Positions 1 through 64,000 of a DNA stretch of 64,000 nucleotides are shown here, one piece after another. The stretch covers positions 62,001-126,000 of the forward strand of contig NZ_ARXU01000010.1 of assembly GCF_000756655.1 (NCBI RefSeq). Direction: 5' to 3'. The first letter of the stretch is position 1, and each line of letters starts with the position of its first letter. A program made the translations under genes and the position numbers. A model generated the notes under the pieces. It did not search any database. It was not told where the DNA came from and worked only from the letters and a program-made list of their open reading frames with translations. The DNA is from Alcanivorax jadensis T9 (lineage in GTDB: Bacteria > Pseudomonadota > Gammaproteobacteria > Pseudomonadales > Alcanivoracaceae).

Positions 1-2166
1 GCCGGTACGCGGCTTGTTCGGGCGGGCGCCGGCGGGATCGCGGGAGACGATTTCCTGATCGTCAAACACGTTATCCACCTTGGCATACACTTCCATATCG
101 CTGTTCACGTGGTAGGTGGCCACTACATCCGCGACCACATAATCGCTGGTGCGCTTGAATGTCGTTACCTGACCAGGACGATCACAGCTATTGTCGATAC
201 ACATACCCTCGGTGTGGCTGACGGACATCAGCGCAGACCAGGCTGCCGGTTTTTCCAGGCCGAAGGTCAAGCTGGCCAGATGCTCAGGCAGGTAAGGCAG
301 TACATCGCCATCCAGTACGGACAGATCATCCGCATCCTTGGTGATTTCGCCATCGGTGTAGGTATAGGTCAGTCGTACCGGTGCCTGCAAACCGCTGTCA
401 CCTTTCCAGACCACGCTGTTCAGGCCCACTTCCAGACCTCGCACTTCGGATTCACCAAAGCTCTGGGTGCCGGAATCGTTACCATTCGGGCATGGGTTAG
501 CGATAGAGCAGTTCTGAATGGTGTTTTCATAATCACTGTAGAACGCGATCACATCCGCACTGAAATTCTCGTTCCAGTAGCGGAAACCGGTTTCATAGTT
601 GACGCTCTTTTCCGCATCGGTGCCTTTCTGGGAAGAAGCACCTGCCGGCGCAAAGCCCTGATGGACACCGGCCAGTACCGACCAGTTGTCATTGAGCAAC
701 CAGGTAGCACCCAGACCCGCCATCAGTTCTTCGTTACGGTTTTCAGTGCGGGCACTGACAGTGTTACGAGCCGGATCACCCCAGCGCTTGCTCTTGCTCT
801 CCACATTCTCGTAACGCAGAGAGCCGGTGACGATAAAATCACCTACATAAGCATGGTCGATGATCCAGGCAGACATAGCATCGGCATTTTCCAGACGGTT
901 ATCACCGCCGGTGGGCAAGGTGGACGTCTGGTACACCAGGCTGCCATTGGTCTGATCAAAGGTATCAGTGGGCTGGTAGCGGTCCACTTCATCCTGGTGG
1001 TAACGGGCCCCGATAATCAGATCATTGTCCACAGAGCCGGTCTGGAAGCGATGGCTCAGTTCGGTCTGCACGCCCTCAGAAACGTACTCACGATTGTTGT
1101 TCTTGAACACCAGATCTGTGGCATCAGCAGTACCGCGCAGCACCGCCTGCTTGGCGCCACCATTCGCGTTGGCATCCGCCACAAAACCGCCAATGCCCTG
1201 GCCACCGATGCTGGCCAGCTTGTACCAGTTACGGTTGAACTCGTTGCGGTACACCACAGAGTTCAACTGGGTGCTCTCGTCAAACACCAGGGTATGACGC
1301 AGGGATACCGCATCCCGATCATTGTCCATCTGGTCAATGTCACTCATGCCGTAACGACGGTTGGCATCCCGTTCGAAATCCCGGTCGGTCAGGCCCAGAT
1401 AGGTTTCGTCGGACACTTCCGTGGAGTGCTCCAGTTTCAATTCGAGCGACTGCTGGATATCAGCGGTTTCCGGCGCCTGCCAACGCAGCTTGGCGACATA
1501 ATCACGCTTATCGAAACCTGCGTCGCGGTTGGAACGGTCGATGTCCTTGAAGCCCTGAGTGCGTTGCTGGTGCGCTTCCAGCATGAAGCCGAACTGGCCT
1601 TCGGTAGCGCCGTAGTAGGCGTGAGCCCGCTGGGCGCCATCTTCACCACCTTCCACATTCACCATGCCCGAAGCACGGGCAGGAATCGGGGTGGACAGGA
1701 AGTTGATCGCACCACCCACGGTAAAGGGACCATAACGCAGGGTATCGGGGCCTTTCAGCACTTCAACACCGTAGAAACGGCCGGCGCTGGGGAAGTAATA
1801 GGCAGCCGGGGCAGCATAAGGCGCCGGGGCAATCAGCACCCCGTCTTCCATCAGGGAAACCTTGCTGGAACGATCACGACCGGAACCACGGATACCGATG
1901 TTCGGGCGCAGGCCATAACCTTCCTCTTCCTGGAAATAAACGCCGGGCACGTCGCGTAGCATGCGGTGCACATCGGTGTTTTCTTTTTCTTCCAGGTCTT
2001 CGTTGGTGAGCACGTGGGCAGAGCCACTAACACTAAAGGTATTCTGGCGATCCCCCAGAATCTGTACCGGTTTCAGCTCATTGGCTTGGTCAGCAAGAGC
2101 CGGAGCGGCCCCGGTGGCCATGGCGGAGGCGATGGCACAGCAAAGCAAGCGGCGTTGTAAATGCAT
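1..2166 (-). CDS. TonB-dependent outer-membrane receptor, FecA-like (C-terminus outside window)
   Basis: This gene encodes an outer-membrane beta-barrel receptor that would take up a ferric chelate using TonB energy. The frame is open from the ATG at 2166 to the first base of the window (722 codons). It begins with a signal peptide ending near APALA. The plug domain (about residues 45-170) carries DVPGVYFQEEEGYGLRPNIG and APAPYAAPAAYYFP, which resemble the ferric-dicitrate receptor FecA. The remainder is a long aromatic-rich barrel. The last visible residues (NKPRTG) look like the usual approach to the final strand, so only about ten residues are probably missing. A Fur-box-like site lies about 85 bp upstream, consistent with iron repression. 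The substrate is an inference. No FecIR-type genes are adjacent. Confidence 0.9.
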   Translation of the reverse strand, partial: MHLQRRLLCCAIASAMATGAAPALADQANELKPVQILGDRQNTFSVSGSAHVLTNEDLEEKENTDVHRMLRDVPGVYFQEEEGYGLRPNIGIRGSGRDRSSKVSLMEDGVLIAPAPYAAPAAYYFPSAGRFYGVEVLKGPDTLRYGPFTVGGAINFLSTPIPARASGMVNVEGGEDGAQRAHAYYGATEGQFGFMLEAHQQRTQGFKDIDRSNRDAGFDKRDYVAKLRWQAPETADIQQSLELKLEHSTEVSDETYLGLTDRDFERDANRRYGMSDIDQMDNDRDAVSLRHTLVFDESTQLNSVVYRNEFNRNWYKLASIGGQGIGGFVADANANGGAKQAVLRGTADATDLVFKNNNREYVSEGVQTELSHRFQTGSVDNDLIIGARYHQDEVDRYQPTDTFDQTNGSLVYQTSTLPTGGDNRLENADAMSAWIIDHAYVGDFIVTGSLRYENVESKSKRWGDPARNTVSARTENRNEELMAGLGATWLLNDNWSVLAGVHQGFAPAGASSQKGTDAEKSVNYETGFRYWNENFSADVIAFYSDYENTIQNCSIANPCPNGNDSGTQSFGESEVRGLEVGLNSVVWKGDSGLQAPVRLTYTYTDGEITKDADDLSVLDGDVLPYLPEHLASLTFGLEKPAAWSALMSVSHTEGMCIDNSCDRPGQVTTFKRTSDYVVADVVATYHVNSDMEVYAKVDNVFDDQEIVSRDPAGARPNKPRTG

Positions 2167-2250
2167 GGTTTTCTCCTTCCCAACGCAAGTGCAAAAATTG
2201 TAAAGACCGTAAGCGAAGGAAAGATACAGCGAAAAAGAATCAACATCAAT

Positions 2251-2269
2251 CAAATATCATTCTCATTTA
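2251..2269 (-). promoter_or_regulatory. Fur-box-like site upstream of the TonB receptor
   Basis: On the minus strand the sequence reads TAAATGAGAATGATATTTG, close to the Fur consensus built from GATAAT/ATTATC units, with the typical core TGAGAATGAT. It sits about 85 bp upstream of the receptor start. It also overlaps the last codons of the upstream hydantoinase gene, so the promoter region of the receptor begins inside its neighbour. Binding is inferred from the match only. Confidence 0.6.
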
Positions 2270-3813
2270 CACTTCGTATCGCAATAACCTCCTCCACCAG
2301 GTGACGCTACGAGCAAACGATCACCGGCACGGGCGGTAAAGCTGGTTTTCGGTGGCAATAACTCCCCGTTATGACGATTTTCCCCGACCGCCCCAAGCTG
2401 CCCGCCTGCCAGCCCCCAGGGAGCATGGCGACGACGCTCGGTGAGCAGCGTTACCTGGGCATCGCCCAGAAACTCCAGCTCACGGACCAGGCCATCACCG
2501 CCCACAAACTGGCCGTCGCCGCCGCTGCCCCGGCGCACCTGGTAACGGTGTACCCGCAGTGGATAGTGGGATTCCAGGCTTTCGATGGGAGTATTGAGGG
2601 TGTTGGTCATATGACTGTGAACCGCCGACAGCCCCGGACCACGGGCATGGGCACCGGTGCCGCCGGCCATGGTTTCGTAATAGTCCCAGCCATTCTCACC
2701 AGCCGCGCCCATGGCCACATTGTTCATGGTGCCCTGGCTGGCAGCGGGAATCGCCTCTGGCGCCGCCTGGGCCAAAGCCCCCAGCACCACATCCACCACC
2801 CGCGAGCTGGTTTCCACATTGCCGGCAGCCACCGCCGCCGGGCGATTGGCATTCAGCAAAGAACCTTGCGGGGCGGACAAACTGATGGGCCGGAACAGGC
2901 CATCGCAGGCGGGCACATCATCGTCCATCAGACAGCGAAAGCAGTAATAGGCCGCGGCCGCCGCCACCGACAGCGGACAATTGATGTTCCCTGCCACCTG
3001 GTCGGCGGTGCCGGAGAAATCCAGGCGGGCCAGCTCCCCGGCGATGGTCAGGGTGACGGCAATGACGATGTCCTGCTGGCCCTGGCCATCGTCATCCATG
3101 TAATCCTGGAACCGGTAACAGCCATCCGGCAACGCCGCGATACGAGCCCGGGCGCGCTTTTCGCCATAGCGGTTGAGAGCATCAAAGGCGGCGACCAGAT
3201 CCGCTTGCTGATCGGCCAGTTCCGCCAGGCGCCGGGCGCCGGCCTCGCAGGCACTGGCCTGGGCGACAAAGTCGGCGAAGCGGCGACTCTCCACCGGCAG
3301 TGCCCCGCTCTCCTCCAGCCCGGCCAGCTCCCGGCACAAGGGCACCTGCCACTGCCCGCCCCGTTTCAGCCAACTGGGGGCAATAACTATCCCTTCCTGG
3401 TCCAGACGGGTGGACACCGGCATGGAGCCCGGGCTGTGAGCGCCGATATTGGCATGGTGGGCCCGGGTCACGGCAAAACCGATCAGGCTGGCAGCTCCGA
3501 ATACCGGGGCCACGACGGTCACATCCGGCAAGTGGGTGCCCCCCATATACGGATCATTAACCACCAGCAGGTCGCCCGGCTGCCAGTCCCGATCACTGAC
3601 CAGATCCGCCATGGCGTAGGCCATGGACCCCAGATGCACCGGGATATGGGCCGCCTGGGCACACAGCCTGCCCTGTGCATCGAAAATGGCGCAGGAGAAA
3701 TCCAGGCGATCCTTGATATTGGGAGACAGAGCGCTCAGACGCAGTACCGCGCCCATCTCATCACAGACCCCTGACAGGCGATTGGCAAAAATACTGAGCT
3801 GGACAGGATTCAT
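2263..3813 (-). CDS. hyuB: Hydantoinase B / oxoprolinase-family subunit (orphan)
   Basis: This 516-residue protein matches the B subunit of ATP-dependent N-methylhydantoinase/5-oxoprolinase over its full length. The N-terminus (NRLSGVCDEMGAVLRLSALS) and the block LVVNDPYMGGTHLPDVTVVA are hallmarks of the family. HyuB normally works with HyuA, the ATP-binding subunit, to open cyclic amide rings. Here no HyuA is next to it: downstream lies a TonB receptor and upstream is the divergent argD. The ATG at 3813 has no Shine-Dalgarno sequence, and its leader is part of the inverted repeat shared with argD. It may work with a HyuA encoded elsewhere or be a relic. The family call is firm and the substrate unknown. 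Confidence 0.87.
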   Translation of the reverse strand: MNPVQLSIFANRLSGVCDEMGAVLRLSALSPNIKDRLDFSCAIFDAQGRLCAQAAHIPVHLGSMAYAMADLVSDRDWQPGDLLVVNDPYMGGTHLPDVTVVAPVFGAASLIGFAVTRAHHANIGAHSPGSMPVSTRLDQEGIVIAPSWLKRGGQWQVPLCRELAGLEESGALPVESRRFADFVAQASACEAGARRLAELADQQADLVAAFDALNRYGEKRARARIAALPDGCYRFQDYMDDDGQGQQDIVIAVTLTIAGELARLDFSGTADQVAGNINCPLSVAAAAAYYCFRCLMDDDVPACDGLFRPISLSAPQGSLLNANRPAAVAAGNVETSSRVVDVVLGALAQAAPEAIPAASQGTMNNVAMGAAGENGWDYYETMAGGTGAHARGPGLSAVHSHMTNTLNTPIESLESHYPLRVHRYQVRRGSGGDGQFVGGDGLVRELEFLGDAQVTLLTERRRHAPWGLAGGQLGAVGENRHNGELLPPKTSFTARAGDRLLVASPGGGGYCDTKCK

Positions 3814-4053
3814 AACGGCAATTGACAGTTGATAATTGATAGTTGGCAGCTAAAACCTGGTGCACGGGCAGTCTGCCCTTGTTCATTGTGTTGCATCAAC
3901 TATTAACTATTGGCCAATAACTACGCTATTATCGTCGGTTCCGGCAGCCTTGGGCTGCCGTTTTTTGTTTGGGACGCGTACAGACGGTGCTGTGATCAAC
4001 GGTCCGGTGCCCGTTATCAATTCTCCATTATCAATTATCAATTGCCTGTTATG
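3811..4053. repeat. AT-rich inverted-repeat element between hyuB and argD
   Basis: The segment between the two divergent start codons is bounded by inverted arms. CATAACGGCAATTGA (3811-3825) is mirrored, with one extra base, by TCAATTGCCTGTTATG (4038-4053), and both are followed inward by degenerate ATTGATAATTGATA units. The arms include the start codons themselves, so hyuB and argD share nearly the same SD-less leader. A rho-independent terminator lies inside. The layout matches the elements at 7281-7429 and 47195-47374. Confidence 0.6.
3942..3968 (+). terminator. Intrinsic terminator or attenuator upstream of argD
   Basis: The stem CGGCAGCC / GGCTGCCG (3942-3949 and 3953-3960) has a three-base loop and is followed by six T residues on the plus strand. 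No plus-strand gene lies upstream, so the terminator points at argD from about 85 bp away. A weak TTGCAT/TATTAT promoter-like region lies just before it (3891-3932). It could attenuate argD transcription or block stray transcription. Confidence 0.6.
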
Positions 4054-5232
4054 TCGCAATATCTGATTCCCACCTATGCACGGCAGCCTCTGGCGTTTGT
4101 GCGCGGTGAAGGGGTATGGCTCTTTGATGAAGCCGGCCACAAATACATGGATGCCATCTCCGGGATCGGGGTCTGCAACCTGGGCCACTGCCATCCGGCG
4201 GTGACCCGCACCCTGGCCGATCAGGCCGGGCAGCTCATGCATACCTCCAACCTCTACCGGATCCCGACCCAGGAAGCGCTGGCCGAGCGACTGTGCGAAC
4301 TGAGCGGCATGCAGAGTGCGTTCTTCTCCAATTCCGGCGCCGAAGCCAATGAAGCGGCCATCAAGATTGCCCGCTTGTTCGGTCAGCGAAAGGGCGTCAG
4401 CCGCCCCACCGTGGTGGTAATGGAAGGCAGTTTCCATGGCCGCACCATGGCCACCCTGTCCGCCACCGCCAATGCCAAGGTGCAGGAGGGCTTTGGCCCA
4501 CTGCTGGACGGCTTTGTGCGAGTGCCCTTTAACGACCTGGACGCAGTAAGCGCCCTGGCCGACAACCCGGATGTGGTCGCCGTACTGGTGGAACCGGTAC
4601 AGGGCGAAGGCGGTATCAATATTCCCACCAGCGATTACCTGCCTGGCCTGCGGACCCTGTGTGATGAACAGGACTGGCTGCTGATGCTGGACGAGATCCA
4701 GTCCGGTAATGGCCGCACCGGCGATTACTTCGCCTGCCTGGGCGACAAGGTCACCCCGGACGTGCTGACCACCGCCAAGGGCCTGGGCAACGGCTTCCCC
4801 ATCGGTGCCTGCCTGGTGGCCGGCAAGGCCGACGGCGTGTTCGGCCCCGGCAACCACGGTAGCACCTACGGCGGCAACCCGCTGGGCTGCGCCACCGCCC
4901 TGACCGTGGTCAACACGCTCACCGATGACGTGGTGGATGGCGTGGCCGACAAGGGTGCCTGGCTCAAAGAGGCCTTCACCCGGTCTTTTGCCGATCTGCC
5001 TATGATTACCGAAATCCGTCAGCGCGGCCTGATGATGGGAATCCAATTGGATCGCCCTTGCGCCGAGCTGGTCAGCCGGGCCCGGGAAGCCGGATTGCTG
5101 ATCAATGTCACCGCGGCGTCCGTGGTACGTCTGTTGCCGCCCCTGGTGATCAGCCAGACAGAAATGCAGCACCTGGTAGATACCCTCTCCCAGGTCATTC
5201 ATGACTTCGCCAATGAACAGGAGGTCGCATGA
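4051..5232 (+). CDS. argD: Acetylornithine/succinyldiaminopimelate aminotransferase
   Basis: This 393-residue class-III PLP aminotransferase would convert N-acetylglutamate semialdehyde to acetylornithine in arginine synthesis, and perhaps act in lysine synthesis. Family blocks are present: [15 protein letters not shown] near the N-terminus, [42 protein letters not shown], and the PLP lysine in [14 protein letters not shown]. The ATG at 4051 is chosen because the protein starts there in ArgD homologues. A longer frame from 3910 would translate repeat and terminator sequence. No clear ribosome-binding site precedes 4051, which is unusual. The gene overlaps argF by four bases (ATGA), so the two are translationally coupled. 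Confidence 0.95.
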
Positions 5233-6137
5233 CCCGCCACTTCCTGACGCTCACCGATCTGAGCCGGGACGAGCTGGGCTATCTGATCCAGCGCGCCATT
5301 GAACTGAAAACCATGCTGCGCAATGGCCAAAGCCATACGCCACTGCAGGGCAAGACCCTGGGCATGATCTTCGAGAAATCCTCCACCCGTACACGGGTGT
5401 CCTTTGAAGTGGCGATGACTCACTTCGGCGGCTCCAGCATCTTCCTGTCGCCCCGGGATACCCAGCTCGGTCGTGGTGAGCCCATCGAGGACTCCGCCCG
5501 CGTGCTGTCACGCATGGTGGACGCGGTCATGATCCGCACCTTCGATCATGCCACCGTGGAAACCTTTGCCGAGCATTCGGCAGTGCCGGTGATCAATGCG
5601 CTCACCGACGATTTCCACCCCTGCCAGTTGCTGGCCGACATGCAGACCTTTGTGGAGCATCGCGGCAGCATCCAGGGCAAGAAAGTGGTCTGGGTCGGCG
5701 ACGGCAACAACATGTGTGCCAGCTATATCAATGCCGCCAACCAGTTCGACTTCGAGCTGGTGATCAGCAGCCCCACCAGCTTTGAACCAGACGGAGAACT
5801 GCTCAACCGTTACCCGGAACGGGTTCGTCTGGAAGTAGATGTGAACGAAGCCGTGAAAGGGGCGCATCTGGTGGTCACCGACGTGTGGGCATCCATGGGC
5901 CAGGAAGACGAACAGCAGACCCGTCTCAATGCGTTTGAAGGCTATCAGGTCACCCCGGAACTGATGGACCTGGCCGATCCGGACGCCCTCTTCATGCACT
6001 GCCTGCCCGCCCACCGCGGCGAGGAAGTCAGCCATGAGATGATGGACGACCCGCGCTCAGTGGTGTGGGATGAAGCGGAAAACCGCCTGCATGCCCAGAA
6101 GGCCCTGCTGGAGTTCCTGCTGACAGGTCAGCACTGA
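5229..6137 (+). CDS. argF: Ornithine carbamoyltransferase
   Basis: This 302-residue enzyme makes citrulline from ornithine and carbamoyl phosphate in the cytoplasm. The carbamoyl-phosphate loop is [18 protein letters not shown] near residue 47. The ornithine-side motif [12 protein letters not shown] lies near residue 255, and [14 protein letters not shown] is also present. Length and motifs are normal for the anabolic enzyme. It forms an operon with argD, with start and stop codons overlapping, and an ABC ATPase gene follows about 100 bp downstream on the same strand. Confidence 0.96.
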
Positions 6138-6237
6138 TACTCACCCGTAAACCGTTGGAGCCTTGCTCCCAAGGCGAATGCTTTCAGGCTTTAGTCCAGC
6201 GAGCCAGACTCCAACATCCCCAGAAGGCGCCAACGCT

Positions 6238-7287
6238 ATGAACCCGCCGCTGCTTACCCTCGACAACCTGGCCTGCGGCTACCATCAGCAGGCCGTGGTG
6301 AAGGATCTGAGCCTGGAACTGGCCGCCGGTGAAATCGCCTGCTTGCTAGGCCCCAGCGGCTGCGGCAAAACCACCACATTGCGCGCCATTGCCGGGCTGG
6401 AACCGGTCACTGGCGGCAGCATTCATATCCAGGGTCGTCAGGTCTCCAGCCGCAGCCGCCAGCTGCCACCGGAAAAACGCGGACTGGGTATGGTGTTCCA
6501 GGAACACGCCCTTTTCCCTCATCTGACTGTGGCCGACAACGTGGCCTTCGGGCTGCGCAAACAACCCCGCGAGCAACAGCGCCAGCGGGTCAGCGAATGC
6601 CTGGACCGGGTGCGCCTGTCTGGCATGGAAGACCGTTACCCCCATGAATTGTCCGGCGGCCAACAACAGCGGGTCGCACTGGCCCGGGCACTGGCACCCC
6701 GCCCCGCCTTGCTGTTGCTGGATGAACCCTTTGCCAGCCTGGACCTGGATCTTCGCCGGGCACTGGCTCGCGAGCTGGGCGACATTCTCCGCCAGGAAAA
6801 CGTCACCGCCCTTCTGGTCACCCACGATCAGGAAGAAGCCTTTGCCCTGGCAGACCGGGTAGGCGTGATGCGCCAGGGCCAACTGGAACAATGGGACACG
6901 CCGTATAACATTTACCACGCACCGGCCAACCGCTTCGTGGCGGAATTCGCCGGCTACGGTTCTTTTCTCCGTGGTGAGGTAGTGGATGACAACACAGTCA
7001 GAACCAGCCTGGGCGAACTCACCGGACGCAGCAATACGACCCTGACACCCGGAGGCAACGTCGATGTCCTGTTACGGCCGGAAGATGTGATCGCCGACGA
7101 AAGCGCACACCTGGCTCTGCCCGTCACCCGCCGCCAGTTCACCGGCGCCACCATTCTCTACCACCTGCGCGTCGGCGCCGCAGAAACCCTGCTCTGCCAG
7201 ACCGACAGCCACACCAATGTGGTGGAAGGCGACGCGCTGCATGTGCGACTGGCGACCAAGCACCTGGTAGCGTTTGAAGCTAATTGA
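6238..7287 (+). CDS. ABC transporter ATP-binding protein, FbpC/PotA-like, without permease neighbours
   Basis: This 349-residue ATPase would energise import of Fe(III) or a related small solute. It shows Walker A GPSGCGKTT (about residue 38), the signature LSGGQQQRVALARALA, Walker B LLLLDEPFASLD, the H-loop LLVTHDQEEAFALADR and a C-terminal TOBE-like region after FAGYGSF. The ATG at 6238 follows AGAAGG at suitable spacing, and the frame extends upstream only from a TTG. Neither a permease nor a binding protein is adjacent, so it must serve a transporter encoded elsewhere. Its TGA stop lies inside the left arm of the repeat at 7281. FbpC-like assignment is by overall similarity, and spermidine-type transport cannot be excluded. 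Confidence 0.85.
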   Translation: MNPPLLTLDNLACGYHQQAVVKDLSLELAAGEIACLLGPSGCGKTTTLRAIAGLEPVTGGSIHIQGRQVSSRSRQLPPEKRGLGMVFQEHALFPHLTVADNVAFGLRKQPREQQRQRVSECLDRVRLSGMEDRYPHELSGGQQQRVALARALAPRPALLLLDEPFASLDLDLRRALARELGDILRQENVTALLVTHDQEEAFALADRVGVMRQGQLEQWDTPYNIYHAPANRFVAEFAGYGSFLRGEVVDDNTVRTSLGELTGRSNTTLTPGGNVDVLLRPEDVIADESAHLALPVTRRQFTGATILYHLRVGAAETLLCQTDSHTNVVEGDALHVRLATKHLVAFEAN

Positions 7288-7429
7288 GAATGGATAATTG
7301 ATAACTGCGCGAAATGGCGTAGTTCAATCATTAAACGCAAGAGGCCGCGTTCCAAGTTTGGGCGCGGCCTCTTGCGTTTCAGAACCAGCAGGCTTTCCCC
7401 GCGAGTTATCAATTATCCATTCTCAATTA
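7281..7429. repeat. Perfect 26-bp inverted repeat enclosing a terminator
   Basis: The arms 7281-7306 and 7404-7429 are exact reverse complements over 26 bp, composed of AATTGAGAATGGATAATTG-like units. They enclose about 97 bp that hold a 17-bp-stem terminator. The left arm contains the stop codon of the ABC ATPase. The right arm ends eight bases before the stop codon of the convergent cyclase, so the element fills the whole intergenic gap. Its layout resembles the element at 3811-4053. Confidence 0.85.
7333..7379. terminator. Bidirectional intrinsic terminator
   Basis: A perfect 17-bp stem (7333-7349 and 7363-7379, AAACGCAAGAGGCCGCG and its complement) has a 13-base loop. It ends in TTT on the plus strand and, by symmetry, on the minus strand. 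It separates the convergent ABC ATPase and diguanylate cyclase genes. Confidence 0.8.
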
Positions 7430-7437
7430 TCAATTCC

Positions 7438-8541
7438 TCACGCCACCCTGCTCTGATTCCGCCCCCCGGACTTCGCCCTGTACAGTCCCTGATCCGCCCG
7501 GTTGAGTAGTTCGTCCACGGTTTCGTCTTCCTGGCAGGCGGCCACGCCGACGGAGAGGCTCACGGCGTTGGGGCCGCCTTCCTGGCCGAAGCTTTCCTCG
7601 CGCCAGCGCTCACGCAGGCGCTCGGCGACCCGCAAGGCACCCTGTTCATTGCTCTGCGGCAGGATCAGCAGGAATTCCTCGCCACCGAGACGGCCGAAAT
7701 AATCCCCGTCACGCATCCCCGCCAGCGCCAGCGCAGAAAAGCGACGCAATACCCGATCCCCCCAATCATGACCATGACGGTCATTGATCTGCTTGAAGTG
7801 ATCCAGATCCACATAGCAGATGGCAAAGGACAGACCCTTACGGGCGAACAGGGCCCGCTGGCGCTCCAGAACTTCCAACAGGTGGCGACGATTGAACAGG
7901 CCGGTCAGGTCATCACGGATCGCCATTTCGCGGACCTGCTCCACCGCACGGGCCAGCTGATGATTCTTGTCGGCCAGGGCATCACGCAGACGGTTAATGC
8001 CACCACCGGTGATCGCAAAGCTTACCGAAATCATGGAGAACACCAGCCACTGCAAAGCCTCCACGGAAAAGCTCAGCTCCACCCAGCGATCATTCATGGC
8101 CAGCCACAACATCATCGCGTAGGCGACACTGGCCAGCATCGCCACGCCGATCATCACCTTGCCGGAAAGCCGGAACGACGCCAGCAACAAACCGGCAAAG
8201 AACAGAGTCACTACACTGAGACGAAACTCATCCACGTAGTAGCCGGAGACCATGAATACCACCATGAAATGCAGCACCATGGGCAGCGACAGGCTGGGCT
8301 CACTGAAACGCAGGGTCCACCCCGTGGCAAGCAGTAACTGGTAGGCAAACAGCGATACCCAGACCACAAACAGCATCAGCAGTCCCTGATCCAGTTCCAC
8401 CGCAAAATAACCGAACTGGAAATACACCACACATAACAAGGTATGCATCGCCATGATCGCCATGGCCGAACGACTGTGTCTTTTTAGCAGCCGCTTTTCG
8501 CTGAGGGTCAACATTTCCGCCTGCCGCAGATCCTGATTCAT
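7438..8541 (-). CDS. Membrane diguanylate cyclase with intact inhibitory site
   Basis: This 367-residue protein has about six hydrophobic segments in residues 25-190 and a C-terminal GGDEF domain that would make cyclic di-GMP from two GTP. The active-site loop is GRLGGEEFLLILP. Five residues before GGEEF lies RDGD, matching the RxxD product-inhibition site. DDLTGLFNRRHLLE and DHFKQINDRHGHDWGD are typical domain blocks. It is the second gene of a pair: its ATG overlaps the stop of the upstream cyclase by ATGA. No EAL domain or known sensor domain is recognisable in the membrane part. Confidence 0.92.
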   Translation of the reverse strand: MNQDLRQAEMLTLSEKRLLKRHSRSAMAIMAMHTLLCVVYFQFGYFAVELDQGLLMLFVVWVSLFAYQLLLATGWTLRFSEPSLSLPMVLHFMVVFMVSGYYVDEFRLSVVTLFFAGLLLASFRLSGKVMIGVAMLASVAYAMMLWLAMNDRWVELSFSVEALQWLVFSMISVSFAITGGGINRLRDALADKNHQLARAVEQVREMAIRDDLTGLFNRRHLLEVLERQRALFARKGLSFAICYVDLDHFKQINDRHGHDWGDRVLRRFSALALAGMRDGDYFGRLGGEEFLLILPQSNEQGALRVAERLRERWREESFGQEGGPNAVSLSVGVAACQEDETVDELLNRADQGLYRAKSGGRNQSRVA

Positions 8542-9641
8542 GCGCCCTGCTCCACCACCAGTTTGTCGCGACCGGATTCCTTGGCCTGATAGAGAGCCCG
8601 GTCCGCACGCAGAACCACCTGCTCCGGCGTTTCCTCACGATGGTACATGGCCAGACCCGCCGACACCGTGACACTGAGCCCAGGCGCTTCCTTGAAGCGC
8701 TGGCTGCGCATGCCCAGCAAGATCCCTTCGGCCAGATTACTGGCCTCTTCCGGATCACTGACCGGCAGTACCAACATGAATTCTTCACCACCCAGGCGAG
8801 CCGCAAAATCCTGGCCACTCAAATGACGGCGTGACACCTCGGCAAAACGCTCCAGCACCAGATCTCCCACCCGATGGCCATACTGGTCGTTAATACGTTT
8901 GAAGTGGTCCAGGTCCAGGTACACCACACCCAGCTGATAGGCGCCCCGGGCAGCCTGCCCACAGGCTTTGGCCAACAGCTCCATGGCGTGACGGCGGCGA
9001 TAAAAACCGGTCATCTCGTCCTTCACCGCCATGTCGTGGATACGCTCGACAATGTCCGCCAGTTGCAGGTTGCGCCGGCTCAACTGGGAGCGGATGGTGG
9101 AGATTTCCGACGCCAGCAGAATCACCGCCAACACCATGGCCGAAAACAGGCCCCACTGAATCCATTCACCGCGCAGGTCCACCACCTCCGGCCAGTACCC
9201 GGAGACCACACCGAGTATCACCGCATAACCGAATACGCAGTAGCCTGCCAGCCAGGCAAATTGCCGGAATGAGGCCTGCAGTACGCCCATCTGGACAATG
9301 GCAAAGAAAATCATCATCACGCACAGGCGCACCTGGTCCACCACCAGGGCAGTCAACAGGATTCCCGTAGTGGACCAGACCATTAACGGCATGATCATGG
9401 ACGGTTCGGAAAGGCGACGGTTGAGTCCCAGAAGCATAAATAGGATAAAGCCCAGATGCCCCACCCAGATGACACCGAACAAGGCATAGAACAGGGGGGA
9501 GCCGCCGCGGAAGAAATCCAGCTGCAGGGAAATCCAGCACAACAGGGTGTGAGCACTGCCGCCTGCCAGTATGGCGAACAGTACCCGGCGCAGTCGCTGG
9601 AACTGCAAGGCTGCAGGGTTAAGCGTTAACGATTGATCCAT
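8538..9641 (-). CDS. Membrane diguanylate cyclase with degenerate inhibitory site
   Basis: This paralogue of the next gene has six hydrophobic segments followed by a GGDEF domain with RLGGEEFMLVLP. At the I-site position it has SGQD instead of RxxD, so feedback inhibition by cyclic di-GMP may be lost. The ATG at 9641 (MDQSLTLN) is preferred, preceded by a weak GGGAA. Earlier in-frame starts at 9668 (ATG) and 9686 (GTG) are possible. The two cyclases share the same architecture and look like a tandem duplication. They are translationally coupled, which suggests that both are made together and differ in product inhibition. Confidence 0.9.
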   Translation of the reverse strand: MDQSLTLNPAALQFQRLRRVLFAILAGGSAHTLLCWISLQLDFFRGGSPLFYALFGVIWVGHLGFILFMLLGLNRRLSEPSMIMPLMVWSTTGILLTALVVDQVRLCVMMIFFAIVQMGVLQASFRQFAWLAGYCVFGYAVILGVVSGYWPEVVDLRGEWIQWGLFSAMVLAVILLASEISTIRSQLSRRNLQLADIVERIHDMAVKDEMTGFYRRRHAMELLAKACGQAARGAYQLGVVYLDLDHFKRINDQYGHRVGDLVLERFAEVSRRHLSGQDFAARLGGEEFMLVLPVSDPEEASNLAEGILLGMRSQRFKEAPGLSVTVSAGLAMYHREETPEQVVLRADRALYQAKESGRDKLVVEQGA

Positions 9642-9842
9642 GCCGGATTCCCGATCCGGTGCGACCATCCCCACTATCAGTCGCACCCGTTGGTAGCAAT
9701 TTAGTATTATTGTTTGATGAACTCTAACCCTAAATGTCTACCGCGTCACAGTTTTCATCCCTGAAACCGGACCGTCCATCGCCATGCCAATGAAAAAAGT
9801 GGCACAAAAGTCCCTGATTTTTCCGGCACTTACCTCAGGACC

Positions 9843-11333
9843 TTATTCACCAGCCGGGCTCTGGCAGACCCGTGCCACCGCCTCACGCCATCCCTGGTAG
9901 CGACGTTGGCGCTCCCCTTCTTCCAGTAGCGGCGTAAACTCCCGCTCGCAGCGCCACTGCTCAGCCACGGCATCCAGAGAGTCGTACAGACCCACGCCCA
10001 GACCCGCCAGATAGGCCGCCCCCAGCGCCGTGGTCTCGGTGACCATGGGCCGGTCCACGCAAACACCCAGCACATCCGCCAGGGTCTGGCTGAGCCAGTT
10101 ATTGACCACCATTCCACCATCCACCCGCAAGGTAGTGGGCCGGGTACCGCAGTCCGCTGCCATGGCATCCAGCAAGTCCCGGGACTGATAACACACCGCT
10201 TCCAGCCCCGCCGTTACCACCTCGGCAATACCGGTATCGCGGGTCAATCCCAACAAGGCGCCACGAGCGTGGGGGTCCCACCAGGGAGCACCGAGGCCGG
10301 TAAAGGCCGGCACCAGATAGACGCCACCGGCGGAACCGGCACGGCGTGCCAGCGCTTCGGTTTCGCTGGCATCACGGATCAGATTAAGGCCGTCGCGCAG
10401 CCATTGGATGGCTGCACCGGCCACGAAGATGGAGCCCTCCAGCGCATAGGTGGTTTTGCCGTTGAGCCGGTAACCCACGGTCGTGAGCAGGCGATTATGA
10501 GATTCCACTGCCTCACCGGTATTCATCACCATGAAGCAGCCGGTGCCATAGGTGCTTTTTACCATGCCCGGCTGAAAACAGGCCTGCCCTACCAGCGCCG
10601 CCTGCTGGTCCCCGGCAATGCCGGCCACTGGCACTGCTGCGCCCAACAGCTCGGGGCAGGTGGACCCGAATTCCCCGGCGCTGTCACGCACCTCCGGCAA
10701 CACCGCTGCGGGAATATCAAAGAGCTCCAGCAGTGCCGTATCCCAGACCTGCTCATGGATATTGAACAACAGGGTACGTGAAGCATTGGTGGCGTCGGTG
10801 GCATGCACCTTGCCACGGGTCAGCTGCCAGAGCAGCCAGCAGTCGATGGTGCCGAACGCCAGTTCCCCCGACTCGGCGCGCGGACGGGCGCCGGGCACAT
10901 TATCCAGCAGCCAGGCCAGTTTGGTGGCGGAAAAATACGGATCCAGCAACAGGCCGGTCTTGTTCCGCACCATGTCTTCATGGCCAGCATCCCGCAGACT
11001 CTGACATGCAGAGGCGGTGCGCCGGTCCTGCCAGACAATGGCCTTGGCAAGTGGATCCCCGGTCCTGCGGTCCCACAGCACGGTGGTTTCCCGCTGGTTG
11101 GTAATACCGATGGCAGCCAGCTGCCGGGCCTCTACCCGGGCGTTACGCAGAGCCTGCTGACACAGGGCCAGGGTATCGTTCCAGATCTCCATAGCATCGT
11201 GTTCCACCCAGCCATCATGGGGAAAATGCTGGCGGAACTCTTTCTGCGCCTGCCCACAGGCCCGGCCACTGCTGTCGAACACAATGGCGCGGGAACTAGT
11301 GGTGCCCTGGTCAATGGAAAGGATATATGACAT
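9843..11333 (-). CDS. glpK: Glycerol kinase
   Basis: This 496-residue FGGY-family kinase phosphorylates glycerol to glycerol 3-phosphate. The N-terminal phosphate loop is [18 protein letters not shown], followed by [39 protein letters not shown] and [19 protein letters not shown] are further signature regions. Length is normal and no frame damage was seen. glpF, glpD and glpR are not adjacent. The upstream region is 792 bp long and is filled mainly by repeat sequence. In a hydrocarbon degrader the enzyme would feed glycerol into lipid synthesis or central metabolism, but this role is inferred. Confidence 0.96.
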
Positions 11334-11741
11334 GGCTCAGCTAACCCTGTTATCAGTATTGGTGGCTGGATAGACAGACGCCTCTTGGGTGCGTCGAGAA
11401 CCGTATTTTACATGAAGCCCTGATGACAGATTGAACGATAACGGACAACCGGATAGACCTTATCGGCTATTTAGGAGCACTTGAACGGAGGGTGGATTAG
11501 CCGAAGGCGTAATCCACCCTACGATGCTGGTTGTCGACATCTGTTGCGCTTTGAAAGCCCTGATCGCCCTTCGGTCGATTTCCGCGCAAGCGCGGTTCGC
11601 CATGCAAGAATTTTATTCGCTTCGCTCACCCTTCGGGCCGCACGGAACTACGTGCGTTACTCCGCTACGCGCCGTTCCTACAGCGGCTTCGTAGAAATGA
11701 AGAGACACCGGGAACTTTCCACCCTTTCCCTATCCTACGAG
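11334..11741. other. Gene-free region with palindromes upstream of glpK
   Basis: No convincing gene is present. A palindrome with 11-bp arms (AGGGTGGATTA at 11489-11499, complement at 11510-11520) resembles intergenic repeats seen in many bacteria. After it come several short GC-rich palindromes, such as CCGCGCAAGCGCGG and GCACGGAACTACGTGC. An open frame of 90 codons across them is repeat-derived and is not called. The glpK promoter must lie near 11340-11450 but no clear -35/-10 pair was seen. Confidence 0.5.
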
Positions 11742-12127
11742 CGTAGCTCGTAGCTCGTAGCTCGTAGCTCGTAGCTCGTAGCTCGTAGCTCGTAGCTCGT
11801 AGCTCGTAGCTCGTAGCTCGTAGCTCGTAGCTCGTAGCTCGTAGCTCGTAGCTCGTAGCTCGTAGCTCGTAGCTCGTAGCTCGTAGCTCGTAGCTCGTAG
11901 CTCGTAGCTCGTAGCTCGTAGCTCGTAGCTCGTAGCTCGTAGCTCGTAGCTCGTAGCTCGTAGCTCGTAGCTCGTAGCTCGTAGCTCGTAGCTCGTAGCT
12001 CGTAGCTCGTAGCTCGTAGCTCGTAGCTCGTAGCTCGTAGCTCGTAGCTCGTAGCTCGTAGCTCGTAGCTCGTAGCTCGTAGCTCGTAGCTCGTAGCTCG
12101 TAGCTCGTAGCTCGTAGCTCGTAGCTC
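11742..12127. repeat. Perfect heptanucleotide tandem array (GTAGCTC)n, about 55 copies
   Basis: The 7-bp unit GTAGCTC (GAGCTAC on the minus strand) repeats without visible interruption for 386 bp, and the phase at every 60-base line is exactly as expected. At the distal end an inverted copy abuts it (CTACGAG at 11735-11741, directly followed by CGTAGCTC). At the other end the array contributes two bases of the TGA stop of the sensor kinase. Because seven is not a multiple of three, all plus-strand frames contain TAG. The minus strand has no stop in any frame and would read as the cyclic heptapeptide ELRATSY. Confidence 0.97.
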
Positions 12128-13742
12128 AGTTCACACGCCCCAGCACATGCTGGCCTTGCTGGCTACGCGGCAGGATGATGGTAAACCGGGCACCGCCCAT
12201 GGGGCTCTCGTCCACACGGATGTCACCACCATGCCAATCCACAATCCGTTTGACGATGGACAAGCCGAGGCCATAACCCCCGCTGGCGCGGTGGCGGCTC
12301 TTGTCCAGCCGGGCGAAGGGCTTAAACACTCGCTCCCGCTCATGCTCGGGAATGCCCGGGCCGTTATCATCAACATGAATAATGACCTGGTCTTCGTCGC
12401 CATCAACCACCATGACGATCTGTGAACCGGCGTAACGCAGGGCATTGGTGACCAGGTTCTGCAATACCCGGTGCAGGTAGCGCTCTTCCGCTTCCACTTC
12501 CAGGGTGGGCTGATCACAGTCCACGGTGATCACGGTGTCGCCGCGAATGGTTTCCAGCTCTTCGCGTAACTGTTCGCACAGCTCGCCCAGAAGCACCGGT
12601 TTGAATTCGATATTGGGGGTGCCCTGTTCCAGGCGGGCATAGGTAAGGATTTCGTCGATCAACTGATCCAGCTGCTCAATGTCATGATCCAGGGCATTGA
12701 GTTTTTCCCGGCGTAATTCCGCCGACTCAATATCCGCCAGCATCTCCAAACCAAAACGCAACCGCGCCACCGGGGTACGCAGTTCATGGCTCACCGCCCG
12801 GGTCATTTCCCGCTGGGATTCAATGAGGCGACGTATATGCGCTGTCATCCCATTAAAGGTGGCCGCCACCTGGCCAATGGCATCGTTACCTTCAATATTG
12901 GCATAGGCCCCCAAGTCACCGCTGCCCAGCTGACTCACCGCCTGGTCAAGCTGCTTGAGGCGGCGTTGCAGGGGGCTCACCTGCAGGTAGGTTGCCAATG
13001 CCACCGCCAACAGGCTGAGAATACCGGCCACCAGCAGCAGCTCGATAGGAAACTGGTCGAACAGACTAAGAGGCCCAATCACCAGCAATTTGCCAGTGTC
13101 TGCCACCGGCGCATAAATGCGGATGCTGGAGTCGCTGCGGGTGCTGTCATCCAGGCCGATCACCACTTCGCGGCGGTTAAGGCGCTGTTCCTGCTCCGGA
13201 TCCAGGGGTACATGGTCCCGGGACACCAGACTGAGGGGGTAACCGAAGTGCTGCTGGAGCCGCCCCAGGGCCAGCTCCCATTCGTCTTCGGGGAAGAGGG
13301 AAAGGTGGTTGAGCACCAGCACTGCAGTGGCCCGGGCCTGCTGCTCTGACACCTTGGTCATACGGGTGGTGATGTACTCCGGCTCACCAGGCAGCTGAAA
13401 AAGGATATCGGCATACCCTTTTTGCTCATTGAGGCGCATGACGACCAGGCCGTCTTCCAGGTGCAGGGTTTCCCGGTAGCCCAAATCCAGCTCTGCGGCA
13501 GACTGCAGCTGGATATCCGCATTGAACAGCTTGCTGAGCACCTGGCTCCAGCGGTCACGCTCACCGGGTTCATAGCGCTGGTACCCTTCCGCCATCAGGT
13601 AGAAGGTACCCCGCGCCATTTCTTCCCGGTAGATATCCGAGCGGTAGCTGTTAACCAGCTGTACGGCGGCATAGGTGATGGCGCCGATAAAACACAGCGC
13701 CAGCAGCAAGCCACCGTAGAGCCTCAGGAAAATACTATTCAA
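12126..13742 (-). CDS. Sensor histidine kinase, RstB-like
   Basis: This 538-residue membrane kinase has an N-terminal transmembrane segment (LLLALCFIGAITYAAV), a periplasmic sensor of about 200 residues and a second membrane segment near residue 240. A HAMP linker follows, then a HisKA domain with the phospho-accepting His in AVSHELRTPVARLRFGLEM. The HATPase domain has N-box NLVTNALRYA, G1 DDNGPGIP and G2 GYGLGLSIV. Layout and the HELRTP-VARLRF-LEM region resemble E. coli RstB. It follows its response regulator by 35 bp on the same strand. Its stop codon is partly built by the heptanucleotide array, and no conventional terminator follows. The signal is unknown. Confidence 0.92.
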   Translation of the reverse strand: MNSIFLRLYGGLLLALCFIGAITYAAVQLVNSYRSDIYREEMARGTFYLMAEGYQRYEPGERDRWSQVLSKLFNADIQLQSAAELDLGYRETLHLEDGLVVMRLNEQKGYADILFQLPGEPEYITTRMTKVSEQQARATAVLVLNHLSLFPEDEWELALGRLQQHFGYPLSLVSRDHVPLDPEQEQRLNRREVVIGLDDSTRSDSSIRIYAPVADTGKLLVIGPLSLFDQFPIELLLVAGILSLLAVALATYLQVSPLQRRLKQLDQAVSQLGSGDLGAYANIEGNDAIGQVAATFNGMTAHIRRLIESQREMTRAVSHELRTPVARLRFGLEMLADIESAELRREKLNALDHDIEQLDQLIDEILTYARLEQGTPNIEFKPVLLGELCEQLREELETIRGDTVITVDCDQPTLEVEAEERYLHRVLQNLVTNALRYAGSQIVMVVDGDEDQVIIHVDDNGPGIPEHERERVFKPFARLDKSRHRASGGYGLGLSIVKRIVDWHGGDIRVDESPMGGARFTIILPRSQQGQHVLGRVN

Positions 13743-13777
13743 GCGTCACCCAGCATCACGCCACGGCACAGAAACGC

Positions 13778-14500
13778 TCAGGCCGCGCCGATTTCCTTGA
13801 CGAACAGATAGCCCTTGGATCGTACCGTCTTGATACGCTTGGGGTTTTCCGGGTCATCCCCTACCTTCGGGCGGATACGGGAAATACGCACATCGATGGA
13901 GCGATCCTGACCGTCATACTGAATGCCACGCAGCTTCTCGAAGATGGTTTCCCGGGACAGCACCGTGCCCGCGTTGGAGGCCAGCAGCCAGAGCAGATCG
14001 TACTCGGCACTGGTCAGGTCCACCGATTCCCCGGCCAGGGTCACTTCCCGGGCGGAGTTATCGATCACCAGGGCGCCAAATTCCAGCCGCGCCGGTGAGC
14101 TGTCACGTTCGTTGTCGGTTTCCACCCGGCGCAGCAGGGCACGAATGCGCGCCAGCAGTACCCGGGGTTTTACCGGTTTGGCCACATAATCATCGGCCCC
14201 CATCTCCAGGCCGAGTACCTGATCCATATCATCGGTACGGGCGGTGAGCATGAGAATGGGATTTTTGTAGGCGCTGCGAACCTCGCGGCAGACGGTCAAG
14301 CCGTCGGCTCCGGGCAACATCAAATCCAGTACCACCAGATCCGGTTGCTCGGCACGAATGCGACGAATGGCTTCTTCGCCATCGCTGACCACCGTCACAT
14401 TGAGACCATTGGTTTGCAGATATTCACAGGTAAGATCGGCAAGTCGTTCGTCGTCTTCCACGATCATGATTGCTGGCGGGTTATCCTGCACCGTTGTCAT
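13778..14500 (-). CDS. OmpR-family response regulator, RstA-like
   Basis: This 240-residue regulator has a receiver domain with acidic pocket VEDDERLAD and phospho-acceptor Asp in LVVLDLMLPGADG. It also has the conserved Thr region LMLTART and Lys in DYVAKPVKPR, followed by a winged-helix DNA-binding domain (RETIFEKLRGIQYDGQDRSIDVRISRIRPKV). The ATG at 14500 is chosen because AAGGA lies five bases upstream; a GTG at 14521 would add seven charged residues. It is the first gene of the two-component pair. It is similar to RstA; the target genes are not known. Confidence 0.93.
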   Translation of the reverse strand: MTTVQDNPPAIMIVEDDERLADLTCEYLQTNGLNVTVVSDGEEAIRRIRAEQPDLVVLDLMLPGADGLTVCREVRSAYKNPILMLTARTDDMDQVLGLEMGADDYVAKPVKPRVLLARIRALLRRVETDNERDSSPARLEFGALVIDNSAREVTLAGESVDLTSAEYDLLWLLASNAGTVLSRETIFEKLRGIQYDGQDRSIDVRISRIRPKVGDDPENPKRIKTVRSKGYLFVKEIGAA

Positions 14501-14681
14501 CCCGTCCTTATCCTTTTTCACTTCGTATCATTATTGTCGTCGTACACAGTGCACAAGGCGGCAAACTGTAACAAACGTATCCCTATCAGGTGTTTATACG
14601 CATAGACACTGTCCACGGCAACCTTGCTGATACCAAAGGTACACTGAAGCCGCTTCACGGCAGAGTTTTTACAGTTGACAA

Positions 14682-14697
14682 ACACAATATCTAGTAC
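14682..14697. promoter_or_regulatory. NrdR-box-like palindrome (distal)
   Basis: ACACAATATCTAGTAC fits the published NrdR consensus (ACACWATATATWGTGT) at most positions, including the CWATAT core. It lies 449 bp upstream of nrdA. NrdR represses ribonucleotide reductase genes when deoxynucleotide levels are high. Pairs of boxes are usually about three helical turns apart, so this distant spacing is unusual. Confidence 0.6.
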
Positions 14698-14748
14698 TGG
14701 CATGCCCCGGAAAAGCGCGCCCCAAATGCACCCACATTGGTCCACAAC

Positions 14749-14757
14749 TTATCCACA
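14749..14757 (+). promoter_or_regulatory. DnaA box upstream of nrdA
   Basis: TTATCCACA is a perfect match to the DnaA consensus TTATNCACA. DnaA is known to bind the nrdAB promoter in E. coli and link dNTP supply to replication initiation. A similar role here is inferred from position and sequence. Confidence 0.55.
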
Positions 14758-14960
14758 AAATTTCCCCAGGCGAAGTGCTTGCAAATCCGGGAGCGCAACT
14801 ATAACTTGTACTGAAGTCAGGCGGCGACCCCAACATATTGGGTTTTTGTAAAATTGCCGCCACCCCGGGATAACACTATCCAGCGTACCGAAAAATATAG
14901 CCACATCAGCCATTTAGAGCTTTTCGGGCTACCAGGGGCAAGATCATCGTCATGGACAAG

Positions 14961-14976
14961 ACACAAGATATAGTGG
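14961..14976. promoter_or_regulatory. NrdR-box-like palindrome (proximal)
   Basis: ACACAAGATATAGTGG matches the NrdR consensus with an intact ATATAGTG right half. It is 169 bp upstream of the nrdA start and is the likelier functional box. Its partner at 14682 is 279 bp away. Confidence 0.65.
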
Positions 14977-15145
14977 TCCACATCCAAATTCGACCACCAG
15001 GCACCATCCAACATAGATTTCACTGCGCCATGGCCTGACGGCTGTGGCGTTTTGCGTGGTGTGCCATACGCGGCATCAGACCACGCCGGCACCACCACAC
15101 AAACCCGACAACAGACAGAACAGCACAAACAACGGAGAGCGCACC

Positions 15146-18028
15146 ATGCAGACGGATATGAGCCAAAACCCCAACCACACGGGCTCCCCGGCAGGCGACG
15201 ACAGCGGCCAGGACCAGTCCATTGCCAGCACTGCCCCGGGCCAGCTTCGCGTTATCAAGCGCAATGGCAAAGTGGTCGGCTACGATGACGACAAGATCAC
15301 CGTGGCCATCAGCAAGGCGTTTCTGGCGGTAGAGGGCGGCACCGCTGCCGCCTCTTCCCGTATCCATGAAACCGTGGCGCGCCTCACCGAGCAGGTCAGC
15401 GCCACCTTCAAACGTCGCATGCCCTCCGGTGGCACCATCCACATCGAAGAGATTCAGGATCAGGTAGAGCTGGCGCTGATGCGTAACGGCGAGCAGAAAG
15501 TGGCCCGTGACTACGTGCTCTACCGTGAACGCCAGGCCGCCAAGCGTGCCGAACAAAGCCACGACCTGCCCGAGCCCACCCACCAGGTGGACATGACCGT
15601 CACCATGGAAGACGGCAGCAAGGCACCGCTGGACATGGCGCGCCTGGAGCACCTGATTCGTGCTGCCTGCTCCGGCCTGGAAGACGTCAACGCCGACAAG
15701 ATCATCACCGAAACGGTGAAGAACCTGTACGACGGGGTGTCCATCCATGACGTGAACACCTCCATGGTGATCACTGCCCGCACCATGATCGAAGTGGAGC
15801 CCAACTACTCCCAGGTCACTGCCCGCCTGCTGATGGACAAGATCCGCGCCGAAGCCCTGCAGTTCCTGAACGTGGCGGAGCGTGCCAGCCATGACGAGAT
15901 GAATGCGCTCTACGGTGAGGCCCTGAAAGCCTACATCGGCAAAGGCATCGAGCTAGAACTGCTGTCACCGAAACTGGCCGAGTTTGACCTGGACAAGCTG
16001 GGCGCCGCCCTTGATGGCAACCGCGACCTGCAGTTCTCCTACCTGGGCCTGCAGACCCTGTACGACCGCTACTTCATCCACCACAACGACACACGCATCG
16101 AGCTGCCCCAGTGCTTCTTCATGCGTGTGGCCATGGGCCTGGCGGTAGAAGAAGACAACCGCGAAGCCCGTGCCATCGAGTTCTACAATCTGCTGTCCAG
16201 CTTCGACTACATGAGCTCCACGCCGACCCTGTTCAACGCCGGCACCCTGCGCCCGCAGCTGTCCAGCTGCTACCTGACCACCGTGCCCGACGACCTGCAC
16301 GGCATTTATGGCGCCATTCAGGACAACGCCATGTTGTCCAAGTTTGCCGGCGGCCTGGGGAACGACTGGACCCCGGTGCGTGCACTGGGCGCCTACATCA
16401 AGGGCACCAATGGTCGCTCCCAGGGCGTGGTACCGTTCCTGAAAGTGGTCAACGATACCGCCGTTGCCGTTAACCAGGGTGGCAAGCGCAAAGGCGCCGT
16501 CTGTGCCTACCTGGAAACCTGGCACATGGACATCGAAGAATTCCTGGAGCTGCGCAAGAACACCGGTGACGACCGCCGTCGCACCCACGACATGAACAGC
16601 GCCAACTGGATTCCTGATCTGTTCATGAAGCGCGTGATCAACGAAGAAGAGTGGACCCTGTTCAGCCCCAACGACGCCCCGGACCTGCACGATCTGTACG
16701 GCGAAGCGTTCGAGAAGGCGTACCTGGAATACGAAGCGAAAACCCGCAGCGGCGAAATGAAGCTGTTCAAGCGCGTCCCCGCCATCAACCTGTGGCGCAA
16801 GATGCTCTCCATGCTGTTTGAAACAGGCCACCCCTGGTTCACCTTCAAGGATCCGTGCAACCTGCGTAGCCCGCAGCAGCACGTGGGCGTGGTGCACTCC
16901 TCCAACCTGTGCACCGAGATCACCCTGAACACCAACCAGGAAGAAATCGCCGTGTGTAACCTGGGTTCCGTTAACCTGGCCCAGCACGTGGACGAAAACG
17001 GCCTGGATATCGAGAAGCTGCAAGGCACCATCAACACCGCCGTGCGCATGCTCGATAACGTCATCGACATCAACTACTACAGCGTGCCCCAGGCAGAACG
17101 TTCCAACATGAAGCACCGTCCGGTCGGGCTGGGCATCATGGGCTTCCAGGACGCGCTGTATAAGCAGGGCATCAGCTACGCCTCCGAAGGCGCGGTGAAA
17201 TTCGCCGACAATTCCATGGAAGCGGTGAGCTACTACGCCATCCAGGCCTCCGCCAAACTGGCCGAAGAGCGTGGCGCCTACCAGACCTTCGAAGGGTCCC
17301 TGTGGAGCCAGGGCGTACTGCCTATCGACTCCATCGACATTCTGGTCAAGCAACGTGGCGAGGAATACTGCAAGGTGGATCGCAGCCAGTCCCTGGACTG
17401 GAACAACGTGCGCGAGATGGCAAAGAAAGGCATGCGCAACTCCAACGTCATGGCCATCGCCCCCACCGCCACCATCGCCAACATCACCGGGGTTTCACAG
17501 TCCATTGAGCCCACATACCAGAACCTGTATGTGAAATCGAACCTGTCCGGCGAGTTCACCGTGGTCAATCCTTACCTGGTGAAGGCACTGAAAGATCGCG
17601 GCCTGTGGGACAACGTGATGGTCAACGACCTGAAATACTACGATGGTTCCGCACAGCCCATCGAACGAATTCCGGCCGACCTGAAAGAGCAGTTCCGCAC
17701 CGCCTTTGAAGTGGAACCGCGCTGGCTGGTGGAAGCGGCAAGCCGTCGCCAGAAGTGGATCGATCAGGCTCAGTCCCTGAACCTGTACATTGCCGAAGCC
17801 AACGGCAAGAAGCTGGACGTGACTTACAAGATGGCCTGGTTGCTGGGTTTGAAAACCACCTATTACCTGCGCGCCATCGGGGCAACTCAAACAGAAAAAT
17901 CCACCATCAATGACGGCAAGCTCAACCGGGTCTCCGCAGCCCCGCAAGCCCCTGCCGAATTCAACCAGGCTGCTGACGTACCGCAGGCCTGCTCCATTGA
18001 TGACCCGGATTGCGAGGCTTGTCAGTAA
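15146..18028 (+). CDS. nrdA: Class Ia ribonucleoside-diphosphate reductase, alpha subunit
   Basis: This 960-residue subunit reduces ribonucleoside diphosphates to deoxy forms. The ATG at 15146 follows GGAGAG. Two ATP-cone domains lie at the N-terminus: the first starts near LRVIKRNGKVVGYDDDKIT, and the second spans about residues 155-240 (VTMEDGSKAPLDMARLEHLI). The catalytic core includes NAGTLRPQLSSCYL, NLCTEITLNT and the typical PTATIANITGVSQSIEP. The C-terminus ends with a mobile CxxC pair (DCEACQ) for re-reduction. Dual ATP cones are known in Pseudomonas NrdA, which this resembles. Control probably involves NrdR and DnaA sites upstream. nrdB follows after a 135-bp spacer. Confidence 0.97.
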   Translation: MQTDMSQNPNHTGSPAGDDSGQDQSIASTAPGQLRVIKRNGKVVGYDDDKITVAISKAFLAVEGGTAAASSRIHETVARLTEQVSATFKRRMPSGGTIHIEEIQDQVELALMRNGEQKVARDYVLYRERQAAKRAEQSHDLPEPTHQVDMTVTMEDGSKAPLDMARLEHLIRAACSGLEDVNADKIITETVKNLYDGVSIHDVNTSMVITARTMIEVEPNYSQVTARLLMDKIRAEALQFLNVAERASHDEMNALYGEALKAYIGKGIELELLSPKLAEFDLDKLGAALDGNRDLQFSYLGLQTLYDRYFIHHNDTRIELPQCFFMRVAMGLAVEEDNREARAIEFYNLLSSFDYMSSTPTLFNAGTLRPQLSSCYLTTVPDDLHGIYGAIQDNAMLSKFAGGLGNDWTPVRALGAYIKGTNGRSQGVVPFLKVVNDTAVAVNQGGKRKGAVCAYLETWHMDIEEFLELRKNTGDDRRRTHDMNSANWIPDLFMKRVINEEEWTLFSPNDAPDLHDLYGEAFEKAYLEYEAKTRSGEMKLFKRVPAINLWRKMLSMLFETGHPWFTFKDPCNLRSPQQHVGVVHSSNLCTEITLNTNQEEIAVCNLGSVNLAQHVDENGLDIEKLQGTINTAVRMLDNVIDINYYSVPQAERSNMKHRPVGLGIMGFQDALYKQGISYASEGAVKFADNSMEAVSYYAIQASAKLAEERGAYQTFEGSLWSQGVLPIDSIDILVKQRGEEYCKVDRSQSLDWNNVREMAKKGMRNSNVMAIAPTATIANITGVSQSIEPTYQNLYVKSNLSGEFTVVNPYLVKALKDRGLWDNVMVNDLKYYDGSAQPIERIPADLKEQFRTAFEVEPRWLVEAASRRQKWIDQAQSLNLYIAEANGKKLDVTYKMAWLLGLKTTYYLRAIGATQTEKSTINDGKLNRVSAAPQAPAEFNQAADVPQACSIDDPDCEACQ

Positions 18029-18032
18029 GGTG

Positions 18033-18139
18033 CCAGCTGCCGGACGCTCGACGCTTGCCATTCTTCGAGCGCCAGGCGTCCAGCTGCCGGCCCCAGGCCA
18101 CTTAAAACAATGCACCATCGATGACGCCACGGCGTCATC
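18033..18139. repeat. Repeat and hairpin in the nrdA-nrdB spacer
   Basis: CCAGCTGCCGG occurs twice (18033-18043 and 18080-18090) just after the nrdA stop, separated by GACGCTCGACGC-type low-complexity sequence. Further on, GATGACGCC / GGCGTCATC (18120-18139) can form a tight hairpin about 15 bp before the nrdB ribosome-binding site. It has no U-tract, so it may affect mRNA processing or the relative amounts of NrdA and NrdB. Confidence 0.55.
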
Positions 18140-18163
18140 CCTGAAAGAATATGGAGAGAGCAC

Positions 18164-19453
18164 ATGCTGAACTGGGACGAATTTAATGCGCAAGAGACGC
18201 CTGTCGCCAAACCGCAGCCAAGCCCCGCAACGCCGCCGCAACCTGAGACGGTATCTGACCAAGCGGCACCTGAAGCTAAAGCACCGGGAGCGGGAAGTGC
18301 GCCGATTACAGGCGGAGCCGACGAACAGCGACAAGGACGAACCGAACGAGACACCACCGACGCCGTAGCTCGCGCCCGCGCCACTGTGTCGCAAATGGAT
18401 GCCAGCGAAGGCGTTGCCGAGCTGGAAGGCACCGCCGGCCGCGTGGAAGTCGACGACAAACGCATGATCAACTGCCGCGCCGACTTGAACCAGCTGGTGC
18501 CGTTCAAGTACGACTGGGCCTGGCAGAAATACCTGGATGGCTGCGCCAACCACTGGATGCCCCAGGAAGTGAACATGAACGCCGACCTGGCGTTGTGGAA
18601 GAAAACCGACGGCCTCACCGACGACGAGCGTCGTATCGTCAAGCGCAACCTGGGTTTCTTCTCCACCGCGGATTCCCTGGTCGCCAACAACCTGGTGTTG
18701 GCCATCTACCGGCTGATCACCAACCCGGAGTGCCGCCAGTACATCCTGCGTCAGTCCTTTGAAGAGGCGATCCACACCCACGCCTATCAATACTGCATCG
18801 AGTCACTGGGCATGGATGAAGGCGAAATCTTCAACATGTACCAGGAGATTCCCTCGGTAGCGAAGAAAGCGCAATGGGGCATCCAGTACACCCGCGACCT
18901 GTCCGACCCGGAATTCAAAACCGGCACCGTGGAAACCGACAAGGCGCTGCTGGAAAACCTGATCGCGTTCTACTGCGTACTGGAAGGCATCTTCTTCTAC
19001 TGCGGCTTCACTCAGATCCTGTCCATGGGTCGCCGCAACAAGATGACCGGCGTGGCCGAGCAGTTCCAGTACATCCTGCGTGACGAATCCATGCACGTGA
19101 ACTTCGGTGTCGACGTGATCAACCAGATCAAACTGGAAAACCCACACCTGTGGGATTCCCAGATGCGCGACAAGGCCACCCAGATGATCCTGGAAGGCAC
19201 CGAGCTGGAAATCCAATATGCCCGCGACACCATGCCGCGTGGCGTGCTCGGCATGAATGCCGCCATGATGGAAGAGTACCTACAGTTCATCGCCAACCGC
19301 CGCCTGGTCCAGCTGGGCCTGCCGGAGCAATTCAAAGGCGTGAACAACCCCTTCCCGTGGATGAGCGAAATCATGGACCTGCGCAAGGAGAAGAACTTCT
19401 TCGAAACGCGGGTGACCGAATACCAGGTGGGCGGCGCGCTCTCCTGGGAATAG
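18164..19453 (+). CDS. nrdB: Class Ia ribonucleoside-diphosphate reductase, beta subunit
   Basis: This 429-residue subunit carries the di-iron centre and tyrosyl radical needed by NrdA. The ferritin-like core starts near residue 105 ([19 protein letters not shown]). It includes helices with [11 protein letters not shown], the ligand motif [14 protein letters not shown], and the late Glu/His region [18 protein letters not shown]. The first 100 residues are a low-complexity Ala/Pro/Glu/Gln-rich extension, also seen in Pseudomonas-type NrdB. GGAGAG precedes the ATG at 18164. It is in an operon with nrdA and is followed by a strong terminator. Confidence 0.96.
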
Positions 19454-19480
19454 GGAATAACAGCTGTAAATTGCCATTAG

Positions 19481-19523
19481 AGAGGGCACGTTTTCCATTA
19501 GACGGTAACGTGTCCTCTTTTTA
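19481..19523 (+). terminator. Intrinsic terminator after nrdB
   Basis: AGAGGGCACGTT (19481-19492) pairs with AACGTGTCCTCT (19507-19518), with one G-T pair, and is followed by TTTTTAT. It ends the nrdAB transcript. The following bases to 19749 show no gene or clear signal. Confidence 0.85.
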
Positions 19524-19749
19524 TATCAGGGACTTACAGATTTCTTGCCATTAGAGGATCGCACCAAACCGAAAAATCACCACTCAAGGGGTGACTCAAT
19601 CTTGAACTCTTCGGGTTAATGCTTGCTAAGCATGAACAGCTCGATGATTAAAATTTTGCATTGCCAGAAGAAACCCAGGGAGGTTATGACGATTCAAAGT
19701 TAACCCGAACTCATCCCCATTTAGCTGCCGAACGCTACAAATGGTGAGG

Positions 19750-20676
19750 CTACATATCCTCATATTCAAAAAAATCACTATCAACAGCCTTAACCTCATA
19801 GGAGTTTTTGATCTGCACACCAACATTGAACTTGTGCATCAAATCCACTAACCCTTCTCCATCCAATAAAACGATCGTGTGGTGGGCATCATGTGCTTTC
19901 TTAACCGCCTTTTGGTCGAAAGAAGAAGTGGTTACAAAAATGCCTTTGCGGGTATCCCCACTCATCGCTCCAATAAAATTTCTAATATCGGTTTCACGAA
20001 CCTTATTTTGGGTAAATCGCTTAGCTTGAATAAAGATTTTTTCAAGGCCTAACTGATCCTCGTTAATGATTCCATCAATCCCACCATCTCCCGATTTAGC
20101 TGTTTCAATAAAATCTCCATACCCCATTTTTTTTAGCAGCATTAAGATGATTGTTTCAAATCTATATGGGTCGACCTCTTTGAGCTTGGCCAGTAATTCA
20201 CCTTTAACGTCAGCTTCTATTTTTTCGAAGCCAGCATCAATGAGATCTTGTGGGCTATCCTCTCCTGCTGCAGCTGAAAAACCTATGCGGCTACTGTTTT
20301 CAGGCTCATAAAATGAGAATACGTTTGAATGCAACTGCTCAAGCCCGACCCCCTGAGAAGCAGAAACTTTACCCTTTTCCGTTATCTGAACTTGACCGCG
20401 CTGTGGATAGTGAACCAACCCACCCTTCTTTAAGTACGACTTTCCCCAAGCAATTCGATTTTCAATCAATCGCTCGCCATTCTTGGTGGTTCTTTGCAGC
20501 AGTTCTACTGGCAAATCGCTGTAAAAGCGCTCCTCAACTACGCGAATAAGCTCCCTGCCTTTCAAAACCTGTCCATCTGAAAGAACTTGGAGAATTGGTC
20601 CAAAAGTTTCATTAAATTTCGGCAAATCTACCGTTTCCATCTGCACGATCCTTTCTTTGTAGCCTAACGCCATCAA
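19750..20676 (-). CDS. mrr: Mrr-type restriction endonuclease
   Basis: This 308-residue protein resembles E. coli Mrr, a type IV enzyme that cuts modified DNA. The N-terminal winged-helix region (about residues 10-110) contains NRIAWGKSYLKKGGLVHYP. The C-terminal nuclease domain has YRFETIILMLLKKMGYGDF, then GDGGIDGIINEDQLGLEKIF and IQAKRF, giving the PD-(D/E)XK-like D...QxK residues. The stretch GIFVTTSSFDQKAV is also typical. Later in-frame Met codons, such as METVDLP, are possible starts. It follows an EEP-family gene by 64 bp on the same strand, so the two probably form a unit. Base composition is more AT-rich than the flanking nrd genes, suggesting transfer. Confidence 0.9.
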   Translation of the reverse strand: MMALGYKERIVQMETVDLPKFNETFGPILQVLSDGQVLKGRELIRVVEERFYSDLPVELLQRTTKNGERLIENRIAWGKSYLKKGGLVHYPQRGQVQITEKGKVSASQGVGLEQLHSNVFSFYEPENSSRIGFSAAAGEDSPQDLIDAGFEKIEADVKGELLAKLKEVDPYRFETIILMLLKKMGYGDFIETAKSGDGGIDGIINEDQLGLEKIFIQAKRFTQNKVRETDIRNFIGAMSGDTRKGIFVTTSSFDQKAVKKAHDAHHTIVLLDGEGLVDLMHKFNVGVQIKNSYEVKAVDSDFFEYEDM

Positions 20677-20740
20677 TAAACGACGACCTAAAAAGAGCGT
20701 CCGATGGCGACCAAATCCCGTAACGGATTTTATTTCCTTA

Positions 20741-21493
20741 TTAACTTTTGATGCTCAACGTCAACGGCACGTGGTCACTTATTGAGATCCACTCGTCGTG
20801 CTGACCAACCTGTAAATTACATTCTTCGGAAAAATCTGACGAGGTAAATACGTAATCAATGTGGTAAGGCTTATCGCGGTTTCGCTGCATGAAAAATGTT
20901 GGGCAGCTTTCATTTCCTTCTTCCTCCTTAAATACTCGGTGATACTGACTCTTGAAGCCCATCTCCTGGAGCTCAGCAACTACATCCGAGTGGTTCCACC
21001 AGCGATCCGGCTTATCCCAGCGCACATTGCTATTAAAATCGCCGAGGATGATTGTCTTTGACCGGTTAAGATCCTCACGGTGAATCTGGAGATACTTCCA
21101 GAATTGCCCCATGTAGCCAAATACCTCCTCATTGCGCCCCTTCGTCCAGACGGACAGCAAAGTGAAATCTCTGTTGATAGTGAACGGGAGAAAAAGCCTG
21201 AGATCTTCCGTAACCCAACTCAGTGTTTCACTTTTGCTGAACAGCCCAGGGACGGAAAAACTGCCACTCCAATCTAACTTCTCAACTCGGTGACCGTTTC
21301 GGGGAAAGATGCCAATGCCACGATTTTTTGACTCGCCCAGCCACAGATAAGAACCGGCCCACTCTCTATATGCAGGGGTCGATCGTGCAGGATCTTCACA
21401 CTCCTGAACCACCAGAACATCAGCCTGCAAGCTATCTGCTTCTGCAAGCTTCAGCCTAAGTGCCCCATTACAATTCCAGGTTACAACTTTCAT
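20741..21493 (-). CDS. Endonuclease/exonuclease/phosphatase (EEP) family protein
   Basis: This 250-residue protein belongs to the DNase I/ExoIII-like metal-dependent fold. The catalytic Asn lies in VTWNCNG, the Glu in VVQECED, the Asp-Asn pair in ILGDFNSN and the terminal His in ISDHVPLTL, so the active site looks intact. Substrates of this family range from DNA to inositol phosphates and cannot be read from sequence. No signal peptide is present, suggesting a cytoplasmic enzyme. It lies directly upstream of mrr in the same orientation, in an AT-richer patch next to a transposase remnant. A defence role with Mrr is an inference. Confidence 0.82.
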
Positions 21494-21545
21494 AGATAGG
21501 GACAGTTAATAGCCTATGTAGTGTGCTACATGATTCCGAACACCA

Positions 21546-21710
21546 ACGAAGGCGGTCAATCACTACCTAATCGAGGTGTCAGACCACAAGAAACGGCTCT
21601 CCATTATCCCTAGATTCAAGCAGCAAGCCACCAGCTTAATCCTGGATCAAGGCTACACTTTATCCAAGGCCAGAGCATTGCCCAATTTACTCACTGGGCC
21701 CCATTTCTGA
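21546..21710 (+). pseudogene. Remnant of an IS3-family OrfA-like transposase
   Basis: Read in one frame, this stretch encodes KKRLSIIPRFKQQATSLI followed by LDQGYTLSKA. This closely resembles the N-terminal helix-turn-helix start of IS3-family OrfA proteins (typically ...FKQQAASLVLDQGYS...). The frame stops at 21708-21710, after only about 40 recognisable residues, with no start codon or following helix. No terminal inverted repeats were identified. It marks past insertion activity beside the mrr and P450 genes. Confidence 0.55.
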
Positions 21711-21984
21711 ATACACCTTTCGACTCTTCCATTGGCACAGATAAGCGCGGTATAGTCCATAAATATACTGAAAACTATATTTTTATACGCCAGCAAAGCG
21801 TGCTATTGCGCAGCTATTCAGCGCTTTGGAAGTTCTGAGTTATGCTGTCTAATTCAAGTAGTTGCGAGATCTGTGCTTTTTATTATGGCAAGAACCGCGA
21901 TTTGCCTATGGCAAGAAATCGCTAAGTGACTGTTTTTAATAGAAGTGGAGTGAGGCCTCTAATGGCAACTCACAAGCACAAATA

Positions 21985-22012
21985 AAGGGCGCTTCGGCGC
22001 CCTTGTTATTTT
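21985..22012. terminator. Bidirectional terminator downstream of the P450 operon
   Basis: AAGGGCGC-TTCG-GCGCCCTT (21985-22004) is a stable tetraloop hairpin. It has T-rich sequence on the minus strand (TTTATTTG) and the plus strand (GTTATTTT). It lies about 65 bp after the P450 stop. Confidence 0.8.
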
Positions 22013-22070
22013 CCACTCCACGCAGCAAATAATCCGCCACAACCTAAACAAAAGGCACCAAGAAAACCTA

Positions 22071-23453
22071 CTATCTTTTTGCTGACAGCCGCACCATCAT
22101 CTTGCTATAACCGCGAACAAAATTGGATTGCACGCATTCAGGCTCACTGAGCACTTCAATATTATCAAAACGCTCCAGCAACTCTTCCCAAAGAATGCGC
22201 AACTGTAATTCCGCAAGGCGGTTTCCCATGCAGCGGTGCACCCCGAATCCGAAAGAAAGATGGTTACGCGCTCCCTTGCGATCAATCATGAAGGTATCGG
22301 GCTGATCGATATTGCGTTCGTCACGATTTCCGGAGGCATACCACATCACCACCTTGTCGCCTTTCTTGATGACTTTTCCGTTTAGCTCAACATCCTGTTT
22401 GGCAATGCGGCGCATGTAGGCCAGCGGCGTTTGCCAGCGAATAATTTCGGAAACCATATTTGGAATCAGTGAGGGATTCGCCTTGAGTTTTTCAAACTCA
22501 TCCGGGAATTGATTCAACGCAAATACACCACCTGTCATGGAGTTCCGGGTGGTATCGTTCCCGCCAACGATGAGCAGGATCAGATTACCCATAAATTCCA
22601 TGGGCCGCTTCACCATATCCTTGGTTTCTTCATTCGCCTGCATCAGGCTAATAAGATCAAAGCCGGGTTCATGCCCCGCCGCTTTTTGCGCGGCTTTTTC
22701 GTGCCAGAGCTTGACGAAGTGCTTACCTGCATCCGCGGCCGCCGCAAAAATCTCATCTGAATCGACCGTGCCGCCACTGGTTTCCGGGCTTGCCGTGGAC
22801 ACATCGGACCAGTAAACCAGCTTTTGGCGCTGCTCGTAGGGAAAATCCAGCAACGTTGCCAGCATCCGCGCCGTCAGCTCAATGGATACCGTTTTCACCC
22901 AGTCAAAAGGTTGATCTAGCGGCAAGCCATCCAGCACTTCCCGGGTACGCTGACGGATCAGCCCTTCCATCTCTTTCAGGTTTTTAGGGGCCACCACATT
23001 CTGTACCGCTTTACGCTGCTCATCATGCTTCGGCGGGTCCATAGCGATGAAGGTTTCAATTTCCAGGCCTTCCGGAGTGCGCCCCAACGTAATGATTGGC
23101 TCGGCAGAAAACAGGTCATGGTGCTTATCCACGAAGACGATATCGTCGTAGCGGGTAATCGACCAGAACGGGCCAAAGGGGCTGTTCTTCTGATAATGCA
23201 CAGGGCATTCATCACGCAAGCGCTTGAAGTAGGATTGCCACTTGTTCTGGCGGAACAGGAACGGGTTACTGACATCAATCTCTTCCAGAGGAAGGGTATT
23301 CACATCAGGAATTGGGGTTTCAACAAAGGTGGGGATGAAGGGCCCTTTGAAAATACGGTTCTTCATCTTCACAAAACGATGTACCGCACGAATTTGCCAG
23401 TGTGGGGGCACCACTGTCGAGGTCAAATTCATTGCTGTGGATTTCATGGACAT
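22071..23453 (-). CDS. Cytochrome P450, CYP153-type alkane hydroxylase
   Basis: This 460-residue soluble P450 would hydroxylate medium-chain alkanes or related hydrocarbons at the terminal carbon. The I-helix oxygen-binding motif is GGNDTTRNS, the K-helix ExxR is EIIRW, and the heme ligand Cys is near residue 408 in FGFGVHRCMGNRLAELQL, the pattern typical of CYP153. The N-terminus (PPHWQIRAVHRFVK) also fits. ATGs at 23453 and 23447 are both possible. The ferredoxin gene lies 39 bp upstream in the same operon. A ferredoxin reductase and an alcohol dehydrogenase, common in Alcanivorax CYP153 clusters, are not in the downstream region; a terminator and accessory genes follow instead. The exact substrate range is inferred. 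Confidence 0.92.
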   Translation of the reverse strand: MSMKSTAMNLTSTVVPPHWQIRAVHRFVKMKNRIFKGPFIPTFVETPIPDVNTLPLEEIDVSNPFLFRQNKWQSYFKRLRDECPVHYQKNSPFGPFWSITRYDDIVFVDKHHDLFSAEPIITLGRTPEGLEIETFIAMDPPKHDEQRKAVQNVVAPKNLKEMEGLIRQRTREVLDGLPLDQPFDWVKTVSIELTARMLATLLDFPYEQRQKLVYWSDVSTASPETSGGTVDSDEIFAAAADAGKHFVKLWHEKAAQKAAGHEPGFDLISLMQANEETKDMVKRPMEFMGNLILLIVGGNDTTRNSMTGGVFALNQFPDEFEKLKANPSLIPNMVSEIIRWQTPLAYMRRIAKQDVELNGKVIKKGDKVVMWYASGNRDERNIDQPDTFMIDRKGARNHLSFGFGVHRCMGNRLAELQLRILWEELLERFDNIEVLSEPECVQSNFVRGYSKMMVRLSAKR

Positions 23454-23492
23454 GATTTTTACTCCCTGGGACCTGCATTGTCGTGACCAGAT

Positions 23493-23816
23493 TTACATCT
23501 GGAATTCGGGCAATTGCACCACCATGCCGTCGAGCGCATCGCTGGTTTCAATCTGACATGCCAGTCTCGACGTCTCTGCACGCTCCGGCGTCATCCCCAG
23601 CATCATGGTTTCTTCATCGCTGGTCTGTCCGGTTTTGGCAAACCATGCATCAGCCACAATCACGTGACAGGTGCCACAGGCGCAAGCGCCGCCACAGTCT
23701 GCATCAATACCGGGAATACTGTTATCCACGGCGATCTGCATCAGGGATTTGCCTGGTTCAATCTCTACCTCATGCTCGGTACCACCAAACTCAATAATGG
23801 TCACACTGGCCATCAC
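23493..23816 (-). CDS. [2Fe-2S] ferredoxin of the P450 system
   Basis: This 107-residue putidaredoxin-type ferredoxin would pass electrons to the CYP153 enzyme. The cluster ligands are in DADCGGACACGTCHV (C-x5-C-x2-C) and a distal Cys in RLACQIE. The start may be at 23816 or 23813 because two Met codons are adjacent. It is the first gene of the operon and is divergent from the AraC-family gene, with a shared control region of about 127 bp. Confidence 0.93.
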   Translation of the reverse strand: MMASVTIIEFGGTEHEVEIEPGKSLMQIAVDNSIPGIDADCGGACACGTCHVIVADAWFAKTGQTSDEETMMLGMTPERAETSRLACQIETSDALDGMVVQLPEFQM

Positions 23817-23876
23817 ATTGCCTCACTTTGTTATTGTGTTACCCACAACAGTGCGCCAAGGCAAAACGCAACAGCA

Positions 23877-23905
23877 GGTCATTTTTTGATAAAAGGGGGT
23901 CATTT
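23877..23905. promoter_or_regulatory. Candidate AraC-type operator (direct repeats)
   Basis: GGTCATTT occurs at 23877-23884 and 23898-23905, exactly 21 bp apart, about two helical turns. AraC-family activators usually bind such direct repeats. The site lies between the divergent AraC-family and ferredoxin starts, 61 bp upstream of the ferredoxin. Its use by the neighbouring regulator is inferred. Confidence 0.5.
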
Positions 23906-23942
23906 AAAGACAATCAGGCTGATCTATTGCGTAGAGCAATCC

Positions 23943-24974
23943 ATGACAATGCCAACCGCTTCAGCCAACAGCCTGGCCTCTAACCCGTCACATTACGCAC
24001 GCCTCATTGCTCGCGAGCTCGGCCTTCAGGCGCCCGACCTGGGTCGGCTGTTACCCAATACAGGGCTCAAGGTTGAACAGCTGCTTGACGAAGATACCCT
24101 GCTCAGCGCCCACCAGCAGATCCAATTGCTTAGCAATGCACTTGATATCAGTAACGACCCAGCCTTTGGTTTTCGTTTGGGACAACGCCTGACTCCAGCG
24201 ACCCACGGCGCCATGGGATTTCTGGCACTAAGCAGCGCGAATTTATTTGAGGCACTGCAAGCCATACATCTCTACGCACCAACACGAATGAGTTTTGTGC
24301 GTGTAGAATTATTTGATCGGGGAGAATGGTTGGAGTGCTATGTGCATTTCGATGTAACGTTAACGGATAAAATGCGGCGGTGTTTATCTGAAGCCTTTAT
24401 CATGATGTTTTTCGAGATAGCGGGGTCTATTCTGGGGCGAGAGCCCCACGAAGTGGAGACCTTCTTTAATCATTCCGCCCCACCACATGCCGCTTTATAC
24501 AACAAGCATATACCCGGCCCCTACGGATTCTCTGCAGCACAGTTAATGGCGAAAATACCTAAAGCCCTGTGCTTCTATCCCAATATTTCGGCCAACCATG
24601 AAAACTACCAGTTAGCGCTGCAGCAATGCGAAACCATGCTTTCTCAACTGCGATCCAGTACTCATAGTTTTCGCTACCGAGTAGAAAAAATGATGCTGTC
24701 ATTTCCACCAGGAACGTTAACAGAAGAGGAAACCGCCGCCGCATTATTCATGAGTAAGCGCACCCTTGCGCGTAAACTAAAAACCGAGAACACAGGATTT
24801 CGACATATTCAGAAAGATATCCTCTCGCAGCAAGCTGCCAACTATCTGCGTGACAGCAAACTTACCGTCGACGCTATTGCCGCCCTCTTGAACTACCACG
24901 ACAGCTCCAACTTTCGGCGTGCTTTCAAAGGCTGGTTTAATGTCACGCCGGAGGCATTCAGGCAATCTCTCTGA
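23943..24974 (+). CDS. AraC-family transcriptional regulator of the P450 operon
   Basis: This 343-residue regulator has an N-terminal arabinose-binding-like domain of the OruR/ArgR-type group (FGFRLGQRLTPATHGAMGFL) and a C-terminal pair of helix-turn-helix motifs (ALFMSKRTLARKLKTENTGF; AALLNYHDSSNFRRAFKGW). The ATG at 23943 gives a normal N-terminus, whereas the frame upstream runs across the ferredoxin gene and is not credible. It is divergent from the ferredoxin-P450 operon, the same arrangement as in Alcanivorax CYP153 loci, and probably activates it in response to alkanes. A 21-bp-spaced direct repeat lies between them. Confidence 0.9.
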   Translation: MTMPTASANSLASNPSHYARLIARELGLQAPDLGRLLPNTGLKVEQLLDEDTLLSAHQQIQLLSNALDISNDPAFGFRLGQRLTPATHGAMGFLALSSANLFEALQAIHLYAPTRMSFVRVELFDRGEWLECYVHFDVTLTDKMRRCLSEAFIMMFFEIAGSILGREPHEVETFFNHSAPPHAALYNKHIPGPYGFSAAQLMAKIPKALCFYPNISANHENYQLALQQCETMLSQLRSSTHSFRYRVEKMMLSFPPGTLTEEETAAALFMSKRTLARKLKTENTGFRHIQKDILSQQAANYLRDSKLTVDAIAALLNYHDSSNFRRAFKGWFNVTPEAFRQSL

Positions 24975-24999
24975 CTCTGGGCGCTCCTCCAAACCATAC

Positions 25000-25024
25000 T
25001 CCAGCCAGGCCTGGATGGTTTTTA
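25000..25024 (+). terminator. Probable terminator after the AraC-family gene
   Basis: TCCAG-CCAGGC-CTGGA forms a short hairpin, with flanking CCA/TGG extending it across a bulge, followed by TTTTTAT. Confidence 0.5.
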
Positions 25025-25206
25025 TCAGCAGCCACACCGAACACTCTGCAACACCAGTCCGCACAACAAGCAGCTACAACCGTTTGTCTTGACTGGTGAA
25101 AGTTTCATCAGAACGAGGATTTCCCGTTTGTTTTACGTCGCCATCGTTGGCAACATTGAGCTGGGCCCAATACTACGGGGCTCATCCCTACCGCAGGAGG
25201 CTTCCC

Positions 25207-25419
25207 ATGAGCGATTACGACGACAGAGATGATTACCAGCAAGAAGCCGAAGACCTGTTGGAAACGATTGAGCAGGTAGAAGAAACCCTGACAGTCATGT
25301 CCAAAGTAGTCGGGCAGCTAAAGGAACAGGTGGCCTCACACCTTGACCCGTACACGGTTGAAATGAGCGCCGAGGAATTCCTGGAGCAGTGCGAGAACCT
25401 GGAAGGCACCTGGCACTAG
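25207..25419 (+). CDS. Small acidic coiled-coil protein, unknown function
   Basis: This 70-residue protein starts at an ATG preceded by AGGAGG at ideal spacing. It is strongly acidic and mostly helical: DDYQQEAEDLLETIEQVEET reads as a coiled coil, followed by a Lys/Gln helix and an acidic tail ending WH. No family was recognised. It stands alone between the AraC-family gene and a convergent amidohydrolase, with no operon partner. The strong ribosome-binding site argues that it is a real gene. Confidence 0.65.
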   Translation: MSDYDDRDDYQQEAEDLLETIEQVEETLTVMSKVVGQLKEQVASHLDPYTVEMSAEEFLEQCENLEGTWH

Positions 25420-25469
25420 TTCCTCTCAGTGTGAAGTGACAGGGGCCGCATCGATGGCCCCACTCTCAC

Positions 25470-27179
25470 CTACTCCGCGATCCTTTCCGGATAACGGCGT
25501 ACCCCATCCACCCAGGTCCCCCGCACCTGGATAGACGACCAGTCACCGATAAATTCCCGCGGATCGCGATCCAGCCAGACCAGATCCGCGCGCATGCCGA
25601 TACGCAATTGCCCGACCCGATCTGCCACGCCCAGCTGCCTGGCGGCATCTACGGTCACTGCCTGCAGCGCCCGCTCAACGGGAATCGCCTGCTCCGGCCC
25701 CAGCATGGCGCCGGAGGCGGTGCGGCGCTGGACCGCATTCCATACCAGTTGCAACGGCTGGAACGGCACCACCGGTGAATCCGCATGCAGAGTAAAGCGC
25801 AGCCCCGCATCCGCCGCTTCCGACAGCGGGCTGATGCGTGCTGCCCGCTCCGGCCCCAGGAAAATATCCCGGTGACGATCACCCCAGTAGTAAACATGGT
25901 TATTGAAGAAAGAGGGAATCACATCCAGCGTCTGCATACGCGTCAGGTGCTCGCCGGTGGCCATCTGGGCATGGATCAGTACCGGCTGCACAGTCATGTC
26001 CGGGCACTGCTGCCGAGCCGCGGCCACCGCATCCAGGCTCATGCTGATGGCCGCATCGCCATTGGCATGGATCGCGGTCTGCCGACCGGCACAGTGGAAC
26101 TGCACCACCTGCTCGGAGAGCTGCTGCGGCGACTGGTTGGGAAAGCCCAGGTATTCCGGCGGGTGGTCCTCGGGCACAGAAAAATAAGGGTCGTTGAGAA
26201 AACCGGTATAGCCCTGCAAGGAACCATCGCTGACCAGCTTCACCGACCCCAGGTGGACTCGTTCACCCTCCGGCAAGGTCCACTGGCCGTTCTGCCGTGC
26301 CTGCTCAGCCGCCGCATCCGGCCAGACACTCAGGCGCAGGGGGATCAGCCCGAACCGCAACGCCGGCACCAACGCCTTGATGGTGGTGGTATCGGCCAGG
26401 CCGTTCTGGGCGAAGGTAATCCCCCGTGACAGATACAACCGTGAGGCCCGGCGCATGACCCGGTAGCCATCCATGGCCGACAGCTTCAACAGGTTGGCAC
26501 GCACCGGGTTGAACGCGGTCTCTGCCAGCAAGCCATTGAGACGGCCATCGTCATCGCGACCATAGTAACCACCAGGCGGGTCCTGCACGTTCTCGCTGAT
26601 GGACATGGCCTTCAGGGCCGCAGCATTCACCACTCCCAGATGGCCGGAGATGTGCAACACCATGATCGGCCGGGTTTCACTGACTGCATCCAGCTCCGCC
26701 CGGGTAGGATAACGCTGATCACTCACGGTGGTGTCGTCGAATCCGTAGGCCATCAGCGCCCCGTCCGTGCGTCGCTGGGCCAGGGTACGCAACCGCTCGA
26801 GCAGAGTATCAATACTGTCCAGGTCACCAATCGGCGGACTGTTGGCATCCACCGCCACCGCCGACAGTCCCTCACCGGGGAAATGGCCATGGGCCTCGAT
26901 AAAGCCGGGCATCAGCACCCCACCCTGCAGATCCACCACCCGCACATCGCGACTCACCTGATCGCGCAGGGCATCGCTGTCACCCAGTGCCACGATCTCG
27001 CCGCGCTTGACCAGCATGGCATTCACCTGGGGATTGCCCGGATCCATGGTCAGAATGGTACCGTTGGTAAACAGCTGCACAGGGGGAGGTGGCGGATTAA
27101 ACCAGCGGTGCACTCCGGCCACGCCCGCCGCCAGCAACGCCAGTAGCGATACGGCCCCGATAAACCAGACTTTTTTCAT
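25470..27179 (-). CDS. Exported or membrane-anchored amidohydrolase (YtcJ-like)
   Basis: This 569-residue protein has an N-terminal hydrophobic segment (VWFIGAVSLLALLAAGVAG), followed by a Pro-rich linker and an amidohydrolase-3 domain. Metal-site motifs include VLMPGFIEAHGH near residue 95, IHANGDAAISM and FTLHADSPVV. The start at 27179 follows AAGGAG. The family hydrolyses amide bonds in diverse substrates, so the substrate cannot be assigned. The membrane or periplasmic location is inferred from the N-terminus. It is a single-gene unit, divergent from the acetolactate-synthase-like gene. Confidence 0.85.
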   Translation of the reverse strand: MKKVWFIGAVSLLALLAAGVAGVHRWFNPPPPPVQLFTNGTILTMDPGNPQVNAMLVKRGEIVALGDSDALRDQVSRDVRVVDLQGGVLMPGFIEAHGHFPGEGLSAVAVDANSPPIGDLDSIDTLLERLRTLAQRRTDGALMAYGFDDTTVSDQRYPTRAELDAVSETRPIMVLHISGHLGVVNAAALKAMSISENVQDPPGGYYGRDDDGRLNGLLAETAFNPVRANLLKLSAMDGYRVMRRASRLYLSRGITFAQNGLADTTTIKALVPALRFGLIPLRLSVWPDAAAEQARQNGQWTLPEGERVHLGSVKLVSDGSLQGYTGFLNDPYFSVPEDHPPEYLGFPNQSPQQLSEQVVQFHCAGRQTAIHANGDAAISMSLDAVAAARQQCPDMTVQPVLIHAQMATGEHLTRMQTLDVIPSFFNNHVYYWGDRHRDIFLGPERAARISPLSEAADAGLRFTLHADSPVVPFQPLQLVWNAVQRRTASGAMLGPEQAIPVERALQAVTVDAARQLGVADRVGQLRIGMRADLVWLDRDPREFIGDWSSIQVRGTWVDGVRRYPERIAE

Positions 27180-27483
27180 AGTGATCGCTCCTTGGCAGCG
27201 TGCTAGCGCTGACTCTGCCGTGACCCGCCTGCGGCCTCAAGCGGCAATATCACATTTGTTAATGAAACAGATCAGATTACCCCATACCTGTTCCCGGCCC
27301 CGGCGCGCTATAGTGAAGCCCGACGTGCAGGTGGCGCACCAACTTAAAGCAACTTTCCTGCACCAGCATGAGGAAAATGCGGCACCATCCTTGCATTAAC
27401 CGCGGTGAATTTTGACAGCCACGCATCGTGGACTCCCGCTGACAGGCAAAACCGATAGCGGGATCAACTGGAGACAACGCACC
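27180..27483. other. Divergent intergenic region, no distinct elements seen
   Basis: This 304-bp region separates divergent genes and must carry both promoters. It has an AT-rich core around 27250-27285. No palindromic operator, repeat or confident -35/-10 pair was recognised. Confidence 0.4.
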
Positions 27484-29124
<1,641 letters not shown>

Positions 29125-29150
29125 CGGCCAGTGCCTCGCCCTTCCTCATG

Positions 29151-29198
29151 CAAGCATGACTTCCCACAAAGACAGAACCCTGTGGGAAGCGATGCTTG
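29151..29198. repeat. REP-like hairpin between the two enzyme genes
   Basis: CAAGCATGACTTCCCACA (29151-29168) pairs with TGTGGGAAGCGATGCTTG (29181-29198), giving 7-bp and 9-bp stems around a two-base internal mismatch. There is no U-tract. It resembles Pseudomonas-type REP sequences and may stabilise mRNA ends. Confidence 0.7.
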
Positions 29199-29268
29199 GT
29201 CGGGGCACCAATCCGCGACTCTCTGAGAGTGCTTAGCCAGCGACAACCTCTTCCATTAAGGAACCGAC

Positions 29269-30702
29269 ATGCTAAAAGACGCCTACCCCTACTACCTCGC
29301 CAACGAAGCCGTCTTCGCCAACCAGGACCTGGATGTCACCGACAAATACAGCGGTGAAGTGGCCACCCGAGTAGCCATGGCCGATGCGGCCACCATTGAT
29401 AAAGCCATCGACGCCGCCGACAAGGCCGCTGGTGCCATGGCAAAACTGGCGCCCTACGAGCGCCAGGCGATCCTCTATCACTGCGTGAAACGCTTTGAAG
29501 AGCGCTACGACGAACTGGCCCTGGCCCTGTGCATTGAAGCCGGCAAACCCATCAAGGATGCCCGTGGCGAAGTGGGCCGCCTGATCGACACCTTCCGGGT
29601 AGCTGCCGAAGAAGCCGTGCGCATTGATGGCGAAATGCCCAACCTGGAGATCTCCGCCCGCGCCAAAGGCTATCGCGGCATGGTCAAGCGCGTGCCCATC
29701 GGCCCCTGCTCATTTATTTCCCCGTTCAACTTCCCGTTGAACCTGGCGGCCCACAAAGTCGCCCCGGCCATCGCTGCCGGCTGCCCCTTTGTGCTCAAGC
29801 CGGCCAGCCGGACTCCCATCGGCGCCATTATCATCGGTGAAGTGCTGGCGGAGACCGATCTGCCCAAAGGCGCGTTTTCCATTTTGCCCTGTCATCGCGA
29901 AGGCGCCGACCTGTTCACCACCGACGAGCGCTTCAAACTGCTCAGCTTTACCGGCAGCCCGGATGTGGGCTGGGACCTGAAAGCCCGCGCCGGCAAAAAA
30001 CCGGTGATCCTGGAGCTGGGCGGCAATGCAGCCGTGATCGTCGATGAAGATGCGGACCTGAACGATGCCATGGAACGTATCGTCTTCGGCGCCTTTTACC
30101 AGTCTGGCCAGAGCTGCATCGGCGTACAGCGCATCCTGATCCACGATGCCATCTACGACGAACTGAAAGCCAAACTGGTGGAAAAAACCGCCGCCCTGAA
30201 AATGGGCGACCCGAAAGACGAAGACACCTTTATCGGCCCGGTGATTTCCGAAGGCGAAGCGAAACGTCTGGAAAACTGGATCAATGAAGCGGTGGATGCC
30301 GGCGCCACCCTGCTGGTGGGCGGCAAGCGCGATGGCGCCATGCTGCAAGCCACACTGCTGGAAAATGCCCCCAAGGGCACCAACATCGTGGAAGAGGAAG
30401 CCTTCGGCCCGGTGGCGGTGGTCAGCCGTTTCAGCGATTTCGACGACGCGTTGAACACCGTCAACGAATCCAAGTTCGGCCTGCAGGCCGGCATCTTCAC
30501 CCGCGACCTGTACAAGGCCCACAAAGCCTGGGACGAACTGGAAGTGGGCGGCGTGGTGATCGGCGACGTACCCAGCTGGCGGGTAGACAACATGCCCTAC
30601 GGCGGCGTGAAGGATTCCGGCCTGGGCCGAGAAGGCATTCGCTGGGCCATCAACGACATGACAGAAGAACGACTGCTGGTGATCCGCACCCCGCAGCCCT
30701 GA
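29269..30702 (+). CDS. NAD(P)-dependent aldehyde dehydrogenase
   Basis: This 477-residue enzyme oxidises an aldehyde to its acid. The catalytic Cys is in YQSGQSCIGVQR (about residue 287), the general base Glu in VILELGGNAAVI, and the cofactor region is ISPFNFPLNLAAHKVAPAI and FTGSPDVGWDLKA. Length is normal. It resembles the lactaldehyde/glyceraldehyde-3-phosphate (non-phosphorylating) branch, but substrate preference cannot be fixed. It follows the acetolactate-synthase-like gene and is closed by a strong terminator, so the two are probably co-transcribed. Confidence 0.92.
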   Translation: MLKDAYPYYLANEAVFANQDLDVTDKYSGEVATRVAMADAATIDKAIDAADKAAGAMAKLAPYERQAILYHCVKRFEERYDELALALCIEAGKPIKDARGEVGRLIDTFRVAAEEAVRIDGEMPNLEISARAKGYRGMVKRVPIGPCSFISPFNFPLNLAAHKVAPAIAAGCPFVLKPASRTPIGAIIIGEVLAETDLPKGAFSILPCHREGADLFTTDERFKLLSFTGSPDVGWDLKARAGKKPVILELGGNAAVIVDEDADLNDAMERIVFGAFYQSGQSCIGVQRILIHDAIYDELKAKLVEKTAALKMGDPKDEDTFIGPVISEGEAKRLENWINEAVDAGATLLVGGKRDGAMLQATLLENAPKGTNIVEEEAFGPVAVVSRFSDFDDALNTVNESKFGLQAGIFTRDLYKAHKAWDELEVGGVVIGDVPSWRVDNMPYGGVKDSGLGREGIRWAINDMTEERLLVIRTPQP

Positions 30703-30730
30703 CCGGTTACCTCCCTCAGGACCAGGGAGT

Positions 30731-30766
30731 ACGGGCCCGTTATCGCAAGGTAGCGGGCCCGTTTCT
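30731..30766 (+). terminator. Intrinsic terminator after the aldehyde dehydrogenase
   Basis: ACGGGCCCGTTA pairs with TAGCGGGCCCGT (one G-T pair) around an 8-base loop and is followed by TTTCT. Confidence 0.8.
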
Positions 30767-31030
30767 CGATCACGTTGAATAATTAGCCAAAAAAACCAGG
30801 CCCCTGGAACTGCCCTGCATTAGACACATGGCTGCTTCACCAAGCGCTCACCGTTTATTTGCTACCAATAGCACTCCAATTACTACCATCCATCCGCATT
30901 TTACGTCCTATTACAGGTTTCTTGTTTACTAAGCAAATCGTCCTAGGCATATTTGCGTCACACCAGAAGTGTGACTTAGTTCACATATTTTTATACCAAC
31001 ATCCGGTCTGAGACCGGCCAGGAGAACCCA
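30767..31030 (+). promoter_or_regulatory. Control region of the pilus operon with a perfect CRP/Vfr site
   Basis: TGTGACTTAGTTCACA (30970-30985) is a perfect CRP-type palindrome (TGTGA-N6-TCACA). A -10-like TATACC follows at 30992, so the site overlaps the core promoter. Next, CCGGTCTGAGACCGG (31003-31017) is a perfect palindrome ending just before the ribosome-binding site AGGAGA. The rest is AT-rich and has no gene. Confidence 0.7.
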
Positions 31031-31537
31031 ATGAAGAAACTCTATACGGCTTCTGCACTGACTGCGGCCCTACTCTGTGCCCCCCTGGCTAGCCAGGCAG
31101 CCACTGAAACCGACACCTTCGAGGTACTGCTCACTCTGCTTGCCTCATGCACTATTGATCAGGCCACGGATCTGGATTTCGGCACACAGACCGAAGCCGA
31201 TGTGAACGCCGGGGGCGTCACATCCACCAGCACCGTCGGTGTTACCTGCTCTACTGGCACGGCCTACGATATCGGCCTGAGTGGCACCAATGGCAGCCGC
31301 GCCATGACCACCGCTGCAGGATCATCGGTAGCGTATGAGCTGTACCAAGATGCCGGTAACAGCACCGACTGGGACAATACCAGCGTGGTCTCCGACACGG
31401 GTAACAGTGCCCAGCAGGATTTCATCGTATACGGCCTGATTCCCGCCCAGACAGCGACCATTGATGCTGCTGACAACATCGACGGCGACACCGGTATCGA
31501 CCTGAGTGATACCGTCACCGTGACCGTCACATTCTGA
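31031..31537 (+). CDS. Csu-type major pilin, spore coat U domain
   Basis: This 168-residue protein starts with a signal peptide (KKLYTASALTAALLCAPLASQA) and is a single spore-coat-U/Csu pilin domain. It has a paired Cys near CTIDQATDLDFG and a second at GVTCSTGTAY, and a C-terminal strand ending TVTVTVTF, typical of subunits assembled by donor-strand exchange. The ATG follows AGGAGA. As the first and simplest gene of a pilus operon it is probably the shaft subunit. A CRP-like site upstream suggests control by carbon status. Confidence 0.88.
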   Translation: MKKLYTASALTAALLCAPLASQAATETDTFEVLLTLLASCTIDQATDLDFGTQTEADVNAGGVTSTSTVGVTCSTGTAYDIGLSGTNGSRAMTTAAGSSVAYELYQDAGNSTDWDNTSVVSDTGNSAQQDFIVYGLIPAQTATIDAADNIDGDTGIDLSDTVTVTVTF

Positions 31538-31598
31538 TCCGCATAGCCGTCGTTTACCGCCCCCACTGTGGGGCGGACACATTCGGGGATGCATTTGC

Positions 31599-34082
31599 GT
31601 GAAAATATTACCCACGTCAATTCGCCGCTTGCCAGAGAGTCAGGTGCCCGCCGCCCCTGCCTGCCTGCTCGCGGCGTTTTTGTGCTGGTCCGGACCTGCC
31701 TGGGGGCAAGATTCAAGGCTTGCAGATGCCGGTGAGGCACAGCAGAACCAGGTATCTCTGAATCAAACCTTCTCGCAGTCAGATGTTGCCCGCCTTCGCG
31801 CCCAGGCCAGTGGCAACAGTAACGCTGCCTATATTGCTTATCCGCAACTTATCCTCAATGGCGCAGCTACCGCTCACATGCTGCCCACCCAGGTCTATGG
31901 CCAAGAGCTGGCTGTAGAAACCCGGGAATTACAAAAAATCGGCGTTCAATTTCCGACTCCGCCCCAGGCCCAATGGCAGAGCCTTGATGAGATGGGCATT
32001 GCCGGTCGGTACGATAACAATGCCCAACAGATCAATCTGGTTGTGCCTGCAGAGTGGCTGCCTAACCAGTCGTTCACGGCTGGTACCTTCCAGAGCAACA
32101 CTCCGGTGCAGCGGGGCCAGGGTGCACTGCTGAACTATGATGCATTTAGCACTCGACAGGAAAACGGTGACCAAACCACCTCTGCCAGTCATGAGGCTCG
32201 TTTTTTCGGGGACTGGGGCGCTTTCAGCAGTAGCGGGGTGGTGCGTTGGAACGATTCGGACCCGGAAACCTCCGGGGACTATGTGCGGCTGGACAGTTTC
32301 TGGCGCTATACCAACCCTGACAAAATGCGCACCTATGTGGTTGGCGACACACTGAATGGGGCATTGAGCTGGACCCCGACCGTACGGCTCGCCGGTGTCC
32401 AGGTGTCACGCAATTTTGCCTCTCGCCCGGATCTGATTACCTTCCCGCTTCCTGAAATCAGTGGCTCCGCAACACTTCCGTCTGCTCTGGAAGTCTTCGT
32501 CAACGACTTGCGGCTCACAGAACAGGATGTTCAGCCGGGTCCTTTCCTGCTGGAAACCTCACCCCGCCTTACCGGGCTAGGGGAAGTCCAGGTCGTCACC
32601 ACTGACACCCTGGGGCGGCAAGTCAGCCAGACCGTTCCCTTTTATGTCAGCCCACAATTGCTGCGAGAGGGTTATTGGGACTATTCCGCCACGGTGGGCG
32701 CCCCCCGGCGCTTCTATAGCGTGCGCTCCAATGATTACGACAACGACCCGGTCGCCACCGGGGTAGCACGTTATGGCCTCAACGACCGCGTCACTCTGGA
32801 AGCCACCGCAAATGCCAGTGAATCCCTCACCAATGCCGGCGCCGGCGTAGTGTTCCGCCCCGGATTACTGGGGGTCAGCAATGTGTCTCTGGCGCACGGC
32901 GAGGATGACATCAGCCAGGGGACGCAGTGGGCGGCCGGGCATGAATTCCGCACCCGCCGTTTTGGTCTCAGCGGTCAATACACACGCCGCACCGAGGGGT
33001 ACAGAGATCTGGGCAACAGCCTGGATATTCGCCCGGCCATCGAAAGCAGCCTGCAGATCAATGGCAGCCTGAACCTGGGCCGCCGCCAGGGCAGCCTCAA
33101 TGCCAGCTATCTGGACACAAAGCTATTTAATGGCGATGAAAACCGCTTTCTGGTGATTGGCCACAACCGTACACTTTGGCGGCAACTATCGCTGACCCTG
33201 AGTGTTAACCAGAACCTGGATGATAGTGAGGATCGCACCTGGCTGGCCTCGTTCAATTACTATCTCGATCGCTCCCAGGATCGCCCTGTGCAAGCAGGCG
33301 CGCGTATCAGCCATGATGAAAAAACCGACGATACCAGCACCGTTCTGACCCTGCAGCGCCAGGTGGAACAGTTCTGGGACCTGGGCTGGGATCTGGCCTA
33401 TAGCCCAGATTCAGACGGCATCCGGCGGGCCAGCGGTCGCTGGTGGACGCCTTATCTGGATGTGCAAGCCGGCGTGTTCCGTCAGCAGGATAGCACCAAT
33501 ACCTTTGCCAACCTGAGCGGTTCCCTGGTGACCAATTACGAAGACGTGTTTGCCGCCAACACCATGAACGACAGCTTTGCCATTGTCGACGCCGGTGACT
33601 TCACCAATGTCCCGGTTCGCCGTGCTAACCGGGTAATCGGCCATACCAATCGCAACGGCACATTGTTGTTGCCCGACATGATTCCTTTCACGGAAAACAA
33701 GCTGAACATTGATGTCAACGATCTGCCGGTGGATGCCCGGATCGGTGACACGGAATTACTGATCAAACCCGCAGACCTTACCGGCATCACCGCACGCTTC
33801 TCGGTGGAACAAATACACAGTGCGGTTGTTGTGATACATGATCCCCAAGGCAAACCGCTCCCTGCCGGAAGCCGAGCACTCTTCAGTGACGATGATGTCA
33901 CGGTAGTGGGCTACGATGGAGAAGTCTTTATTCAGGGCCTGGAGGCGGGCGAGAATACGCTGGATATTATTGACAATGGCAAACGGTGTACCGCCGATTT
34001 CAATTTCACACCCGCGCCAGGAACCTTGCCACGGATTGGTCCCTATACTTGTCATCCAACGTCTGAAACCAGCAATCCATAA
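31599..34082 (+). CDS. Outer-membrane usher of an archaic (Csu-type) pilus
   Basis: This 827-residue FimD/PapC-type usher begins at GTG 31599 with GGGGA upstream. A signal peptide runs to about AWGQDS. An N-terminal periplasmic domain, a beta-barrel with plug (ALEVFVNDLRLTEQDVQPGPF; GLGEVQVVTTDTLGRQ) and C-terminal domains follow. The Cys pair near the end (NGKRCTADFNF ... GPYTCHP) is typical. It lies before the chaperone gene, whereas in csu operons the chaperone usually comes first. The pilin, usher, chaperone and tip genes have short spacers and form one operon. Confidence 0.92.
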   Translation: MKILPTSIRRLPESQVPAAPACLLAAFLCWSGPAWGQDSRLADAGEAQQNQVSLNQTFSQSDVARLRAQASGNSNAAYIAYPQLILNGAATAHMLPTQVYGQELAVETRELQKIGVQFPTPPQAQWQSLDEMGIAGRYDNNAQQINLVVPAEWLPNQSFTAGTFQSNTPVQRGQGALLNYDAFSTRQENGDQTTSASHEARFFGDWGAFSSSGVVRWNDSDPETSGDYVRLDSFWRYTNPDKMRTYVVGDTLNGALSWTPTVRLAGVQVSRNFASRPDLITFPLPEISGSATLPSALEVFVNDLRLTEQDVQPGPFLLETSPRLTGLGEVQVVTTDTLGRQVSQTVPFYVSPQLLREGYWDYSATVGAPRRFYSVRSNDYDNDPVATGVARYGLNDRVTLEATANASESLTNAGAGVVFRPGLLGVSNVSLAHGEDDISQGTQWAAGHEFRTRRFGLSGQYTRRTEGYRDLGNSLDIRPAIESSLQINGSLNLGRRQGSLNASYLDTKLFNGDENRFLVIGHNRTLWRQLSLTLSVNQNLDDSEDRTWLASFNYYLDRSQDRPVQAGARISHDEKTDDTSTVLTLQRQVEQFWDLGWDLAYSPDSDGIRRASGRWWTPYLDVQAGVFRQQDSTNTFANLSGSLVTNYEDVFAANTMNDSFAIVDAGDFTNVPVRRANRVIGHTNRNGTLLLPDMIPFTENKLNIDVNDLPVDARIGDTELLIKPADLTGITARFSVEQIHSAVVVIHDPQGKPLPAGSRALFSDDDVTVVGYDGEVFIQGLEAGENTLDIIDNGKRCTADFNFTPAPGTLPRIGPYTCHPTSETSNP

Positions 34083-34088
34083 AGAGTA

Positions 34089-34790
34089 ATGTGCATCATG
34101 ATCAAACGCTTTGCTGTCCTCATCGTCCCCGTGCTGCTGACCCTGGCACCCTCCTTAATGGCCGGACAGCTAACCGTGGCTCCCATCCGGCTCACCATGA
34201 GCCCGACGCAGCCCAACGCCACCTTCACCCTTACCAATGGCTCCAATGAAGATGGCTTCTACCAGCTACAGCTTTTTGCCTGGGAACAGGAAGGCGGTGA
34301 AACTCAGCTCAAAAGACAACAGGATCTGGTAATCACCCCCCCGGTGACCATGATCCCAGGCAACAGCGATCAGATAGTACGAGTAGTGAGGCAACGGCCT
34401 ACGGACTCTGAAAAGGAAAAAAGCTATCGCCTGATCATCAGCGAAGTCCCGGATACCGAATCGGAGCGCGGTGCCCAACTGAAAGTGCTACTCAGGCTTT
34501 CCGTGCCGGTGTTTGTCGGCGACAAGAGCCAGACCCATGCGCTGTCAGTCACGCGACAACAGGGTCGCTTTGTCATTCATAACGGTGGCAATGGCCATGC
34601 CCGTCTTGTCGACGCCTATTGGCTGGATAATCAACAACAACGCCACATTATTCACAAAGGCCTGGCAGGTTACGTGCTTCCCGATAGCGAGCTGTGGCTG
34701 GACACCGATGACTTTAGCGGCCAGCCTGTTGCAGTAACATTTACCGCCAACGGCAAGAGCCTGACGTTGCCCGTTGAGGAGGAAAAATGA
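34089..34790 (+). CDS. Periplasmic pilus chaperone (PapD-like)
   Basis: This 233-residue chaperone has a signal peptide (FAVLIVPVLLTLAPSLMAG) and an N-terminal immunoglobulin-like domain beginning LTVAPIRLTMSPTQPNATFTL. It also has RVVRQRPTDSEKEKSYRLII, which matches the subunit-binding Arg/Lys strand of the family. It would hold and cap pilin subunits and pass them to the usher. ATGs at 34089 and 34098 are both possible. It starts six bases after the usher stop and overlaps the tip gene by four bases. Confidence 0.88.
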   Translation: MCIMIKRFAVLIVPVLLTLAPSLMAGQLTVAPIRLTMSPTQPNATFTLTNGSNEDGFYQLQLFAWEQEGGETQLKRQQDLVITPPVTMIPGNSDQIVRVVRQRPTDSEKEKSYRLIISEVPDTESERGAQLKVLLRLSVPVFVGDKSQTHALSVTRQQGRFVIHNGGNGHARLVDAYWLDNQQQRHIIHKGLAGYVLPDSELWLDTDDFSGQPVAVTFTANGKSLTLPVEEEK

Positions 34791-35740
34791 AAAGGGGAAA
34801 CGTGCTGCTGGGCGGTGCCGTGCTCTTTCTGACACCCTGTGCATGGGGTGCTGTAAATTGCAGCTTACAGGGCAGTCCAACCCTGGACTTCGGCAACGTG
34901 GATCCCTTTACCGGCGGTAATGTACTAACACAGGTTACGGTGAACTGGTCTTGTACCCGTGGTTTCTTTGATTCGAACCAGAACACCATGTGCGTCCACG
35001 TCGCCAATGACAACAGCGGAGGCATGCTACCGAGACGACTGGTAGCCAATAGCAATCAGCCCCCGTCTATCCCCTTTAATGTCTATACCTCTGCAGCCAG
35101 AGTAGAGGTAGTCGGGCAACCGGGCGGAGCTACAAACTCCGGCATACCCGTCAATGTGAACATGCCGTTCTTCACCTTCAATGACAGCGGTACCGTTACC
35201 CTATATGGGTTGCTTCCTGGCCCGCTGCCGGGCACCACTCGAGCAGAGTTTCATCAAGCACTGATGACCGGCTCCCAGGTACGCGTGCGCACGGGCGGCT
35301 TCAACCAGAGCTGCAGTGCAGGGGCCGGCGCCATTACCGACAACTACACCCTGACCGCCCAGGTAACCATCCCGGATCAATGCCAGGTGGCAGCCACCGA
35401 TCTGGATTTTGGTACCCGCAATACTCCCCTCGCTCAAGTGGATAGCACCTCCACCGTGACCGTGCGCTGTACAAACAGTACCGACTTCGAGGTCGGCCTC
35501 AACGGAGGGCTTACCGGTAATCGGGAGATGACCAATGGCACCGATCAGGTGGCCTACGAGCTTTATCAGGATGCGGCCCGCTCCGTAGACTGGGGTAACA
35601 CGCCAGGCACCCTCCAGACGGGTATCGGGCTGGGCACTGGCTCAGCAATAAACCTCACAGTTTACGGGCGCGTTTTCGCCAACCCCACCGCCGAGGCGGG
35701 CAGTTACTCCGATACCGTCACGGTTGAAGTTACGTTTTAG
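34787..35740 (+). CDS. Two-domain spore coat U pilus tip protein (CsuE-like)
   Basis: This 317-residue protein has a signal peptide followed by two spore-coat-U domains. The first (about residues 24-165) is atypical, with hydrophobic loops (NMPFFTFNDSGTVTLYGLLP). The second (about residues 180-317) closely resembles the major pilin, including VAYELYQDAA and the final TVTVEVTF. In csu pili a two-domain subunit forms the tip adhesin. It starts by overlapping the chaperone stop (ATGA) and closes the operon. Confidence 0.85.
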   Translation: MKRGNVLLGGAVLFLTPCAWGAVNCSLQGSPTLDFGNVDPFTGGNVLTQVTVNWSCTRGFFDSNQNTMCVHVANDNSGGMLPRRLVANSNQPPSIPFNVYTSAARVEVVGQPGGATNSGIPVNVNMPFFTFNDSGTVTLYGLLPGPLPGTTRAEFHQALMTGSQVRVRTGGFNQSCSAGAGAITDNYTLTAQVTIPDQCQVAATDLDFGTRNTPLAQVDSTSTVTVRCTNSTDFEVGLNGGLTGNREMTNGTDQVAYELYQDAARSVDWGNTPGTLQTGIGLGTGSAINLTVYGRVFANPTAEAGSYSDTVTVEVTF

Positions 35741-35850
35741 GCCGACACAAGAAACCCGTCTCCTCCTGACGGCAAAGGCCCTGATGTTATTGAGCGCTTG
35801 GCAAAAACAGGCAATGGTTGTTCCTCGGCCATTGCGGTAGTAACGGTCAC

Positions 35851-37518
35851 TCAATAAGCGTTTTCTGTATCGCGCTCGCGTGAAACTGTTGCTTTTCCCT
35901 GTTCCCCAATCGATACCATTTCTGCTGCTGGAACCAATGAGCCATCTACAGGGTCACGAGCAGACAATTGATGATGATATTCCAGCGCCCGCTGCCATTG
36001 CTCCAGAAACCAGCGTCCCTGACTCAGACTTTGCAACGCCAGATCCAGGGATTGGCGGGACAGTTTGCCAGCCATGGCATTCGCCAGCAGTGCACTCTTG
36101 GTACTTTCATATTGCCCAAGCAGAGACGCATCCGCTCCCCGTTCACCGCCACGCTGCCAGTCCTGTTCCATCACTCTGCTGGCATTGGCAAACCAGTGTG
36201 ACAGTAACGCCTGAATAACAGGCCAGTCAGAGTGGCGCTGCATGGCCAGGCCGAAACCATTGAGCCGTTGCAGGGTTTCATCCATGTTCACCAGGTTTCC
36301 CTGCAGCCGCCACCCCATCTGAAAGGCTGCCACCTGCTCATCCACCAGTTGTTGTCGAGCCACATCGGCAAGGAAATCCCCCACACCGGCATGCAACCGG
36401 GTTCGATCCGCGATTTGCTCCAGACGATCAGAATCAGGTGCCGGTAAGGTGGCCAGCGCCTGCGGATACTGCGCCAGCAAACGCTGCATTTCCTGACTCA
36501 GCGCCACTCTCGCCGCATCCGGTAATGTCACCAGGTTTCTGTCGAGAAATTGTAGCTGTACGGTGCTCTTCTGACGCTCACCAAAACGGCGCAAGAGGAA
36601 GCGGCTCAGAGGCGGTTCCAGCGGCCACATCAGTGCAATGCCCAACAGGTTGAAGCAGGTATGGAACAGCGCCAGTTGCGCTGCGGGATCACCATCCAGC
36701 TGCCACAGCCCGGCCAGGTAGCCCACCAGGTCCAACAAGGGGCTCAGTAATAACAGCGCCATCACACCAGTGAGAATATTGAACAGAACATGGGCCACCG
36801 CCAGACGTCGCGCATTGGCCGTCGCCCCAAGCGTAGCCAACAACGCTGTGGAGGTAGTGCCCACATTCGCGCCGATCACCACTGCCGCCGCCTCGCGAAA
36901 ACCCAACAACCCGCCAGCCAGAGCCGTGAGCACCAACGCTACAGCGGCACTGGAGGACTGCATCAGGGTGGTCAGAATAATACCCACCAGAATCAGCCAC
37001 ACCAACGGTGTTCCGGCATCGGGTAACGGGAAACTCTCTCCCATGTGCTGGAACCCGCTGGACAGTACCTCGATGCCCAGAAACAACACGCCAAACCCCG
37101 CCAGCGCCATACCCAGATTGCGATAACGGTCCGCCGGCGCAAACACCCGCATCAGGGCACCGATACCCACCAATGGCAGGGCGATGGCATTGATCTGAAA
37201 CTTGACCCCTACCAGCGCCACCACCCAGGCCGTCAGCGTGGTACCCAGATTGCTGCCAAAGATCACCCACACCGCCCGTTCGAATCGCAACAGGCCGGTA
37301 TTGACGAAACCCAGTGCCGCCACCGTTATGGCGCTGGATGACTGCACCAGCGCCGTCAACAAGGTGCCGGACAACAGACCACGCAGGCGATTGCGAGTCC
37401 AACTGGCCAGCAGCTTTTCCAGTGACGCACCGGCAGCCACTTTCAGCCCTTCGGTGATCAACCACATGCCCAGCAGAAAAAGGCCCACACCACCCAGTAC
37501 CGTTGTTACATACTCCAT
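35851..37518 (-). CDS. Na+/phosphate cotransporter family protein (NptA/YjbB-like)
   Basis: This 555-residue membrane protein has two copies of the QSSSA transport motif (LVQSSSAITVAALGF and LMQSSSAAVALVLTA), each in an inverted membrane repeat, and a C-terminal cytoplasmic PhoU-like helical region of about 200 residues. It would move phosphate with sodium. The ATG at 37518 (MEYVTTVLGG) is preferred; an upstream start at 37545 would add residues unlike the family. It is divergent from the phosphoketolase-family gene, with about 130 bp between, suggesting a shared phosphate-related context. Confidence 0.9.
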   Translation of the reverse strand: MEYVTTVLGGVGLFLLGMWLITEGLKVAAGASLEKLLASWTRNRLRGLLSGTLLTALVQSSSAITVAALGFVNTGLLRFERAVWVIFGSNLGTTLTAWVVALVGVKFQINAIALPLVGIGALMRVFAPADRYRNLGMALAGFGVLFLGIEVLSSGFQHMGESFPLPDAGTPLVWLILVGIILTTLMQSSSAAVALVLTALAGGLLGFREAAAVVIGANVGTTSTALLATLGATANARRLAVAHVLFNILTGVMALLLLSPLLDLVGYLAGLWQLDGDPAAQLALFHTCFNLLGIALMWPLEPPLSRFLLRRFGERQKSTVQLQFLDRNLVTLPDAARVALSQEMQRLLAQYPQALATLPAPDSDRLEQIADRTRLHAGVGDFLADVARQQLVDEQVAAFQMGWRLQGNLVNMDETLQRLNGFGLAMQRHSDWPVIQALLSHWFANASRVMEQDWQRGGERGADASLLGQYESTKSALLANAMAGKLSRQSLDLALQSLSQGRWFLEQWQRALEYHHQLSARDPVDGSLVPAAEMVSIGEQGKATVSRERDTENAY

Positions 37519-37649
37519 TGCTACGTCTCTGCTCCTTGTCAACAAATCAGTGACGGACTGCTGTCATACTATCTGCGTTTCACTCCCTGGCGTCATCACT
37601 ATCGCTTCAGCCATGATGAACCACGACGATCAGACAGACACGGAGAGCA

Positions 37650-40007
37650 ATGATCATGCAAGACGCCCCTTCCCTGCCCGATGACATGCAACCCTGGTCT
37701 GCCGGTTATGGTGTTATTCAACACAATGACTCTACCCTGTCGCGCCTGAAGACGCTGCTGGATAAGGCCGGCGACCCGGTCACCCGCGGACGCTGGCTGG
37801 CACTGCTGGCAGCAGCGGATCGCCTCACCTGTATGGGTATGTGGCTGGTAGCCAACATGACCTACGTGCAGCGCCCGCGGCTGGATGGCCAACCGCTGAC
37901 TGCCGACGATTTCAAGCAGACACCGGAAGGTCATACTGGCGGTGCCCTCAACATGGTGCCGGCCTATGTCGGCTATCTGCTCGCCAACAGTCTGAGCGGC
38001 AAGACCCGCAGCTGGCTCATGGGACAAGGGCATTGCGTGGCGGCCATTGATGCGGTGAATCTGCTCACCGGCAATCTGTCTCCGGCCCATGCGCAACGTT
38101 ACCGTCTCGACGAGGCCGGGCTCGCCCGTTTTGTGGCAGATTTTTATCATTACGGCGTCAAGGCAGACGGTTATCCGCAATCGCCACTGGGCAGCCACGT
38201 CAACGCCTACACTGCCGGCGGCATCATGGAGGGAGGCTACCTGGGATTTGCAGAACTGCAGTACGCCCACATGCCATTACCCGACCAATCACTGGTGGCA
38301 TTTCTCAGTGATGGCGCCTTCGAAGAACAACGTGGCAGTGACTGGACGCCTCGCTGGTGGCGGGGCCAGGACTGCGGCGACCTGTTGCCGGTGATGATTG
38401 CCAACGGCCGCCGTATTGACCAGCGTACCAGTCTCAGCCAGTCCGGTGGCAGCAGCTGGTTCGCCGGCCACCTGACCCTCAACGGCTTTGATCCGATCAC
38501 CATCGACGGGCGCGATCCGGCAGCCTTTGCCTGGGCCTTGCTGGAAGCGGAACAACGTCTGGGCAACCTGCGTCGGCAAGCTGATTACCCAGCCCCGCTG
38601 CCCTACATCATCGCCGAGACGACAAAGGGGTTCGGCTTTCCCGGTGCCGGCACCAATGCTGCGCACAACCTGCCACTGGTTGATAACCCGGCCAGTGATG
38701 CGAAAACCCGCCAGCGATTCAACGACGGCGCCGGCGCGCTTTTTGTGCCGCCGGAAGAACTGCAGGCAGCAGTCGCATTACTGAACAATCATGGTTACAG
38801 CCAGCGCCCACTGGAGCGGGACCATCCCCTGGCAGAACCGGCGCCGGTTTCCCCATTACAGTTCCCCGACCTGGCAGGCCTGACACTACCCGCCGCTCCC
38901 ATGGCGGCCATCGACCAGGCCTTTGTGGCACTGGTGAAAGCGAACCCGGCATTACGGGTGCGGGTTGGCAACCCGGACGAGATGCGCAGCAACCGTCTCA
39001 ATGAAAGCCTGGACCTGTTGCAGCATCGGGTCACCGATCCGGAGCAAGGCATTGCCGAATCCCTGCATGGTTCGGTGATCACCGCCCTCAATGAAGAAGC
39101 GGTGGTATGTGCCGCCCTGGCCAACAAGCAGGGACTCAATCTGGTTGCCAGCTACGAGGCCTTTGCGGTGAAAATGCTCGGCGCCATGCGCCAGGAAATT
39201 CTCTTCTCGAGACAGCGCCGCCATGCCGACCGAGGCCCCCACTGGATCAGCGTGCCGATTCTGCTGAGTTCTCACACCTGGGAAAACGGCAAGAATGAGC
39301 AATCCCACCAGGACCCAACCCTGTGCGAAGCCTGGCTGGCGGAAATGCAGGATGTGGCGCCGGTGCTGTTTCCGGTGGACGCGCGCAGCGCAGTGCAGGC
39401 ACTCCTGAAAATCTACCGCAGCCGGGGGCAGGTCGCCGTTCTGGTGGTGCCGAAAAATCCCCAGCCCGCGCAACTCAGTGAAGAGCAGGCCCGGGAACTG
39501 ACGGACCAGGGCGCCCTGTGCCTGCATCAGGACCCGTCGCCCCGGGTACAGCTGGTAGCCATCGGCGCCTACCAGCTGGTGGAAATGCAACGGGCCAGCC
39601 AGCGCCTGAAAGAGCATGGCATGCCCCATTGCCTGTCGGTGATACAGGAGCCCGGACGTTTTCGGCTCCCGCGCGATTCCGAGGAAGCGCAAAGCCTGCA
39701 TTCCCTCTCCGCCATGACACAGCTGTTGCCAACCGTGGCGGAACGGGTATTCCTGGTCCACGGTCACCCGGAAGTGTTCAGCGGTGTGATGCGCCCGCTG
39801 GATACCGGTGAACGCAGCCGCTTCCTGGGCTATCGCAATCGCGGCGGTACACTGGACACCTTCGGCATGCTCTACGCCAACCACAGCACCTGGGCCCATG
39901 TCTTGCAGCAGGTAGCGGAGCTACTGGGCCAGCCGGCCACGCCCTGGCTGACCACTGATGAAAATGCCGCGGCTCAGGGGCTCGGCGACCCGGATGCCCT
40001 TCGCTGA
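37650..40007 (+). CDS. Divergent phosphoketolase-family thiamine-diphosphate enzyme
   Basis: This 785-residue protein has the phosphoketolase domain order (N-terminal TPP domain, middle and C-terminal domains). Recognisable regions are EGHTGGALNMVPAYVGYL, LMGQGHCVAAIDAVNLLTGN, and the TPP region SDGAFEEQRGSDW then ANGRRI. In classical enzymes the corresponding motif is GDGEAETG, so the first Gly is Ser and the acidic pattern differs. Related proteins have been annotated as xylulose-5-phosphate epimerase or phosphoketolase, and the reaction is uncertain. The ATG follows GGAGA. Its 3' end overlaps the convergent P-type ATPase by 34 bp. Confidence 0.82.
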   Translation: MIMQDAPSLPDDMQPWSAGYGVIQHNDSTLSRLKTLLDKAGDPVTRGRWLALLAAADRLTCMGMWLVANMTYVQRPRLDGQPLTADDFKQTPEGHTGGALNMVPAYVGYLLANSLSGKTRSWLMGQGHCVAAIDAVNLLTGNLSPAHAQRYRLDEAGLARFVADFYHYGVKADGYPQSPLGSHVNAYTAGGIMEGGYLGFAELQYAHMPLPDQSLVAFLSDGAFEEQRGSDWTPRWWRGQDCGDLLPVMIANGRRIDQRTSLSQSGGSSWFAGHLTLNGFDPITIDGRDPAAFAWALLEAEQRLGNLRRQADYPAPLPYIIAETTKGFGFPGAGTNAAHNLPLVDNPASDAKTRQRFNDGAGALFVPPEELQAAVALLNNHGYSQRPLERDHPLAEPAPVSPLQFPDLAGLTLPAAPMAAIDQAFVALVKANPALRVRVGNPDEMRSNRLNESLDLLQHRVTDPEQGIAESLHGSVITALNEEAVVCAALANKQGLNLVASYEAFAVKMLGAMRQEILFSRQRRHADRGPHWISVPILLSSHTWENGKNEQSHQDPTLCEAWLAEMQDVAPVLFPVDARSAVQALLKIYRSRGQVAVLVVPKNPQPAQLSEEQARELTDQGALCLHQDPSPRVQLVAIGAYQLVEMQRASQRLKEHGMPHCLSVIQEPGRFRLPRDSEEAQSLHSLSAMTQLLPTVAERVFLVHGHPEVFSGVMRPLDTGERSRFLGYRNRGGTLDTFGMLYANHSTWAHVLQQVAELLGQPATPWLTTDENAAAQGLGDPDALR

Positions 40008-42676
40008 TGGCGGCGAGAACGCAGGCGGCGGATCAGCCATTTTTCCATTTCCACTGCCAGCAACAATAACAGCGCCACCGCCGCTGCCTGCCCCCAGAAA
40101 GCCGGGGACAGGGGGCGGGAAGCGAACAGGGTTTGCATGAAGGGCACCACGAAAAACAGCCACTGCAGCAGCAACACGGCCAGCACCGCCATCAGGGTTG
40201 GCAACAGTCTCGTCAGCGACAGATCGGACCAGGCAGGGGCCAGTAGCCGGCGGCAGGCAAACAGGTAGGTAATCTCAATCCATACCAGGGTGAGCACCGC
40301 CATATTTCGCGCCAGATCCAGATCCGTCTCGGCGAAACGGCTGAATTGCCAGAACACCAGCGCGGTGCCCAGGGCACCCACCCACAGCAGGCGCCCCAGC
40401 AACAATGGCGATACCAATCCCTGGCTGGGTGGCCGTGGGGGGCGGCGCATCAGATCCGGTTCGCCGTGTTCAAACCCTAACGCCAACGCTAGGGTGACTG
40501 CCGTGATCATGTTTACCCAGAGTATCTGCACCGGGGTAATCGGCAGCGGCGTACCGAGCACCACCGCCACCAGTAATACCGACGCCTCGATAAGACCAGT
40601 AGGCAACAGAAACAGCAGTGCCTTGACGATGTTGTCGTAGACCGTGCGCCCTTCGCGCACCGCCGCCGCAATGGTGGCAAAATTGTCATCGGTGAGCACC
40701 ATGGCCGACGCATCACGGGCCGCATCGGTGCCTTTGCCGCCCATGGCGACGCCGATGTCGGCGCGCTGCAGCGCCGGCGCATCATTGACACCATCTCCGG
40801 TCATCGCCACTACCTGCCCCCCGGCCTGCAACCGCTCCACCAGACGCAGCTTGTCCGCCGGCGAGGTGCGGGCAAACACATCCACCTCGGCCAGCACCTG
40901 ATCCAGTTGTCCGTCATCCAGTGCAGATAATTCCTGGCCGGTGATTACACGCTGGCCGCGCAGCCCCAACTGGGCGGCGATGACCGATGCGGTACGGGGG
41001 TTATCACCGGTAATCATCTTGACGCGAATACCGGCCTGCTGGCACTGCGCCACCGCAGTGACCGCTTCCTGACGGGGCGGATCCGTGGTGCCGGTCAAGC
41101 CGAGGAACACCAGCCCCTGCTCCAGATCCGGATGGCCAATAGGACGGCCCATCGAGGGCATGACCTTGCAGGCCAGTCCCAGCACCCGCATGCCCTCCCC
41201 GGCCAACCTCTCCAATTGTTGTTGCCAATAGTCGCTATTCAATGGTTCGGCGCCGTCGCCGCTCTGTTGCTGATCGCACAGCGCCAGCAAGCGCTCCGGC
41301 GCGCCCTTGACCATCAGCATGGGCTGACCCGCCACTTCGTTGAGAGTGGCCATGTAGAGCCGCTCGGCGGCAAAGGGCAATTCATCCCTGCGCGGACACT
41401 GCTGGCGAAACGCTTCCGTCAGTCCAGCCTTGCGCGCCAGCACATACAAGGCCCCCTCGGTGGGATCACCCTGCATCACCCATTGCCCATCACGCTGGTT
41501 CAGGTGGGAGTCGTTGCACAGCATGGCCACCTGGGCGGCGCGGGCAAAAATCTCCAATGCCGCCGGGCTGTTGCTCTCAACCAGGCCTTGCGGCGCATAC
41601 CCCTCGCCGGACAACTGCACCTGCCCAGCAGCGGTGACAAAAGTGCGGGTGGTCATTTCATTGCGGGTCAGGGTGCCGGTCTTGTCGGAGCAGATCACCG
41701 TCACCGAACCGAGCACTTCCACCGCCGGCAACTTGCGAATCACCGCATGGTTCCTGGCCATCCGTTGCACGCCTATGGCCAGGGTAATGGTGACCACCGC
41801 CGGCAACCCTTCCGGAATCGCCGCTACCACCACCCCCACGGCAACCCGTAACAATTCGCCGGGCGCCAGCCCCATGATGCCGGCCCCCCAGGCCAGCCCT
41901 ATACCGCTCACCACAATGATCAGCAACGCCAGTTGGTGACCGAAACGAGTCAGCGCCCGGGTCAACGGGGTCACCGGCGCACTGACCGTGGCCACCAGGT
42001 TCCCGATGTGCCCCAGCTGGGTTGCCATGCCGGTGGCCACCACGACGCCCTGGGCGCTGCCTGTGGTCACCAGGGACCCCATCCAGGCCATATTGCGCCT
42101 TTCCGCCAGGGGAAAATCGCCGGGTAACGAATCCTGCTGTTTGGCAACCGGTACCGATTCGCCGGTGAGCATGGCTTCGTCACAGTGAAGCTCACGCACC
42201 TGCAGCAGGCGCAGATCTGCCGGCACCCGGTCCCCGGCGGCCAGTATCACCACATCCCCCGGCACCAGCTCACTGGCTTCCAGGGTATGCGGCCGACCAT
42301 CACGAAGTACTTGGCAATGGGAAACCAGCATGCATTGGATCGAGCGCAGGGCGGCCTCAGCCTTGCCTTCCTGAACGAAGCCCACCAGGGCATTGATCAC
42401 CACCACCAGCAGGATTACCGTGGCATCACTGTAATAGCCCAGCAGCAACGCCAACAGCGCCGCAGCCAGCAGGATATACAGCAGTACGTTATGAAACTGG
42501 CTGGCCAGGCGCCGCCAGACACTGCGAGGCTTCTGCTCCAGCAAACGGTTTTCGCCGAAGCGGCCACGACGAGCAGCCACCTGCTCACTGGTTAGCCCCT
42601 CAGCCTGACTCTCCAGGGCATCGAGAGCGGCAACCCCGCTGTCGTTATGCCATTGCGGGTGCGCGGAAGCATCCAT
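39974..42676 (-). CDS. P2-type cation-transporting ATPase
   Basis: This 900-residue P-type ATPase has the actuator motif LTGESVPVA, the M4 ion-site motif IPEGLPAVVTITLAIGV, the phosphorylation site CSDKTGTLTRNEMTTR and the hinge VVAMTGDGVNDAPALQRADIG. PEGLP and overall layout match the calcium/sodium-type P2 group rather than heavy-metal pumps. Ten or so membrane helices are visible. It follows the metallo-hydrolase by eight bases in one operon. The pumped ion is inferred as Ca2+-like and has not been established. Confidence 0.9.
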   Translation of the reverse strand: MDASAHPQWHNDSGVAALDALESQAEGLTSEQVAARRGRFGENRLLEQKPRSVWRRLASQFHNVLLYILLAAALLALLLGYYSDATVILLVVVINALVGFVQEGKAEAALRSIQCMLVSHCQVLRDGRPHTLEASELVPGDVVILAAGDRVPADLRLLQVRELHCDEAMLTGESVPVAKQQDSLPGDFPLAERRNMAWMGSLVTTGSAQGVVVATGMATQLGHIGNLVATVSAPVTPLTRALTRFGHQLALLIIVVSGIGLAWGAGIMGLAPGELLRVAVGVVVAAIPEGLPAVVTITLAIGVQRMARNHAVIRKLPAVEVLGSVTVICSDKTGTLTRNEMTTRTFVTAAGQVQLSGEGYAPQGLVESNSPAALEIFARAAQVAMLCNDSHLNQRDGQWVMQGDPTEGALYVLARKAGLTEAFRQQCPRRDELPFAAERLYMATLNEVAGQPMLMVKGAPERLLALCDQQQSGDGAEPLNSDYWQQQLERLAGEGMRVLGLACKVMPSMGRPIGHPDLEQGLVFLGLTGTTDPPRQEAVTAVAQCQQAGIRVKMITGDNPRTASVIAAQLGLRGQRVITGQELSALDDGQLDQVLAEVDVFARTSPADKLRLVERLQAGGQVVAMTGDGVNDAPALQRADIGVAMGGKGTDAARDASAMVLTDDNFATIAAAVREGRTVYDNIVKALLFLLPTGLIEASVLLVAVVLGTPLPITPVQILWVNMITAVTLALALGFEHGEPDLMRRPPRPPSQGLVSPLLLGRLLWVGALGTALVFWQFSRFAETDLDLARNMAVLTLVWIEITYLFACRRLLAPAWSDLSLTRLLPTLMAVLAVLLLQWLFFVVPFMQTLFASRPLSPAFWGQAAAVALLLLLAVEMEKWLIRRLRSRRHQRRASGSPSP

Positions 42677-42684
42677 TGTGGGCC

Positions 42685-44109
42685 TCAGGAAAAATCTGGC
42701 GAGAACGCTACCTGGGGCTCGGCCACAGACACCGGAATCCCCATCTCACTCAAGGCACCGGCCAGACTTTCCAGCGCCTCCGGCTCGCCATGGACCAGAC
42801 GAAACCGGGGCTCTCCACCAATGCCCTTTGCCCAGGCCAACAGCTCATTACGACCGGCATGGGCAGAGAAACCGCCCAGCGTATGGCACTGGGCACGCAC
42901 CACAAAACGCTGCCCGAACATGCGGATATGGCTGGCCCCATCCACTATCTGCCGCCCCAGAGTGCCGCGTGCCTGGTAGCCAGTGAACACCAGATGATTA
43001 CGTTCCTGCCACAGACGGTGCTTGAGGTGATGACGGATACGGCCCCCGTTACACATGCCACTGCCAGCAATGATAATGGCGCCACGCTCAATGCGGTTGA
43101 TGCGCATGGACTGCTCCACGTCGGGAGTGGGAGAGAGCACCGGCAAAAACTCTTGCAGTGAACGGGCCCCGAAATGGGCCATCACTCGCTGATCATCTTT
43201 ATCCATGGCATCCAGCCACTGGTCATAGAGTCGTGTGACTTCCAGCGCCATGGGGCTGTCCAGAAACACCTGCCAACCGGACAGCAGACCCCGGTGATAC
43301 AGACAGCCCAAGTGGAACAGTAATTCCTGAGTTCGACCAACCGCAAAGGCCGGCATCATGATCACACCATCATTGCGCGCCTCGGCGATGATCTGTTCCA
43401 GCTCTGTCATGGTGTCTTCCTGGCTACGGTGATCACGGTCGCCGTAGGTACTTTCCATCAACACCAGGTCTGCACGTTCGGGCACTTCCGGTGGCCGCAT
43501 CAGCACGCGCTGGCTGGCCCCCAGGTCACCGGAAAAGACCAGCGTCCGAGGAGGCTCCCCGGCCACGGTCAACACAACCACCGCGGAGCCGAGAATGTGC
43601 CCGGCATCCAGCAGGCTCAAATCCAGGCCGGACAGAATCGTTTCATCCTGGCGATAACTCAGTGGCTGGCACTGTTCCAGCACCTGGCGCACATGATCGA
43701 GGGTATAACGGGGACTCAACTGGCGGCGGCCGGCGCGACGGCGACGCAAGTTACCATTGTCCAGATCACGCTGGTAAATACTGGCAGCGTCTTCGAGCAT
43801 AATCGCCAGCAGGTTTCGGGTGGCATGGGTGCAGTAAATCGGCCCACCAAAGCCTTCTGCCACCAGCAGGGGCAACAGACCACTATGGTCCAGGTGAGCA
43901 TGGGACAGCACCACCGCATCAATATCCCGGGGGTTGAAGTCGAAACGCTCCTCCTGCAGACGTTTCACCACATCACCGCCCTGATGCATACCGCAGTCGA
44001 GCAACACGGACTTGCCCTGCACGGTTAGCCGGTGACAAGAGCCGGTCACCTCTCCTGCCGCCCCATGAGACGTTACCGTAATAGCCGGTTCATTATCCTT
44101 AGCCATCAT
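42685..44109 (-). CDS. Beta-CASP metallo-beta-lactamase fold hydrolase
   Basis: This protein of about 474 residues has the zinc motif LSHAHLDHSGLLPLLV, a second metal Asp/His region (LLDAGHILGSAVV; FSGDLG), and the beta-CASP blocks MESTYGDRDHR, MMPAFAVGRTQELL, GSGMCNGGRIRHHLK and a final His in TLGGFSAHAGR. This is the RNase/mRNA 3'-processing group (YsnF/CPSF-like), so RNA cleavage is likely. Start at 44109 (MMAKDNE), preceded by G-rich CGGGGGC, is preferred to a GTG 39 bases upstream. It leads an operon with the cation ATPase. Confidence 0.9.
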   Translation of the reverse strand: MMAKDNEPAITVTSHGAAGEVTGSCHRLTVQGKSVLLDCGMHQGGDVVKRLQEERFDFNPRDIDAVVLSHAHLDHSGLLPLLVAEGFGGPIYCTHATRNLLAIMLEDAASIYQRDLDNGNLRRRRAGRRQLSPRYTLDHVRQVLEQCQPLSYRQDETILSGLDLSLLDAGHILGSAVVVLTVAGEPPRTLVFSGDLGASQRVLMRPPEVPERADLVLMESTYGDRDHRSQEDTMTELEQIIAEARNDGVIMMPAFAVGRTQELLFHLGCLYHRGLLSGWQVFLDSPMALEVTRLYDQWLDAMDKDDQRVMAHFGARSLQEFLPVLSPTPDVEQSMRINRIERGAIIIAGSGMCNGGRIRHHLKHRLWQERNHLVFTGYQARGTLGRQIVDGASHIRMFGQRFVVRAQCHTLGGFSAHAGRNELLAWAKGIGGEPRFRLVHGEPEALESLAGALSEMGIPVSVAEPQVAFSPDFS

Positions 44110-44346
44110 TCTTGCCCCCGCCCGTGAATCAGATTTGCCGGCGTCCACTGGCCGGAACGTTCGGGCGACAGCATCACCTCCACTCTCCGGCAGACTGCAG
44201 CACCCCGCCGAACATGCCGCCCTGTCAGGTAACAGAATGTCATTGTGGACACGCTACATCTACATTTTTACCTTGGAATTGAACAGTAATCTGTCACACA
44301 TCAATGAAAAATCGGTTAACTAACACCTGCCATTTTTCGGTGCCCA

Positions 44347-45138
44347 ATGGATCTTCCGTTAAACCTGCTTGCCGCACTATTACTGCCTCTACCCACCGAT
44401 GGCGGCAACCTGGCGCCCGAGTGGTACCAGCCGCACGTGGACGTGCAGTGGCAGATCCAGCTACAGGGTGAGATCAACACCGGCTATGACGTGGAACTGT
44501 ATGTGGTGGACCTTTTCGATACCGAAGAGAGTGTGATTCAGGACCTGCAGGCCGCTGGCAAAAAGGTGATCTGCTATTTTTCCGCCGGGACCTACGAAAA
44601 CTGGCGCCCGGACCGCTACCGTTTCCTGCCCACTGAAAAGGGTCGGCGCCTGGGTAACTGGCCGGGCGAGCGCTGGCTGGATATCCGCTCCCTCAATGTT
44701 CGCAAGCGCATGGCAGATCGTATTGAACTGGCCGCGCAAAAAGGCTGCGATGGGGTCGATCCGGACAATGTGGATGGCTATACCAATGAAACCGGCTTCC
44801 CTCTGAATAGCAGGCAGCAGCTCTCTTATAACCGTTTTCTGTTTCGCACCGCCCATCAGTACAGCCTCGCCGTATCCCTGAAAAATGACCTGCAACAGGT
44901 CAGGGAACTGGTGGATTATGCGGATTTTGCCATCAACGAATCCTGCCATGAATGGCGCGAGTGTCACCTGCTGCAACCCTTCATCGATGCCGGCAAACCG
45001 GTACTGCATATTGACTATCGGTTCAGCCAGGATGCAGGGGAGAGAACCTTCCACTGCGAACATATGGAGATTCTGGGCTTCCGCTCAATGACCCTTCCCC
45101 TGGCGCTGGACGACAGCTTCCGCTTCAGTTGCTTCTAA
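44347..45138 (+). CDS. GH114-like (TM1410/polygalactosaminidase family) protein
   Basis: This 263-residue protein has the TIM-barrel blocks WYQPHVDVQWQIQLQGEI, YVVDLFDTEESVI, VICYFSAGTYENWRPDR, GERWLDIRSLNV and CDGVDPDNVDGYTNE, which are typical of the endo-alpha-1,4-polygalactosaminidase family. The conserved Asp and Glu (DPDN; NESC) fit the proposed active site. The N-terminus is hydrophobic (LNLLAALLLPLP) but lacks basic residues, so export is uncertain. It may act on amino-sugar polymers of biofilms, which is an inference from the family. No strong ribosome-binding site precedes it. Confidence 0.75.
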   Translation: MDLPLNLLAALLLPLPTDGGNLAPEWYQPHVDVQWQIQLQGEINTGYDVELYVVDLFDTEESVIQDLQAAGKKVICYFSAGTYENWRPDRYRFLPTEKGRRLGNWPGERWLDIRSLNVRKRMADRIELAAQKGCDGVDPDNVDGYTNETGFPLNSRQQLSYNRFLFRTAHQYSLAVSLKNDLQQVRELVDYADFAINESCHEWRECHLLQPFIDAGKPVLHIDYRFSQDAGERTFHCEHMEILGFRSMTLPLALDDSFRFSCF

Positions 45139-45239
45139 GCCATTTCCGGCCCCATTGATCAGGATCAACATCCTGGTCTGTCCTGTCATGGGCGGGCTGC
45201 TACACTGGGAACCTGGCTCTTCAGGAACCCGGTTTTTCT

Positions 45240-47192
45240 ATGCATGATGCCCTCACACTCATTGTTGTTCTGCTCGGCACCGCCGTGGCTGCCGTGGTGC
45301 TGTTTCGGCGGCTTGGTATGCCACCCATTCTGGCCTACCTGCTCTGCGGCCTTGCTGCCGGACCCTTCGGCTTTGGCTGGGTCAGCAATACCGACGGCAT
45401 TCAACACCTGGCCGAGTTTGGCATCGTTTTTCTGTTGTTTACGCTGGGCCTGGAATTTTCCATCCCACGGTTGATGACCCTGCGCCGTATCGTCTTCGGC
45501 GCCGGCCCGCTGCAAGTCGCCCTCACCGGCCTGGCAGTGTTCGCTATCATGCGGTTGCTCGGGTTTGACTACACACCCTCTCTGATTACCGCCTGTGCTC
45601 TCTCCCTCTCCTCAACCGCCATTGTGATCCGCGATCTGATATCCCGGGGATCGGTCAATACCGGCTACGGCAGAACCTCCACTGGCATACTGCTGTTCCA
45701 GGATCTGGCCGCCGTGATCATGCTGGTGATGTTGCCGATCCTCACTCAGGAAAACAGCGGCCCCATGTGGTCCGTGGCGTCACTGACGCTGGGCAAATCC
45801 CTGCTGTTGTTTGCCGGTATCTATGTGATCGGCCGTTGGGTGCTGCCACGCATGCTGGAAGAAACCGGCCGCGCCCGTTCCGATGAGGTCTTTGTCATGA
45901 CCGCCCTGCTGCTGGCATTGCTGGCGGCCTGGGTAACTCACTGGCTGGGCCTGTCCATGGCCCTGGGTGCTTTTCTGGCCGGCATGATGCTGGGCGAGAG
46001 CCACTTCCGCCATCAGATCGAAGCCGACCTGCGCCCCTTCCGGGATCTGCTACTGGGGCTTTTCTTTATCAGTGTCGGCATGCTGGTGGATCCGAACCTG
46101 TTCGCCGATCAGTGGCACTGGATCATACTCGCCGCTGCGGCATTGATGCTGTTCAAGGGGCTGCTGATATTTACGCTGCTGCGCTTGTTGAAAGAGCGCA
46201 GCGATACCGCAATGCGAAGCGGACTGATTCTCTCCCAGGCGGGGGAGTTCGGTTTTGTCCTGGTTGCACTGGGGGTCTCTCATCAGCTGATTACGCCGGA
46301 CAAGGCTGGCTTGCTGGTCTCCATCGTGGTGCTGACCATGGTGTTCACGCCCGCATTGCTGGATAACAGCGGTCGTCTTACCCGCCGGCTGCTACAACGC
46401 TGGCAAAGAATTCCTGAAGACACCCCAATCTCCGATGAAACCCGCAACCACGTGATCCTCTGCGGCTATGGCCGGGTGGGTCAGAACCTGATGCGCTACC
46501 TGAACAGCTTCCACATGAAAGCCGTGGCGGTGGACCGGGATCTGGTACGACTACAGGAAGCCAGCGCCGCCGGTGAACACATCCTGTTTGGTGATTCCAG
46601 CCGCAAGGAAATCCTGGTCAATGCCGGTATTCAGCACGCTCGCCTGCTGGTGGTGACCTTTGACGACCCACGTCTGGCAGAGCGCATCCTGCATACCGCT
46701 CGGGAGCTCAATCCCAATATCCGCATCCTGGTACGTACCCGGGACGACACTTACCTTGATGCGCTGATCGATGCCGGTGCGGAAGAAGTGGTCCCCGAAG
46801 TACTGGAAGCTTCGCTGATGCTGGTTGCCCATGCCCTGATGATGCTGGATGTGCCCTTCGACCGGGTCATGGCCACGCTGCGCAAGACCCGCCGGGAACG
46901 CTACCGCATGTTGCAGGGCTATTATCACGGCGACACCCTGCCCACTACCGACAGTGCCGGCAACCCGTACCGCCTGTTGCATGCGGTGACATTATCCGAC
47001 AAGGCCCGGGGCATCGGCCGGAGCATTGCACGCTGTGCATTACGGGATGTGGAAATCCGGGCGGTAAAACGGGATGACCAGACACTGGAAAGCCCTGACC
47101 CAGAGCTGGTTCTCGAGCCGGGAGATACGGTGATTCTTTACGGTCCGCTGGAAGCAGTGGAAGCTGCGGAAAACCGCTTGCTGGGAGGGTAA
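45240..47192 (+). CDS. Kef-type (CPA2) cation/proton antiporter with TrkA domains
   Basis: This 650-residue protein has about twelve membrane segments in residues 1-385, with the CPA2 blocks FLLFTLGLEFSIPRL and STGILLFQDLAAVIMLV. An NAD-binding TrkA-N domain follows (VILCGYGRVGQNLMRYL), then a TrkA-C domain at the C-terminus. It exports K+ or Na+ in exchange for H+. Unlike KefC it lacks an obvious glutathione-regulated ancillary partner gene nearby. The start at 45240 is an ATG (TATGCATG context). Its stop is followed immediately by the repeat arm at 47195. Confidence 0.9.
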   Translation: MHDALTLIVVLLGTAVAAVVLFRRLGMPPILAYLLCGLAAGPFGFGWVSNTDGIQHLAEFGIVFLLFTLGLEFSIPRLMTLRRIVFGAGPLQVALTGLAVFAIMRLLGFDYTPSLITACALSLSSTAIVIRDLISRGSVNTGYGRTSTGILLFQDLAAVIMLVMLPILTQENSGPMWSVASLTLGKSLLLFAGIYVIGRWVLPRMLEETGRARSDEVFVMTALLLALLAAWVTHWLGLSMALGAFLAGMMLGESHFRHQIEADLRPFRDLLLGLFFISVGMLVDPNLFADQWHWIILAAAALMLFKGLLIFTLLRLLKERSDTAMRSGLILSQAGEFGFVLVALGVSHQLITPDKAGLLVSIVVLTMVFTPALLDNSGRLTRRLLQRWQRIPEDTPISDETRNHVILCGYGRVGQNLMRYLNSFHMKAVAVDRDLVRLQEASAAGEHILFGDSSRKEILVNAGIQHARLLVVTFDDPRLAERILHTARELNPNIRILVRTRDDTYLDALIDAGAEEVVPEVLEASLMLVAHALMMLDVPFDRVMATLRKTRRERYRMLQGYYHGDTLPTTDSAGNPYRLLHAVTLSDKARGIGRSIARCALRDVEIRAVKRDDQTLESPDPELVLEPGDTVILYGPLEAVEAAENRLLGG

Positions 47193-47194
47193 GG

Positions 47195-47374
47195 CAGTAG
47201 CAAGTTACAAGTAGAAAGTTGCAACGCGCGATAGCTATAGTCGATGCAGCACCGACAGTGACCGCGCTTCAGCGCGAGTTATCACATCATTAAAAAACCG
47301 CCGCTGGAACGCGGCGGTCGTGGTTATCGATTGGCTTGTCATCACACGCGCTGCCACTTGCAACTTGCCACTGA
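47195..47374. repeat. Inverted CAAGTTGCAAGT-type element enclosing a terminator
   Basis: CAGTAGCAAGTTACAAGTAG (from 47195) resembles the reverse complement of 47347-47374 (CAGTGGCAAGTTGCAAGTGG), with about 18 of 20 positions shared. The arms start three bases after the antiporter stop and end just before the stop of the convergent gene, and enclose a terminator. The architecture copies that at 7281-7429 with an unrelated sequence. Confidence 0.65.
47291..47318 (-). terminator. Intrinsic terminator of the porin operon
   Basis: ACCGCCGC-TGGAAC-GCGGCGGT (47297-47318) is followed on the minus strand by six T residues. It lies about 60 bp after the stop of the small binding-protein gene. Confidence 0.8.
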
Positions 47375-47377
47375 ACG

Positions 47378-47800
47378 TCATGGCAAACGCAACAATACCC
47401 GTAATCCCTCCTGCAGATCCGATTCCTGCACATAACCCACGGCATCCGGGTTCTGTTTTACCTGCTGAACCATGTCCCGGGCATTTTTCACCTGGCGTGG
47501 CGGCATACCCTGGCCGGTGAAAATCATCCTGGCCCAGTAGCTTTTCAATTGAGACGCGGACTTGCCCGTGGCGCCCTCATAGAAGCGTTCGCGCTGCTGG
47601 CTGCCCTCCGGCATATCCAACACCGTCACGGTATAACCGCCAAAGCGGGACGCATTATCCATGTAAAGCTGACGGACTTCATGACGATCCATCTGCGCCA
47701 ATGGCGAAGACTCCGCCACTATCACCAGCATGCCGGCGGATGATAACGCGGGGCAGCACAGGACAAGGAAGACAGCACACACTTTCTTCAACATGATCAT
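47378..47800 (-). CDS. Small periplasmic PstS-like binding-domain protein
   Basis: This 140-residue protein has a signal peptide (VCAVFLVLCCPALSSAG) and one lobe of a phosphate-binding-protein-like fold: VIVAESSPLAQMDRHEVRQLYMDN, then FYEGATGKSASQLKSYWARM and PDAVGYVQES. Full PstS proteins are about twice this size. It follows a porin by six bases on the same strand, so both are made together and probably handle the same ligand. Phosphate is a guess from the fold. Confidence 0.68.
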   Translation of the reverse strand: MIMLKKVCAVFLVLCCPALSSAGMLVIVAESSPLAQMDRHEVRQLYMDNASRFGGYTVTVLDMPEGSQQRERFYEGATGKSASQLKSYWARMIFTGQGMPPRQVKNARDMVQQVKQNPDAVGYVQESDLQEGLRVLLRLP

Positions 47801-47806
47801 TCTCCC

Positions 47807-49066
47807 TTAAAAGGCCGCATCTACGGTGAGCCGGAATACCGTCGGTTCTTCCTCTTCGATGGAAGGTGCCGACCCCTGGGGAGTGAACAGACCGTTGGTC
47901 ATGATCTTGTCGTTGCTCATGTCATAAAAGCGCTGTGCTTCCAGTTTCACGGCAACGCCCACTTCCAGCTCGTAACGCAAACCCAGCGTCCAGCTTTTAC
48001 TGCGCACCTGATTGGCTGCAGAGAAGTTGGCGGCGACCGGTCCTTCGCTCTGTGCTTCACTGACGCCGTGGGCATTGGCAGCACCCCAAGTCACATGCGG
48101 CATCCATGGCCCGAAACGATACCCTGCGCTGACATAACCACCCCACTTGGTGGGGAACCAGCCTTCGATACCCAGCTGGGTACGCTCTGCCATCAGCACC
48201 ATGGCGCCGTTGTCATACTGCAGGCCCACACTGCTGATATAGGTCTGGGCCTCGTCCAGGCTGACGGGCGCTTCCAGTGCCGCCACCGGCAGACCGGTAG
48301 GGCCGGCAAGGTCGGTCAGATCCAGGGTCACTTCCGCATGGCTGTAACTGAGCCAGCTGGTCCAGTCCCGCCATTGGCTGGTGAGATTGATGCCGGTCAA
48401 CTCGCTGACTTCATACACCACCGGTGCGGGCAGCGAAAAACTGGGCACATCGGTGGCACCGCCATATACATTGAGACGATGGGAGACCGGACCGGTGTTC
48501 AGATTCCAGCTCAGGTCCACCCCTTCCATGGTGTCAAACGGCACCACGTCGTAGGCTTCACCGGGCAAGGTCGCCCAGTGGTAGGTGTAACCCACATTGT
48601 TGTACTGGGTGTGCATGAAAAACGGCAACACCATACGGCCGGCCCGAACCGTCACCGACGGCGACAGATCATGGCTCAGGTAAGCCCACTGCACTTGTGC
48701 ATCGTAATCATCCCGCCCCCGGGCCAGCACCTGTACCGTAGCACTGGTCTCATCGCTGATGGTTGCATTGAACTGGATCCCCGCCCGTGACAGCTCCCGG
48801 TGGGAAATCTCGTCGGTAGTACGATCGATGTAATCGATCGGCTCACCATTATTGGCGCGAACATGAACATCGTGACGGGTAACGCCATAGGTCATGAAGC
48901 CGTTAAGGGAGAGGCGATCGCTCCAGTTGTTCTGCTTTTCGTACTGCTGCATTTCCAGTTGCTCAAGACGCCGCTCCATGTCTTCCAGCGACGCAGGAGA
49001 TTGCGCCTGGACCACCGGCGCCAGCAACAACACGGCTGGTACCAACATCCTGGTAGTGGTTGTCAT
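47807..49066 (-). CDS. Outer-membrane porin with N-terminal coiled coil
   Basis: This 419-residue protein has a signal peptide (cleavage near VVQAQS), a short coiled coil (LEDMERRLEQLEMQQYEKQ) and a barrel of alternating strands ending in VFRLTVDAAF, the C-terminal aromatic end of an outer-membrane protein. SLNGFMTYGV and RAGRMVLPFFMHTQYNNVGY are typical of trimeric porins similar to OprP/DcaP. The coiled coil may hold a trimer. It is the first gene of a two-gene operon with the PstS-like protein. Confidence 0.82.
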   Translation of the reverse strand: MTTTTRMLVPAVLLLAPVVQAQSPASLEDMERRLEQLEMQQYEKQNNWSDRLSLNGFMTYGVTRHDVHVRANNGEPIDYIDRTTDEISHRELSRAGIQFNATISDETSATVQVLARGRDDYDAQVQWAYLSHDLSPSVTVRAGRMVLPFFMHTQYNNVGYTYHWATLPGEAYDVVPFDTMEGVDLSWNLNTGPVSHRLNVYGGATDVPSFSLPAPVVYEVSELTGINLTSQWRDWTSWLSYSHAEVTLDLTDLAGPTGLPVAALEAPVSLDEAQTYISSVGLQYDNGAMVLMAERTQLGIEGWFPTKWGGYVSAGYRFGPWMPHVTWGAANAHGVSEAQSEGPVAANFSAANQVRSKSWTLGLRYELEVGVAVKLEAQRFYDMSNDKIMTNGLFTPQGSAPSIEEEEPTVFRLTVDAAF

Positions 49067-49425
49067 CAGGTTCCTCTGATTACGTTGTTATTATCGTTAA
49101 GGGCACCGACCCGCCGTTCCCAAACGGTATCGGAGTCTGTCCACTGTGGGTGAGGGAGACGTTGCCTGCAGTGCCGGTTATCCACACGGCACTACCGCCC
49201 ATCACACCGGAACACGTAACCCTTTGAATTTAGTACGAAAGAACCAAAGAAAGGTTACCCGTGGTAGCACCAAGCCATCATTCCCTGACGCACTGGAGCC
49301 GCATTGCATCAACGCCCCGACCTGAATTGCCCTACAAAGTGAACGGTCGTAAACATTTTTGCTTGCCAATCGAGCCCTTCATCCCTATTTTGTGAACACC
49401 TATTCACAAAGCGGAGGCGTGCCTT
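49067..49425 (+). promoter_or_regulatory. Control region of the ABC1 kinase gene with promoter and palindromic operator
   Basis: TTGCCA (49363-49368) and TATTTT (49386-49391) form a sigma-70-like promoter with a 17-bp spacer. TTTGTGAA-CACCTA-TTCACAAA (49389-49410) is a perfect palindrome with 8-bp arms over the expected start site, between promoter and GGAGG. The spacing between TGTGA and TCACA is eight, not the six of CRP. The rest of the 359-bp gap has no gene. Confidence 0.6.
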
Positions 49426-51018
49426 ATGAAAAACACGTCATTGCAACAAACCCCGACCACCCCGGCAGAGCCCAACTGGCAGCCGCTCAACGACTTTGCC
49501 GAGCGCAAGCAGAAAGACAGTGGCCTGAAGGCCTGGCTGTCCGTGGTGGAGGGCTGTATCCGGGCCATCGAGAAAACCGCCTGGCAGGGTCGCGACATCG
49601 CCGACCAGGCGCTCAAGGCCTGCAAGGCGGTGGGCCGTGGCGCCAACGCCGTGAACGAGGAAATGCAGATCCTGGCTGACGAGGCGCGCCGCTGGCCGAC
49701 CCGCCTCAAGCGCCTGAGCAAAACCGGCTGGATGCTCACCAAGGTGGTGGCCAGCTACCGCCTGTGGGGCACCCGCTCTGCCTTTTTGCCAACCAGCATG
49801 CGCGAGGCCGCCCTGGAGAGCCTGCACCAGCGCAATGCCCGCCGCTTCCGCGATACCTCCCTGGAACAGGGCGGCGCCTTCCTGAAGATCGGTCAGCTGC
49901 TGTCCAGCCGCCCGGACCTGCTCCCCCAGGCCTGGGTGGATGAACTGACGATCTTGCAGGATCAAGCCAACCCGGTGCCCTTCGACGAGATCGCCCTGGT
50001 ACTGGAGCAGGAATTCGGCCAGCCGCTGGACCAGCTGTTTGCCCATTTCGACCCGGAACCACTGGCCGCCGCCAGCATCGGCCAGGTACATCGGGCGCGG
50101 CTGCATGATGGCCGCGAGGTGGCGGTAAAGGTACAGCGCCCGGGCCTGGACGAGGTGGTGGAGCTGGACATGGCCCTGCTCAAGGTCTTTATGGACGCAG
50201 TGAAATCTGCCCTCCCCCCCATGGACATGGATACCATCGTCAGTGAAATCCAGCGCACCGTGCGTGAAGAGCTGGACTATGAACGCGAAGCCCGGGTGAT
50301 GACAAAAATCGGCGCACAATTGGCCAGCGTCACCGGCATCACCACACCAGCCCTGGTGGCAGAACACAGCAGCCGCCATGTGCTGACCACTGAATTCGTA
50401 CACGGGCGCAAGCTCACCACCGTGCTGGATGAACTGCACCACACCGACCCGGAGCGCCTGGGTATAGTGCTGCATCGGCTGCTGGATGCCTGGTTCTCCC
50501 AGGTGCTGCATGGCGGCGTCTTCCATGCCGACCCGCACCCGGGCAACATCATGATCACCGCCGACGATACCCTGGTGCTGCTGGATTTCGGCTGTGCCCA
50601 GAGCCTCAGCGATGCAGCCCGGCACGGCTACTTCCGGGTCTTGCAGGCCTGCGTGGTGGATGATCAGAAAGTGATTGCCGACACCCTTACCGCCATGGGT
50701 TTCACCACCCGGAGCGGCAACCCGGATACCCTGCTGGCGTTCGTCGCCGCCATTCTCGATCAGGTGCGCAACGCCATCATCTACCCGGACCCGGACAAGG
50801 GCTGGCCCAGCGCCGAGGAAATGATGCAACAGGTCAGCCATCTTCTCGATCGCCTGGAACATGATCCGGTGGAAAAAATGCCCGGCGACTTCATCATGCT
50901 GGCGCGGGTGTTCGGCACCCTGGGCGGCTTTTTCCTGCACTACCAGCCCAAGGTGAATATCGCCGCCCTGGTACTGGGCTACCTGACCCGCCCGCTGGAT
51001 AACCAGCAGGCGGCATAA
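49426..51018 (+). CDS. ABC1/UbiB-family atypical kinase
   Basis: This 530-residue protein carries the ABC1 hallmarks: KxGQ motif (AFLKIGQLLSSRPDLLP, about residue 150), the Ala-rich nucleotide loop PLAAASIGQVHRA, the Lys in VAVKVQRPG, the catalytic HADPHPGN and the metal-binding LLDFGCAQ. These kinases or ATPases support ubiquinone synthesis or lipid handling. ubiB is normally beside ubiE and ubiJ, which are absent, so this is probably a paralogue with another role. An upstream palindrome suggests repressor control. Confidence 0.88.
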   Translation: MKNTSLQQTPTTPAEPNWQPLNDFAERKQKDSGLKAWLSVVEGCIRAIEKTAWQGRDIADQALKACKAVGRGANAVNEEMQILADEARRWPTRLKRLSKTGWMLTKVVASYRLWGTRSAFLPTSMREAALESLHQRNARRFRDTSLEQGGAFLKIGQLLSSRPDLLPQAWVDELTILQDQANPVPFDEIALVLEQEFGQPLDQLFAHFDPEPLAAASIGQVHRARLHDGREVAVKVQRPGLDEVVELDMALLKVFMDAVKSALPPMDMDTIVSEIQRTVREELDYEREARVMTKIGAQLASVTGITTPALVAEHSSRHVLTTEFVHGRKLTTVLDELHHTDPERLGIVLHRLLDAWFSQVLHGGVFHADPHPGNIMITADDTLVLLDFGCAQSLSDAARHGYFRVLQACVVDDQKVIADTLTAMGFTTRSGNPDTLLAFVAAILDQVRNAIIYPDPDKGWPSAEEMMQQVSHLLDRLEHDPVEKMPGDFIMLARVFGTLGGFFLHYQPKVNIAALVLGYLTRPLDNQQAA

Positions 51019-51043
51019 GCTCCCTTTTTTCGTTTTTTGTGGA

Positions 51044-51079
51044 AGCGGTCGCCTCTCACACCCTGTGGGGGCGACCGCT
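51044..51079. repeat. GC-rich hairpin after the ABC1 gene
   Basis: AGCGGTCGCC (51044-51053) pairs with GGCGACCGCT (51070-51079). There is no U-tract after it on either strand, although T-runs lie before it. It resembles Pseudomonas-type REP sequence rather than a terminator. Confidence 0.6.
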
Positions 51080-51104
51080 CTCCCAACCCACTCTCCCACT
51101 CTCC

Positions 51105-51186
51105 GTAGGGTGCACTCAGCCTAGGGCGAACTGCACCATCCCGGCGTCTGATCGGTGCAGTTCGCCCTAGGCTCAGTGCACCCTAC
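51105..51186. repeat. 33-bp inverted repeat with 16-bp loop
   Basis: The arms 51105-51137 and 51154-51186 are reverse complements at 32 of 33 positions (the single mismatch is in CACTCAGCC / GGCTCAGTG). They start with GTAGGGTGCACT and end with AGTGCACCCTAC. Such a long palindrome suggests a MITE or REP-like element between the ABC1 and lipoprotein genes. The remaining bases to 51363 show only AT-rich sequence. Confidence 0.8.
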
Positions 51187-51363
51187 ACAGTTATCGCTAG
51201 ATCTCCCCCCGAGCCCCTCCAGTAACAAACCCCTCCCCCTTTTTGACAATAACGCTACAGCCTCTCCCAGTCCTTTAGTTGTACAAACGTACCAATAAGA
51301 ACGTACGTACCCATAACAACAACGGGCGCCCCGCATCGCGAGGACTCCCTTAAGGGGTTAGCC

Positions 51364-53856
51364 ATGCTACAACTGACCCGGGCTCCGGCCCTGAACACTT
51401 CTGTATTGCCCTGCTCGCTGCTACTGGCCGTCAGCCTTCTGGCCGGCTGTGGCGGTGGTAGTGGCGGCTCCTCCGCCAGCCCTGCCGGCGAGCAGCCGCG
51501 CCAGCCCGATACCGAGAACCCGGCCCCGACGCCGGAACCCGGCCCGGAACCGGCGCCAGAGCCACAACCGCTCAATCGCTTCCAGTTCGCCAATGGCTGC
51601 TACACCCTGAATAGCGACGGACGCTTCCTGCAGGCGAACACCGCCAGCAGCGCCTATGGCCTGACCGCGGACGCCTCCCAGGCCACCACCTTTACCCTGA
51701 AACCCACCGATCTGGGCCGCTATCTGCTGGTGTCTGATTACCAGCGCACCACCGGCAGCATCGGTCAGAAACAACTGTTGGGCATCAGCGACCCTGCCGG
51801 GGAGCTGCTGGATCAGGGCGGTAATTTCGTCGGGGAACTCAGTTATCTGGTGGCAGGCCTGGGCGACACCCTCAACCTGGTACTGGATCCGGTGGCCCCC
51901 CTGGGCGGCCTGCTGCGGGAGCTGGGAGAAAATCTGGAAGGCATCGGTAACAACCTGGGCGACACCACCCTGCGCCCGTCTCTGGCCATGGTCGCCGATG
52001 CCAATGATCTGGCGGTATGGAATCTCAACCCCAGCGAGGGCGACAGCTTCACCCTGGCCTCCCAGGTCACCGGCCTGCTACTCACCGCCGGCGATGACGG
52101 GCTGACTCTGACCTCGCCCAGCCTGGAGAATGCCGACACCCGTTTTGTCCTCACCGATGCTGAAGGCTGCAACGGTTACCCTGAAGCCGAGCTGAACGCC
52201 ACCGTGGTCGACAGCGGCCCGGCCATTTACCTGCAAGAGGTCGATCGCTTCCGTGGCACCCCCGGCATCGATAACGACGATGTGTTCGGCTACGTGGATG
52301 CCCACAGTCATATCTCTGCCTACGAATTCATCGGCGGCCGGGTCAATTATGGCGATCCCTTTCACAAATTCGGCGTCGACCACGCTCTCCACGATTGCGC
52401 GGAAAACCATGGTCCCCAGGGCCTGACTGGCCTGGTGGAACAAGTCACCAGCAACCCGGGACCCCACGAGACCCGCGGCTGGCCTGACTTTCCCTTCTGG
52501 CCGCGTAACGATTCACTGCAACACCACCAGAGCTATTACAAATGGATCGAACGGGCCCACCTGTCCGGCCTGAAGATTCTGGTCAACCACCTGGTGCATA
52601 ACGAAATCCTCTGCCAGATCAATCCACAGAAGCAGAACGACTGCGACACCGTGGCCGCCATCGAACAGCAGGCAGAACTGATGCACCGCATGGAGGATTA
52701 CGTGGATGCACAGAACGGTGGCCCCGGCGAAGGCTGGTTCCGTATCGTCACCAGTCCCAGTCAGGCCCGCCAGGTGATCGGTGAAGGCAAGATGGCTGTC
52801 ATCCTCGGCGTGGAGGCCTCCAAGGCCCTCAACTGTGGGGAATTTCTGGGCGTAGCCGAATGCAGTCGGGAAGAAATCGTCGAACGGCTCGACCGTCTTT
52901 ACGCCATGGATGTGCGCAGCCTGTTCCCGGTGCACAAATTCGATAACGCCTTTGGTGGCCACCTGCCGGATCTATCCGACGGTATCGGCATTGGTGCCGT
53001 GCTGTATGGCGGCAACCTGCTGGAAACCGGTCACACCGTGGAATTTGAAGAGTGCCCGGATCACGACCACGCGGTGAATGACAGCCCACTGGCCGACCCA
53101 CTGCAACCCTATGGCATCTTCGAGCAGTTGCTGTTCCAGCTGGATTACGTGGGCGAGCGCTTCCCAGCCAGCCCGGAAGAGCTGGCCGAACTCGACCCGC
53201 GCCGGGGCACCGACCACCTTTGCAACACCCGCGGTCTCACCGACCTTGGCTTCTTCCTGATCGAAGAACTGGCCAAACGCGGCATGATGATTGAAACCGA
53301 CCACATCAGCCGCAAGGCCGCCGACCAGATTCTCGATCTGACCGCCCCGCGTGGCTACCCGATCATCAACAGCCACGGCAACTGGGGCGGCACCGAGACC
53401 CTGCGTGACCGTGTCGCTGCTCAGGGCGGCATTAGCGCCTCCTTCGGTAGTGTCCGTGACGACTGGGTCGACCAGCTCACCCGCGATGGCAACCGCCCGC
53501 GCCCCGACAGCTACAAGGTAGGCCCCTTCGGCGGTGCTCCCTTTGCCTCCGATGTGAATGGTATCGCCGCCCTGGCCGGCAACCCGGGGACGCCGGATCA
53601 GGAAGACAGCCTCTATCCGTTTACTTCCGTGGATGGTCGCGTGGTGTTCGACAAGCAGGTCACCGGTGACCACGCCTTCAGCCTGTACGAAGGTCGGGGT
53701 GTAGCCCACTACGGCCTCTACCCGGACCAGATCGCCGACATGATTGCCCATAGCGATCGCCCGCCGGAACAAATTGACGATGCCATCAACCAGTTATTCA
53801 CCTCGGCGGAAGCCTACCTGCGCATGTGGGAACGGCTTGAACAGGCGGCGCAATGA
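51364..53856 (+). CDS. Large lipoprotein with dipeptidase/amidohydrolase-like domain
   Basis: This 830-residue lipoprotein has signal peptide and lipobox LLAGC, then a Gly/Ser and Pro/Glu linker (residues 30-70). A region of about 200 residues follows with beta-rich sequence (FQFANGCYTLNSDGRFLQAN). A TIM-barrel part contains metal-site-like motifs YVDAHSHISAYEF, ILGVEASKAL, VHKFDNAFGG, METDHISRKA and NSHGNWGG. These resemble the renal-dipeptidase branch of amidohydrolases, though substantially extended. It would sit on the cell surface or in the periplasm. The substrate is unknown. It is followed by the beta-helix/cytochrome lipoprotein. Confidence 0.78.
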   Translation: MLQLTRAPALNTSVLPCSLLLAVSLLAGCGGGSGGSSASPAGEQPRQPDTENPAPTPEPGPEPAPEPQPLNRFQFANGCYTLNSDGRFLQANTASSAYGLTADASQATTFTLKPTDLGRYLLVSDYQRTTGSIGQKQLLGISDPAGELLDQGGNFVGELSYLVAGLGDTLNLVLDPVAPLGGLLRELGENLEGIGNNLGDTTLRPSLAMVADANDLAVWNLNPSEGDSFTLASQVTGLLLTAGDDGLTLTSPSLENADTRFVLTDAEGCNGYPEAELNATVVDSGPAIYLQEVDRFRGTPGIDNDDVFGYVDAHSHISAYEFIGGRVNYGDPFHKFGVDHALHDCAENHGPQGLTGLVEQVTSNPGPHETRGWPDFPFWPRNDSLQHHQSYYKWIERAHLSGLKILVNHLVHNEILCQINPQKQNDCDTVAAIEQQAELMHRMEDYVDAQNGGPGEGWFRIVTSPSQARQVIGEGKMAVILGVEASKALNCGEFLGVAECSREEIVERLDRLYAMDVRSLFPVHKFDNAFGGHLPDLSDGIGIGAVLYGGNLLETGHTVEFEECPDHDHAVNDSPLADPLQPYGIFEQLLFQLDYVGERFPASPEELAELDPRRGTDHLCNTRGLTDLGFFLIEELAKRGMMIETDHISRKAADQILDLTAPRGYPIINSHGNWGGTETLRDRVAAQGGISASFGSVRDDWVDQLTRDGNRPRPDSYKVGPFGGAPFASDVNGIAALAGNPGTPDQEDSLYPFTSVDGRVVFDKQVTGDHAFSLYEGRGVAHYGLYPDQIADMIAHSDRPPEQIDDAINQLFTSAEAYLRMWERLEQAAQ

Positions 53857-53902
53857 TTAACTATCAAGGAAGCACCTATTCCAGAGCATTTCCAGAAAGG
53901 TC

Positions 53903-54017
53903 CCCTCTCCCTTGAGGGGAGAGGGACAGGGAGAGGGTGAGAGGCGCCAAGACTTGCTTGATGATCTGGCGTAATACCCCAGCTTCCTCCAACTCTTCTC
54001 TCACCAAGAGAGAAGAG
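53903..54017. repeat. Two hairpins between lipoprotein genes
   Basis: CCCTCTCCC-TTGAG-GGGAGAGGG (53903-53925) belongs to a type of palindrome common between genes in many bacteria. CTCTTCTCTC / GAGAGAAGAG (53993-54017) is a second stem just before the next start. Neither has a strong U-tract. Confidence 0.65.
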
Positions 54018-54048
54018 AGCCAAAAACTAGAAACCTTTGGGGAATACC

Positions 54049-57063
<3,015 letters not shown>

Positions 57064-57117
57064 CGCTGCACTGTTCCCCCTCCCTCCTCCCACCTGTCTC
57101 CGGGAGGAGCGTTTGGC

Positions 57118-57147
57118 CCCTCCCCGCAAGGGGAGGGTTTTTATTTT
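57118..57147 (+). terminator. Intrinsic terminator after the fusion lipoprotein
   Basis: CCCTCCCC-GCAA-GGGGAGGG (57118-57137) is followed by TTTTTATTTT. It separates the fusion gene from the GH31 gene, which therefore probably has its own promoter. Confidence 0.88.
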
Positions 57148-57215
57148 CTAACTATCCGAACAGCAGCTCTCAGAGCACCAGGGCAGGGCTATGTTTCTTG
57201 AATGGAGCCCTTAAC

Positions 57216-59612
57216 ATGACTAAAAATATCCAATTCATCCTTCTTCTCTCTGGTCTATTGTGGGGATGCGGCAGTGGAGACGACTCGTCTTCTTCAACGT
57301 CAATGTCACCCCCACCGTCACCCTCTACCCTGTCTCCCGACATCACGGCCTCTGAACCAGGCGCACCCCCGCAAGCAAAAAATGAAACACCCGCCACAAC
57401 GCCACCTGACAATATCCAGATAGAAGATGGTCCTGAGCTCATTACATTGAGAACAGACTATGGGCACGTGGAAATAAAACGCGCGCCATTATCCATGAGC
57501 TTTTACGACGAGAATGGCAACAAGGTATTGAGCAGCGACAGGCAGCAACCGCCGGTCCCGCTGCTGTTAAGAACACCGTTACCAAGCCGGCTTTTGGGTG
57601 GCTGGACCGAGATCATGCCGGAAGCACCCGCCCTGTATGCGCCCTTCTCATTTGTTGTTGGCGACCAGATAAACTTTCAATTCCCGGCAACCTTCTGGGT
57701 TGGAAATATGCTGGCCTCGGCATCCACCGGTATCGAGTTTCGTCTGACCAATGTGAAAGACGTTTCTGTTGACGGCAATCAGCTGTTATTGCGGGTAGAC
57801 ACCTCCGACCCCAGCGGGCGGGAGGCACGGGTCACCGTCAAGGCCGATGAAAACAGCAGCTTCCATGTCTCCGTCAAGGTGAATCAACTCCTCCGGGAAG
57901 TCCCGCTTATCTCAGCCAGTTTCGATTCAACGTCCAGTGAGGCGTTCAGGGGGTTTGGCGGCAGACGCAACAAAATCGATCAACGCCATGAAGCGTTCTT
58001 GAATTGGGCGGAAGAGTTTTCACAAACCCCTGAGCAACTTGAGCCTCTGATTGGCGATACGTTCGGCGAACAGTACCAGTTCCCCACCGGCCCCCAAGGG
58101 GCTTATTACATCCAGTCACTGTTTATTTCAGATCAAGGTTACGGTTTTATGCTGGATCGCGATGAGCTTTCTCATTGGCGAATGGCATCAGACCGTAACG
58201 ATGCCTGGCGTGTCGAAGTAGCAGGCGGCGAACTGGATTTCCTTGTCGTCCCCGGCAATCAAAAGCAAGTCGTGAGCCGTCTCTCCGGCATAAACGGTCG
58301 GCATCGGGTGCCACCACGCTGGTCACTGGGCCCAATGCTGTCTGAAACCATTCAGGAGTTCACCGATTCTCCAGAGAATTACACCGAAAAAGTGAAGGAG
58401 TCATTGGATCAAATCGAAGCACTGGAACTCCCTGTCACCGCGTTTGCTTTTGAAGGGTGGGTCGGCACCAAAAAAACAGGCGCCTTCGATGAGATTATCC
58501 AGCGGCTGCGCGCACAAAACATCAAGCCTGTGACCTATTATCGGGGCTTTGTGGGGCAGACAGAGGACGAGCTTGAAGAACCGGAGGTATATCAAGAGGC
58601 ACTATCCCGTGGGTATGTCACAAAGCGGGCATCAGGAGTGCCTTACATTTTTGGCTCTCCACTGATGGGGGGCATCGCCGCTCTGATTGATTTCACAAAT
58701 CCGCAAGCCGTCGAGTGGTGGAAAGAGCGGATCAAGAAAGGCCTCGAAGAAGGCAGCGAAGGCTTTATGCAAGACTTCGGCGAGCAGGTTCAGGTTGATA
58801 TGGTTTTTCATGATGGCAGCTCGGGTATCGCCATGCACAACCGCAATGCGGCGCTGTTCCATCAGGCAACCCGTCAGGCCTTTGATGAATTTGTTGCCGA
58901 CAACCCGGACAGGGAACCGTGGTTCTTCGTGCGTTTTGGCAACTCCGGCCGTAGAGGCTCAGCACACTACGAATCCGCGAGCTGGCCTGGCGACAACACC
59001 GCCGACTGGAGCCGTGCCTCGGGCCTTGGCTCGGTCATTCCTGACATGCTGAATCGCAGTGTTGGCGGAGCCTATGGCTTTGTCACCGAGATTGGCGGCT
59101 ACATTGATATCTTCGGTTCCATCGATTCGGAATTATTGATTCGCTGGGCCAACCATGCGTCCCTGATGCCCGTATTCCGCCAACATGGAGGCCCTGTCAA
59201 TGGCACTCCCATGCCCTGGCGATTCGACGATCCCGAGGTTGTCGAGCACTACCGCGCAGCGATGAACAGGCACATCGCTGCGCAACCGCTCATTTATCGT
59301 CTCTGGCAGGAAGCCCTGGCCACCGGCATTCCGATAACCCGGCCACTTTGGCTTGAATACCCGAACGACCCGGAGGCCGGCCGCCAGGACCAGCAGTTCA
59401 TGTTGGGGCCGAATGTGCTGGTGGCACCGGTGGTATCCCCAAACAGTGACGGACGCGACGTCTATTTCCCACGGGGCTGCTGGCAGCACCCGGAAACGAA
59501 AGAGACCATTCTTGGGCCACAGACACAATTCATCCAGGCCGCGGTCGATGAGCTGCCTTACTTCTTCAGCTGCGGAGCCCAACCCTTTCCGGTACCGGAA
59601 GGCGGTTTCTAG
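57216..59612 (+). CDS. Lipoprotein glycoside hydrolase, GH31-like
   Basis: This 798-residue lipoprotein has signal peptide and lipobox LLWGC, a Ser/Pro linker and a GH31 fold. The nucleophile Asp lies in GFMQDFGEQV and the acid/base Asp in SWPGDNTADWS, as in sulfoquinovosidase-type enzymes. The segment GWVGTKKTGAF replaces the QDWVG-type stretch of YihQ, and no sulfonate-binding Arg-x-x-Trp was recognised, so another alpha-glycoside is likely. GGAG precedes the ATG at 57216 at eight bases. Being a lipoprotein, it would act outside the cytoplasm. AT content is higher than that of its neighbours. Confidence 0.83.
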   Translation: MTKNIQFILLLSGLLWGCGSGDDSSSSTSMSPPPSPSTLSPDITASEPGAPPQAKNETPATTPPDNIQIEDGPELITLRTDYGHVEIKRAPLSMSFYDENGNKVLSSDRQQPPVPLLLRTPLPSRLLGGWTEIMPEAPALYAPFSFVVGDQINFQFPATFWVGNMLASASTGIEFRLTNVKDVSVDGNQLLLRVDTSDPSGREARVTVKADENSSFHVSVKVNQLLREVPLISASFDSTSSEAFRGFGGRRNKIDQRHEAFLNWAEEFSQTPEQLEPLIGDTFGEQYQFPTGPQGAYYIQSLFISDQGYGFMLDRDELSHWRMASDRNDAWRVEVAGGELDFLVVPGNQKQVVSRLSGINGRHRVPPRWSLGPMLSETIQEFTDSPENYTEKVKESLDQIEALELPVTAFAFEGWVGTKKTGAFDEIIQRLRAQNIKPVTYYRGFVGQTEDELEEPEVYQEALSRGYVTKRASGVPYIFGSPLMGGIAALIDFTNPQAVEWWKERIKKGLEEGSEGFMQDFGEQVQVDMVFHDGSSGIAMHNRNAALFHQATRQAFDEFVADNPDREPWFFVRFGNSGRRGSAHYESASWPGDNTADWSRASGLGSVIPDMLNRSVGGAYGFVTEIGGYIDIFGSIDSELLIRWANHASLMPVFRQHGGPVNGTPMPWRFDDPEVVEHYRAAMNRHIAAQPLIYRLWQEALATGIPITRPLWLEYPNDPEAGRQDQQFMLGPNVLVAPVVSPNSDGRDVYFPRGCWQHPETKETILGPQTQFIQAAVDELPYFFSCGAQPFPVPEGGF

Positions 59613-59632
59613 ACTGAAATTGCATAAGGGCG

Positions 59633-59675
59633 ATGAGGGGCAGAACCAAACAATGGGGGCAGATCTGCCCCTCAT
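59633..59675. repeat. 12-bp inverted repeat after the GH31 gene
   Basis: ATGAGGGGCAGA (59633-59644) and TCTGCCCCTCAT (59664-59675) are perfect complements around a 19-base loop. No U-tract follows on either strand, so termination is uncertain. It lies between convergent genes. Confidence 0.7.
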
Positions 59676-59688
59676 GCTCTGACAGCTA

Positions 59689-60315
59689 TTAACGACGCTC
59701 GCGGAGGGCTTTCAATGGTGCCGACAATTTATCCGGATGACGCGGGTGAATGGACGCATAGCATTCAAAAATTTCAGCCAGATCCTTTTCCATATCGCCA
59801 CAGGGTTCAATCACCCGGGCAAAGGTAATTTCTTTTTTCCGGTAGTCCGCTGTGGCCAACACAATGGGCACACCGGCCTGCTCGGCGATACGGTAAAAGC
59901 CGGTTTTCCATTGTGTGGCCCCACCCCGGGTGCCTTCCGGCGCCACCACCATGACCAGCTTGTCGCGGCTGTTGAACTGCGCCACGGTCTGCTCGACGAC
60001 CCCACCCGCCTTGTGGCGGGCAATGGGCAACGCTCCCATCCAGCGCAGCATTGCCCCAAACGGCCCCTTGAAGGCGCTATCCTTGATCATCACGTGAGCA
60101 TCCAGCCCCAGCTGCATCATCGCCGCCAGGGTATAGATACCATCCCAGTTGGACGTATGCGGCCCGCCGATGATGACTGCCTTGGGCACTGCCGGCATGG
60201 GATTGGTCACCCGCCAGCCTGCCAGGCGCAAAAAACCACTGGCCAGCCACCGGGAAAAGGCATTGCCGCGACGGGGATAATCAGAGTCCTGGGGTGACGA
60301 CATGGGATTGTCCAT
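59689..60315 (-). CDS. PlsC-like 1-acylglycerol-3-phosphate acyltransferase
   Basis: This 208-residue protein has the acyltransferase motifs GGPHTSNWD (HxxxxD; catalytic His) and VAPEGTRGG (substrate-binding), and ALPIARHKAGG. Family members acylate lysophosphatidate or related lipids at the membrane. No clear membrane segment is seen beyond the hydrophobic WLASGFLRLAGWRV region. The start at 60315 (MDNPMSS) or 60303 is likely; a GTG 36 bases further upstream is also open. It is alone and convergent with the GH31 gene. Confidence 0.85.
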   Translation of the reverse strand: MDNPMSSPQDSDYPRRGNAFSRWLASGFLRLAGWRVTNPMPAVPKAVIIGGPHTSNWDGIYTLAAMMQLGLDAHVMIKDSAFKGPFGAMLRWMGALPIARHKAGGVVEQTVAQFNSRDKLVMVVAPEGTRGGATQWKTGFYRIAEQAGVPIVLATADYRKKEITFARVIEPCGDMEKDLAEIFECYASIHPRHPDKLSAPLKALRERR

Positions 60316-60402
60316 TGCAAAGAGAGCGGCGATCATACCCACGCGGCCCAATGATCACATTGGCACTAACGCCCAACGAAGCCAGGAAACGATAACCGGC
60401 CC

Positions 60403-60900
60403 ATGAATCCCCTGCATTACCTGACCGGCTACCCCACCCAGATCCAGCAGCAGGCCCAAACCCTGGTGGACCGGGGGCAGCTGGGTGATTATCTGCAACA
60501 GCGCTACCCCGACAAGCATGATATTCAGGGCGACAAGGCCCTGTTCCAGTACGCCAACAGCCTGAAACAGCAATACCTGCGCAAGGCGCCGCCGCTGGGC
60601 AAGGCCCATTACGACGCCAAGCTGAAAACGCTGAGTCAGGCGCTGGGCATGCACACCCGGCAAACCCGTATTCACGGCAGCAAACTGCGCAGCCATAACA
60701 GCCTGCGCATCGCCAGCCAGTTCAAGGCGGCGCCAGAGGCCTTTCTGCGTATGATCGTGGTCCACGAACTGGCCCACTTCAAAGAAACCGACCACAACAA
60801 GGCGTTTTATCAGCTCTGCTCGCATATGGCGCCGGACTACCACCAGCTGGAGCTGGATACCCGGCTCTGGCTACTCTGGCAGGACACCACAAGCGGCTGA
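60403..60900 (+). CDS. YgjP-like metallopeptidase-domain protein
   Basis: This 165-residue protein has a zinc-binding HELAH in VVHELAHFKETDHNKAFYQL (about residues 121-140), the signature of the YgjP/SprT-like metal-dependent group. The Gly-rich-free preceding stretch HGSKLRSHNSLRIA is typical of the family. No signal peptide is present, so it is cytoplasmic. Substrate unknown. It is divergent from the acyltransferase gene. Confidence 0.78.
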   Translation: MNPLHYLTGYPTQIQQQAQTLVDRGQLGDYLQQRYPDKHDIQGDKALFQYANSLKQQYLRKAPPLGKAHYDAKLKTLSQALGMHTRQTRIHGSKLRSHNSLRIASQFKAAPEAFLRMIVVHELAHFKETDHNKAFYQLCSHMAPDYHQLELDTRLWLLWQDTTSG

Positions 60901-61214
60901 CAACCCTGCTCTTATCAGCACCTGCAGGTTCCCTTTACCCTCCCTTATCCGGGCCCGCCCAACAGCCACATAACATCAAAACCTCTCTATTCAACAATCA
61001 CTTACATTTCCGGCCACTCATATTGCCAGAGAGCATTCCAGCCAGTTTCATGTCTCCGCCATAAGGGCGTAGTATGAAATGACTTAACGTCATAACGCAG
61101 GGTCATCAGTGCCTCGGTTTGTGGCAATGCTGTACTGATCCTGCGCCAGTGTTCCCGCTGGCGGCCGCTCTATCCGCCTGCGCGGGACTCCAATCAGAGC
61201 CCAGGAGGTGTGTA
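60901..61214 (+). promoter_or_regulatory. Upstream region of acnA
   Basis: The 314-bp gap carries no gene. ATGACTTAACGTCAT (61079-61093) is a near-palindrome with arms ATGAC / GTCAT that could be an operator. AGGAGG (61203-61208) is the acnA ribosome-binding site. No confident promoter pair was seen. Confidence 0.45.
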
Positions 61215-63959
61215 GTGACACGGATTGGCCAGGACACCCTGAACAGCAAGAAAACGCTGGAAGCCAACGGCAAGACCTATCATTACTTCGATATCAATAC
61301 GGTCGCCGACAAGGGCTGGGGTGATCTCAGCAAGCTCCCTTTCTCCCTGAAAGTCCTTCTCGAAAACCTGCTCCGTTTTGAAGACGGCGACAGCGTCACC
61401 GGCGCTGACGTGGAAGCCGTGGTGCGCTGGCTGGAAAACAAGCGCTCTGACAAAGAGATCAACTATCGCCCGGCCCGGGTACTGATGCAGGATTTCACCG
61501 GTGTCCCCGGCGTGGTCGACCTGGCCGCCATGCGCGATGCCATCAAGAAGGCCGGTGGCGATCCCTCCCGCATTAACCCGCTAACGCCGGTGGATCTGGT
61601 GATCGACCACTCGGTAATGGTGGACAAGTTTGGTAATCCCCAGGCGTTCTCCGAGAACGTGGACATCGAATACCAGCGCAACCGGGAGCGTTACCAGTTC
61701 CTTCGCTGGGGCCAGAAAGCGTTCAACAACTTCCGGGTAGTCCCACCGGGTACCGGCATCTGCCACCAGGTGAATCTGGAATATCTGGCCAAGGGTGTGT
61801 GGTCCTCCGAGAGTGACGACGGCAACACCTACGCCTACCCGGATACACTGGTAGGCACCGACTCCCACACCACCATGATCAACGGCCTGGGCGTACTCGG
61901 CTGGGGTGTGGGCGGTATCGAGGCCGAGGCCGCCATGCTCGGCCAGCCCATTGCCATGCTGATTCCCGAGGTGATCGGCTTCAAGATCAGCGGCAAGCTG
62001 CGCGAGGGCATCACCGCCACCGACCTGGTACTCACCGTCACCGAGATGCTGCGTCGCCGTGGCGTGGTGGGCAAGTTTGTGGAATTCTTCGGCGACGGTC
62101 TGGCCGACCTGACCCTGGCCGACCGGGCCACCATCGCCAACATGGCGCCGGAATACGGCGCCACCTGTGGCTTCTTCCCCATCGATGAGCGCACCACCGA
62201 GTATATGGAGCTGTCCGGTCGCGACGCGGACACCATTGCCCTGGTCGAGGCCTACTGCAAGGCCCAGGGCCTGTGGCGCTCCAGTGCGGATCCGGACCCG
62301 GAATTCACCGACGTGCTGGAACTGGATCTGGGCGATGTGGTGCCCAGCCTGGCCGGCCCCAAACGGCCCCAGGACCGGGTGCCACTCACCGCGGTGAAAC
62401 GCACCTTCATTGATGTGGTCACCGAGACCCTCAAGCTCAACGACGACGAAATCAGCAAGCTGGAAGGCGAAGGCGGCCAGACCGCTGTGGGCAATCACGA
62501 GCCCAGTGGCGGCCAGGTACCGGTGGTGATCGACGGCCAGAAACACTTCATGAGCCACGGTGACGTGGTGATCGCTGCCATCACCTCCTGTACCAACACC
62601 TCCAACCCCAGCGTGATGCTGGCCGCCGGCCTGGTGGCGAAAAAGGCTGCCGAGAAAGGCATGAACCGCAAGCCCTGGGTGAAGACATCCCTGGCGCCGG
62701 GCTCCAAGGTGGTTACCGATTACCTGGACGTGACCGGCCTGCAGAAACCGCTCAACGATATCGGTTTCGATCTGGTGGGCTATGGCTGCACCACCTGTAT
62801 CGGCAACTCCGGCCCGCTGCCCGAGGAAATCGACAAGGCGATTGCCGAAGGCGATCTGGTGGTGGCCTCGGTGCTCTCCGGTAACCGTAACTTCGAAGGC
62901 CGGGTACATCAGAGCGTGCGCACCAACTGGCTGGCCTCTCCGCCACTGGTAGTGGCCTATGCCCTGGCCGGCACGGTGAAGATCGATCTGGACAAGGATC
63001 CCCTCGGCAAGGACAAGGACGGCAAGCCGGTCTACCTGAAAGATCTCTGGCCCAGCTCCGAGGAAATCCAGAATGAGCTGGTGAAGATCAACAACAGCAT
63101 GTTCCGCACCCAGTACGCCAGTGTCTTTGAAGGCGACGAGGTCTGGCAGAGCCTGCCAATCCCGGACTCCGAAACCTACGACTGGGACAGCAGCTCCACC
63201 TACATCCAGAACCCGCCCTTCTTCGACGGGCTGACCAAGGAAGTGGACGATGTGCAGCCGGTGAAGGATGCCCGCATCCTGGCGCTGCTTGGCGACTCCA
63301 TCACCACCGACCACATCTCCCCAGCCGGGGCCATCAAGGCTGACTCCCCCGCCGGTCATTATCTGCAAGGGCATGACGTGGAGCCCCTCGACTTCAACTC
63401 CTACGGCTCACGCCGGGGTAACCACGAAGTGATGATGCGCGGCACCTTCGCCAATATCCGCATCCGCAACGAGATGACCCCGGATATCGAGGGTGGCTTT
63501 ACCCGGCACCTGCCCGGTGGCGAAGAGATTTCCATCTACGGCGCCGCCATGCGCTACCAGAAGGATGGCGTACCCACGGTAGTCGTGGCCGGCAAGGAAT
63601 ACGGCACCGGCTCCAGCCGCGACTGGGCCGCCAAGGGCACCAACCTGCTGGGTGTGAAAGCGGTAATCGCCGAAAGCTACGAGCGCATTCACCGCTCCAA
63701 CCTGATCGGCATGGGCGTACTGCCACTGCAGTTCCCGGAAGGCACCGACCGCAAGACGTTGAACCTGGACGGCAGCGAGGAAGTGGATATTCCGGACCTG
63801 ACCAATGGCCTGAAGCCCAGTGACACCGTCACCGTGGTATTCCGCAAGGACGGCAAGGAACAGAAAGTCGAGGCCCTGTCACGGCTAGATACCGCTGCCG
63901 AAGTGGAGTACTACAAAAACGGCGGCATCCTGCACTATGTGCTGCGGCAGATGATGTAG
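61215..63959 (+). CDS. acnA: Aconitate hydratase A
   Basis: This 914-residue enzyme interconverts citrate and isocitrate. The start is GTG 61215, six bases after AGGAGG, giving MTRIGQDTLNSKKTL. The three 4Fe-4S Cys regions are visible: ITSCTNTSNPSVMLAAGLV, GYGCTTCIGNSG and the associated LLGDSITTDHISPAG and YGTGSSRDWAAKG blocks. Length fits AcnA (IRP-like), not AcnB. The frame reading into the gene from further upstream (61119) is not credible. It is monocistronic in the window; only low-complexity repeat follows the stop. Confidence 0.97.
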   Translation: MTRIGQDTLNSKKTLEANGKTYHYFDINTVADKGWGDLSKLPFSLKVLLENLLRFEDGDSVTGADVEAVVRWLENKRSDKEINYRPARVLMQDFTGVPGVVDLAAMRDAIKKAGGDPSRINPLTPVDLVIDHSVMVDKFGNPQAFSENVDIEYQRNRERYQFLRWGQKAFNNFRVVPPGTGICHQVNLEYLAKGVWSSESDDGNTYAYPDTLVGTDSHTTMINGLGVLGWGVGGIEAEAAMLGQPIAMLIPEVIGFKISGKLREGITATDLVLTVTEMLRRRGVVGKFVEFFGDGLADLTLADRATIANMAPEYGATCGFFPIDERTTEYMELSGRDADTIALVEAYCKAQGLWRSSADPDPEFTDVLELDLGDVVPSLAGPKRPQDRVPLTAVKRTFIDVVTETLKLNDDEISKLEGEGGQTAVGNHEPSGGQVPVVIDGQKHFMSHGDVVIAAITSCTNTSNPSVMLAAGLVAKKAAEKGMNRKPWVKTSLAPGSKVVTDYLDVTGLQKPLNDIGFDLVGYGCTTCIGNSGPLPEEIDKAIAEGDLVVASVLSGNRNFEGRVHQSVRTNWLASPPLVVAYALAGTVKIDLDKDPLGKDKDGKPVYLKDLWPSSEEIQNELVKINNSMFRTQYASVFEGDEVWQSLPIPDSETYDWDSSSTYIQNPPFFDGLTKEVDDVQPVKDARILALLGDSITTDHISPAGAIKADSPAGHYLQGHDVEPLDFNSYGSRRGNHEVMMRGTFANIRIRNEMTPDIEGGFTRHLPGGEEISIYGAAMRYQKDGVPTVVVAGKEYGTGSSRDWAAKGTNLLGVKAVIAESYERIHRSNLIGMGVLPLQFPEGTDRKTLNLDGSEEVDIPDLTNGLKPSDTVTVVFRKDGKEQKVEALSRLDTAAEVEYYKNGGILHYVLRQMM

Positions 63960-64000
63960 GAGAAGCTACCAGCTTCGAGCTGCTAGCTACGGGCAGTAAC
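63960..64000. repeat. AGCT-rich low-complexity sequence after acnA
   Basis: The last 41 bases contain AAGCTACCAGCTTCGAGCTG and CTAGCTACGGG, rich in AGCT/GCTAC steps like the array at 11742. The element continues beyond the window. Confidence 0.5.

Follow-up and report, generated by a model that had tools for sequence, protein, structure and literature searches.

A perfect 55-unit heptamer array behind a sensor kinase gene of Alcanivorax jadensis T9 looks like an overgrown arm of a small gene-end repeat module

In Alcanivorax jadensis T9, the TGA of a sensor histidine kinase gene runs directly into 55 exact copies of the heptamer GAGCTAC. The locus raises the question of whether so regular a sequence belongs to the gene beside it, through the stop codon, the protein or the transcript, or has another origin. 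The window analysed is a stretch of 64,000 nucleotides of contig NZ_ARXU01000010.1 (positions 62,001 to 126,000). The array in it is a member of a dispersed family of gene-end repeats. Judged from the sequence, it looks like the overgrown arm of a small gene-end repeat module and no part of the kinase protein. The features around it are, in window coordinates:

12126-13742, minus strand: sensor histidine kinase gene (538 aa, listed with a TTG start), whose TGA abuts the array (ORF list)
11742-12127, minus strand: perfect heptamer array, (GAGCTAC)55 in kinase-gene orientation, read as an expanded stop-side tract (TRF and pattern scan)
11735-11741, minus strand: CTACGAG, the unit in inverted form, abutting the array at its far end (sequence set against other tail copies)
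11545-11742, plus strand: dispersed REP-like composite element, whose tail (about 11670-11742) runs directly into the array (BLAST)
11486-11523, no strand assigned: separate palindrome CGGAGGGTGGATTA..TAATCCACCCTACG (inverted repeat)
9843-11333, minus strand: glpK-like glycerol kinase gene, 3' of the spacer (ORF list), which we take to be such from the earlier note and its N-terminal motif

The perfect 55-copy array of GTAGCTC that the earlier note described was confirmed by TRF, which reports a period of 7, 55.1 copies, 100% matches and zero indels at 11742-12127, the sole TRF array within the 64-kb window. GTAGCTC occurs 59 times in the window, versus 3.94 ± 1.71 in shuffles. The array is a heptanucleotide simple sequence repeat (VNTR) both in its head-to-tail 7-bp units of high identity and in a copy number that differs at orthologous sites, here between species. 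As also described, two bases of the TGA (the complement of 12126-12128) lie within the array, at 12126-12127, and CTACGAG, an inverted copy of the unit, directly precedes the array at its far end. This inverted copy is probably a chance substitution in the element tail, because the same position reads CCAACGAGC or CCAACCAGC in most other tail copies.

An orthologue of the kinase is present in 17 of 17 genus genomes, T9 included (the other 16 are 80-96% identical), and a stop codon closes the gene in all of them, array present or absent. Ten of the 17 kinases end in ...RVN followed by TGA or TAA, and the two shared bases are therefore incidental. Since every orthologue has a stop while the long array is confined to T9, the array did not create the stop codon, and the suggestion that it helps to form one finds no support. 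The minus strand is free of stops, as had been claimed: none of the three frames of GAGCTAC contains a stop, and every frame of GTAGCTC does. Because 7 equals 1 modulo 3, a stop inside a heptamer unit would show in every frame; an all-frame stop cassette was rejected for GAGCTAC on the ground that the favoured sense orientation contains no stop.

The spacer beyond the kinase varies widely within the genus. A glpK motif (SIDQGTT or AIDQGTT) lies downstream of the kinase in all 17 genomes, whatever the spacer, and in T9 the array is separated from the glpK start by 408 bp. Beyond the kinase stop, the first 1.5 kb or so hold 55 units of tandem GAGCTAC in T9 and two in G016, and none in the other 15 genomes. 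From the proposal of a recent expansion by slippage, a lineage-specific expansion can thus be kept, with slippage as the presumed process. A degenerate heptamer tract of AGYT type directly follows the kinase stop in T9 and eight other genomes, as read by eye. In G004, G006, G010 and G012 an inverted tract lies beyond a 96-bp core (also by eye). The opposite inverted arm is absent from this locus in T9, where the window array is one arm only. The G016 spacer carries a palindrome like that at 11486-11523.

On its far side, the array borders on multicopy DNA. The 204 bases preceding it gave 55 listed BLAST matches in the T9 genome, of which 30 were taken as loci. Across the loci analysed, 16 distinct tail copies are followed by anything from 0 to about 55 heptamers, with variant units among them. 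In eight of the 16, the array end lies no more than 30 nt from the stop of an opposite-strand gene. The element is multicopy and intergenic, with REP-like palindromes read by eye; the array itself is no such repeat. In these three traits the element may resemble REP and REPIN elements as presented in part of the source (PMC3116915), and it differs from them in having a heptamer array as its terminal part.

The GAGCTAC family extends well beyond this spacer. A two-unit pattern has 220 matches in the T9 genome (reversed-word control, 0), and arrays stand at at least 11 separate T9 sites. Three-unit matches occur in 13 of the 17 genus genomes, T9 counted, with a control of 0 in all 17. A five-unit scan of named genomes returned at least 113 stretches; genera among the matches listed are Halomonas, Salinicola, Chromohalobacter, Alcanivorax, Paraglaciecola and Shewanella, with a few distant MAGs. 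In an evenly drawn class-wide sample, three-unit matches were found in one of 274 genomes, namely T9, on which count wide presence in the class was rejected. Set against the stretches in named genomes, this single hit indicates that the distribution is patchy. A scan of a viral collection gave one stretch, leaving a phage origin unsupported. Searches for known RNA families at the gathering threshold in five sources, the window included, returned tRNA only.

Across the family, the arrays favour one place. The 113 stretches among the matches listed contain 115 arrays of at least four units, and in 36 of them the GAGCTAC run begins no more than 12 nt downstream of a same-strand stop. Contacts within 12 nt were made with an antisense stop, at the other end, in 6 arrays, with an antisense start in 11 and with a sense start in 1. 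The split of 36 of 42 between sense and antisense stops has a binomial p of 2.8e-6, kinship of the loci being ignored. Non-Alcanivorax loci among L021-L100 (71 arrays) show 19 sense versus 4 antisense stops (p 0.0026). A search for the unit beside stop codons in relatives, as the earlier note advised, was thus successful: GAGCTAC arrays stand in excess immediately behind sense-strand stop codons. Of the 115 arrays listed, 79 are farther than 12 nt from a sense stop; for 13 of the 115, the piece contains no gene on that side, and 27 overlap an ORF picked by the simple longest-ORF picker, rather than a trained gene finder, that set all gene borders.

Periodicity of 7 is a broader property of these genomes. 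Lag-7 tracts make up 17 of 33 tracts at lags 4-24 in 400 kb of T9, 31 of 54 in G003 and 45 of 63 in G012, where the next commonest lag has 3, 6 and 4 tracts, respectively, counts that vary with the rule chosen. By a stricter rule, 464 kb of T9 hold 8 runs at period 7 and at most one at any other period from 4 to 24, and the 113 loci without the query arrays hold 81 at period 7, 26 at 14, 25 at 21 and 9 at 9. Strict period-7 runs after stops and before starts number 3 and 5 in 400 kb of T9, which speaks against a simple stop-side rule, and 8 and 2 in the 113 loci with query arrays masked. The degenerate motif AGYTNNRAGYT follows stops in sense versus antisense orientation 16 versus 4 times in T9 and 16 versus 10 times in the 113 loci. 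Whole-spacer autocorrelation at lag 7 was set aside as proof of a stop-side preference in T9, which it does not show alone: after stops versus before starts it is 0.280 versus 0.278 in T9 (0.279 and 0.269 in the 113 loci, query arrays masked).

Orthologous sites range from 0 to 55 units among close relatives. Listing T9, G003, G016, G015 and G011 in that order, the L012 site (on C3) has 46+2, 15, 0, 0 and 0 units, and the L266 site (on C7) has 47, 4, 0, 0 and 0, in each case within 330 nt printed and with masked bases in the G011 stretch of the former. At the C5 site, G003, G016, G015 and G011 have no tandem of exact units. The T9 array there (L014, C5:212633-213017) has a 28-bp higher-order structure of three GAGCTAC and one GAGCGAC, which suggests growth by four-unit blocks. 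At L012, the array sits between a stop codon (TAA) and a hairpin with a T run, both in T9 and in the one-contig genome G003. At L266 (from 29899 on C7 of T9), two terminator-like hairpins flank the 47 units, as read by eye.

Degenerate relatives of these tracts are organised in pairs. In the genus, modules have a GC-rich hairpin at the centre, with short degenerate heptamer tracts as inverted arms on either side, and they often lie between convergent genes; the window holds a complete one:

7282-7435, no strand assigned: second module, with inverted AATTGAT-type arms and a GC hairpin, between convergent genes (paired-arm architecture)

Its arms are of AATTGAT type in T9 versus CAGTKAA in G003, G015 and G016, and the core hairpin carries a compensating change; a joint difference in the type of both arms occurs at some orthologous spacers. 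Fifty modules of similar build were picked by inverted similarity from 1.6 Mb of five Alcanivorax genomes, a total nearer 1.60 than 1.62 Mb since about 20 kb of G003 were counted twice (L220 with L241/L242); density in these stretches is roughly 15-67 per Mb. Given this mode of selection, coupling of the arms was tested on 42 pairs picked without it, namely neighbouring tracts spanning 80-215 bp and taken regardless of orientation, of which 40 are inverted. Arms match their own partner at 19.95 versus 11.6 ± 1.1 for other arms of the same genome (0 of 2000 shuffles), some of the tracts being part of duplicated segments (L217 holds two identical modules, and L221 and L222 have like tracts). The match to the own partner also stands out within the AGTT type (22.4 versus 20.1; 0 of 2000 shuffles) and within the second arm type (20.1 versus 17.7; 47 of 2000). 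Among the 100 arms of the 50 modules, 55 have a stop no more than 15 nt away, versus 5 with a start at that distance. Spacers of at least 100 bp hold modules in 25 of 135 convergent, 13 of 337 tandem and 3 of 140 divergent cases. In the 113 loci, which span many genera including Alcanivorax, 14 neighbouring tract pairs comprise 8 inverted, 2 direct and 4 undecided.

These observations can be joined, tentatively and with the odds somewhat against it, into an undescribed Alcanivorax gene-end module in which a GC hairpin is flanked by two inverted arms of some four degenerate heptamers each, and which often reaches from stop to stop between convergent genes. Its arms would be kept as a unit through dedicated copying or conversion with a 7-bp periodicity, and runaway copying of one arm would yield 55-unit satellites. 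On this reading, it is the ability of both arms to switch type together at one site that would call for such a dedicated process.

For the window array itself, we favour replication-slippage expansion of a short heptamer tract at the stop-proximal end of a dispersed gene-end module, with a rough probability of 0.75. What is observed, by comparison throughout, is an array that caps a multicopy REP-like element, with arrays at some other sites standing beside terminator-like hairpins or paired with an inverted arm. Slippage at replication would lengthen the short stop-side tract of the module, and the 3'-UTR may be a place where its growth is tolerated. The module, hairpin and arms together, may act as a transcript 3'-end or terminator structure or may spread as a MITE-like element. 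To the 55-fold copy number itself the proposal assigns no function. The 36:6 strand bias, the heptamer-specific spread and the coupling of the inverted arms would not be expected from neutral slippage by itself. Also counting against the proposal are the 79 arrays farther from a sense stop, the 3 versus 5 strict runs in T9, and, at this locus, the missing opposite arm and the lack of a predicted terminator.

The strongest alternative, a possible one on which we would not bet at even odds, is that the module is a mobile MITE-like element with heptamer arrays as terminal inverted repeats, inserted beside stops by a putative transposase, and that the window array is one overgrown terminus. The number of similarly built modules and the joint differences in arm type between orthologous sites speak for it, as do the inverted arms, CGCG border and common core hairpin of 23 aligned modules (those of the 50 selected for a common core). 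In the kinase spacer, moreover, the module core is inverted relative to kinase and glpK in G004 (L191), unlike in G006, G010 and G012. Terminal inverted repeats are present in the paired-arm modules (40 of 42) but not in the one-armed window array. Ten module sites were mapped in at least one relative, by eye: three are without the module in some relative, as in an 18-bp spacer of G015, but seven keep some module in every relative. Mobility is further weakened in that the stretches read, by their ORF positions, revealed no autonomous copy in which matching arms enclose a recognised transposase, and in that no target duplication was defined. Some short spacers are free of a module. Finally, Y1/RAYT-type transposases (Y1_Tnp above cut-off) are found in 16 of 17 genus genomes, three of which (G002, G005 and G013) are without a three-unit array. 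Transposase presence therefore does not discriminate, and RAYT presence was rejected as a determinant of the arrays.

It is unlikely that the array regulates the kinase-glpK transcript at the RNA level, whether through 3'-UTR structure, decay or phase-variable expression. Such a role would fit the sense-strand bias beside stops and the covarying palindrome formed by the arms and core of related modules, where 14 of 30 predicted pairs are changed on both sides among the 23 aligned. The folding of (GAGCUAC)8 is unremarkable, however, at rank 36 among 90 heptamers of equal composition and rank 426 of 2340 overall, and special self-folding was rejected on these ranks as a cause of the expansion. 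The whole array has a folding z-score of -8.37, but this is measured against shuffles that destroy the periodicity. The kinase spacer is also without a tandem in 15 of the 17 genus genomes. Hairpins with T runs are visible by eye at the L012 and L266 sites; a search for intrinsic terminators in 11300-12200 found none, and hence a terminator role at the kinase-glpK site is not shown.

We regard it as quite improbable that the array is an assembly artefact, whether wrong in length, collapsed or invented. The T9 assembly is split into 29 contigs, which makes the exact copy number less certain than the existence of the array, and in at least six draft loci (L023, L055, L059, L064, L070 and L076), judged from their lengths, an array lies at the extreme end of a contig. 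Long arrays are nonetheless also present in G003, a congener assembled as one contig (L208 has about 33 units, and an orthologous site the 15 units given above), and the GAGCTAC unit recurs at many independent sites.

Readthrough of the kinase TGA into a repeated heptapeptide tail, put forward in the earlier note with about 125 residues (the in-frame reading comes close, with 131 codons before the next stop), is extremely improbable and, with a stop retained in all 17 orthologues (directly after ...RVN in ten) and the long open tract limited to T9, without support, even though the sense strand is stop-free in every frame.

Tandem heptanucleotides of Calothrix go by the name STRR. As cyanobacterial tandem heptanucleotide arrays, they are like the window array in this respect, according to part of one source (PMC4692102). 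The same part describes heptamer repeats of Xanthomonas and Nostoc (GGGAATC / GGGGA(T/C)T) that are stop-proximal, lie on the sense strand and vary in length between relatives; GAGCTAC arrays are alike in unit length, stop proximity and sense strand, the window array overlapping its TGA and the arrays listed showing the 36 versus 6 split of 115. The Xanthomonas/Nostoc unit is G-rich and quadruplex-prone, with no paired inverted arms described in that part of the paper (PMC4692102), whereas GAGCTAC has no G run on either strand. TAACTGA direct repeats, reported in Beggiatoaceae, Cyanobacteria and Bacteroidetes with up to 43 copies, are likewise heptamer arrays of patchy occurrence across distant taxa, but they lie mostly just before start codons in a Beggiatoaceae genome and their unit contains stops (PMC4679880, in part). 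A survey of long simple sequence repeats (Mrazek 2007) found heptanucleotides to be the commonest class in most genomes and proposed slippage; it is a general survey, with nothing on GAGCTAC or paired arms as it is cited in parts of PMC4679880 and PMC4692102. A prokaryote satellite survey mentions heptamer-derived families (PMC6749651, in part).

Within the open-access PMC literature, we found no paper containing CTCGTAGCTCGTAG and no title or abstract start describing the GAGCTAC unit or paired heptamer arms. Taken by itself, the array is an ordinary repeat that has overgrown. Among stop-proximal heptamer repeats, the GAGCTAC family and the modules with paired arms look like a new variant; the stop-side position is already known for the Xanthomonas GGGAATC repeats, and the paired-arm module appears new. 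For the preference for 7 bp and for stop adjacency, the portions of the literature drawn on here offer mainly a guess based on the polymerase footprint. The coupled inverted arms, the type differences at one site and the range of 0-55 copies make this question testable in the genus: whether arms are mobile, undergo conversion or slip, and whether transcript ends are shaped by them. For anyone reading genomes, the locus is also a warning that a striking perfect array beside a gene need not concern that gene.

Elsewhere in the window, a lone AATTGAT-type heptamer tract lies at 4014-4043. The spacer at 53857-54036 is 180 bp long in T9 and 178 bp in G016 versus 26 in G003 and 20 in G015, an indel of about 154 bp. 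The G003 spacer orthologous to 3814-3909 measures 353 bp versus 85-96 bp in three relatives; it has heptamer tracts, and its extra DNA is MITE-like, with terminal inverted repeats seen by eye.
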